Below are positions 1 to 45,237 of a stretch of DNA of 45,237 bases, piece by piece. The position numbers and the translations under genes were made by a program. The notes under the pieces are model-generated. The model was not told where the DNA came from. It saw only the letters and a program-made list of their open reading frames with translations, and ran no database searches. The stretch's first letter is position 1. Every line of letters starts with the position of its first letter. Source of the stretch: Tetragenococcus sp. (lineage in GTDB: Bacteria > Bacillota > Bacilli > Lactobacillales > Enterococcaceae). Location: assembly GCA_030462125.1 (NCBI GenBank), contig JAKDZT010000002.1:1-45237 (forward strand), read 5' to 3'.

Positions 1-207
1 ACTCTTCAGAAAAAATATTTTGAACCAATAACTTATATAACATTTAGCTTAAACAAGCGATTAAGAACAGACACTTTTTAACATATAAAAGGCTCATTAT
101 AACTCGTTATCTTGGAAAAACACCCAATTGTTTGACAGTAAACAAGCGAATAAGTTACGCTGAAACTAGCGTTATAATTGGTAACTTTTTAAAAGGAGGG
201 ACGCCGT

Positions 208-285
208 ATGGCAACCTGGGCTTTTTGGCTTTCTATCGTAGCTATTATACTTTCGATTTATGCCATCTATTCATCTAGACAATAA
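208..285 (+). CDS. 25-aa hydrophobic microprotein MATWAFWLSIVAIILSIYAIYSSRQ (not in ORF track)
   Basis: ATG preceded by AAAAGGAGGG at good spacing; single predicted TM helix; stop TAA at 283-285. Confidence 0.5.
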   Translation: MATWAFWLSIVAIILSIYAIYSSRQ

Positions 286-335
286 AATAGATAATATTCG
301 TAAATACTAGGAATCACAAGCAAAGGAGAGTACCA

Positions 336-464
336 ATGAATGCTTTAAAAAGTATATTTAAGGTCTTCTTGATAACAGCAGTATTTCTAGGTAGTATTTT
401 TACAATTGGAACAATCTTTGGTGTAAAAAAGCAGGAAAAAAAGTTAAACAGAAAATCTAATTAA
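336..464 (+). CDS. 42-aa small membrane protein MNALKSIFKVFLITAVFLGSIFTIGTIFGVKKQEKKLNRKSN (not in ORF track)
   Basis: RBS AAAGGAGAG, one TM segment, basic C-terminus, followed by an intrinsic terminator. Confidence 0.55.
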   Translation: MNALKSIFKVFLITAVFLGSIFTIGTIFGVKKQEKKLNRKSN

Positions 465-494
465 AGAGTAACAAGCCAATTATATCGTTAATCA

Positions 495-523
495 AAAAGG
501 TGCTTTTTTAAGCGCCTTTTTTT
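495..523 (+). terminator. Intrinsic terminator after the small ORFs
   Basis: AAAAGGTGCT-N6-AGCGCCTTTT followed by T run. Confidence 0.7.
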
Positions 524-588
524 AATTTCAAGCGATATCAGGAAAATCCATTTAAGCTTTCCTACCAATGACAAAAATTCCAAACAAA

Positions 589-612
589 AAACCCTTGCTA
601 AACAAGGGTTTT
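589..612 (-). terminator. Intrinsic terminator of rplS
   Basis: AACCCTTG-TTTAG-CAAGGGTT then TTTT on minus strand. Confidence 0.75.
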
Positions 613-639
613 CGCGTCTTAATCATATAAACCAGAAAT

Positions 640-990
640 CTACTTTCTGCGTCTTTCTGGGATACGTGCTGCTTTTCCGTGAAGGTCACGCAAGTAGTAC
701 AATTTCGCACGACGTACACGTCCTTGGCGAATAACTTCAATTCTGTCCACACGCGGAGTATGAAGGGGGAAAGTACGTTCAACGCCCACACCACTTGAAA
801 CTTTACGTACAGTGTATGTTGCACTAATTCCAGTGCCGCGGCGTTTGATAACTACACCTTCAAAAACTTGGATACGTTCGCGTGAACCTTCGACAACTTT
901 AGCGTGCACACGGACTGTATCGCCGGGACGAAAGTCTGGGATATCCGTACGCAATTGGTCCTTGGTTATTTCTTGAATTAATGGATCCAT
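640..990 (-). CDS. rplS: 50S ribosomal protein L19
   Basis: Protein sequence [52 protein letters not shown]... is typical L19. Confidence 0.98.
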
Positions 991-1117
991 TTTACATTCT
1001 CCTTATTCCCAAATACTCTTGAGGGCTTTCTCTCAGCGGAATATCGTAATAGTTGAGTAATTTACTCACTGAAGTATACTACCATATCCGCTAAGTAATG
1101 TAAAGATTTTTTCGCTT

Positions 1118-2170
1118 TCACACGTGTACTAAGTCCATTTCGTGTAGCGTTTCTGCAATCTGTACAGAATTCCAAGCGGCTCCTTTTAACAAGTTATCAG
1201 AAACTACCCATAAATGGTAGCCGTTATCGATATCCAAATCACGGCGAATTCTCCCCACAAAGGTATCTTTTTTGCCTACGCTGTTGAGTGCTTGCGGATA
1301 AATTTGTTGGCTCGGATCATCTTCTACGACGACACCATCTGCTTTTTCCAAAGTTTCCCGTAACTGAGCTACCGAGGTTTCTTCTTTTGTTTCTATATAA
1401 ATGGATTCAGAATGGCTAGTTATTACAGGCACACGGACACAAGTTGCCGAGATTTTAATTTGGTTATCGGCCATAATTTTTTTAGTTTCGTTGACCATTT
1501 TCCATTCTTCTTTGGTATAACCTTCTTCGGCAAATTCATCGATTTGCGCTAAGGCATTAAAGGCTTGCGGATAATGTTTCTTATCGCTAGCTACGGGTAA
1601 AATGCCTGTTGTCAAATTCTCTGGAAGTTCTCCATCTAGCGTTTCTTTAGCTTGTTGTTTTACTTCTTCGACTGCTCGGGCGCCAGCTCCTGAAACTGCT
1701 TGATAGGTAGACACAATCACACGGTCAATACCTACTAATTTTTTGATGGGTTCAAGTGCCACCATCATCTGAATCGTCGAACAATTAGGATTTGCAACGA
1801 TTCCTTGATGTTTTTTTAACGCTTCTTTATTTACTTCAGGGACGACTAAAGGTGTGTCTTTATCCATCCGAAATTGACTCGTATTATCTATAACCACGGT
1901 ACCGCGTTTGACTGCTTCAGAAGCAAATTGTTGCGAAGTACTCCCTCCAGCGCTGAAAAAAGCAATATCCACATCATCAAACGATTCAGCAGTAAGTTCT
2001 TCGACAAAAAGGCCTTCACCTTTGAATAAGAGTTTACGGCCAGCGGATCGCTTAGAAGCAAGCAGTTTTACCTTTTTTAATGGTAAATTTGTTTGTTCCA
2101 GCATCTCGATTAATTTTGTTCCGACAGCGCCTGTTGCTCCGACTACTGCTACATTATATCCATCGCTCAT
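1118..2170 (-). CDS. asd: Aspartate-semialdehyde dehydrogenase
   Basis: GATGAVG N-terminus, NPNCSTIQ active-site motif, QAVSGAG. Confidence 0.95.
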
Positions 2171-2327
2171 TTAAAACCGCTTCCTTTACTCTTTTATTAT
2201 TTTAATCATTTTAACATATAGAAAACAAAATGCGACCGACTCGCTTGAAAAATTTTCCTTAAAAACGTCGGAAATACAGCGATAAATCTTTTGATTAAGG
2301 AAAAATAGTTTACTCAAAGTATTTTAG

Positions 2328-2357
2328 TTGTGAAATCCCCTTACTTTCAGCTATAAT
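2328..2357 (+). promoter_or_regulatory. Sigma70-like promoter TTGTGA-N18-TATAAT
   Basis: Hexamers at 2328-2333 and 2352-2357. Confidence 0.55.
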
Positions 2358-2363
2358 TAGGTT

Positions 2364-2466
2364 AGAAGGATTTTGGGGAAGATTCTTCGCAATGTGTATT
2401 GGATTTTTATCCTTTATTCAAGCGAAAAAGACAAGGGTTGAGTACATATGGGCCTTGTCTTTTTTG
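2364..2466 (+). ncRNA. Candidate ~100-nt small RNA / short leader transcript
   Basis: Promoter immediately upstream, internal hairpins GAAG-ATT-CTTC and GGAT-TTTT-ATCC, ends in a strong terminator. Confidence 0.4.
2425..2466 (+). terminator. Intrinsic terminator
   Basis: AAAAAGACAAGG ... CCTTGTCTTTTT T-rich tail. Confidence 0.7.
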
Positions 2467-2624
2467 CTTTTTTTATACCCAAAAATAAGTGCCCTCTATT
2501 TATTGAAAAAGGCTTAAGAAGCCCTGCTCACGCCTGTAAATATTGAATTGTAGCAAAAGGTATGCTACGCTTTGAAAATAAATGAAAACAATTTTTCATT
2601 ACTTCCAATGCAAGGAGAATGAAC

Positions 2625-4970
2625 ATGCTCGAGTTAAAAAATATAAAAAAACATTATAAAGTGGGAAATACCATTACCAAAGCCTTAGACGGAGTTTCGG
2701 TGGCTTTGCGCCAACAAGAATTTGTTGCAATTCTCGGTGAAAGTGGTTCTGGGAAAACCACCCTTTTAAATGTTATTGGTGGTCTTGACCAGTATGATTC
2801 TGGCGATATGATCATCAATGGGAAATCAACGAAAGATTTTAAAGACAAAGACTGGGATGCCTACCGTAATAACTCCATTGGTTTTATTTTTCAAAGTTAT
2901 AACTTAATCGGACACCAAGGAATTATCGATAATGTTGAATTAGGGATGACCTTAAGTGGTGTCTCAAAGGCAGAACGTCGAAAAAAAGCAGAAGAAGCTT
3001 TAGAACGCGTAGGTTTAAAAGAACATATTCACAAAAAGCCTAGCCAATTATCCGGTGGCCAAATGCAACGAGTGGCCATTGCCCGGGCACTAGCCAACGA
3101 TCCCGATATTTTACTTTGCGATGAACCTACAGGAGCACTAGATTCGGAAACCAGCGCTCAAATAATGAACCTTATCCAAGAAGTAGCCCAAGATAAACTA
3201 GTGATTATGGTGACCCATAACGCGAATATCGCGCATCAATATGCTGATCGGATCATCAATTTTGCTGACGGACGAGTGACAGATGACTCCAACCCGCATG
3301 TTGAGGGCAAAAAGAAAGAACCTTTCGATTTAAAACATACGAAAATGACCTTTCTCACCGCGCTTCGTTTATCTTTTAATAATATTCGTACTAAAAAAGG
3401 ACGTACCTTTTTAACTGCTTTTGCTTCCAGTATTGGTATCATTAGTATCGCTATTGTTTTGTCCTTATCTTCCGGTTTTCAAAAGCAAATTGATCAGACT
3501 CAATCTGAAACGTTGGCTCAATTTCCGATTACGATCTCGCGCGAAACAACAGAACAAGATCCGGAAAATTTTGAAGATCAACGCTCCGAGGAAGGAACAT
3601 TTCCTGATGACGATGAAGTTACCGCTAAAATCAGTGATGAGGATCGTGCGCAACGAACCAATGATATTGATCAAGACTTTATCGATTATGTCGATGATAT
3701 CAATCCGGCGTTAAGTAATAATATTGGCTACACGCGCTTGGCAAATATGAATTTGTTGCGGGAAATTGATGGCGACCCTGAAACCGTCCAATTTTCCAAT
3801 GGCGCTGAAGATGAATCGCAAGCCGAATCAATGATGTCTATGATGGCAGCACAAACAGGCATTGGCGTTTCTTCTTTTCCTAAGCAATTAGACGATTCGC
3901 AGGGCAACTTTTTAGAAGATAACTATCGGCTTTTGGAAGGTTCGTATCCAGAAGATACCAACGATGTCGTCTTGGTGGTTGATGAAAATAACGAAACCAA
4001 TATTAATGCATTAAATAATTTAGGTTTTGATTTAGAAGATGGCGACGACGTTTCTTTTGATGATATTGTGGGAACGTCAATTACATTAGCTTATAATGAT
4101 GCTTTCTATGAAGAATTACCTACGGGAAACTTCATTCCCAATCAAGATTTAGACGAAGTGTATGACAATGATGATAATGAAGAAATAACCATTTCAGGCG
4201 TGATTCGCAATAAAGAATCCTCTACCATGGACCTTTTGGCACCGGGGATCGCCTATAGTGACGCCTTAGCGCAAAAAGTGATCGATAATAATAAAGAATC
4301 GGATATCGTTCAAGCCCAAGAAGACAGCGATGAAAATGTAATGACGGGCGAGGAGATCGATGGTACCGCCAAAGAGAACCTGTTGGATGCTTTAGGCGCG
4401 AGTGAAATTCCTTATAGTGTCATGATCTATCCCAATAATTTTGATGATAAAGAACAAGTATTGGATTATTTAGATGCTTATAATGAAGGAAAAGACGACG
4501 AAGATAAAATTGTTTATAGCGATTTAGCTGGCACGATGACTGAGTTGACAGGCGGCATCATGGATGCTATTACCTATGTCTTAGTGGCTTTTGCTGGGAT
4601 TTCGCTAATTACCAGTATGATTATGATTGGCATCATCACCTATACTTCGGTCTTGGAACGAACCAAAGAAATTGGTGTATTAAAAGCCTTAGGCGCACGG
4701 AAAAAAGATATTACGCGGGTATTTGACGCTGAGACTGCCATCTTAGGGGTCGCTTCGGGTACACTAGGTGTCTTCATTGCTTATCTGGCAACCTTCCCGA
4801 TTAATACAGTTTTGCTAAATTTGACTGATTTAGAAAACGTCGCTCAGTTAAATCCAATGCACGCTCTTACTTTGGTGGTTGTGAGCACCATCTTGACCAT
4901 GATTGGCGGACACATTCCAGCACGAATGGCTGCTAAAAAAGATGCCGCCATCGCCCTGCGTGCCGAGTGA
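2625..4970 (+). CDS. MacB-like ABC transporter, fused ATP-binding/permease protein
   Basis: Walker [25 protein letters not shown], Walker [14 protein letters not shown]-terminal FtsX-like permease domain, acidic extracellular region. AGGAG spacing favours ATG 2625 over 2619. Confidence 0.92.
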
Positions 4971-4996
4971 TTTCAACACAAAAAGTATACAAAGAA

Positions 4997-5032
4997 CCTC
5001 CAATTGCAATCTGTTTGCAATTGGAGGCCCTT
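4997..5032. terminator. Bidirectional terminator between converging ABC gene and gbsB
   Basis: CCTCCAATTGCAA-tctg-TTGCAATTGGAGG. Confidence 0.8.
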
Positions 5033-5044
5033 TTCATCAATGAA

Positions 5045-6253
5045 TTATACTGTTTTAGCAATTTGATTGAAGCAACGACCATAAATCCATTTATACCCTT
5101 CTTCATCGAGATCTCTTGGATTTCCGATAGTTTGTGGATCTTTCATAGCTTCTTTTGCCAGACGGTCGGTCATATCTGGAGATACTCCTTGCGCTTCTAA
5201 GCTAGGAACTTCTAAATCTTCTACCATTCGATAAACTTCATTAACAGCTGCTTTAGCTGCTTCATCTTCTGACATATCAAACGTATTCACGCCTAAAGCT
5301 GCCGCTATGCGTGCAAATTTTGCTGGATGACCTTTCCAGTTATATTCCATAACAGGTCCCATCATAGCAGCCACACATTGACCATGCGCTATGGGAATAA
5401 TTCCACCAAGGGTTTGTGACATCGCATGGGCGGCTCCAGCTGATGCACTACCATAAGCTAATCCACCTAACATAGCAGCTTGGGACATCCCATAGCGTGC
5501 TTCAATATCTTGTCCATCTGAATAAGCGCGTCGAATATATTTTCCTACATATTCCATTGCAAGTAATGCTGCCGCATCCGTTACTGGTTGAGCAAAATGC
5601 ATAGTATAACATTCAATCGCATGAGCTAAAGCGTCAACTCCAGTCATTGCCGTTACATGTGGCGGCATCGAAATATGAAGTTCTGGATCAATAATCGTTA
5701 AATGAGCAGCAATTAATGGTCCGCCTGTATTAAATTTAAATTCTCTGTCTTCATCCGTAATAACAGCCCATTGCGTTACTTCTGAACCTGTTCCAGCAGT
5801 GGTTGGAATCGTTGTTAACGGTGGGATACGATTTTCTAATGGTTTTTTCCCATCGGCTGCTTCGTAATCCAATACGCTTCCTTCATGGGTAGCTTCTACG
5901 CCAATCCCTTTGGCAGTATCCATAGAGCTGCCTCCACCTACTGCCACAAGACCATTACAGCCTTCCTCTTTATATAATTTGGATCCTTCTGCAATCAAAC
6001 GCACGGGAGGATTGGGCTCTACTTTGTTAAATAGAACAAATTCTACCCCAGCATTTTTTAAAGATTCTTCAATCGGTGTAGTGACACCTGCCTGATAAAT
6101 TCCTGGGTCTGTGACCAATAGAGCTTTTGTAACGCCTAAATTTTTTACTTCTTCTCCTACATGTTTTATCGCACCAATGCCATGCTTAATAGCAGTTGGT
6201 AATTCAAATTGGTGAAATTCATGCATATGTTCTACTTTCATGTTGAGACTCAT
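5045..6253 (-). CDS. gbsB: Choline dehydrogenase, type III (iron-type) alcohol dehydrogenase family, GbsB-like
   Basis: Fe-ADH motifs GGGSSMDTAKG, TTAGTGSEVTQWAVI, HAIECY; paired with gbsA; start set at ATG 6253 behind GGAGGA. Confidence 0.88.
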   Translation of the reverse strand: MSLNMKVEHMHEFHQFELPTAIKHGIGAIKHVGEEVKNLGVTKALLVTDPGIYQAGVTTPIEESLKNAGVEFVLFNKVEPNPPVRLIAEGSKLYKEEGCNGLVAVGGGSSMDTAKGIGVEATHEGSVLDYEAADGKKPLENRIPPLTTIPTTAGTGSEVTQWAVITDEDREFKFNTGGPLIAAHLTIIDPELHISMPPHVTAMTGVDALAHAIECYTMHFAQPVTDAAALLAMEYVGKYIRRAYSDGQDIEARYGMSQAAMLGGLAYGSASAGAAHAMSQTLGGIIPIAHGQCVAAMMGPVMEYNWKGHPAKFARIAAALGVNTFDMSEDEAAKAAVNEVYRMVEDLEVPSLEAQGVSPDMTDRLAKEAMKDPQTIGNPRDLDEEGYKWIYGRCFNQIAKTV

Positions 6254-6305
6254 TATATATTCCTCCAAAAAATCGATTTTAGTATTTATTTTTATCCAAA
6301 TATTT

Positions 6306-7775
6306 TTAGAACCAATTTATCGGCTCTGGTTTAATATTATGATATACATGCTTGGTTTCTTGGTATTCTTCCAAGCCCAGTTTGCCTAGTTCTCTACCAA
6401 TACCTGATTGTTTATAACCGCCCCATGAAGCATGCGGGAAGTACACATTCGCATCATTAATCCAAACGGTACCCATTCGCATTTTAGCGACACAGCGTTC
6501 TGCTTTTGCAATGTCCTTCGTCCAGACACCGCCAGCTAAGCCATAGATAGAATCATTGGCTAAACGGATGGCTTCTTCTTCATTACGAAATGTTTCAACT
6601 GTAATTACTGGACCGAATCCTTCATGCTGTACCACACTCATATTTGTTGTACACCCTGTCAAGACGGTCGGCAAATAGAAAAATCCATTTTGCAGCGCTG
6701 GATCAGTCGGACGAGAGCCACCTACAGCAACTTTCGCGCCTTCTTTCACACCATCATCTACATAGGCCGTTACTTTGTCTAAATGCGCTTGCGAAATTAA
6801 TGGCCCCATTTGGGTGTCTTCTTCAAAACCGCTACCTAAACGAATCTTTTTGACACGCTCTACTAATTTCTCAACAAACGCGTCGTGGATGCTTTCTTCC
6901 ACAATAACCCGTGTGCCTGCTGAGCAAATTTGTCCCGCATGAAAGTATACAGCATTCATTGCTTGATCAACGGCAGTATCAAAGTCTGCATCCGCAAAGA
7001 TGACATTCGGATTTTTCCCACCCAGTTCTAAGGCTAATTTTTTTACATTGGAACTGGCCGATCGCATAATACGTTTCCCTGTTTCTATGCCGCCGGTAAA
7101 AGAAATCAAGTCCACATCTTCATTAATGGATAATTCTTCTCCAACCGTTGCTCCAGCTCCTAATACAAGGTTAACGACGCCTTTGGGTACACCTGCTTCC
7201 TCCATCAGTTCAAATACTTTTACAGTTGTTAAAGGGGTAATTTCACTAGGTTTCATAATTAATGTATTCCCCGCAGCAAGCGCAGGAGCTAACTTCCAGG
7301 AAGCTTGCAATAAAGGATAATTCCAAGGCGTAATTTGTCCGCAGACTCCGACCGGTTCTTTGATTACTTTGCTAATGGTATTTTGGGTGGGAGAATCGAT
7401 GACTTCACCACCGTCTTTATCTGCTGCTTCCGCATAATAACGAAACACACCAGCAATATCCTCCATATCACCTCTGCTTTCTTCTACTGTTTTTCCAGTA
7501 TCAAGCGATTCTAATTTAGCTAATTCTTCCTTATCTCTTTTTATAAGGGCTGCAATATCACCAACGATATTTCCTCGTTCCGTCGCTGATGTTGTTGACC
7601 AATCTCCTTGATCAAAAGCATTTCTAGCAGCATCAATGGCTAATTTAGCATCTTTTTCATTGCCTTCAGCAGTATAAGCAATTACTTCTTGGTTAAATGG
7701 GTTAATAATTTCTCTTGTCTCTTTCGAGAGGGCAAGGACCCATTCCCCATTGATGTATTGTTTCTTCGTGTTCAA
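6306..7775 (-). CDS. gbsA: Betaine-aldehyde dehydrogenase (TTG start)
   Basis: ALDH motifs: LELGGKNPNVIF, GQICSAGTRV, FGPVITVE; TTG preceded by AGGAGGA. Confidence 0.92.
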   Translation of the reverse strand: MNTKKQYINGEWVLALSKETREIINPFNQEVIAYTAEGNEKDAKLAIDAARNAFDQGDWSTTSATERGNIVGDIAALIKRDKEELAKLESLDTGKTVEESRGDMEDIAGVFRYYAEAADKDGGEVIDSPTQNTISKVIKEPVGVCGQITPWNYPLLQASWKLAPALAAGNTLIMKPSEITPLTTVKVFELMEEAGVPKGVVNLVLGAGATVGEELSINEDVDLISFTGGIETGKRIMRSASSNVKKLALELGGKNPNVIFADADFDTAVDQAMNAVYFHAGQICSAGTRVIVEESIHDAFVEKLVERVKKIRLGSGFEEDTQMGPLISQAHLDKVTAYVDDGVKEGAKVAVGGSRPTDPALQNGFFYLPTVLTGCTTNMSVVQHEGFGPVITVETFRNEEEAIRLANDSIYGLAGGVWTKDIAKAERCVAKMRMGTVWINDANVYFPHASWGGYKQSGIGRELGKLGLEEYQETKHVYHNIKPEPINWF

Positions 7776-7804
7776 ATGATCTCCTCCTAACTTACGTTAA
7801 TTTT

Positions 7805-7822
7805 GTTAAGAAAAAATTTAAC
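7805..7822. promoter_or_regulatory. Candidate GbsR operator copy 1: GTTAA-GAAAAAAT-TTAAC
   Basis: Perfect inverted repeat, duplicated at 7950-7967; lies just downstream of TTGACA-N17-TAGTAT on the minus strand. Confidence 0.55.
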
Positions 7823-7949
7823 GTTTTGAATAAAATTAATACTAGCAAATAAATTTCACCCTGTCAAACGCTTCTAGACAAATGGATAGACACTTTTATC
7901 TATTAGAGGATCATTTGACAAATGCATTTATTTCATTATCATTAACCTT

Positions 7950-7967
7950 GTTAAGAAAGAATTTAAC
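7950..7967. promoter_or_regulatory. Candidate GbsR operator copy 2: GTTAA-GAAAGAAT-TTAAC
   Basis: Same inverted repeat, just downstream of TTGACA-N16-TATCAT on the plus strand. Confidence 0.55.
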
Positions 7968-8000
7968 TAAATGAACACAGGTCTATAGGAGGATTTTATA

Positions 8001-8561
8001 TTGGACAATCTCCATGATGAAAGGGCAAGGGAACAACTAGAAGATGCCAAGGATGAGGTTACTCAGGCAATATCCGAAACAATGGATTTATATGGTGTAA
8101 CACCAGCTGCTGGAAAAATATATGCCACGATGTATTTTGAGGATCAGATGAATTTGGATGAAATGCGTGAAAAGCTTGGAATGAGTAAACCTAGTATGAG
8201 TACAAATGTACGTCATCTTCAACAAATTGGAATGGTAAAAAAGAAATTTCAACGTGGATCAAGAAAACATACCTATACTGCGGAGAAAGATTTCTTTCAT
8301 TCCTTTATGGCCTATTTCTGCCAAATGTGGGAGCGAGAAGTAAAAACAAATATGGAAGCCATTCATCATGCGGAAAAACCGCTGCTTGAAATTATTAATG
8401 ACGAGGAGGTTTCTGATAGCTTACAAGAGGAAGCGAGGGATGATTATGAATTATTAAACCAGTCCAAAGTTTACTATAATTGGTTGGAAAAATTAGTACA
8501 CAGTATTCAATCCGAAGAAATTTTTGAGTTTTTACCGAAAGATTCACCCCCAAAAGATTAA
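8001..8561 (+). CDS. gbsR: GbsR/MarR-family transcriptional regulator (TTG start)
   Basis: Winged-HTH sequence LGMSKPSMSTNVRHLQQIGMVKKKFQRGSRKHTYTAE; divergent from gbsA; RBS AGGAGGA before TTG. Confidence 0.88.
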   Translation: MDNLHDERAREQLEDAKDEVTQAISETMDLYGVTPAAGKIYATMYFEDQMNLDEMREKLGMSKPSMSTNVRHLQQIGMVKKKFQRGSRKHTYTAEKDFFHSFMAYFCQMWEREVKTNMEAIHHAEKPLLEIINDEEVSDSLQEEARDDYELLNQSKVYYNWLEKLVHSIQSEEIFEFLPKDSPPKD

Positions 8562-8572
8562 GGAGAGATATT

Positions 8573-9475
8573 ATTTTAAAGTTTCCCAAACAACAATCGA
8601 TCATTTTCATCATCACAACAATTTCTATTCTATTATTAAGCGCATGCAGCGGAGATACATCGAACGAATCCACTGCAGATGATGATACTGAAAGCCTCGA
8701 CGTGGGTCAAATCAGCTGGGAAGAAAATATTGCAGTTACAAATATGTGGAAAAGTATTTTAGAAGAAGAAGGTTATGAAGTCAACTTACACTTATTAGAT
8801 ATTGCAACACAAATGTCTTCACTTGAAAATGATGAACTGGACATCAGTCCTGAAATTTGGTTACCTATTCAAGATGCGGAATATGTAAAACAATATGACG
8901 ACACCGTTAACTTTTCGGAAGAAACTTGGTATGATAACGCAAAAGTTGGATTAGTTGTCCCAAGCTATATGGACCACGTAAATAGCATTGAAGATTTAAA
9001 CGAAAACAAAGAAAGTTTAGATCAGGAAATAACTGGTTTTGATGCAGGAGCAGGAACAATGCTAGTAGTGGAAGATGTGATAGAAGAATACGACTTAGAT
9101 TATGAGCTTACATCAAGTTCTGAAGCAGCCATGCTGACGGAACTAGAGCAAGCAATCGATAATGAAGAGGATATTGTTGTACCGTTATGGAATCCACATC
9201 GTGCGTTTTCTGAAATGGACTTAAAATATTTAGACGACCCTCAAAACCTCTTTGGCGAAGCTGAAAAAATTCACCATGCAACGCGTTCAAATTTTGATGA
9301 AGATTATCCAGAGGTAGATCAATGGATGAAAAATTGGAAAATGGATGATGACCAAATTGGCGAATTAATGAGCTACGTCGGTGAAGCTGAAGATAACGAT
9401 GAAGAACCAATTGAAGGAGCTGAAAAATGGATCAACGAAAATCAAGAAGTTGTTGATCAATGGTTGGAAAAATAA
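8573..9475 (+). CDS. Glycine betaine/choline-type ABC substrate-binding lipoprotein (OpuAC/ProX-like); ORF-track entry 8702 is truncated
   Basis: Frame extends upstream through K-F-P-K-QQSIIFIITTISILLLSAC|S lipobox; AGGAG at 8561-8565; only ATT codons at start distance; mature part IGQ-like SWEENIAV...EIWLP typical of the family. Confidence 0.8.
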   Translation: MLKFPKQQSIIFIITTISILLLSACSGDTSNESTADDDTESLDVGQISWEENIAVTNMWKSILEEEGYEVNLHLLDIATQMSSLENDELDISPEIWLPIQDAEYVKQYDDTVNFSEETWYDNAKVGLVVPSYMDHVNSIEDLNENKESLDQEITGFDAGAGTMLVVEDVIEEYDLDYELTSSSEAAMLTELEQAIDNEEDIVVPLWNPHRAFSEMDLKYLDDPQNLFGEAEKIHHATRSNFDEDYPEVDQWMKNWKMDDDQIGELMSYVGEAEDNDEEPIEGAEKWINENQEVVDQWLEK

Positions 9476-9526
9476 CTTCAAACGATTAGGAGGAGATGAT
9501 TAATCTCCGAGTTCTCATCTCGACAA

Positions 9527-9722
9527 AATTGGAGGGACATCAAAAGGTGTCCCTCCAATTTTATTCGTTATCGGTGGTATGTTAGCAGATGTGCCACCAA
9601 TTGTTAAAGTATTGGAGGCACATCAGGAAAGTTACCACCAATCTGTAAATTATTGGCGGTACATCGGAAAAACTAGCACCAATAGGTATAAATATTGGTG
9701 GTAACATTAATGTTGCACCAAT
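9527..9722. repeat. Hairpin array A: 5 tandem imperfect palindromes, period 41-42 bp
   Basis: GG of the ATTGGnGG arm at 9531, 9573, 9614, 9655, 9697; arms ATTGG(A/T/C)GG ... CCACCAAT. Confidence 0.85.
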
Positions 9723-9736
9723 TAACAAGCTCATTT

Positions 9737-11332
9737 TTACAAATCACTTGAATCATTCAAGACGTCAATGGACTCCTTGTATATTTTCTGATCTGCGATA
9801 ACGAGCGCTTCCTCAAAATTCTTTTGTAAGAAATAGCGATCATGAGTAACAGCTAAAAGTGTTCCGGTATACTCACTCAGCAGCTCTTCGATTTCTTCTC
9901 GCGCATAAATATCTAAGTGATTCGTGGGTTCATCTAGAATTAAAAAGTTGATCTCTTTATGGAAAAGCCAAAGCAAATAAAGTCGCACGCCTTCACCGCC
10001 GGAAAGATCTTTCATGCGGCGATGGACATCTTCACTATAAAAGCCAAAATGAGCGAGTGTTTGGCGAGCTTTTTGTTCTTGTGGCGAAATTTCTTTTACA
10101 AAATCCAAAATACGTTGATCCGGTTGAGTAAAGGTAATGGTTTGGGGTAAATAACCAACCTTGATACTCGAACCCAGAGTCAGTGTCCCTTCATCAGGAG
10201 ATAATTCCCCTAAAATCAGTCGCAACAAAGTCGACTTGCCAGATCCATTTTTTCCTAAAATAGCTACTCTTTCGTGTCGATAAATAGTAAAAGTACTCTC
10301 TGTAAATAATAACTGCTCGCCCATCATTTTACCTATCCCTTGGGCCGTCACCACTTCTTTACCAGAACGGGAAGCCTGATCAATTCCTGCTAAGCGCTTT
10401 TTAGGAGGTTGAGGTGGTTTGACAACCGTTATTTTGGATAAACGTCGTTCTAATTCCTTCGCTTTTTTGAAAAAGGCTTCATCGCCGCCTTCATTTCCCC
10501 ACTGTCGATAACGGCGAATCATTCGTTTGATGCGTTGGATTTCTTTTTGCTGGAGTTCGTAATTTTTCTTGATTTCTGCCATACGCGCTTCTTTTAGCTG
10601 CACGTAACGACTATAATTTCCCGGATATTCAATAATAGAGCCATCTTCAATTTCAACAATTTTTTCTGTCACTTGATCTAAAAACATGCGATCATGGGAA
10701 ATGACCAAATAAGCTGTTTTCGTAGATTTTAAATAATTTTCTAACCACTGAATCCCCGCTAAATCTAAATGATTTGTCGGTTCATCTAACAACAAAAGAT
10801 CGGCCTCTTGTAAAAGAACCTTGGCTAATTCCACTCGAACCCGTTCACCACCGCTGATATCAGTCATTGCCGTGTGAATTTTCTCTCCCAAGCCTAAACC
10901 TTTCAACGTGCTTATGATTCGATCTTCCAGTTCATACCCACCAGCATCTTCAAATTCTTGCTGCAGCTTTCCGTAAACATCCATAACGTGAGCTAAATCT
11001 GCAGCTGGATCCGTCATTTTCTCTTCATAAGCACGTAATTGATGTTGTAAATTTTGTAGGTTAGAAAAACTTTGGTGCAAATAATCAACAATGGATAAAT
11101 GACTTACTGTAAACCTTTGGGATACATAGCCAATTCGCAAACCTTTTTGACGACTCACAACCCCATCATCAGCGCCTTCTGTTCCTGTCATCATTTGGAA
11201 AAGCGTCGTTTTTCCTGTGCCATTTGCGCCAACAAGTCCGATCTTTTCTTGTTCATTTATAGTTAGTGATAATTTTTCAAAAAGTGGCGTGCCACTAAAG
11301 CTTTTATTGATGTCATTTAATTGTATAAGCAT
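9737..11332 (-). CDS. ABC-F family ATPase (ribosome-associated, possibly antibiotic-resistance type)
   Basis: Two ABC domains (GANGTGKTT, GKNGSGKST; LLLLDEPTNHLD, FLILDEPTNHLD) with basic linker, no TM domain. Confidence 0.9.
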   Translation of the reverse strand: MLIQLNDINKSFSGTPLFEKLSLTINEQEKIGLVGANGTGKTTLFQMMTGTEGADDGVVSRQKGLRIGYVSQRFTVSHLSIVDYLHQSFSNLQNLQHQLRAYEEKMTDPAADLAHVMDVYGKLQQEFEDAGGYELEDRIISTLKGLGLGEKIHTAMTDISGGERVRVELAKVLLQEADLLLLDEPTNHLDLAGIQWLENYLKSTKTAYLVISHDRMFLDQVTEKIVEIEDGSIIEYPGNYSRYVQLKEARMAEIKKNYELQQKEIQRIKRMIRRYRQWGNEGGDEAFFKKAKELERRLSKITVVKPPQPPKKRLAGIDQASRSGKEVVTAQGIGKMMGEQLLFTESTFTIYRHERVAILGKNGSGKSTLLRLILGELSPDEGTLTLGSSIKVGYLPQTITFTQPDQRILDFVKEISPQEQKARQTLAHFGFYSEDVHRRMKDLSGGEGVRLYLLWLFHKEINFLILDEPTNHLDIYAREEIEELLSEYTGTLLAVTHDRYFLQKNFEEALVIADQKIYKESIDVLNDSSDL

Positions 11333-11370
11333 GGTCTTCTCCTTTTAAGACCATCCGTATTTTGGCAATA

Positions 11371-11400
11371 AAAAAGTCATGGAATCATCCATGACTTTTT
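11371..11400 (-). terminator. Hairpin terminator immediately upstream of the ABC-F gene (attenuator candidate)
   Basis: AAAAAGTCATGG-ATGATT-CCATGACTTTTT, 38 bp before the ABC-F start codon. Confidence 0.75.
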
Positions 11401-11441
11401 TATTTATCTTCTGTTGAAAAAAGTAGAAACATACGAAATGG

Positions 11442-11579
11442 TCATTGGTTTTGTAAATATATACTGTTTTTGGATATACTTCTCCCGCTAACAGCCATTG
11501 TAAAACCAATCGCATGACTAAAACTGGTATAATCCCGTTGATAATTTTCACTTGGTGTTATTTTAATCATACGAACCAT
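11442..11579 (-). CDS. 45-aa upstream ORF, candidate leader peptide MVRMIKITPSENYQRDYTSFSHAIGFTMAVSGRSISKNSIYLQNQ
   Basis: AAGGAGGG upstream of ATG, located between promoter and attenuator hairpin. Confidence 0.5.
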   Translation of the reverse strand: MVRMIKITPSENYQRDYTSFSHAIGFTMAVSGRSISKNSIYLQNQ

Positions 11580-11616
11580 TTGCTATGTTCCCTCCTTTTC
11601 TTATTTATTATCTAAA

Positions 11617-11645
11617 AGTATAACGAATTTTTTTTGTTTATACAA
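11617..11645 (-). promoter_or_regulatory. Promoter of the ABC-F leader: TTGTAT-N17-TATACT
   Basis: Hexamers on minus strand (plus ATACAA 11640-11645, AGTATA 11617-11622). Confidence 0.55.
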
Positions 11646-11684
11646 GCTCAATTTTGGTCCATTTAGAATTAGATTAAAAAGAGC

Positions 11685-11936
11685 AAAGATAGGGAATGAA
11701 TCACGATTACACTACCCATGTTTAAAAAGATAGGGACTATATTCGTGAAAGACTCCCTATCTTTAGAGAAAAATAGGTCAATTATAGAAATTCAGGTTAA
11801 AAATGACCAAACTTAGGGAGTGAATTATGATTACAGTCCCCATCTTCCAAAAGATAGGGACTGTTTCTCTGATTTACTCCCTGAAATGCGAAAGACGGGG
11901 ACTGTATTCGTAAAAGACTCCCTATGTTTAGTGAAA
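11685..11936. repeat. Hairpin array B: ~6 tandem imperfect palindromes, period 41-42 bp
   Basis: GGG of AAAGATAGGGACT arm at 11692, 11733, (degenerate ~11775), 11816, 11857, 11898; arms AAAGATAGGGA ... TCCCTATCTTT. Confidence 0.82.
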
Positions 11937-12042
11937 AATTTTTCCATTAAACCCGACAGTATCCATAGGTAACAATCTCTAACATTAGTGTCGTCCAGCT
12001 AATTAAAAAGTCCGTTTTCTTTAATCAACAGCACTTTACTGC

Positions 12043-13269
12043 TTATTTTGTCTCCAAATCGTGTAAGAATAATCCGCTTAAAAGTTTCGGTTCAAACCAG
12101 GTAGATTTAGGCGGCATAATTTCTTTAGCATCTGCTACTTGTAAAAGATCGCGCATTTTCGTAGGATACATGGAAAAAGCGACGGTCCCATTTTGGCTGT
12201 CGACCAGTTCTTCTAATCTTTGCGGTCCATGAATGCCGCCAACGAAATCAATGCGTTTATCGCTCCTCACATCCTGGATATCAAAGATCGGTGCGATCAA
12301 TAAATTTTGTAGCAAGGACACGTCTAGTTTATCTACCGGATCTGTGGGGATTTTCTCTTCTTTTACTTTTAAGTCGTACCAGCTTCCTGCCAGATACATC
12401 ATCATTTCTGCAGAGGCGCTCGGCCTTTTTTCCGTGGTTTCTTCTACAACAAAATTTTCCTGCAATTGTTCAAAAAAATCACTAGGTATTTCCACGTCTA
12501 ATATGCGATTATATTCTTTGATTAATAATTCATCTTCAGGAAATAAAATCGATAAAAAGGAATCACTTTCTGCTCTGTTGGTTTGTTCTTGCCGTTTTTC
12601 TAAGCCAACCTTCACAGCTGACTCTGTCCGATGGTGGCCATCTGCGATATATAAGGCATCCAATGAAGAAAAAGCTTCTTCTAGTTGCTTAATTACTGCT
12701 GTGTCATCAAGCACCCAGACTTTATGATGAACGTTATGGTAACTAGTAAAGTCATAAATAGCCTCGTGAGTGTCCTGCCAGTTTCGAATCAATTGTTGAG
12801 TCGTTTGATTTTCCCGATAGCTAAGAAAAATCGGACTCGTATTTGCATCGCAACTACGAATGTGATTCATCCGATCAATTTCTTTTTCGTGGCGTGTATA
12901 CTCATGCTTTTTGATCTTTCCTTCAGCATAATCATCAATTGAAGTACAAGCAACCAAGCCCGTTTGGCTTCTGCCATCCATGGTTAATTGATACAAATAA
13001 TAATTTTCTTGTCCGTCTTTTTCCAACCAACCTTTTTGCAAAAAGTCAGCCAGATTAGCCGCTGCCTTTTGGTAGACCGCTTCGTCATAAGGCGAAATAC
13101 TCTGCGGTAAGTCAATCTCTGCTTTATCGATATGAAAGTAGCTATAAGGATTATCTTGTGCCAAAGCGCGTGCCTCTGCCGAATCCACCACATCATAAGG
13201 CAGTTCAGCAACTTTATCGGCAAGCGTTGCTTCTGGACGGATCGCTTTAAATGGACGTACAACAACCAT
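12043..13269 (-). CDS. DUF1015 family protein
   Basis: MVVVRPFKAIRP..., LPYDVV, YIADGHHRTESA typical of DUF1015; adjacent to serA. Confidence 0.88.
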   Translation of the reverse strand: MVVVRPFKAIRPEATLADKVAELPYDVVDSAEARALAQDNPYSYFHIDKAEIDLPQSISPYDEAVYQKAAANLADFLQKGWLEKDGQENYYLYQLTMDGRSQTGLVACTSIDDYAEGKIKKHEYTRHEKEIDRMNHIRSCDANTSPIFLSYRENQTTQQLIRNWQDTHEAIYDFTSYHNVHHKVWVLDDTAVIKQLEEAFSSLDALYIADGHHRTESAVKVGLEKRQEQTNRAESDSFLSILFPEDELLIKEYNRILDVEIPSDFFEQLQENFVVEETTEKRPSASAEMMMYLAGSWYDLKVKEEKIPTDPVDKLDVSLLQNLLIAPIFDIQDVRSDKRIDFVGGIHGPQRLEELVDSQNGTVAFSMYPTKMRDLLQVADAKEIMPPKSTWFEPKLLSGLFLHDLETK

Positions 13270-13271
13270 GT

Positions 13272-14456
13272 TTAATATGGCACCTCCTCTTTTTTAATCA
13301 CACGGACGCGAATGATGTCATCTGTTGCTCTTAATTTTTCCACTACATCCGCAATTTTTCTTTCATCATTTTCATCAATATCAACTAAAGTATAGGCGTA
13401 ATCGTCGCGCCCGCGATTAATCATATTATCAATATTAATCTCAGAATCCGCAATCACTGCCGAAATTTGCCCTAGCATATTTGGGACATTGCGATTAATG
13501 ATTGTAATACGATATGGCGAGTGAAAAGCCATTTCAACGGGTGGGAAATTCACTGAACGTTTGATTACGCCGGTTTCAATAAATTTCTTTAAGGTACGTA
13601 CAGCAATTTTTGCACTGTTCGTCTCTGCTTCTGCAGTGGATGCACCTAAATGGGGCAATACAGTAATATGATCATGATGTAATAACTTCTCGTCAGCAAA
13701 ATCAGTGGTAAAACCAGCTAATTCGTCCGCTTCGATCGCTTCAATTACCGCAGAATTATCGACAATCTCAGAACGAGCAAAGTTAAACAACTGAGCGGAA
13801 TTTTTCATCATAGCAATTTCTTTTTGACCAATTAAATGAAATGTTTTTTCTTGCAGTGGAACGTGTACCGTAATAAAGTCACAGCTAGTAAAAATTTCAC
13901 TGATTTCTTTCGCACGATGAACACGTCGCGAAATACTCCATGCTGTATCCACTGAAACATAAGGGTCGTATCCCATGACTTCCATGCCTAATCGATAAGC
14001 GTCATTAGCCACCATCGCGCCAATCGAACCTAGCCCAATGACCCCTAATTTTTTTCCTTCTAATTCACGGCCCGCAAATTGTTTTTTATGCGCTTCTGCT
14101 TGTTCTTCTACGTCAGAACCCGTGACTTGTTGCAGCCAGTTAATCCCTCTAATCACCGGTCGAACACTGAGTAACAAACTCATCAAAACTAATTCTTTTA
14201 CGGCGTTAGCGTTCGCTCCGGGTGTGTTAAAAACCACAATCCCTTTTTCCGTGCATAAATCAACAGGAATATTATTCACTCCTGTGCCCGCACGTGCTAC
14301 ACCTAGAACAGAATCAGGCAGTTCAGATTCTTGCAGCTTTTTACTACGTAAGATAATTCCTTCCGGTTGTTCGCTTTCGTTAATCGCATACTTTTCTTTT
14401 TCTAAACGTGCCATACCTTCAGGGGCAATGGCGTTAAATGTCTTAATTTGATGCAT
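13272..14456 (-). CDS. serA: D-3-phosphoglycerate dehydrogenase with C-terminal ACT domain
   Basis: GVIGLGSIGAMVAN NAD-binding motif, LPHLGASTAEAE, ACT-like C-terminus; start at ATG 14456 after GGAGGA. Confidence 0.93.
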   Translation of the reverse strand: MHQIKTFNAIAPEGMARLEKEKYAINESEQPEGIILRSKKLQESELPDSVLGVARAGTGVNNIPVDLCTEKGIVVFNTPGANANAVKELVLMSLLLSVRPVIRGINWLQQVTGSDVEEQAEAHKKQFAGRELEGKKLGVIGLGSIGAMVANDAYRLGMEVMGYDPYVSVDTAWSISRRVHRAKEISEIFTSCDFITVHVPLQEKTFHLIGQKEIAMMKNSAQLFNFARSEIVDNSAVIEAIEADELAGFTTDFADEKLLHHDHITVLPHLGASTAEAETNSAKIAVRTLKKFIETGVIKRSVNFPPVEMAFHSPYRITIINRNVPNMLGQISAVIADSEINIDNMINRGRDDYAYTLVDIDENDERKIADVVEKLRATDDIIRVRVIKKEEVPY

Positions 14457-14457
14457 T

Positions 14458-15546
14458 TTATTCTCCTCCATGTGCTTTTTCAAATTTTTCCATAAAATCA
14501 ACCAATGCTTGTACGCCTTCAAGCGGGAAAGCGTTGTAGAGACTGGCTCTCATGCCACCCACAGAGCGATGGCCTTTTAAATTTTCAAAGCCTTGTTCTT
14601 GCGCTAACTGGATGAATTTTTGATTTAATGTGTCACTATTCGTTAAAAAGGGAATATTGGTTAGCGAACGATCATTTTTGTTTACTGGACTTTGGAACAA
14701 AGCAGAACGATCGATTGCATCATACAATAGCCCCGCTTTTTGCTGATTGTATTTTAAAATTTGCGGTATGCCGCCTAAATCCTGCAGCCATTCAAAAACC
14801 AGTTTGGCCATATAAATGCTGAAAGTGGGCGGTGTATTGTACATTGAGTGTTTATCTGCTTGCAGACGGTAATCCAACATTGGTGCCAAAAGTGGTTGTT
14901 CATTTAATAAATCATCGCTTATGATGACGACTGTCAGACCTGCTGGACCCATATTTTTTTGAGCACCTGCATAAATCACGCCAAAATCTGTCACTTTATA
15001 TTCATTTGTCAAAATATTTGAGGACATATCAGCTACTAGCGGGATATCTCCTGTATCAGGAATTTTTTGATAGCTAATACCATCAATCGTTTCATTGGTT
15101 GTTATATGAAGATAAGCAGCATTTTCATCCAACATATCTTTTGTTATTTGTGGGACATAAGCAAAATTTTTATCCTCACTCGAGGCAATGACTTGCGTAT
15201 CAACTACTGTATCAATAGCTTTAGCTGCGGCAATCGCTTTTTGAGACCATGAACCTGTATTAGCATAGAGAGCCTTTTTATTTTGTGCTAAATTTAGGGG
15301 TAGCGCAGAAAATTGCAAGCTAGCGCCGCCTTGTAAGAATAAAACATGATAGTTCTCAGGGATATGCATCAATTCCCGTAATAATTTTTCGGCATCAGCT
15401 ATAATCTCTTCAAACAAGGAGGAGCGATGACTCAATTCCATTACAGACATACCGCTGCCTTTGTAGTCTAAAAATTCTTCTTGCGCCTTTTTTAATACTG
15501 GTTCTGGCAAAACTGCTGGACCAGCTGAAAAATTATAAATCGTCAT
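14458..15546 (-). CDS. serC: Phosphoserine aminotransferase
   Basis: [34 protein letters not shown]. Confidence 0.96.
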
Positions 15547-15689
15547 ATGCTTCCACTCCTTTGATTTGTTAGAAATTATTGGCAAGATATTTGATTCATT
15601 ATAGCAGACTCCTTAGAGTTTAAAAAGAAATTGTTGGGATGATTCTGAAAAATCCAACAGTTTTCATTTTAGCTATTTAGGTGCTAGCT

Positions 15690-15795
15690 TTTTTTAAACG
15701 ACCTACACGAGCGTTATTAATAATGGTTATAAAAAATTGGAAAAAGATGGTTCCTTTGTTTCAGATAAAAGGGGAGCCCGTACCAATTTATAGTT
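15690..15795 (+). pseudogene. Possible remnant of a GntR-type HTH regulator
   Basis: Frame reads TTYTSVINNGYKKLEKDGSFVSDKRGARTNL*, resembling the end of a GntR wHTH; no intact ORF. Confidence 0.3.
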
Positions 15796-15814
15796 TGATA
15801 ATAGAACAGAGCGA

Positions 15815-15850
15815 AAATAACGAAGACGAGGAACGATAAATTCGCCCCTC
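15815..15850 (+). terminator. Intrinsic terminator
   Basis: AGACGAGG ... CCTCGTCTTTTTTT. Confidence 0.7.
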
Positions 15851-15942
15851 GTCTTTTTTTGCAAAAACATAGCACTTGAAAGTATAGATAACAATTTTCT
15901 AGTTTAAAAGATTATTGCGACAAGCAATAAAAGCAATATTCA

Positions 15943-16090
15943 TTACTCAATATCCATTTATTGAGTAAAACTTTGCGCTTTCTTTCCTCACTATCTTGTT
16001 ATTGAGTAAGACTTTCTTATCTCTTTCCTCATTTTTTAATTATTGAAGAACCAATCATCATTTCGTTCCTCAACTTTCCAATCATCACGA
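15943..16090. repeat. Hairpin array C: 3 complete + 1 partial tandem palindromes, exact 41-bp period
   Basis: TT(A/C)CTCA at 15943, 15984, 16025, 16066; matching arm ATTGA(G/A)(T/G)AA at 15960, 16001, 16042. Confidence 0.85.
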
Positions 16091-16114
16091 TCCTAATGCC
16101 GTCGCCTCTATTTA

Positions 16115-16990
16115 TTAATTCGCATGCCAGTCGGCTTGTCTTGCTAAAGCTAAGCAACCAAAAGTCCCCGTGTCATCTTCTAAAGAAGGTGTCACAATAT
16201 AGTTTTCTAATTTTGGTGTTTCAACATAGTTATTTAGCAACTCTGCAAAAGCTCGGTGAACTTTTTTTAGCATATGACGCTGCTTCATTACGCCACCGCC
16301 AAAGATAATAACATCTGGTGAAAACAACAATGTCGTATTATACGCACATTGAGCGATATAATAAGCTTCGATGTCCCAAATAGGGTCATCCGCTGGGATA
16401 TCTTGTCCCTTTCTTCCTGCTCTATCTTCAATTGCCGGGCCTGCTGCCACCCCTTCTAAACAATTTCCATGAAAAGGACAATTGCCTTTAAAATCATCAT
16501 CCGGATGAGGCACAACTAACATGTGCCCCATTTCAGGGTGGCTAAATCCTTCAATAAAACGATCCCTTTGAATAGCGCCTCCACCGATACCCGTTCCAAC
16601 AGTATAGTAAACAACGCTTGATAATCCTTTGCCTTCTCCAAAAACATATTCACCATAAGCCGCAGCGTTAACGTCAGTGGTCCAAGTAATGGGGATGTCA
16701 AAATCTTTTTTCAAGCTTCCCACAAAATCAAAATTTTGCCAAGCTAATTTGGGCGTAGATGTAATATATCCGTAAGTTTTGGAATCTGGATGGATATCAA
16801 TAGGCCCAAATGAACCGACGCCAATGGCAGCAAGGTCATTTTTATATTGTTTAAAAAAGTCGACCACTTGTTTCATTGTTTCTTCTGGTACAGTTGTGGG
16901 GAAACTGACCCTTTCAGTAATCTCTAATTGTTCATCAGCGATAGCACAAACAAATTTCGTCCCACCAGCTTCAATTGACCCGTATAACAT
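16115..16990 (-). CDS. ROK-family sugar kinase, probable fructokinase
   Basis: GSIEAGGTKFVCAI, DVNAAAYGE, TVGTGIGGGAI, HPEMGHM...CPFHGNCLEG zinc motif. Confidence 0.9.
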   Translation of the reverse strand: MLYGSIEAGGTKFVCAIADEQLEITERVSFPTTVPEETMKQVVDFFKQYKNDLAAIGVGSFGPIDIHPDSKTYGYITSTPKLAWQNFDFVGSLKKDFDIPITWTTDVNAAAYGEYVFGEGKGLSSVVYYTVGTGIGGGAIQRDRFIEGFSHPEMGHMLVVPHPDDDFKGNCPFHGNCLEGVAAGPAIEDRAGRKGQDIPADDPIWDIEAYYIAQCAYNTTLLFSPDVIIFGGGVMKQRHMLKKVHRAFAELLNNYVETPKLENYIVTPSLEDDTGTFGCLALARQADWHAN

Positions 16991-17037
16991 AAATGTATGC
17001 CCTTCCTTCTAATTGTATTCTCCTTTATTGTAAAGAA

Positions 17038-17063
17038 GAAAGGGCTAGAAAACCAGCCCTTTA
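17038..17063 (-). terminator. Intrinsic terminator
   Basis: AAAGGGCT-N8-AGCCCTTT. Confidence 0.65.
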
Positions 17064-17109
17064 CTAAAAATAATTCCGTTGTAACTATACACTATTGGAT
17101 TGGTCCTAA

Positions 17110-17604
17110 TTAGCTTGAACTGCTACTCGCTGCAGCTTCATCGGATTTTACACAATCAATAGCTATGACTAATGAAATAATTAAACGTTCCATTGTTTCA
17201 TCAAGAATGGTTACTTCATACGTATCGCCCCAGGAAAGCCAGCGTTTCGAGATTTCAGCAATCTTTTTCCCTTGAGCGGAAACGGTAAAATCCATATCCC
17301 ACCAATTGCCTTGAACCTCAATATCTTGAGCTGAAATAGTGTAACACGATTTTAAAAAAGAGAGTTCTTTTTTAAGGGTAATCCTGTCGTTCCCATCGAC
17401 TTCAACAAAAAATTTGGGAAGTAAAGCCATTGTTTTCTTGGTGATTCTACCAATTTCACGCTGTTGTGTATCAAGAATCGAAAAATGTTTGGGCAACTTA
17501 AAGAAACTTCCTTCCACATAATAACAAGGCTCTTCTTGTTCATCTGTTACGGTAAATTTTTCATTTAAGCTAAATACTTTTTGTCTGATATATAGTTTTT
17601 TCAT
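17110..17604 (-). CDS. LURP-one-related / YxjI-like (tubby-like beta-barrel) protein
   Basis: MKKLYIRQKVFSLNEKFTVTDE...YYVEGSFF...ISKRWLSWGDTYEV. Confidence 0.8.
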   Translation of the reverse strand: MKKLYIRQKVFSLNEKFTVTDEQEEPCYYVEGSFFKLPKHFSILDTQQREIGRITKKTMALLPKFFVEVDGNDRITLKKELSFLKSCYTISAQDIEVQGNWWDMDFTVSAQGKKIAEISKRWLSWGDTYEVTILDETMERLIISLVIAIDCVKSDEAAASSSSS

Positions 17605-17613
17605 CAGCGCCTC

Positions 17614-18528
17614 CTAGCTAGAAAGCTCATCGCCTAAATCCCCGGTATTAATGACCGGTTGCGTCCCATTATCGGTAATAATTGAAACCATCAAGTTATT
17701 GATAAACTGCACCTTACGATCATCCGTAAACTGGATGTCTTGACCTGCTTCGATTTGTTCTAATGCCATCTGAGTCATCGTCACCGCACCTTCCACAATG
17801 GTTTGCCGTGCGGAAAGAATCGCTTTAGCTTGTTGTCTTTGTAACATCGCACTGGCAATTTCGGTGGAGTAAGCTAGGTGGTTCAAGCGTGTTTCGACCA
17901 CTTCTACGCCAGCGACTTCCAAACGCGCTTGCAGTTCCTTGGTTAGTTCTTCTGATACATGGCTGGTATCTCCGCGTAAGGTGACATCATCATCGTCAAA
18001 AGTATCGTAAGGATATTGTGAAGCAATATGACGTATGGCCGTTTCACTTTGTATTTCCACAAAGTCTTGATAATAATCCACATCAAACAATGCTTTTCCC
18101 GTATCGACGACTTTAAAAACAATCACGGCTGAGATCTCAATAGGATTCCCATCTAAATCATTGACTTTCAAAAGCGCGCTATTAAAATTGCGAACCTTTA
18201 GTGAAACATTGATTTTTTGGGTTAAGGGCGTAGTAATAAACAGCCCATTAGATTTGATCGTACCCAAATACTTCCCAAAAAATAAAATCGCTTTGGCTTG
18301 ATTAGGACTTACAATGGTTAAAGAACTAATAAACAGAAGTGCCACTAGCCAAATCAAAATACTTATAACCAAATTTGTTACACTTTCATTAACAACGCCT
18401 AAATAAAATAAGTAGGCGCCAGCTATCATCCCTATCACTAAAATTAATACACCTATATACCCGTTCATGTGAAAAGTCTTTTTCTCTTGCATTGTCTCCA
18501 TCTCCTTGTGCTTATAATAACTTAACAT
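17614..18528 (-). CDS. SPFH domain / band 7 membrane protein
   Basis: N-terminal TMs, IVSPNQAKAILFFGKYLGT, VVETRLNHLAYSTEIASAMLQRQQA. Confidence 0.9.
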   Translation of the reverse strand: MLSYYKHKEMETMQEKKTFHMNGYIGVLILVIGMIAGAYLFYLGVVNESVTNLVISILIWLVALLFISSLTIVSPNQAKAILFFGKYLGTIKSNGLFITTPLTQKINVSLKVRNFNSALLKVNDLDGNPIEISAVIVFKVVDTGKALFDVDYYQDFVEIQSETAIRHIASQYPYDTFDDDDVTLRGDTSHVSEELTKELQARLEVAGVEVVETRLNHLAYSTEIASAMLQRQQAKAILSARQTIVEGAVTMTQMALEQIEAGQDIQFTDDRKVQFINNLMVSIITDNGTQPVINTGDLGDELSS

Positions 18529-18532
18529 ACAA

Positions 18533-18567
18533 AAAGTTCCAAATCGTTATTGACTTGGAACTTTTTT
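18533..18567 (-). terminator. Intrinsic terminator of trhO
   Basis: AAAAAGTTCCAA ... TTGGAACTTTTTT. Confidence 0.75.
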
Positions 18568-18568
18568 G

Positions 18569-19528
18569 TTAAACCGTAACTTCACCTTTTATTTCGGCTA
18601 AACGAGCCGCGCGTTCTTCGGGTGAGATTTGATTTCTTTTTACGTATAAATTATCTTCACTTGCCGCGCATTCGTAAGAACAGCCGCCTAAATGTTTCGC
18701 TTGGTTTTCTTCTGAAGCTAAAATTTGACGATTGCAAGCGGGGTTAGCGCAGTTAACGTAACGTTCACAAGGCGTTCCATCAAACCAATCTTTGCCTACA
18801 ACGTGCTTGTCGACATCATTTACTTCTACGCTAATACGTTCATCAAAAACATACATTTTGCCATCCCACATTTCCCCTTGGGTGTTAGGATCCTTACCGT
18901 AAGTGGCAATACCGCCATGTAATTGACCCACATCTTGGACGCCTTCACGCAAAAGCCAACCCGTAAGTTTCTCGCAGCGAATACCTCCTGTACAATAAGT
19001 AACCACCTTTTTATCCATAAATTTCTCTTTGTTTTCTCGAATCCATTCAGGTAGTTCACGGAAAGTACGGATATCTGGTCTTATCGCTCCACGAAAATGG
19101 CCTAGATCGTATTCATAATCATTTCTAGCGTCTAGTACAATCGTATCTTCATCTTGTAGGGCTTCTTTGAATTCTGTCGGCTCTAAATATTCGCCTGTTA
19201 ATTCATTGGGGTCCACGTCTTCTTCTTCATCTAAATGCAAAGCAACAAGTTCTTGGCGTGGGCGCACGTGCATTTTCTTGAACGCGTGACCAGGTGCTTC
19301 ATCTACTTTAAACTCTGTATCTTTAAAGCGTTCATCCGCGTGCATGTGTTCCATATAAGCATTCGTCGCTTCAATGCTTCCAGAAACGGTGCCATTAATC
19401 CCTTCATTTGCCACTAAAATTCGACCCTTTAAACCGAGTTCTTTACAAAATGCCAAATGTTGTTTGGCGAAACTTTCTGGGTCTTCTACTGGTGTATAAT
19501 TATAATAAAGTAATACCTGGTAATCCAT
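18569..19528 (-). CDS. trhO: Rhodanese-domain tRNA uridine(34) hydroxylase
   Basis: [18 protein letters not shown], rhodanese CTGGIRCEK active loop, C-terminal Cys cluster; start ATG 19528. Confidence 0.92.
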
Positions 19529-19599
19529 CCTTATATGTCCTCCTTCAATTTCCACAGTCATATTATAGTTAATAAAGTATCAAAAAAGAAATTTTTCGC

Positions 19600-19692
19600 T
19601 TGTGATAGGGCAATTTTATAAAAGTATGTCCCTTTAAATAGCAAAGTTGAGCTATAGCTCTACAGAATTCTTCTACTAGTAGTGTATCACAA
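19600..19692. other. Intergenic multi-palindrome element
   Basis: TTGTGATA...TATCACAA ends enclosing GAGCTATAGCTC (19649-19660) and CTACTAGTAG (19673-19682) perfect palindromes. Confidence 0.5.
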
Positions 19693-19701
19693 AATTTTTT
19701 A

Positions 19702-20442
19702 TTATAAATGTGTCTTAAAAAATTCTGTTACTTGGTCCATTGTAGGGACTTTTACCATATGCCGTTCGTTCGCCGCATGAAACGTAATCTCTGGGCCCAA
19801 GTTCGCGCGCACAAAACGATCCGTCTGTGCAAAAGAGATTTTTTCATCATATAACCCATGCCAGAAAAACAAGGGTCTTTTGGGCAAATTTGTATAATGA
19901 GAAGCTAGGTCATAATGATCAATCCAACTGGTTAAATACTTATAATCTCTAGGAAAAGAAATCCCTCTATCTTTAAGCGATTTTTCTAGTTCTTGGCGAT
20001 AGTCAATTAAAGAAGGCGAACCCATTATACAGGCAGCTACATTAATTTCTGGATGTTGTGTTAACAAGGCACAAGTGGTCATCCCGCCCATCGAAACGCC
20101 ACCTACACCTAATCTTCCATTCGTTAATCCTAACTGGTTGAAATAATCAACAACCGTTTCAAACTCAAATAAGTTGGTATGAATGCTTTGAAAAAAGGTC
20201 AATGAAGGAATGGAAGAGATAGGTGCCTGTCGTTGTCCGTGATTTTGCGCGTCGGGTAATACCACCCGAAAACCTTGTTGAGCTAACTTTCTGCCTTGGG
20301 TTAACACGAGTTCTTTGGTTGTTTGCCAACCATGATAATACACAATCAGCGGTAGTGGCGCATATACTCGGTCTTCTTGAACGACTTCTAACACAGGAAT
20401 CGCCCCTATTTGGCGTTTGCGCAACGCTAATTTCATTCGCAT
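19702..20442 (-). CDS. Alpha/beta hydrolase (esterase/peptidase-like)
   Basis: GVGGVSMGGMT nucleophile elbow, YYHGW, HGLYDE, H near C-terminus. Confidence 0.88.
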   Translation of the reverse strand: MRMKLALRKRQIGAIPVLEVVQEDRVYAPLPLIVYYHGWQTTKELVLTQGRKLAQQGFRVVLPDAQNHGQRQAPISSIPSLTFFQSIHTNLFEFETVVDYFNQLGLTNGRLGVGGVSMGGMTTCALLTQHPEINVAACIMGSPSLIDYRQELEKSLKDRGISFPRDYKYLTSWIDHYDLASHYTNLPKRPLFFWHGLYDEKISFAQTDRFVRANLGPEITFHAANERHMVKVPTMDQVTEFFKTHL

Positions 20443-20520
20443 TCACCTAATTTCATTATTAAAGTAAAAAAAGCAGTCATTGCTTTAATATTTAACATAC
20501 AAACAATGGCTGTTTTCTTA

Positions 20521-21159
20521 TTAATCTTCTGCTTCAATCACATCAATGGATTTCATCAACCGGGTTAAAGTAGCGCGTTCGCTTTCATCTAAGGTCCGTT
20601 CAATATAATCGATGGTCTCTTCTAAATTCGGAATCATTTTATATTCTAGTGCATTTACACGACGGCGTGTTCGTTCAATTTCGTCAGCCATCATCTGACA
20701 AGACTTTTCAACTTCTGCTAATTTAAGCATCTTGGGGAGAATAGAACTCAAATTATTTAGCGCTAGATCTAACTCACTGGTTGTGGCCATAAATCCGTAA
20801 GAAAAACGATCCTCTGATTTTTCGTCATCATAGATTGCATTTAAAACCGGCGCCTCAATGTTCATAACATTCCTGCTTTGCACATCCAAAGTAATTCTAT
20901 CTAAGGGAATCGCAAAAGCTTCGCCTAAAACATAGTCCGCGGTTCTGCTAGAAGCAAGAACATAGTCTTCCATGCCTTTTTGCAGCGTTTCTTCCATTTC
21001 TTTACGTAGTTGTTGATTTTGTTTGACTAACTTGGTAAATTGGCGAACCAGTTCATCTTGTTTATCTTTTAATAGCTTGTGTCCTCTAGTCGCCGTTGAT
21101 AAACGGCCTTGTAACCGACTCATTTCCATGCGAGTCGGATTGACATTCATTATTGCCAT
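20521..21159 (-). CDS. ntpD: V-type ATPase subunit D
   Basis: [34 protein letters not shown]. Confidence 0.95.
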
Positions 21160-22550
21160 AGATCATCCAACTCCTCTTGGTTTGGAAGGAATTCCTCGAT
21201 GTCTTTTTCTTTGATGCGGCTAAGTTCTTCTCTTGGCAGGGTAGCTAATAATTTCCAACCTAAGTCTAATGATTCTTCAATGCTACGGTTTGTGTTAAAA
21301 CCTTGATTAATATATTTTTCTTCAAACAAATCCGCAAAACGAGCGAATTTTTTATCTGAATCAGATAATGCGGCTTCACCTAAGACCGTTGATAATTCTT
21401 TGGCATCTTTCCCATCCGCATAGGCAGAATAAATTTGATTCATCGTAGAAGAATGGTCTCTTCTTGTCTTGCCTTCACCGGTTCCCTTATCTTTCAAACG
21501 TGAAAGACTTGGTAAAATATCAATCGGTGGATTAATATTACGTTTGTCTAAATCACGAGACAAGATAATTTGTCCTTCAGTAATATAACCAGTTAAGTCG
21601 GGAATCGGATGGGTTTTATCATTGTTAGGCATCGTTAGGATAGGAATTTGAGTAATAGACCCTTCACGATCCATTAGACGACCCGCCCGTTCGTATATAC
21701 TTGCCAAATCAGTGTATAAATAGCCAGGATAGCCGCCTCGCCCTGGTACTTCGCGCCGAGCAGCTGAAACTTCACGTAGGGCTTCCGCATAGTTTGTCAT
21801 GTCTGTCATAATGACAAGAACATGCATCCCTTTTTCAAAGGCTAAGTATTCGGCCGTAGTTAATGCGACTTTTGGTGTTGCAATCCGTTCAATAGCTGGA
21901 TCATCAGCTAAATTTAAAAACATTACCGAACGATCAATAGCTCCTGTTTCACGGAATTCGTTAATGAAAAATTCCGATTCTTCAAAAGGAATCCCAATTG
22001 CCGCAAAGACAATCGCAAAATTTCCTTCTTGTCCAGGAACGGTCGCTTGGCGTGCAATTTGAGCCGCGATTTCCTTATGAGGCAAACCTGAAGCAGAAAA
22101 TATCGGTAATTTTTGTCCTCTAACTAAGGTATTTAAATGGTCAATCGTTGAGATCCCAGTTTGAATAAATTCATCTGGGTAGTCCCGAGCCATAGGATTG
22201 ATTGCTTCCCCGTTTACATCTAACCTTTCTTCTGGCAGAATTTTAGGGCCATCGTCAATGGGTTGTCCTAATCCATCAAAAATACGTCCCATCATATCGG
22301 GTGAAGCACCTAAAGTGAGTCCTCTACCTAAAAAGCGTATACGGCTATCATCAGTACCTAAATTATTAGTTCCTTCAAAGATCTGTACGACAGCTTTATC
22401 TCCTGAAATCTCTAGCACTTGACCTTGGCGAATTTCACCAGAATCTGTACGGATCTCAACTAACTCGTCGTATTTTACCCCTTCAACGTTTTCTACCATC
22501 ATTAAAGGGCCAGTGATTTCTGATACGGAACGATACTCTTTTAACATCAA
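21150..22550 (-). CDS. ntpB: V-type ATPase subunit B
   Basis: [29 protein letters not shown]; operon position. Confidence 0.97.
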
Positions 22551-24322
22551 TCCATTCCTCCTTTCTCAACGATTTCTTGTACTGTCTGATCAATATCATT
22601 ATAGATTGTATCTAGTTGATCTATATCATCTTCTGAAATATATTTACTGCGGGCAATTTGTTCGCGCAACTGTGTTGTTCCTTCCATAATTTCATTGTAA
22701 TAAGAACCCAATTGAACTGCTTCTTGGGTTTTTTTGTGGAAGTCTAAAATATTGCGCAATAGTCGAAATTGTTTGGTCCGTGAGGTAAATGTATCAACAT
22801 CATCAAAAGCATCTTGTTGTAAATAGTCTTGTCGTAAAGAACGAGCTGTATTCATTGTGATACGGTCTTTTTGCGATAAGGCATCAACACCGACTAATTG
22901 TACAATTTCATCTAAACGACTTTCTTCTTGTAACAATGCCATTGCTTTATCTACCATCTTAGACCAGTTAGCGCCTAAAACGGAATCCATATATTCTTTT
23001 AGTTGATCGTCATATAAGGAATACGACTCTGTCCAACTAATCGCAGGAAAGTGTCGTTTTTGTGATAGTGATGCATCTAAATCCCAGAATACTTTCACGA
23101 TCCGTAAGGTGTTTTGAGTTACTGGTTCAGAAACATCGCCGCCAGCAGGGGATACGGCACCAATGGCTGTGATACTTCCTTCACGTTCTCCTTCACCTAA
23201 TACAGAAAATTTACCGGCACGTTCATAATACTCAGCAATTCGGCTTCCTAAATAAGCTGGGTAACCTTCATCACCGGGGATTTCTTGTAAGCGTCCGCTC
23301 ATTTCCCGTAATGCTTCGGCCCAACGCGAGGTTGAGTCTGCCATAATAGCTACATTATAGCCCATGTCTTTATAGTATTCTGCAATTGTCATCCCCGTAT
23401 AAATGGATGCTTCCCGAGCAGATACGGGCATATTTGACGTGTTGGCGATCAATACCGTACGTTGCATAAGAGACTCGCCTGTTACCGGGTCAATTAATTC
23501 TGGAAATTCGTCAATAACGTCTTTCATTTCATTTCCGCGTTCGCCACAACCAACATAGACCACAATGTCCACATCAGCCCATTTAGCAATTTGGTGTTGT
23601 ATAATCGTTTTTCCGGCACCAAATGGTCCTGGAACAGCTGCAGTTCCGCCTTTTGCCACTGGGAAGAAGGTATCAATCACTCGTTGTCCTGTGATCAAAG
23701 GTTCTCCGGGCGTCACCTTATTTTTATAAGGACGCGGGGTACGGATCGGCCATTTTTGCATCAATGCAACTTTTCTTTCACCCTCGTCTGTATCTACTAC
23801 ACAGACAGTCTCGGTGATGGTATAATTTCCGGATTGAATGTCCTTAATCGTTCCAGTCACGTCATTAGGAACCATTACGCGATGTTCAATCGCTTTTGTT
23901 TCCTGCACGACGCCAATAATATCTCCAGGTGCCACTTGGTCGCCTACCGATTTTTTTGGTACAAAGGTCCATTCTTTTTGACGATCAAGCGGATTAATTT
24001 CCGTTCCTCGTTCTATAAAATCACTATCTGTTTGCTTCATAAATGTATCCAAAGGGCGTTGAATGCCATCAAACATTTCAGTTAAAAGACCAGGTGCCAG
24101 CTCCACAGATAAGGGAGCACCAGTTGTCTCTACTGGTTCACCGGGACCTACACCCGCCGTTTCTTCATACACTTGGATAGAAGCCACGTCATTATTTAAT
24201 TCAATAATTTCTCCGATCAACCCTTTTTCACTTACTTTGCAGATTTCATTAATTTTAGCACCTTGTAATCCGCTAGCAGTAACTAAAGGCCCGGAAACTT
24301 TTGTAATTGTTCCTACTGCCAA
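22547..24322 (-). CDS. ntpA: V-type ATPase catalytic subunit A
   Basis: [34 protein letters not shown]. Confidence 0.98.
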
Positions 24323-24355
24323 AAAATCTCCTCCTGCCTAACTGCAAATTGTTCT

Positions 24356-24673
24356 TTAATTATCATCTAAAATATCCATTCCAATCGCTTTTTCTACATT
24401 TTGGTGAATACGATCCATCCCAATCCCTAGACTTCCGGTACTACTTGGAATCGGAATAATTGCTGGGGTAGGCTGACTGTCGTATTGCGCAATGGTATCT
24501 TCTAATTGTTCGGCTACGCGCTCAGTAACAAAAATAACGCCATAATCCTCTGCCATTGCTTCAATTTGCTGTCTAGCTTCCGTTAAGTCTGTAACTGGGA
24601 AGATATCAATCCCTAAGCCTTTAAAAGGCAAGATCGAATCTTTCCCGCCCATCATTCCTATTTTTTTATACAT
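24356..24673 (-). CDS. ntpG: V-type ATPase subunit F (NtpG)
   Basis: MYKKIGMMGGKDSILPFKGLGIDIFPV; overlaps end of ntpC. Confidence 0.9.
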   Translation of the reverse strand: MYKKIGMMGGKDSILPFKGLGIDIFPVTDLTEARQQIEAMAEDYGVIFVTERVAEQLEDTIAQYDSQPTPAIIPIPSSTGSLGIGMDRIHQNVEKAIGMDILDDN

Positions 24674-25667
24674 AGCTTTCACGCACCCGACCTTGAAGTG
24701 TTTCTTCTGGGATCCTATTAATTTTTCCAACAAGAATCATCCGTAAATTTTTAATTTCAACTTCTTTGGCAAAAAGATAACCTAAAATTGCTTGAGGGCC
24801 AAAAGGGACCATCTTTTCTTCTTTTAAGCGTCGCATCAAGAAATTATCTTTATTTAGATCCAAACCTGTCAGTTTCTTTTCTTGTGTAATTTCATCATAG
24901 CTATCTGCCAGCAAAGGTTCATAGGATGTTTGTTCCATATAGTTCATAAAGTTTTCTAGAGAGGAACTAATTTCATCTGCCATTTTTTGCGGATCCAAAG
25001 TTCCACCTTTTTGTAAAACAGCGGTGATAAATCCTTTTTTCTGGCCCATTAAATAACTTCTGAGAATCGTTGAAATATTAAATACGTCAATATTTCTTTG
25101 AACTAGCCGCTCAATAATTGTGCTATTTTCACTGTGACTAAGTTCCACCATATGATCCCAATAATAGTTATCAAAAATAATATCTACAGCCTGTATTTCT
25201 TCATAATCTTCAATATATTGGAAAACAGCTTGAATACATTGATTCATAATAGGATCTACTTGGTCACTTTGTCGTAAGTTGACCAAATTTTTTAACACGG
25301 GTAAAGAAACTGAACCCATTGGAACCAAATATTCGGAAAAGTCTTCTTGCGTATAATCTTGTTTAACTAAGACTTTTAAGTTTTGATAATCATATTGCAA
25401 CGCTATTAAATCAACGATGCTTTTGACTGGCGTAATATTATAAATCATATCAAAGGTCCGCTTTTTTTCAGCGATTAGTGCTTTTTCAAAATCACGGACA
25501 TCATTATTATCTTCAATAAAATCGCCATAAGTTGTTTCTTGTAAGATGGAATAGGCCTCTTCAGGTTCTGACGTTGCTAGCATCCGGTCAAAAGTATTTT
25601 GTGTCAGCAAACGACTTTCGTACGTTCGAATTCTGACATTAGCGGTGCTAAATTGAATATCGTCCAT
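24666..25667 (-). CDS. ntpC: V-type ATPase subunit C (d-type)
   Basis: NVRIRTYESRLLTQNTFDRML ... EVEIKNLRMILVGKINRIPEE. Confidence 0.92.
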   Translation of the reverse strand: MDDIQFSTANVRIRTYESRLLTQNTFDRMLATSEPEEAYSILQETTYGDFIEDNNDVRDFEKALIAEKKRTFDMIYNITPVKSIVDLIALQYDYQNLKVLVKQDYTQEDFSEYLVPMGSVSLPVLKNLVNLRQSDQVDPIMNQCIQAVFQYIEDYEEIQAVDIIFDNYYWDHMVELSHSENSTIIERLVQRNIDVFNISTILRSYLMGQKKGFITAVLQKGGTLDPQKMADEISSSLENFMNYMEQTSYEPLLADSYDEITQEKKLTGLDLNKDNFLMRRLKEEKMVPFGPQAILGYLFAKEVEIKNLRMILVGKINRIPEETLQGRVRESYV

Positions 25668-25678
25668 TTTGACACCTC

Positions 25679-26275
25679 TTATTCTTCATCATATATCAAG
25701 TTTAACAATTCGCTGCTCAGCTCTTCTTCAGATGTACTTAGTATGGCTTCAAAAGTAAAGTTATACTCAATTTCTCCTTGTCGTAACAAAAAACCACCAC
25801 GTTTAGGGATTGTATTTTCTGCTATTGACAGGTTCATCTCAGGTGAAGCCGCTTCTTGCCAAATCTTTTTGTTTTCTGCTGTGGCATAGTTCACACTATC
25901 TTGAGCGACCACCATTTCCACATCGCCTGTTAGTTCTACTTGTTTAATGTTAGACGTTACAAATTGATTAAAGTCTTCTTCCGACATTTTCTTGATCTTT
26001 TTCAAGCCTTCTGAAAAAAGATTTTTTAGTAGTTGCTGTTTAGCAGCTAATAATCTACTACGTGCTTTGACATGAATGTCTGACACTTTCAAGTTCAATT
26101 CTGATTGACGTTCTTTTTCGAATTGTTCGATGTTTTCTTCTGTTTGTTGTTCAATTTGTTTTTTTCGATACTGTTCATTATTTTCGATGTCTCTTTGTGC
26201 CTTTTTTAAATACTGTCTTTGATTCTTTTCTGCATCTTGGGTAATTTTATCTGTTAAATTTGTTATATCAGACAT
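25679..26275 (-). CDS. ntpE: V-type ATPase subunit E
   Basis: Charged coiled coil with E-subunit C-terminus GGFLLRQGEIEYNFTFEAIL; operon position. Confidence 0.88.
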   Translation of the reverse strand: MSDITNLTDKITQDAEKNQRQYLKKAQRDIENNEQYRKKQIEQQTEENIEQFEKERQSELNLKVSDIHVKARSRLLAAKQQLLKNLFSEGLKKIKKMSEEDFNQFVTSNIKQVELTGDVEMVVAQDSVNYATAENKKIWQEAASPEMNLSIAENTIPKRGGFLLRQGEIEYNFTFEAILSTSEEELSSELLNLIYDEE

Positions 26276-26285
26276 TTCATACCTC

Positions 26286-26759
26286 CTAATTCATCACGAG
26301 CAAGAAGGAAATAACAAAACCTAAAATCCCATATGTTTCCATCATTGCTACATAAACAATTCCTTTTGTCACGTGTTCTGGTTTTTTAGCTAAAATTTGC
26401 ATGGCTGCAGCAGCTGCACTACCTTGCCATTTGCCGGCCCAAATTGCTGTAAAGGCAATTGGTAAAGAAGCAACTAGCATATATAGTCCCATTTGCAATG
26501 ACATATCTGCTGACATTTGTAAAAAGATCATAAAGGAAATAACAAATCCATATAACCCTTGGGTTGCTGAAAGCAGTTCTAAGATCAACGCTTGACCAAA
26601 TTTTTCTGGTTGTTCTGCGGTTAACCCGGCTGCAGCTTCTGCTGTTTTACCAACACCAATCGTTGATCCGATACCCCCACAAATCGTTGCTAGGGCTATG
26701 CCTAACGCTGCAAATACCATTCCGCCATCTTCATAAAAGAAACTTATCCAATTCTCCAT
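26286..26759 (-). CDS. ntpK: V-type ATPase membrane rotor subunit K
   Basis: Duplicated proteolipid helices, SATQGLYGF and MMETYGILGF. Confidence 0.96.
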   Translation of the reverse strand: MENWISFFYEDGGMVFAALGIALATICGGIGSTIGVGKTAEAAAGLTAEQPEKFGQALILELLSATQGLYGFVISFMIFLQMSADMSLQMGLYMLVASLPIAFTAIWAGKWQGSAAAAAMQILAKKPEHVTKGIVYVAMMETYGILGFVISFLLVMN

Positions 26760-26762
26760 TTT

Positions 26763-28736
26763 CTATTCGTCCCCTTGTTGTTGTTTTTGTTCTGAGATCA
26801 CTTGTACATATGATTCATTTGATTTAAAAGGCTTAAATGCGCGTCCGCCGCCCGTATAGAATTTATTGAAAAATTCCAGATATTGCAAACGGATGCCATG
26901 TACATAAGCACTTAAATAACTCAAGAAAATATTCAAGCCATGTAAGCCAATAAATAACACAATGCCTATAGTAAACCTAGCTGGTATTGGCAAATAACTT
27001 AGAATCAAATTAAAAGCCGCACCAATACTACCGCCAGCTACGCCTAATGCCATCAAACGCGTATAACTGATCAAATCACTCAAATAATTTGTTAGATCCA
27101 TAATCGAATATAAGCCGGATCCTATCCTGCCGATCACAGTATTGCCATCCAAACTACCACCGATTACGATCATCACTAAACTAATAATTAAGCAAACCGT
27201 ACCCACAGTTTGTAAAGCTGTTTCCGGAACGAGTGTCATTCCTGCTGCAATCATGGCAATACTTACTAGAAAGAACATCCATGATCCTGCTTGCAATAAT
27301 GCCTTGATTTTTTCATTTTCACGCCACCATAATAGGTAAAATTTCAACCCTAGACCGAACATAATTTGAATAAAGCCAAAGGCCATCGACATGACCAAGA
27401 TCTCTGTAATATCTGAGTTGGTCGATAATAATTGAAAAGAAAATTGTTTTCCGAAAATATTTCCATAAACTAAGCCCCACATCATGGTTGGTACGGCGCC
27501 AATTTGAAACATTGTAATATTTCGTTTCATACCCGATTTAAAGTTTAAGAAACGTTTTGCTAAGGCAGCGGCCACAAATAAAAGTAGGCCATAACCAAAG
27601 TCTGCGACCATTAACCCAAATGCCAAAGCATAAAAAGGCATCATAAAGGGAGTAGGGTCTAATTCCCAGTACTGAGGCAAACTATACATTTCCACTAAGC
27701 CTTCAAATGGTTTAACGAGTTTGTGATTTTTTAATAAAACCGGTGTCTCACTATACTCATCTTCTTTTACTTCCGTAAATTCCAAGAAATAGTCTTCTCC
27801 GACAGCTTGGCGAATTCGTTGGTCTAGTTGCTCTGTTTGCTTTGTTGGCACCCAACCAGATAGATCCATCGTATAATCAGATTCTAGCAAATACTGATTT
27901 GAATTGACTCGCACGCGTAAACCATCCAAATATTCAGCGACTAAACCTAAACTTTCATAATTGTTCTTTTGCGCCTTTAAGCGTGATTTGATCGATTTTT
28001 CTTCTGCTGCTAATTGTTGTGATTTTTCTTTGATTTGTTTTAAAACTGCGGCTGGTTTATCTTCGTATGGATAATCATACTCTTGAAAGCCAGCTGCATT
28101 TAAGATATCATGAGCTTCCTCACGCTTTTCTTTTAGAATAAGAACTAAAAGGTAAGATGTTGTTGATGTTTGATGTATGATTTCAAGATAAGAATTTGGT
28201 AGTTGGCTCATTTCCTCTTTTAGATGATTCAATTCCGTATTGGGAATTGTACCTAATAATCCTACAGCTGCGTTAAATTTCTCTAAAACAGCAGGATCCT
28301 CATCGAAGTACTGCCACTGATTTAGTTCATTTTCTTGAGTAGATAAATCTTGTCTTTCTTGCTCAATTGTACGTAACCGTTTGTCCTGCTTCCTTAAATC
28401 AGAGTAAACATCCTGCCAGTTAAAGGTGTGTGCATATTCGGAAAGTTGTCTGAGTGTATAATGTCGTAATGGTTGTCGCAGCGATTGAATCATGCTTGGT
28501 TTTTCCACATATTGGTCCAAAAAACTAAGCGCCCACGAAACATTACCAATTTGGTTTTCAATTTTGTCTGCCTCGGGATGCTCTTGCATTTGATTAAAAA
28601 AAGAACTCGCTTCTTTATGATAGTTATTAGCAGGAAAAAGTTCAATTTGTTGAAAATCTTGCAGTTGTTCCATTACGGCATCTTGATCACTGGAAAAAGT
28701 AATCAAATTGAATTTTTGCATTTTTTCAATTGCCAT
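26763..28736 (-). CDS. ntpI: V-type ATPase subunit I (a-type stator)
   Basis: Large soluble N-domain, then PFMMPFYALAFGLMVADFGYGL and C-terminal TM helices. Confidence 0.95.
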   Translation of the reverse strand: MAIEKMQKFNLITFSSDQDAVMEQLQDFQQIELFPANNYHKEASSFFNQMQEHPEADKIENQIGNVSWALSFLDQYVEKPSMIQSLRQPLRHYTLRQLSEYAHTFNWQDVYSDLRKQDKRLRTIEQERQDLSTQENELNQWQYFDEDPAVLEKFNAAVGLLGTIPNTELNHLKEEMSQLPNSYLEIIHQTSTTSYLLVLILKEKREEAHDILNAAGFQEYDYPYEDKPAAVLKQIKEKSQQLAAEEKSIKSRLKAQKNNYESLGLVAEYLDGLRVRVNSNQYLLESDYTMDLSGWVPTKQTEQLDQRIRQAVGEDYFLEFTEVKEDEYSETPVLLKNHKLVKPFEGLVEMYSLPQYWELDPTPFMMPFYALAFGLMVADFGYGLLLFVAAALAKRFLNFKSGMKRNITMFQIGAVPTMMWGLVYGNIFGKQFSFQLLSTNSDITEILVMSMAFGFIQIMFGLGLKFYLLWWRENEKIKALLQAGSWMFFLVSIAMIAAGMTLVPETALQTVGTVCLIISLVMIVIGGSLDGNTVIGRIGSGLYSIMDLTNYLSDLISYTRLMALGVAGGSIGAAFNLILSYLPIPARFTIGIVLFIGLHGLNIFLSYLSAYVHGIRLQYLEFFNKFYTGGGRAFKPFKSNESYVQVISEQKQQQGDE

Positions 28737-29049
28737 TTTCGTTCACAACCTTATTTATAATAATGCCAAGCGCTTTTTCATGCATTTCCGGTGAAATCGT
28801 CTGTAATCGTTCGACGTCTTTTTGCGTTTGGTCATCTAACGGTTCTTTGATATTACGAAATTCTTCGTCATACTTTTCACGAATTTCTTGCTTGCGCTTT
28901 TCTTCATTTTCGTCTTGTTCTTCTTGAAAACGAGCGATTCTTTGATCGCTTTCTTCTTGATCTTTACGTGCTTGTTCTTTTGCTTTATTTAGCATTTCAT
29001 CTGCTTGTTCTTCTGTTTTAGCTAACTGGTGAATCGCATCAACACTCAT
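28726..29049 (-). CDS. ntpF: V-type ATPase subunit G/H-like peripheral stalk protein (NtpF)
   Basis: Charged coiled coil, first gene of ntp operon. Confidence 0.8.
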   Translation of the reverse strand: MSVDAIHQLAKTEEQADEMLNKAKEQARKDQEESDQRIARFQEEQDENEEKRKQEIREKYDEEFRNIKEPLDDQTQKDVERLQTISPEMHEKALGIIINKVVNENGN

Positions 29050-29087
29050 TTGTCACACTCCTTTTTTTGGTTTTGGCAACGTCCTAA

Positions 29088-29112
29088 AAAATCCTCTATT
29101 TAACTAAGAGGA
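29088..29112 (-). terminator. Terminator-like hairpin between Rrf2 gene and ntpF
   Basis: Minus strand ATCCTCT-tagttaaat-AGAGGATTTTTT. Confidence 0.7.
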
Positions 29113-29127
29113 TAACGAAATGGTCTT

Positions 29128-29544
29128 TTATTGCATTAATTTAACCAAAGGATAATCTGCTAACTTATTTAAAAAGGATTGTTCACTTTCATTAAATAGC
29201 CCAGATATATTATCTGCAACTTTTTTGGACTCATTTGAAGATGAAAAGATATGCTCTGCTAAATTTCGCAGCTGAACACACGAATTCTTTCCTTCAATCG
29301 CATAATAAACATCGATCATAAAAATATTGTCAATCGGCTTAGCTAACCTAAATCCCCCGCCTTTACTTGAGGACGAGGTAACTACACCACCTAATACCAA
29401 TTTACGCAATATTTTTTTTAAATATGAATCAGACACCCCTAATCGTTCGCTGATTCGATAACTTTTCACGGAATTATCCCCTTCTTCTTTTGCTAAAATA
29501 AGAAGAATACACACTGCTTCTTCCAAGCTTCGTTTCATTTTCAT
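29128..29544 (-). CDS. Rrf2-family transcriptional regulator
   Basis: MKMKRSLEEAVCILLILAKEE...ISERLGVSDSYLKKILRKLVLGGVVTSSSSKGGGFRLAKP. Confidence 0.88.
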   Translation of the reverse strand: MKMKRSLEEAVCILLILAKEEGDNSVKSYRISERLGVSDSYLKKILRKLVLGGVVTSSSSKGGGFRLAKPIDNIFMIDVYYAIEGKNSCVQLRNLAEHIFSSSNESKKVADNISGLFNESEQSFLNKLADYPLVKLMQ

Positions 29545-29757
29545 GACCATTTCTCCTTTGAAGGACAAATAATATCCATAAATAATCTTACCAAAAATAA
29601 ATAACATCATCAAGGAAAGCGCTGGGGTTTCCAATTTTTTACACATTTATGAAGATAATATGAAAGGACATTTTCAACAATAAAAAGAGGAAAACTATTT
29701 TTTATATAAGCTTTCCTTTTTTCTAACAAATCAGTTTTAAATAAATTCTTTTGTAAG

Positions 29758-30462
29758 TTACATACTAATTAAATGTACACGAACCATATTTTCATGCATC
29801 GATAAATCCTCAACCACTGTTTGATAAGATAACGAACGAGGCAATTCTACCGTATAAACATTGGTATAAACTCTACTTTCCCCTCGTTTTTTCACTTCAA
29901 AGTCCACATCTTTAACTTCAATTTCTTTATCTTTAAAATAGTCCGCAATAAACTCCTTGGTCGTTGTCTTATGCACGAAACTAATTTCAATTTTTTTCAA
30001 AGTAGGGATATTAATCACCCGTTTGAGTACTGTCAACACAAGCATGATCCCTACAAAACCTACAATAGCAATGCGGTAGTTGCCCATACCAATCGCTATC
30101 CCTAAACCGGCAACCGTCCACAACGAAGCCGCCGTTGTCAATCCACGAACCACTTGTTTGGTTACTACGATTGTACCCGCGCCTAAAAAGCCAATGCCAC
30201 TAACAACTTGCGCAATTAAACGCGCTTCATCCGCACGGATCACTTCACCCACTTCTGGATTGTTTTGAGCGATTGTTAATGCAGTATGTGTGATTTCTTT
30301 TTGAATCATTGCAATAAGTACTGCTCCGATCCCGACTAAAATATGCGTACGAATACCTGCCGGCCGATTCTTAAATTCCCGGTCAAATCCAATAAAACCT
30401 GCAAAAATAATCGCTAATAGCATCCGTAAACAAATCTCATAAATCGATAAATCTCCAGTCAA
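29758..30462 (-). CDS. MgtC/SapB family protein (TTG start)
   Basis: IFAGFIGFDREFKNRPAGIRTHILVGIGAVLI ... GIGFLGAGTI. Confidence 0.93.
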   Translation of the reverse strand: MTGDLSIYEICLRMLLAIIFAGFIGFDREFKNRPAGIRTHILVGIGAVLIAMIQKEITHTALTIAQNNPEVGEVIRADEARLIAQVVSGIGFLGAGTIVVTKQVVRGLTTAASLWTVAGLGIAIGMGNYRIAIVGFVGIMLVLTVLKRVINIPTLKKIEISFVHKTTTKEFIADYFKDKEIEVKDVDFEVKKRGESRVYTNVYTVELPRSLSYQTVVEDLSMHENMVRVHLISM

Positions 30463-30487
30463 TAAACTCCCTCCTTCCAAGCAAAAA

Positions 30488-30517
30488 ATCCGAATGGTCT
30501 TTTACAATCATTCGGAT
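30488..30517 (-). terminator. Intrinsic terminator
   Basis: ATCCGAATG ... CATTCGGAT then TTTTTT on the minus strand. Confidence 0.7.
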
Positions 30518-30532
30518 CAAACGATTATTCAA

Positions 30533-30838
30533 CTACCCTCTAAGGGTTTGCCAAGCATTCATACCGCCTTGAATATTCACGACATCATGTCCCAAGCTGG
30601 TTAAGTAATCACAAGCGCGAACATTTCGCACGCCAGCTTTACTGATGACATAATAGGTTTTATCCTTGGGTAAGTTTTCAGCTTCTGATACAAACTCACC
30701 AATTGGCAAATTAATGGCTCCTGTAATATGGTTTTGGTCAAAGTCTTCTTTATCCTGCACATCCAGAATTGTGATCGACTCCTCTTGCATTTTCTCTGCT
30801 AATTCACCAACGGTCATCGAATGGTACATAAGGTTCAT
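30533..30838 (-). CDS. Single-domain rhodanese-like protein (active-site loop lacks a canonical Cys-R; reads ISKAGVRN)
   Basis: ITILDVQDKEDFDQNHITGAINLP, GGMNAWQTLRG. Confidence 0.85.
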   Translation of the reverse strand: MNLMYHSMTVGELAEKMQEESITILDVQDKEDFDQNHITGAINLPIGEFVSEAENLPKDKTYYVISKAGVRNVRACDYLTSLGHDVVNIQGGMNAWQTLRG

Positions 30839-30900
30839 GAAAAACGCTCCTTTATTTCCTTACTTTTGATACTAGACAAAGGAACAAATTTTGTCAAAAG

Positions 30901-32853
30901 TTATGCGCTTTTAGTATGTGCGCTTTTCTCTAGTGGAAACAGTAAACGTAAACCATTAAGCAATACCAACAACGTACTTCCTTCATGACCTAAAACACCT
31001 AGTCCGATATTCATTTCACCTATAATATTCAATACACTGAGTAATAAAACAACGCCTAATGCAAAAATAATATTTTGCCAAACAATTCGATCCAACTTTT
31101 GAGAAAGCTTATGCGCATACTCAAATTTCAAAAGATCATTTTGCATAATAACCGCGTCTGCTACATCAATCGCAACATCAGTGCCTTCGCCCATCGCAAA
31201 ACCAATATCAGCTTTCACTAAGGCCGGTGCATCATTAATTCCATCGCCTACCATCGCCGTTTTTCCATATTTATCTTGTAAAGAGGTAATGGCTTCTGCT
31301 TTATTTTCCGGCAAGATATTACTATAAACTTCGTCAATACCTAAAGTGTGAGCAACCGCTTCTCCTGTTGTTTGGGAATCTCCTGTAATCATTATCGTAT
31401 TAATCTGTTGTTTTTTTAAATAAGCGATGGTTTCTGCTGCTTTTTCATCGGCTCTGTCCATTAAGGCAATCAAAGCCACGACTTCTTCATTCTCGCTAAA
31501 ATAAACCACCGTTTTACCTGCTGAAGTAAGTTCTTCTGTTTTATCCTTAACCTCTTGACTAACATTGGTAAATAAACTAGGTTTTCCAATACGATAACGA
31601 TCTGTATCGTATTCTCCTACAATTCCTTGACCAATCTTGTTTTCAATTGACATTTTAAGTGGATCAATCTCGTCAAAAGCTGCTACGATGGCTGTTGCAA
31701 GCGGATGATTCGCGCTCGTCTCCATACTAACAATGATCTGTTGCCAATGGGCCTTTTTATCTTCATTTATATAAAAAGAATCCGTCACAACAGGTTGGCC
31801 CTGCGTCAAGGTGCCCGTTTTATCAAAAGCCACGGCTTTAATTCCCGTTAAGTTAGCTAGATAGGTTCCGCCTTTGAACAAAACGCCTTTTTTAGCTAAA
31901 TTTGAAATTGCCGACAAAGTAGCTGGCACAGCACTAACGGCAAGCGCACAAGGCGAAGCGGTAATTAGAAGAACGATCCCACGGTAAATGCTGGTGTCCC
32001 AACTCCAACTAAATAACATTGGCATCAGTACAATAAACAAGGGCACAAGAAGTAAGACACTTTTAACATAGTAAGGTTCAATTTTTTTAATTTTTGTCGC
32101 TGCTTTGGGTAAATTACTTTGTGATTGTTCCACTACACTTAAAATTTTAGCAAAGACCGTTTCGGATGAATCTTTGGTCACCTGCATCGTAAAAGTTCCT
32201 TGACCATTGATCGTACTGCCAAAAACTTCCTCTTCTGCCGCTTTTTCCTTTGGCATACTTTCCCCGTTAATAGAGGATTCATCAATTGTCGTATGCCCTG
32301 TAACAATAAACCCATCCGTTGCAATTTGATCACCAGGTAAAACTTTCAGTTGATCCCCTATAGCGACATTTTGTACATCAACCGATTTCGTCGACCCATC
32401 CGATTGCAATAACCGGGCTTTTGTAGGATTTATCTTCAGTAGACTGGTGATTTCTTTTTGACTTTTTTCTTCGGCAAACTCTTCCAGAAAATGAGCTCCC
32501 GCAAAAATTAGGATTAATAAAGCACTCTCATCAAAGCTACCAATGAACATCGCTCCTAAAACAGCTAATGTCATCAATAAGTGCACATTAGGTTGAAAAC
32601 TATGCTTTTCTTTTGTATCCGTTATCGTTTCGGTGACCCCTTCGACTATTATATGGAATCCTGACAAAACCACCGCAGCTCCGAATAGAAAATTGGAAAC
32701 CAATGTGGAAAACGGTCCAAACAACGCGACTAAATAAATAGCGACACCAGTAAAATACATAGGGACTTCGCCTGGCAAATGGCCCGCATGTTTACGTTTT
32801 TTGGCTGATTGGTCATCTGTTTCTTGTTCAGCTGTATGATATGTCTTATCCAT
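30901..32853 (-). CDS. Heavy-metal P-type ATPase, P1B-4-like (SPC motif, no N-terminal HMA domain)
   Basis: DKTGTLTQG, NGESMP, TASPCALAVS, GDGINDAPAL, LGHEGSTLLVLLNG. Confidence 0.9.
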   Translation of the reverse strand: MDKTYHTAEQETDDQSAKKRKHAGHLPGEVPMYFTGVAIYLVALFGPFSTLVSNFLFGAAVVLSGFHIIVEGVTETITDTKEKHSFQPNVHLLMTLAVLGAMFIGSFDESALLILIFAGAHFLEEFAEEKSQKEITSLLKINPTKARLLQSDGSTKSVDVQNVAIGDQLKVLPGDQIATDGFIVTGHTTIDESSINGESMPKEKAAEEEVFGSTINGQGTFTMQVTKDSSETVFAKILSVVEQSQSNLPKAATKIKKIEPYYVKSVLLLVPLFIVLMPMLFSWSWDTSIYRGIVLLITASPCALAVSAVPATLSAISNLAKKGVLFKGGTYLANLTGIKAVAFDKTGTLTQGQPVVTDSFYINEDKKAHWQQIIVSMETSANHPLATAIVAAFDEIDPLKMSIENKIGQGIVGEYDTDRYRIGKPSLFTNVSQEVKDKTEELTSAGKTVVYFSENEEVVALIALMDRADEKAAETIAYLKKQQINTIMITGDSQTTGEAVAHTLGIDEVYSNILPENKAEAITSLQDKYGKTAMVGDGINDAPALVKADIGFAMGEGTDVAIDVADAVIMQNDLLKFEYAHKLSQKLDRIVWQNIIFALGVVLLLSVLNIIGEMNIGLGVLGHEGSTLLVLLNGLRLLFPLEKSAHTKSA

Positions 32854-32941
32854 AACCGTGTATCTCCTTATATTATTATTCCTTCAAGTGTTCCGTAAGC
32901 GCTTATATGAGTATATAATCATTTGTTTAATTTAAGTTTAC

Positions 32942-32957
32942 ATGAATGAACATTCAT
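32942..32957. promoter_or_regulatory. ArsR/SmtB-like operator ATGAATG-AA-CATTCAT (TGAA-N6-TTCA)
   Basis: Perfect palindrome adjacent to minus-strand TTGACA upstream of the P-type ATPase. Confidence 0.5.
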
Positions 32958-33065
32958 TTGTCAAGCGAATTTCTGCTTTATTCGTAAAAAAAGTCTCAGA
33001 GAATGTTATTATAGATTAAATTCCATAAGGTTGTTTCTTGTAGGTAAACATAAGGAGTGATAAAG

Positions 33066-33551
33066 ATGATATATGAAGCGGATAGAAAGTATTTAGAGCG
33101 TTGTGTAGAATTAGCTGAGAGGGCACTAATAAAAGGTGACGCCCCATTTGGATCACTATTAGTCTCTCGAGAAGGTAAGATTTTATTCGAAGATCACAAT
33201 AGAATTTCTGGCGGGGACAACACCCGCCATCCGGAATTCGAAATAGCCAAATGGGCAACAAACCACTTAAATGAAGCTGAGCGTAGAGAAGCTGTAGTCT
33301 ATACTTCAGGTGAACACTGTTCAATGTGTGCTTCAGCGCACGGTCTCGTAGGCCTCGGACGAACCGTGTATGCAAGTTCAACTGAACAGCTAGAAACTTG
33401 GAATAAAGAAATGGGCATCGAAAAGGGTCGGGTGAAAGGACTTTCGATTCAGGAAGTTATTGCTGATACTCCTGTGGATGGACCTGATGAAATTCTTTCA
33501 GAGAAAGTACGAGAATTACACTATAGATATCACAACAAAGAACTAAAATAA
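33066..33551 (+). CDS. Cytidine/deoxycytidylate-deaminase-fold nucleoside deaminase
   Basis: HPEFE and CSMC zinc ligands, PFGSLLV; AAGGAG before ATG 33066. Confidence 0.85.
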   Translation: MIYEADRKYLERCVELAERALIKGDAPFGSLLVSREGKILFEDHNRISGGDNTRHPEFEIAKWATNHLNEAERREAVVYTSGEHCSMCASAHGLVGLGRTVYASSTEQLETWNKEMGIEKGRVKGLSIQEVIADTPVDGPDEILSEKVRELHYRYHNKELK

Positions 33552-33556
33552 TATAC

Positions 33557-33598
33557 AAAAAAGATGAGAAACCAATTCTATGGCAACTCATCTTTTTT
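33557..33598 (+). terminator. Intrinsic terminator
   Basis: AAAAAAGATGAG-N18-CTCATCTTTTTT. Confidence 0.7.
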
Positions 33599-33617
33599 AT
33601 ATTTGTAATAGTTTTAG

Positions 33618-34280
33618 TTAAACGGATTGTATGGCCTCAATAATGGGTTCATCTCCGGATAATACTTCAAATTCTTTATGAATCGTTGAGTCATTTTCCA
33701 AAGAAGTTAATATTGCTTGGGCAATATCTTGACGTGGCACTTCGCCATGTTTATTTCCCATGCCAACTTTAACTTTGCCAGTGCCTTTTCCATCCGTTAA
33801 TGTCCCGGGGTGAATAATGGTCCAATCAAGTCCACTACGATTTTTCAACCATTCATCCGCATAGTTTTTTGCGATGGTATAAATCTTCAATGGCCAGTCG
33901 TTTTCGATTCCTTTAGCTATTTGCTTGCGTCCGGTACGGAAGGTGCTTACCATCACAAAACGTTGAACATTGGCTTTTTCAGCAGCTGTCATTATTTTTA
34001 TCGCCCCATCTAAATCAACCATCACCGTCTTGTCTAAGCCGCTGCCACCAGCGCCTGCGCTAAAAACGACCGCCTCAACATCGCTCATTGCTTCAGCAAA
34101 CTCTTCAATTGAATTATGAACAATATCCAAAACAGTGGTTTCAACCCCTCGTTCATCGAAGAATGCCTTTTGACTCGAATCACGAATGACTGCCTTTTCT
34201 TCGACATTAGTAGGCCCTTGCGTCAAATCTGCAAAGCGTTTTGCTACTTTACCATTGGCACCAACCACAAGTACTTTCAT
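33618..34280 (-). CDS. Atypical SDR / NAD(P)H-binding protein (YwnB-like)
   Basis: MKVLVVGANGKVAKRF, VVFSAGAGGSG, WTIIHPGTLTD. Confidence 0.9.
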   Translation of the reverse strand: MKVLVVGANGKVAKRFADLTQGPTNVEEKAVIRDSSQKAFFDERGVETTVLDIVHNSIEEFAEAMSDVEAVVFSAGAGGSGLDKTVMVDLDGAIKIMTAAEKANVQRFVMVSTFRTGRKQIAKGIENDWPLKIYTIAKNYADEWLKNRSGLDWTIIHPGTLTDGKGTGKVKVGMGNKHGEVPRQDIAQAILTSLENDSTIHKEFEVLSGDEPIIEAIQSV

Positions 34281-34355
34281 ATATAAGCTCCTTTCTTTGA
34301 TCTTTCTGTATTTTATATCAGTATATCACCTGTTTTATCCCTATTACAAATTTAG

Positions 34356-34811
34356 CTACTTATCTTCTGTCTTTTCATCCTCTTTTATCCGCTGATTATA
34401 ATAATCTTCATAATCCTCTTTTAATATTTTATGCAAGGGCTTAATTTGGTTAAATTCATAACCTTCTTTCTTTTTCTGTATGTACCAATCAAATAGAATA
34501 TCTTCCCCATTTCGTAAAACTACCAGCAAACGATCTTTTTCGTCCATATCGAAATTTTCAACTGAATAAGATTTTTCTTGTAAGGCTTCGATAACCAACT
34601 GATTTTCCAAAAATTGCATATAAGAATCTAAAACATCGCCCTTTTTCTTAAAATCAACAAGCTTTTCTTGCTTTTCAATGGCTTTTTCACTCATATCTAT
34701 TATTTCGTCTTCTATTCTTCCCGTTTTACTGTATAGTTCATCTCTCCTTTTTTCCAAAGAGTCAATTCTTTGCTTTATCTCTTTTTGTCTTAATTCATAT
34801 CTTTTCATCAC
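34356..34811 (-). CDS. Uncharacterised coiled-coil protein
   Basis: Intact ORF with good divergent promoter; heptad-rich N-terminal half. Confidence 0.7.
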   Translation of the reverse strand: MMKRYELRQKEIKQRIDSLEKRRDELYSKTGRIEDEIIDMSEKAIEKQEKLVDFKKKGDVLDSYMQFLENQLVIEALQEKSYSVENFDMDEKDRLLVVLRNGEDILFDWYIQKKKEGYEFNQIKPLHKILKEDYEDYYNQRIKEDEKTEDK

Positions 34812-34840
34812 AAATCCCCCATCCTAATTTTATTTTTTGG

Positions 34841-34854
34841 CAAACGTACGTTCG
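34841..34854 (-). promoter_or_regulatory. SOS (LexA/DinR) box CGAACGTACGTTTG
   Basis: Matches Gram-positive consensus CGAACRNRYGTTYG on minus strand. Confidence 0.65.
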
Positions 34855-34871
34855 CTTTTGAGAACAAATTA

Positions 34872-34900
34872 ATCATAGCATTGCCGTTCTCCTTTGTCAA
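34872..34900 (-). promoter_or_regulatory. Promoter TTGACA-N17-TATGAT for the coiled-coil gene, GAGAAC element inside spacer
   Basis: Plus-strand TGTCAA 34895-34900, ATCATA 34872-34877, GTTCTC 34886-34891. Confidence 0.7.
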
Positions 34901-34914
34901 CAAATTATTTTCTA

Positions 34915-34943
34915 TTGTTTCTTTTAGAGAACAATGCTATAAT
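34915..34943 (+). promoter_or_regulatory. Promoter TTGTTT-N17-TATAAT for the S24 repressor, GAGAAC element inside spacer
   Basis: Hexamers at 34915-34920 and 34938-34943; GAGAAC 34927-34932. Confidence 0.7.
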
Positions 34944-34972
34944 AGTTAAAAATGGAAGGGAGGGAGAACAAG

Positions 34973-35593
34973 TTGAAGACAAATGATGAAATTATGGATG
35001 TTCTCGATCAGTTGAAAAGGGAGAACAACCTCTCAATCAGTGAAATTGCGCGCCGTGTGCACATGGCAAAATCAGCTGTTTCTAAATATTTCAAACGAAC
35101 ACGTAAGTTTCCTTTACATCGTGTCGAAGACTTTGCTCGTGCAATGAATGTCAGTCCAGAATACATTTTAGGTTATAGTCCTGGGTATAATTATTCGGAA
35201 GAAGTAACCAATATTCCTCTCATTCAGTCGCTTTCTACTAATACCGACTCTACGATTGTTGCCGAACCAGAAGCTGCAACTTATTACCCTACGACTTCTT
35301 TTCGCTTACCCAAAGGGCAATTATTTTATTTCAAAATGAAAGATAACAGTATGGAACCAACCATCCCAGAACACGCGACCGTTCTCCTTAAAGTCCAAAA
35401 TGATGTTGAAAGTGAACAAATTGCTGCGGTAACATTAAATGACGATCCAACAATACTTTTAAAAAAAGTGCAAAAGCAAGGCGGTTTTATTCTCTTACTT
35501 ACTGAAAATCCAGACTATACACCAACGATCGTTACCAAGGAAACCTCCATCAAAATTATTGGAAAAGCCATTCGTGTAAGTTATGAACTGTAG
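34973..35593 (+). CDS. XRE-HTH + S24 (LexA/CI/HdiR-like) repressor; TTG 34973 or ATG 34952 start
   Basis: SISEIARRVHMAKSAVSKYFKRTRKFP HTH; FYFKMKDNSMEPTIPEHATVLLKVQ S24 catalytic Ser region. Confidence 0.9.
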   Translation: MKTNDEIMDVLDQLKRENNLSISEIARRVHMAKSAVSKYFKRTRKFPLHRVEDFARAMNVSPEYILGYSPGYNYSEEVTNIPLIQSLSTNTDSTIVAEPEAATYYPTTSFRLPKGQLFYFKMKDNSMEPTIPEHATVLLKVQNDVESEQIAAVTLNDDPTILLKKVQKQGGFILLLTENPDYTPTIVTKETSIKIIGKAIRVSYEL

Positions 35594-35641
35594 AAAAATT
35601 AGTCTGTTCTGAATTATAAGTTTGCATTCGTATTTTACGTA

Positions 35642-35677
35642 AAAAAATTGCAAGAAGTAACTACCTTGCAATTTTTT
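35642..35677. terminator. Bidirectional terminator
   Basis: AAAAAATTGCAAG-N10-CTTGCAATTTTTT. Confidence 0.75.
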
Positions 35678-35760
35678 GGACGTTATTTATATAAAATAAG
35701 CTCATTTAGGATGCTGCTATAATTTTTGATCTAGTAAACAAGACGATTCAGCATCTGTTA

Positions 35761-38586
35761 TTACGCTTTTGTTAACATCTGGTAAAATTCTTTTGCTACA
35801 CTTGAATAAGTTAATCGTAACGCCGAAGCCTCTTCTTTAGCATAGCCTAAGAAATTGATTGAACCATACCAAACAATCAATTGATCAATAATACAAATGT
35901 TTTGTAACTTTGCTTTGCTCGTGTACATTTTTATTCCTGCTTGTTTCGCTTTTGCCATACATTCTTTTTGTCTTTTCTGTTGAGTGAAACGCAAAGATTG
36001 TGGTTCAATTGTCCATATAATTACCTCTGCCTGAATATCTTTTATCTTAACAAGCTCTTCAATAACCTTTTTATTCAAAAATGGTGCAGATAAAGTAATT
36101 TGGCTTTTCGCTTTCTTGATATCATCAATTAACGGTGTAAAGTAACTTTCGTTAGTAAAGATTTCCGAATGTTTTTCCTGACTATTTTCGTCCAGAGATA
36201 CTTCGTAATCCAATTTTCGATAGGTTGTCAAACGTTTTTGATACATATTTGAAAACATGGGAATCATAAAATCCACATAATCGTACACACGTAATTCACT
36301 TTTATTGGCTAGGTTTCTTTGAAGACGCCCAAGATATTGTTGCAAGAGACCACTCCAAGAAATAGGCATTGTTAAACAGATAGTATCTAAACTTGTTAAA
36401 TCAAATCCTTCACCCACGTATTTTCCAGTAGCAAGTAACACGTAAGGGGATTCTTCTTTTTGCAAGGAATCAAGTACTTCTTTTCTTTCCGTTTCTTTTA
36501 CTTTTCCATTTAATTCGTATACGGACGGCGGATGTTCTAATTCTGGCGAAGAGAGTTGTCTAGAAAGTTGTTTAAGATGTTCGAGACGTTCACTTATAAC
36601 TAAAATATGTTTTCCTTCGCTTATATTGTTTAAAATGTCCTGAATGATGATGGAATTTCTTTTTTCACTTTTTGTAATTAGATGGTAATTTTCGTGAATT
36701 TCATTCGTGGCTATAGCATCACCAAACTCGTCACCAGTTGTTATAAAACGTGGTATTAATACTTGCTTATTGGGTTTATCTTTCATCTGTTTTTTCGCTT
36801 GCCATATGATTTCACCACAACGCATAAATATAATTGGGTCATGTCCGTCTTTACGCTTAGGTGTAGCCGTTAATCCATAGATATATCGCATTTTGCAATT
36901 TTTTATTACTTTTTCAAATGTAAATGCAGCAACATGATGACATTCATCGATAATGACCATGCCATATTGGTCTAAAATTTCTTGCATCGTCTCTTTATTG
37001 ACAAGAGATTGAAATGTCGCAACGTCAACTAAATTACTCCGCTTAAATTTTGAATCATAAATTTGTCCAACCGTATCTTTCTTTTTCTTTCGACCTTTTT
37101 CAGTATATTCTACTAACGGTTCGTCCTTTATTGAAAGAAATTTATCTAGTTCTCTCTTCCACTGATCTGCTAAATTTTTATTTTGCACTAAAATAAGCGT
37201 ATTAATCTTTTTTGTAGCTATCATTTTGCAAGCTAAGACGGTTTTACCAAATCCAGTATACGCCGAAATAACGCCCATATTCTGTTGCTTTGTTGTTTCC
37301 AAAGCTTCCCTTTGTTCTTTTCGCAATTTACCATCAAAAGATACATTAATTTTTTTTCCTGTCGTTGTCTTATCTACTACATGAGTTTTATTAGTAATTT
37401 GTTTTAGTTGATTTTGTAATCCTCTTGGGATATAAATTTCATCTTTTGTCTCATTAAACAAAGAAATGATTCTAGGATAATTGTAAGTAGATTGTCGCAT
37501 CGCTTGCCGCTGGTAGAATTCTGGGTTGTGAAAAGAAGATAATCCTTTTAATTTCAAAATTGCTTTTTTGGTTAGTTCACTTTTCCCCATTGCCAAAACA
37601 TTGCTTTCATGTACTACTAAGGAATCTAGCATTTCTTCAGGCGTTTCCGCTAATAGATCAAACGGTTTCAATTGTTCTTCTTTATAATAATGTAAATCAC
37701 TCTCATCATCTAACTGATCAATAGTACTTTCAACTTTTTTACGTGAATATTTTAAGACACTTGCAAGATAATTCCATTGATTTTGATAAGGATTTAAGTT
37801 TTCATCCAGGAAAACACTTTTTCCTTCTAGAACTCGATTTCCTTGTAGTGGTAAAGCAATTAAGTTACCAAAACCTTTTTTAGGCAAAGTATCTTGACTA
37901 GGAAACATTCGATCAAAGCATGAAAACGAGATACTAGGTTCAACTGCCATCGCTTGTGTTAAAAGCAAAGTCCCTAAACGACGAACAAGCTTACAAGGTA
38001 ACGCCTCATCAAAGAAAAACCACACATGAGCGCCTTGGCCAGATTGTGATTTTTCAATAGAAGCAGTTAAGCCATGTTCTTTACTTACTTTTGCTATAGC
38101 TTTAACTGCTGCTTGCCATTCATTTTTATCAAAATCTAGCGCTAAAAAGTAACAAGTATCATTCTTTAATATAGGGTAAGTGCCTAGAAATTTCTGTCCA
38201 TTTAAATGATTAACTAAAAATTTATCTTCAAATTTTTCATAAAGTCGGTTTCCATTATCGTCAGTTTTAATCATTGAACTTCCTGCTTCTTGCTGCCACT
38301 GATAAACGGGGGCGTATGCATATTTTTGTTGTTTTTTATTGAAATACCTATTGGCAAAAATATACGTTCGCCCTTTGAACAGACTCTTATATAGTGCGAT
38401 GTCCTGATTCACTGGTTCTTTTGCGATGATTTGGGCAAATTCATCCAATGTCAGTGAGTAAAACGTTTCATCATACTCTTTCATAAAGACAACTGACCTT
38501 TTCTTTGTCCAATAATCTTGAACGATCGTTTTCGCAAGTATTTGTGTACCGTCTTTTAATTGATATTTTTTAGGAAACCTAACCAT
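35761..38586 (-). CDS. Archaeo-eukaryotic-primase-like + SF2 helicase + C-terminal PLD-like domain protein
   Basis: ALDFDKNEW and SQSGQGAHVWFFF primase motifs; AYTGFGKTVLA, DECHH, LTATPKRKDG, QYLGRLQR helicase motifs; C-terminal GSINFLG PLD-like motif; start set to ATG 38586. Confidence 0.85.
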   Translation of the reverse strand: MVRFPKKYQLKDGTQILAKTIVQDYWTKKRSVVFMKEYDETFYSLTLDEFAQIIAKEPVNQDIALYKSLFKGRTYIFANRYFNKKQQKYAYAPVYQWQQEAGSSMIKTDDNGNRLYEKFEDKFLVNHLNGQKFLGTYPILKNDTCYFLALDFDKNEWQAAVKAIAKVSKEHGLTASIEKSQSGQGAHVWFFFDEALPCKLVRRLGTLLLTQAMAVEPSISFSCFDRMFPSQDTLPKKGFGNLIALPLQGNRVLEGKSVFLDENLNPYQNQWNYLASVLKYSRKKVESTIDQLDDESDLHYYKEEQLKPFDLLAETPEEMLDSLVVHESNVLAMGKSELTKKAILKLKGLSSFHNPEFYQRQAMRQSTYNYPRIISLFNETKDEIYIPRGLQNQLKQITNKTHVVDKTTTGKKINVSFDGKLRKEQREALETTKQQNMGVISAYTGFGKTVLACKMIATKKINTLILVQNKNLADQWKRELDKFLSIKDEPLVEYTEKGRKKKKDTVGQIYDSKFKRSNLVDVATFQSLVNKETMQEILDQYGMVIIDECHHVAAFTFEKVIKNCKMRYIYGLTATPKRKDGHDPIIFMRCGEIIWQAKKQMKDKPNKQVLIPRFITTGDEFGDAIATNEIHENYHLITKSEKRNSIIIQDILNNISEGKHILVISERLEHLKQLSRQLSSPELEHPPSVYELNGKVKETERKEVLDSLQKEESPYVLLATGKYVGEGFDLTSLDTICLTMPISWSGLLQQYLGRLQRNLANKSELRVYDYVDFMIPMFSNMYQKRLTTYRKLDYEVSLDENSQEKHSEIFTNESYFTPLIDDIKKAKSQITLSAPFLNKKVIEELVKIKDIQAEVIIWTIEPQSLRFTQQKRQKECMAKAKQAGIKMYTSKAKLQNICIIDQLIVWYGSINFLGYAKEEASALRLTYSSVAKEFYQMLTKA

Positions 38587-38676
38587 AAATACCACCTTGT
38601 GTTTTTACCATTTGTTCGCATTTTAACATAACTAATAAATAACGAACAGTTGAGTACATCTATCGCTTACAAACTA

Positions 38677-38718
38677 AAAACCGTCTGTAAGAATATCAAA
38701 ATTCTCACAGACGGTTTT
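38677..38718 (-). terminator. Intrinsic terminator at end of PTS operon
   Basis: AAAACCGTCTGT ... ACAGACGGTTTT. Confidence 0.75.
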
Positions 38719-38727
38719 ATCAACTTA

Positions 38728-39732
38728 TTAATAATCAAATTGACGGTAGTAGCGACGGATATCCATAGGATGACGATTTAGTTTTTCAACGTGTGCATCA
38801 ATACGTTGTGTCACACAATGCATTAATAATACAGTTGGAATACGTCCGCGATACTTTTCACTAATTCCAGGTAATTCATATTCTTTCGTATCAATCAAGG
38901 TATAGTTACCGCAAATTCTTGGTAATAAATTGGCTACTCGTTGGCTTAAAGGTCGTTGTTCATCTTCACCGATAAAAACAGTAACCGGAGTAGTTTCATC
39001 AACAATTTCTAAAGTTCCATGTAAAAATTCAGCTGAATGAATGGATTTTGATCTCAACCAGCTTTGTTCTTCCCAATAACACATTGCATAAGAGTAAGTT
39101 GCTCCCCATTGATTTCCAGCGCCAACAAAATAATGCATCGCATCATGGCGGTGTGCTTGCGCAAACGCCAAACCAAATTTATCTGCTTGTTTTTCTGCCT
39201 CTGCTAAACCTCTAGCTAAGTGTTCTTCCAATTCTTTATAATAATCTTCATAATCTTCGAATTCTCCGTTATTTTTCATTAGTCGGTCTGCAAACATAAA
39301 GAACTTGAGTTGTTCTGTACCAGGTTCCGGATAGGTAATGACATAATCGCATTTTTTTGCTAACGGGCTATCTTTTTCATCAATAAAACCAAAAATAGTT
39401 GCACCGACTTTCTTTATTTCATCTATAGCTGTTATAACCTCTTCTGTTGTACCTGTTACTGAAGATATGATAACCAGTGAATCTTTTGTCAAACGTTTGT
39501 TCCCAGTTGTATAGTACTCAGCTGCATGTTGTACATATACCGGCAAGTCACTTTTCCCATTAATGTAGGTAACTGCTTGCATTGAAGAAGCATAAGTTCC
39601 ACCAATTCCTAAATAATAAACGTTGTCAAATCCCTTATTATAGATCTCGTCAACAATTTTCTCAACTTCCGGACGTAAAGCTAATGCTCCTTGAATATCA
39701 TTTATTTGTTTTTCTTCATCAAATTTTAACAT
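38728..39732 (-). CDS. SIS-domain phosphosugar-binding protein, FrlB/GfrF-like deglycase
   Basis: GIGGTYASSMQ, SSVTGTTEEVI, SAEFLHGTLEIVD, C-term RRYYRQFDY. Confidence 0.82.
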   Translation of the reverse strand: MLKFDEEKQINDIQGALALRPEVEKIVDEIYNKGFDNVYYLGIGGTYASSMQAVTYINGKSDLPVYVQHAAEYYTTGNKRLTKDSLVIISSVTGTTEEVITAIDEIKKVGATIFGFIDEKDSPLAKKCDYVITYPEPGTEQLKFFMFADRLMKNNGEFEDYEDYYKELEEHLARGLAEAEKQADKFGLAFAQAHRHDAMHYFVGAGNQWGATYSYAMCYWEEQSWLRSKSIHSAEFLHGTLEIVDETTPVTVFIGEDEQRPLSQRVANLLPRICGNYTLIDTKEYELPGISEKYRGRIPTVLLMHCVTQRIDAHVEKLNRHPMDIRRYYRQFDY

Positions 39733-39776
39733 CTCTTCGTACTCTCCTTTATTATTTTCCTATTTTAAAATCTTAA

Positions 39777-40598
39777 TTACAGACCCAAGATTCCAAACCA
39801 TGTCAGCAGTACACCGATAATGGCCGCACCAAGAATTTGCCATAATACATTTATTTTCTTCTTATTTAACTCATAAAAAATGTATAAAACTACTAGGCTC
39901 ATCATGCCGGGGATCATACCATCAAGTACGCTTTGCAATGTTTCTGCGCTTTCACCGCTTCCTAGTTTTAAAACGAAATTAATATCAACCATTTCATTAG
40001 TCATAGCTCCAATTACCATAACTCCTAGAATAGAAGCAGCTGTTTTAAAAGTGTCCATTAACCCAGATTGCTGTATTTTTGTTAGATAACCTATTCCAAG
40101 CTTATAACCATAGTTTGCTCCAAAAAACCTAAGAAGATAGCCCGGAATATTGTAAATCAATATAAAGAGTATAGGGCCCAAAACATTCCCTTTAGCAGAA
40201 AGGGAAGCTGCTAACCCTGTCGCGATGACTCTTATAGTTCCTATAAAAATAGAGTCACCAATTCCTGATAGTGGACCCATAAGAGCAGTCTTAATTGCGT
40301 TAATGGAAGAAATATCAAAATCATTTGTCTTAGTATTAGTTTCTTCCATAGAAGCGACGACTCCTCCAATAAATGGAACTATTTGAGGTGTACAATTGAA
40401 AAATTCCATATGGCGTTCTAATGATTCGGCATACTCATTTGTATTATCACCATATAGTTTTTTCATTAACGGAGCCATCATGTAAGCAAATGCAAGATGC
40501 ATTTGTCGTTCATAGTTCCAGCCAAACTCCATTGGTAGCGAACGCCACACTATTTGCCGTAAGTCTTTTGAAGTAACTGTTTTTTCACTAGAAGTCAT
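39777..40598 (-). CDS. PTS mannose/fructose/sorbose-family IID component (start among ATGATGATGATG)
   Basis: SLPMEFGWNYERQMHLAFAYMMAPLMKKLYG, MGPLSGIGDSIF. Confidence 0.93.
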   Translation of the reverse strand: MTSSEKTVTSKDLRQIVWRSLPMEFGWNYERQMHLAFAYMMAPLMKKLYGDNTNEYAESLERHMEFFNCTPQIVPFIGGVVASMEETNTKTNDFDISSINAIKTALMGPLSGIGDSIFIGTIRVIATGLAASLSAKGNVLGPILFILIYNIPGYLLRFFGANYGYKLGIGYLTKIQQSGLMDTFKTAASILGVMVIGAMTNEMVDINFVLKLGSGESAETLQSVLDGMIPGMMSLVVLYIFYELNKKKINVLWQILGAAIIGVLLTWFGILGL

Positions 40599-41382
40599 CA
40601 TCATCATCCTCCTGACTATTAGTTTCAAACGCACTTTCTTCGGTTCCTTTGCCGTCATTTTTAAATTTCATTGTAATAAAGATGATTATTAATCCAAAAC
40701 AAGCTACTCCTAGAACAGGAATCTCCATATAAGCAGAAAGTAAAAAGCCTAAGAAAAAATAAGGTAAAACCGTTTTATTTAAAATCATTTGAAGTAAAAT
40801 TGCAAAACCAATCGCTGGTAATAAGTTAGCTGAAACCTCCAAACCATCTATAATCCTCTGCGGAATAGCATCAAGTATATTTTCAATTTGGCTGTTGCCC
40901 AAAAAATACCCAACAAAACATAATACGCCACGTCTCAAGCATTCCAACAAACCAATTGCCCACATTGAAAGAGTGATTCCACCTGCTCTACCTTCTTTAG
41001 CAGCTCTGTCACCTGAATGTGCTATCATTGGAAAAACTATACTCATTAAATTTCCCACTGCTAAAGATAACATAGCAATTGGCATGGCAATTGTAATAGC
41101 TGCTCCTACTCCTTCGCCTAAAGAAATAGCAAAAGCCGTTCCTAAAACACCTCCAACTATAACGTCTGGCGGTAAGTAAGCTCCAACTGAAACAGCACCC
41201 ATAAATATTAGCTCTAATGATGCTCCTATAATAACCCCTTGTATTGGCTCTCCCAAAACTAGTCCCACTAAAGGCCCCATAATGATGGGCCTATTTAATA
41301 AGTTGGTACCGATTGCAAAATCCATTGGTCCGAGAAAACCAATAAGCCCTATCAATAAGGACGGTATTAAGTTACTCATCAT
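40588..41382 (-). CDS. PTS mannose/sorbose-family IIC component
   Basis: NRPIIMGPLVGLVLGEPIQGVIIGASLELIFMGAVSVGAYLPPD. Confidence 0.93.
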   Translation of the reverse strand: MMSNLIPSLLIGLIGFLGPMDFAIGTNLLNRPIIMGPLVGLVLGEPIQGVIIGASLELIFMGAVSVGAYLPPDVIVGGVLGTAFAISLGEGVGAAITIAMPIAMLSLAVGNLMSIVFPMIAHSGDRAAKEGRAGGITLSMWAIGLLECLRRGVLCFVGYFLGNSQIENILDAIPQRIIDGLEVSANLLPAIGFAILLQMILNKTVLPYFFLGFLLSAYMEIPVLGVACFGLIIIFITMKFKNDGKGTEESAFETNSQEDDDDDF

Positions 41383-42224
41383 TCTTCCTCCTTGCATACT
41401 TTTTTGATATAATTTAATACTTTTCTGTCAGTTTCAAAGGGTTGGTTAAAATACCTTGAATTTGCAAATTCAAATGTTAAATAGCCTTTGTAACCATTTT
41501 CTTTAAGTGAATAAAAATCATCATAAACATTCCTTGTCCCGTCACCCCAAGCTAAATGTCCCGTTGGTGCTCCATCAACAAAATGACAATGCTTGATTTT
41601 ATCTTTAAATGTTAAAAAATATTGCTCAATAGTTTCGTTGGCTTTTGCCATAGCGCCTAGGTCTAAATTAATAAATAAATTATCACTGTTGACTTGTCTC
41701 AAGTAGGTGACTAAATCATTAATCGTGTTCACCAACTGTGATTCATCTGGTTGTAATGCTTCAAAAACCACCATAATGCCTTTTTCTTTAGCATATTCGG
41801 TTATTACATTCATCATTTCTATTGACCGGTCCCATGCTTCATGTGGATTTTCTGAATAAAAATTCCAACCTGAGTTTAATGACAACTTAGGAATCTCTAA
41901 TTCATTTGCAACTTGTACTGTGTTTTTCAAATATTTTTTTGTTTTATCCTGCAAGGATTTTTCCTTAGCTGCCAAATTATATGGTTTTGGGTTACTTTGC
42001 TCAGGAGTAATACAAACTCCTTGTACCTGATAATTTTTCATAAGTCTCTTCAGTTTTTTAGAGTCTTCATATGAAACATCATTAATATCAATATGATGTG
42101 TACATGTCCATAGTTCAAAATTTTTTAAATTATTTTTATGCAATGAACTAAAAAAATATTCAATTGGATAAAATCTATAATAATAATTCATACTGGCGAA
42201 TTTATCTAAAAGCTCTTCAAACAT
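41379..42224 (-). CDS. Sugar phosphate isomerase/epimerase (TIM barrel, FrlC-like)
   Basis: LSLNSGWNF, VVFEALQPDESQLVNT, LFINLDLGAM, HCHFVDG, GYLTFEF. Confidence 0.82.
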   Translation of the reverse strand: MFEELLDKFASMNYYYRFYPIEYFFSSLHKNNLKNFELWTCTHHIDINDVSYEDSKKLKRLMKNYQVQGVCITPEQSNPKPYNLAAKEKSLQDKTKKYLKNTVQVANELEIPKLSLNSGWNFYSENPHEAWDRSIEMMNVITEYAKEKGIMVVFEALQPDESQLVNTINDLVTYLRQVNSDNLFINLDLGAMAKANETIEQYFLTFKDKIKHCHFVDGAPTGHLAWGDGTRNVYDDFYSLKENGYKGYLTFEFANSRYFNQPFETDRKVLNYIKKVCKEEE

Positions 42225-42695
42225 CTAAATCACATCCTGGACAAAAACTTTTTTATCTGCCGGTACTTGCCTAATTTCCAATTCTATACCTTTACGAGCT
42301 AACTCATTTAACATGCTCTTATCATTAGAAGTAATGTAAACGGCTTTAGAAATGTTTTCTTTTCCTTCTTCTGCTTTAGTTCCACCTAAGTTTATTTCTT
42401 TAATTTCAGGGTATGCTTCTGCTAATTTATAGGCATCTTCTACAGATTCAACCACAATAAATAATTTATATTTATCTGTTACCCCACTTTTTAAAGCAGC
42501 AATCGAATCTTCAATGTTTTTAATGACTAATTTTACTCCTTGAGGTTTAGCCAATTTGATAGTGGTCTTACGCACGTCATTTTGGGGAACGTCATCATTA
42601 GCGATTAAAATACAATCCGCACCTAAATTTTGTGTCCACGAAAAGGCAACCTGTCCATGTAGTAACCTATGATCCACACGAGTTAATAAAATCAT
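42225..42695 (-). CDS. PTS mannose/fructose/sorbose-family IIB component
   Basis: LTRVDHRLLHGQVAFSWTQNLGADCILIANDD. Confidence 0.95.
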   Translation of the reverse strand: MILLTRVDHRLLHGQVAFSWTQNLGADCILIANDDVPQNDVRKTTIKLAKPQGVKLVIKNIEDSIAALKSGVTDKYKLFIVVESVEDAYKLAEAYPEIKEINLGGTKAEEGKENISKAVYITSNDKSMLNELARKGIELEIRQVPADKKVFVQDVI

Positions 42696-42707
42696 GTTCT
42701 TTCCTCC

Positions 42708-43136
42708 TCAAAAGTCCTCTTCTTCTATCTCTTCATTAAAACTTTCGTTACAAAATTGAATAGTATCTTTACTATTTTTAAGCGTCTGTACAATAAGCTC
42801 AGCAATATTTCCAACACTTGTAAATTGCGCTGAAAGCTCAATTAAAAATGGTAAGTTTAATCCTGCTACTAAATAAAAATTAGATCTTTTAATATAGCGT
42901 AAAAATTCGTTGTTTACACTACCACCAAATAGATCTGTAACAACGACCAATTCTTTCCCTGTACTCTCTTTCATGAGCTGATCAACAGTTTGACTTAAAT
43001 CAAAGTCGTCGGTTATGTAGCAGTCTAACGCGCTGATCGCTTTATTTTTGCCACAGATCAACTCCAGTGAACTTAAAATTCCTGAAGCAAATTTCCCATG
43101 TGAAGCTAATACAATTTTTCTGTCCAACCTCTTCAC
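42708..43136 (-). CDS. PTS mannose-family IIA component
   Basis: VLASHGKFASGILSSLELICG active His, DLFGGSVNNE. Confidence 0.93.
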   Translation of the reverse strand: MKRLDRKIVLASHGKFASGILSSLELICGKNKAISALDCYITDDFDLSQTVDQLMKESTGKELVVVTDLFGGSVNNEFLRYIKRSNFYLVAGLNLPFLIELSAQFTSVGNIAELIVQTLKNSKDTIQFCNESFNEEIEEEDF

Positions 43137-43156
43137 CTCTCTTACACCTTTATAAA

Positions 43157-43172
43157 AGCAAAACGCATGCCA
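43157..43172 (-). promoter_or_regulatory. Sigma54 (-24/-12) promoter TGGCATGCGTTTTGCT
   Basis: Matches TGGCAY-N5-TTGCW upstream of the PTS operon next to a LevR-type activator. Confidence 0.8.
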
Positions 43173-43192
43173 AGTTTAGTGGCATGCGTTTT
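43160..43192. terminator. Terminator hairpin AAAACGCATGCC-AAGTTTAGT-GGCATGCGTTTT
   Basis: Perfect stem just after the regulator gene stop codon. Confidence 0.8.
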
Positions 43193-43198
43193 ATATCT

Positions 43199-45237
43199 CT
43201 AAAATTCTTCATCTGTAGTTGGTTCCTCAAGATTTTTAAACAATACATCAAATATATATGCAATCTCTGAAGTGGGGATTTTGACACTATAATCTTTTTC
43301 AATCACACTAAAGGCAAATTTGATTTGTTCCAGCGTTTTACTTTGACACTGATAGAGTTCTTCATAACCATAGTATGTGTCGATAGGCATATTCCGTATC
43401 AAACGCTCAATTAAACAACTAACATGGACGTATAACGCAAGCCGTTTCGCGTTGCTAATAGTAATTTGCGCAATTTGTTCTAAATCACGCATAAACAAAT
43501 CAACTTCACGCATGACCTTTTCTGTATCAAGGATCGTTACGGAATCAATTACTTTTTCCAAAGAAAAATTACGTATCAAATTTTCATTGAAGCGTTTATT
43601 GTCTTCTGGATTCATCACATCAAGTAACCATTTACTTAGTTGTTGACTTTCTTTTCCTGAAATCAAGTCCTCTAACGAAAGATATGGAACCCCCTCGATA
43701 TTAGGATTAGCCGTTCCAATAATCCCTAAACAATCATACATTGAAAAAATTGTTTCGTCCTGCTTCTTATCTTTAAGCAGTTGATATTCGTAAGGTAAAA
43801 TTTTCAACTCACAACTAGCTGGCAAACTTTTTTCCAGCAAATGTGATATTTGTGTTGCCGTCCCTATACCTGTAAAGCAAGTTGTAATTATCGCCTTCAT
43901 TTTATTCGTTTCTGGATAAACAATTTCCCAATCCAATGGCGTTTGTCTGGCTGATTGATCAACCATTTCTTGCAAAGAAAGATCTTTTTGCAACTGCTCA
44001 CCCATCGAAATTGCTAAAGGAGTCGTCACATTATTCATAATCACAATTGGCGTCGTAATTTGTTTGGGAAAGTATTGATAAATTTCTTTTAATGAACCCA
44101 TATCAACTAAAATGACTAAGCCATTTGATACATCATTGTGCTCCGTATAATCTAAGATTTCTTCAGCGATTTGCTGAGGCGTTACATCTAAAGGCATATC
44201 AAAGGACTCAAAAATGTCTTTGTTTAAAAACCGATTGGAAACATTGGCAATACTACTAGCAGTAGCATAGCCATGAGCCACAATGATTGCTTTGGGAATG
44301 CCGATCTCTTTTGTCCAATCAGCACGTTTAAGATAAACGGCAAGAATAATTTTATCCATTGATGAAATTTCCAAATCAAGCTTAGGCTGACATAATTCTA
44401 AGATTCGTTCAACATAACGAAAACTAGCCGGATAAGCGTGTTCGATTTGTTGTTCTAATTTGCTGATTAAGCGATTAATTTGCTGATCTTCCGGTGACCA
44501 ACGGCTATTTCCTCTTTGAAACAAATAATAACTAATCGCATACACGCTGTTACCATCAAAACGGATTTGGTAAGAAGCTTCCATCTGCTTAAACGTATCT
44601 CGAATATATTGTGTTAAATAAATTAAAGTTTCATGTTGTTGCTGTCGATCTGTTTCAAATAAGAGAAAATCAAAAAGACGGTCAACTTCTATCTTTAATT
44701 GCTCTTCACAGCTTTCTAAATGCTCATCATTTTGCTGAAACTCTATTAACATTCGTTCAAAAGAAGTGAGTACTCTTTGCTGCTGCGGCTGGTTTCTTCT
44801 GGTTAATTGCTCCATTGTGACATGTTCGTCGAAAAGAACATCTTTTTGTACAAAGGATTGAATGCTTGTGCTAGACGCATTTAAAATCGCTTCAGGTAAA
44901 TGATAAATGGTTATTTTAACCATTTCATTTTTCTTTTGTTCGGAAAAAGCATTGGCCACCGTTACTTTAACGCTACTTTTTAACTCACCGATATTTCCTT
45001 TAAATTCTGCATTTGTTAACAAAGTCAGAACTTGACTAGTGACCTTTATTGGACGACGAATTTTATTGTATTCAGCTAATAAAAAAGAATAAACAAGTTC
45101 TAATCGTTCCGTTCGATTTCTTTCCATTAAAGAAGGTAACTCAATTTGAATCGGGATTCTACGAATAAAGGTTGTTAAAAAGCTGCTTTCAAGATTTTCT
45201 GTGGTCGCAAAGAAAATTCGAGTATTAATAGGAATCG
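43199..45237 (-). CDS. LevR-type sigma54-interacting transcriptional activator (PRD + PTS-like domains), 5' end beyond window
   Basis: Frame stays open to window end (RIFFATTENLESSFLTTFIRRIPIQIELPSLMERNRTERL); PRD and EIIA-like domains; precedes PTS operon. Confidence 0.9.
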   Translation of the reverse strand, partial: IPINTRIFFATTENLESSFLTTFIRRIPIQIELPSLMERNRTERLELVYSFLLAEYNKIRRPIKVTSQVLTLLTNAEFKGNIGELKSSVKVTVANAFSEQKKNEMVKITIYHLPEAILNASSTSIQSFVQKDVLFDEHVTMEQLTRRNQPQQQRVLTSFERMLIEFQQNDEHLESCEEQLKIEVDRLFDFLLFETDRQQQHETLIYLTQYIRDTFKQMEASYQIRFDGNSVYAISYYLFQRGNSRWSPEDQQINRLISKLEQQIEHAYPASFRYVERILELCQPKLDLEISSMDKIILAVYLKRADWTKEIGIPKAIIVAHGYATASSIANVSNRFLNKDIFESFDMPLDVTPQQIAEEILDYTEHNDVSNGLVILVDMGSLKEIYQYFPKQITTPIVIMNNVTTPLAISMGEQLQKDLSLQEMVDQSARQTPLDWEIVYPETNKMKAIITTCFTGIGTATQISHLLEKSLPASCELKILPYEYQLLKDKKQDETIFSMYDCLGIIGTANPNIEGVPYLSLEDLISGKESQQLSKWLLDVMNPEDNKRFNENLIRNFSLEKVIDSVTILDTEKVMREVDLFMRDLEQIAQITISNAKRLALYVHVSCLIERLIRNMPIDTYYGYEELYQCQSKTLEQIKFAFSVIEKDYSVKIPTSEIAYIFDVLFKNLEEPTTDEEF

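Follow-up and report, generated by a model that had tools for sequence, protein, structure and literature searches.

Intergenic arrays of imperfect palindromes in Tetragenococcus share a 41-42 bp period across unrelated sequences

Results

The window is a 45,237-nucleotide stretch of Tetragenococcus sp. DNA (contig JAKDZT010000002.1), and three of its intergenic regions, A, B and C, contain palindromic arrays to which no strand is assigned. Array A (9525..9729) has five 41-bp units with the arms ATTGGnGG.../...CCnCCAAT. It lies between two convergent genes. On one side, the stop codon of an OpuAC-type glycine betaine binding protein (8702..9475, + strand) is 50 bp away; on the other, an ABC-F type ATPase with two ABC_tran domains (9737..11332, - strand) has its 3' end at a distance of 14 bp. 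The original prediction placed A just 3' of a minus-strand gene; the ABC-F 3' end is indeed near, but the gene pair is convergent, with OpuAC on the other side. The first unit of A (9525..9562) is terminator-like, with a 17-bp stem, A4/T4 flanks and a single-strand DNA fold z of -7.9, and it is possible that single array units such as this one were co-opted as terminators. Between the ABC-F gene and array B, a short gene region (11368-11606) gives a weak match to the Listeria sRNA rliI, with 24.7 bits, below the cut-off of 45.

Array B is built from two halves that are separated by a core. The first half (11685..11766) contains two units, AAAGATAGGGACT...AGTCCCTATCTTT, and the second half (11810..11930) contains three. 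The core (about 11767..11809; GGTCAATTATAGAAATTCAGGTTAAAAATGACC) has no relation to the B unit and sets the unit-to-unit distance at 83 bp. The upstream neighbour of this array is a DUF1015 protein (12043..13269, - strand), the last gene of a serC-serA-DUF1015 operon. Array C (15939..16102) has four 41-bp units with the arms TTnCTCAAT/ATTGAGTAA; its upstream neighbour is a ROK family protein (16115..16990, - strand), and an ordinary terminator (15823..15855, - strand) lies downstream of it on the transcript strand. In the closest genome, G004, the ortholog of array C has one extra unit (41 bp) and, in addition, a 73-bp insertion.

All three blocks were found at the positions predicted from the sequence alone. 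Array B is non-uniform, with its units interrupted by the core. The shared period of 41-42 bp was confirmed by autocorrelation, which has its maximum at lag 41 in each array (0.435 in A, 0.41 in B and 0.57 in C). With relaxed parameters the TRF scores are 187, 146 and 140, respectively, compared with a top score of 121 when 68.6 kb of intergenic DNA of like type was dinucleotide-shuffled 20 times. Each array is also palindromic beyond a column-permuted null that keeps the period (p=0.005 apiece).

The analysis was extended to nine Tetragenococcus genomes. The window's DUF1015 protein is 97% identical to that of G004, a single 2.72 Mb chromosome, and 81-85% identical to the proteins of T. muriaticus, T. 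halophilus and T. solitarius. The window's own assembly comprises 398 contigs and is 88% complete, so the genus-level work was done mostly on G004, G001, G006 and G007. We scanned the window together with 800 kb of G004, 140 kb of G001, 260 kb of G006 and 233 kb of G007 (about 1.4 Mb from the four other genomes) by TRF for any period from 15 to 200, and defined a strong intergenic array by a TRF score of 125 or more and a location outside ORFs of 100 aa or more. Among the 44 strong intergenic arrays the strongest short lag is 41 or 42 in 36, which supports the core claim of the original prediction, a fixed period with free sequence, across the genus. The prediction had named tandem palindromes of widely different periods as its refutation, and the scan for them did not refute it. 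Those with other lags include a duplication that overlaps a T-box leader, a probable CRISPR array, repeats of 31 and 93 bp, and AT-rich stretches. Within the 36 arrays, matching 24-base stretches are separated by lags of 40 (4 cases), 41 (334), 42 (59) and 81-84 (164), and by no others. Coding repeats were rejected as an explanation, as 41 is not a multiple of 3 and the arrays are located outside such ORFs. The same scan found no array of period 41/42 in 782 kb of other Enterococcaceae (440 kb from E. faecalis and 342 kb from 17 or 18 others), where two arrays were returned, both without period 41. Periods other than 41 in the control scan include CRISPR-like arrays of about three times 66 bp in E. 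faecalis and twice 67 bp in G007. Palindromic arrays at three or five helical turns were not seen, so that the length itself is held and not the phase alone.

At 61% circular identity, above a null maximum of 56%, the consensus units form about 11 clusters, most of which have no recognisable similarity to each other. Some of them hold in-register subfamilies with altered stems (TTACTCA/TGAGTAA, TTATCCG/CGGATAA and TTATCCA/TGAATAA). Arm and loop sizes differ between families; only the spread of this measurement is used, as it is wrong for the 42-bp families. The units occur mainly in arrays and not as singletons. Neighbouring units differ by 31%, that is by 12.7 substitutions per step, while only 15 of 135 unit steps (0.11 per step) depart from the period of their array. 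Noncoding DNA aligned between the window's genome and G004 has 83 gap openings per 649 substitutions (0.128 per substitution), from which 1.6 length changes per step are expected. The unit spacing is strongly constrained, with a deficit of about 14-fold, part of which is ascertainment, since regularity is how arrays get recognised; other regular periods were equally findable, yet they are hardly seen. Unrelated sequences that share a length and in which indels are suppressed about 14-fold indicate that the spacing itself is selected or generated.

In about a dozen arrays, drawn from several unrelated families, the units are interrupted midway by a divergent core, most commonly as three units, core and three units over ~260-300 bp. 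Across the core, the units are 72-74 bp apart in D-type arrays and in some arrays of SF1, the largest superfamily, which includes array C; the distance is 83 bp in the B, E and K types and in further SF1 arrays. No core is seen in families A and F or in the 42-bp families. At 10.4 bp per turn, 41, 42, 73 and 83 bp correspond to 3.94, 4.04, 7.02 and 7.98 turns, each near a whole number, and the core distances support the suggestion that one unit spans about four helical turns. The 83-bp class may simply contain a degenerate 42-bp unit, which would make the 73-bp class the main evidence for phasing beyond the 41-bp lattice. The cores, including those of B and SF1, have a common 16-mer pattern that scores 226 against at most 204 in shuffles, and common ancestry within SF1 accounts for part of this; in B the motif is found within 11767..11809.

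Dyad symmetry was examined at the level of whole arrays, where 27 of 38 are more palindromic than a null with permuted columns and unchanged period; the same test on TRF consensus units alone (15/37) was too weak and was not used. In SF1 the highest mutual information of all column pairs belongs to a stem pair, 8-27, with C-G (83) and T-A (48) as the main states and T-G (12) and C-A (11) as intermediates. When a stem base deviates, the partner within the same hairpin is complementary to it in 25% of cases (182/723, array-controlled), compared with 17% across an alternative axis (126/743), 19% one unit away (112/581) and 7-15% further away. On the transcript strand, stem mismatches are G-U in 38 and A-C in 33 cases (p=0.64, a comparison of limited power). 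Selection for an RNA hairpin on this strand is not supported by such equal numbers. Rfam 15 covariance models gave no match above the gathering score in the arrays.

Most arrays are near gene 3' ends. Where both neighbours are known, 13 of 31 arrays are between convergent genes, 14 between tandem and 4 between divergent genes, against a background of 108, 370 and 140, respectively, in 618 intergenic regions. In the C site of the window, and likewise in the A site of G001-G003, the stop codon is followed first by the array and then by an ordinary terminator, which in G005 and G006 stands directly after the gene. Orthologs that are free of the array keep the terminator only; in G005 and G006, both without array C, a terminator matching 15823..15855 directly follows the ROK gene. 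The earlier idea that the arrays arose by expansion of a terminator therefore fits poorly: since the array often sits between the stop codon and an ordinary terminator, and arrays and separate terminators coexist, the terminator is not the source of the array and an expanded Rho-independent terminator was rejected. The single terminators at 33557-33598 and 38677-38718, which had been offered in support, are ordinary hairpins with no bearing on the arrays.

Family A was found in 8 of the 9 Tetragenococcus genomes and C-type arrays in 7 of 9. Family E occurs at many sites in G005 and G006; the window's own genome has two weak matches to it, and the other six genomes have none. No match to A, C or E was obtained outside the genus among 96 genomes of other Enterococcaceae (for A, 0/96). 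The 18 arrays in 800 kb of G004 suggest, by extrapolation of their density, about 60 arrays per genome. Copy number changes mostly by whole units: array indels between the window's genome and G004 are 41, 73 and 167 bp long, of which 167 is about four units and 73 is a core-type step. Some sites are filled with an array in one species and empty in another, and locus L158 of G006 has six 42-bp units, against apparently one degenerate unit in its G004 ortholog. Different families can also occupy one site, such as B, K and E at the 3' side of DUF1015, A or a 42-bp array (in G007) at the 3' side of ABC-F, and the pair of G006 L163 and L009 of the window's own genome. This is suggestive of same-site family replacement, at a frequency not beyond chance given the number of occupied sites.

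Discussion

One of the questions that is raised by these arrays is whether they belong to a known repeat system. STAR elements of Staphylococcus are tandem intergenic units of ~50 nt, with spacers of 40-44 bp that vary by locus (PMC3532100). As with STAR, the arrays described here are intergenic in a Firmicute genus, expand and contract in place and differ in abundance among species (PMC3532100). Unlike STAR, in which each unit has a fixed 14-bp GC-rich motif, the Tetragenococcus families have no common motif and their units are dyads at a 41-42 bp period; the STAR motif T(G/A/T)TGTTG(G/T)GGCCC(C/A) is in none of the 37 consensus units, as read by eye from the list. REP, BIME and REPIN elements are short extragenic imperfect palindromes that occur in clusters, with subfamilies that have alternative complementary stem residues (PMC3733652), and the Tetragenococcus units are likewise clustered imperfect palindromes with complementary stem variants. 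They differ from this group in having one period over unrelated families, tandem arrays instead of singletons or dimers, no RAYT and no consistent GTAG/CGTC foot. The RAYT domain (Y1_Tnp, PF01797) has no match in G007, which carries 41/42-bp arrays, or in G008, which carries family A. The PF01797 copy of the window's own genome has an in-frame TGA, and the others resemble proteins of IS200 size (131-156 aa). GTAG occurs in 8 and CGTC in 2 of the 37 consensus units, counted anywhere in the unit. Membership in REP/BIME with a RAYT was rejected on the missing cognate RAYT and hairpin foot.

EFAR elements are reportedly modular, non-tandem palindromic intergenic elements of Enterococcus faecalis (attributed to Venditti, 2007). 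They would resemble the present arrays in being palindromic, intergenic and from the same bacterial family. EFAR of E. faecalis is also named in a paper on palindromic repeats (PMC3733652). In G009 (400 kb and two 20-kb pieces), which was taken as E. faecalis on an exact match to a ddl primer, we found a dispersed repeat, GAGCGTGGGACAAAAATCACTTTGGATTTTTGCTCCACGCTC..., which we infer to be EFAR. The same 400 kb and two 20-kb pieces contain no 41-bp arrays, G009 has no match to family A, C or E, and since the E. faecalis repeat is not a 41-bp tandem array, membership in EFAR was rejected as well. A CRISPR array does not fit either, as the repetition extends over the entire unit and so also over the stretches between the arms, where a CRISPR would have unique spacers. 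In geometry alone, the arrays are comparable to sopC/parS of the F plasmid, where tandem 43-bp repeats, each with an inverted repeat, are bound by a dimeric protein (PMC9178275); both are tandem dyad repeats of about four helical turns. Yet sopC is a single site of one sequence, borne on a plasmid with ParAB genes, whereas the arrays of Tetragenococcus are chromosomal, number an estimated ~60 per genome and belong to many sequence families. What fits best is a new, genus-specific class of dispersed arrays between genes, with a STAR/BIME-like habit and set by helical spacing and not by sequence.

The reading that we favour, with a probability of about 45%, is that these are genus-specific REP/STAR-like arrays whose helically phased units form a putative platform at the DNA level. 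Each array is a series of imperfect dyads on a fixed lattice of 41-42 bp, about four turns of B-DNA, and the divergent central core that many arrays have keeps the helical phase. The unit sequence drifts and lineage-specific families take over while the spacing is held, and slippage or unequal exchange of whole units would give local gain and loss of copies. Regularly phased to one face of the helix, the dyads may then offer a platform for a structure-specific or cooperative DNA-binding factor, candidates being of the nucleoid, topological or partition type. We infer action on DNA from the phased core distances together with the lack of an RNA bias. Against this reading, the dissimilar families could share one factor only if it recognised shape or spacing; otherwise several paralogous factors would be required. 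The possible degenerate unit in the 83-bp class, the lack of palindromic arrays at three or five turns, the varying arm and loop sizes and the ascertainment in the indel deficit also count against it. A bolder version, in which ~60 or more platforms per chromosome are a sequence-free, phase-coded element of core-centred form with the helical-turn spacing as the conserved signal, seems to us speculative and rather unlikely; such an element would be read by a putative structure-specific protein or by DNA topology itself, and we hold this part with the same doubt.

Bacterial intergenic repeats are usually defined by their sequence, and here unrelated sequences agree in length within a base. Such repeats would be a class that sequence-similarity searches have missed as one class. 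The question of what intergenic palindromes do also becomes directly testable, by changing the spacing by half or whole turns.

The main rival to the platform is common descent with slippage of whole units. An ancestral 41-bp unit, selfish in the manner of REP/BIME or MITE elements, may have been spread by a mobiliser and then diverged, so that the period would be inherited and without present function. The dispersal of families over many sites per genome, the lineage amplification of family E in G005 and G006 and the sites that are occupied in one species and vacant in another favour such a history, and the in-register skeleton with covarying stems in several families and the weak core motif both hint at common descent. 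Yet neutral descent expects about 1.6 indels per unit step where 0.11 are seen, the units are mostly in arrays and not singletons, and no cognate RAYT is present; as a full account we consider it on the unlikely side. Both explanations may be true together, since descent and slippage explain the source of the copies and not the lack of indels, and are in this way compatible with a platform.

Another explanation, which had been raised in the original prediction, is a ladder of RNA hairpins in the 3'-UTR that stabilises or processes transcripts. The covarying stems and the location of most arrays near a gene 3' end, several of them between stop codon and terminator, would suit it. It is disfavoured by the equal G-U and A-C mismatches, by two core-distance classes that are one DNA helical turn apart, which an RNA would not need, and by the arrays being without an Rfam match, and we regard it as improbable. 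Nearly as improbable, or slightly more so, is a mechanistic ruler, in which some enzyme or replication process (for instance rolling-circle or hairpin-primed synthesis) copies a fixed 41-42 nt and expands any hairpin seed alike. It would explain one period from unrelated seeds and the difference between G006 and G004 at L158, but on its own leaves the later lack of indels and the phased cores unexplained. Coincidence or a detection artefact, which only the small starting sample of three could favour, is refuted by the period-free scan with its shuffle null and outgroups, where the controls did return periods other than 41.

Some other repeats were noticed during the scans. In G004, a tandem duplication of 106-bp period (L098:1213-1437) lies over a T-box leader, which Rfam matches at 1370-1602 on the minus strand, and a 31-bp tandem repeat unrelated to the 41-bp class occurs at L205:2280-2364, with the unit TGCGACGAGTAACCGCAGGAGCAGTAATTTG, and at L101:1718-1781, with a similar unit on the opposite strand. 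An apparent CRISPR array with ATTTCAATCCACGCTCCC repeats is located in G007 (L220:10272-10626). A candidate array of Enterococcus alcedinis near the DUF1015 locus (L047:3088-3357) was set aside, as it consists of two copies of a complex inverted repeat of 121-123 bp without a 41-bp signal. Two of the longest arrays, both in G001 (L155:3033-3387 and L150:5785-6005), are shortly downstream of tRNA genes.
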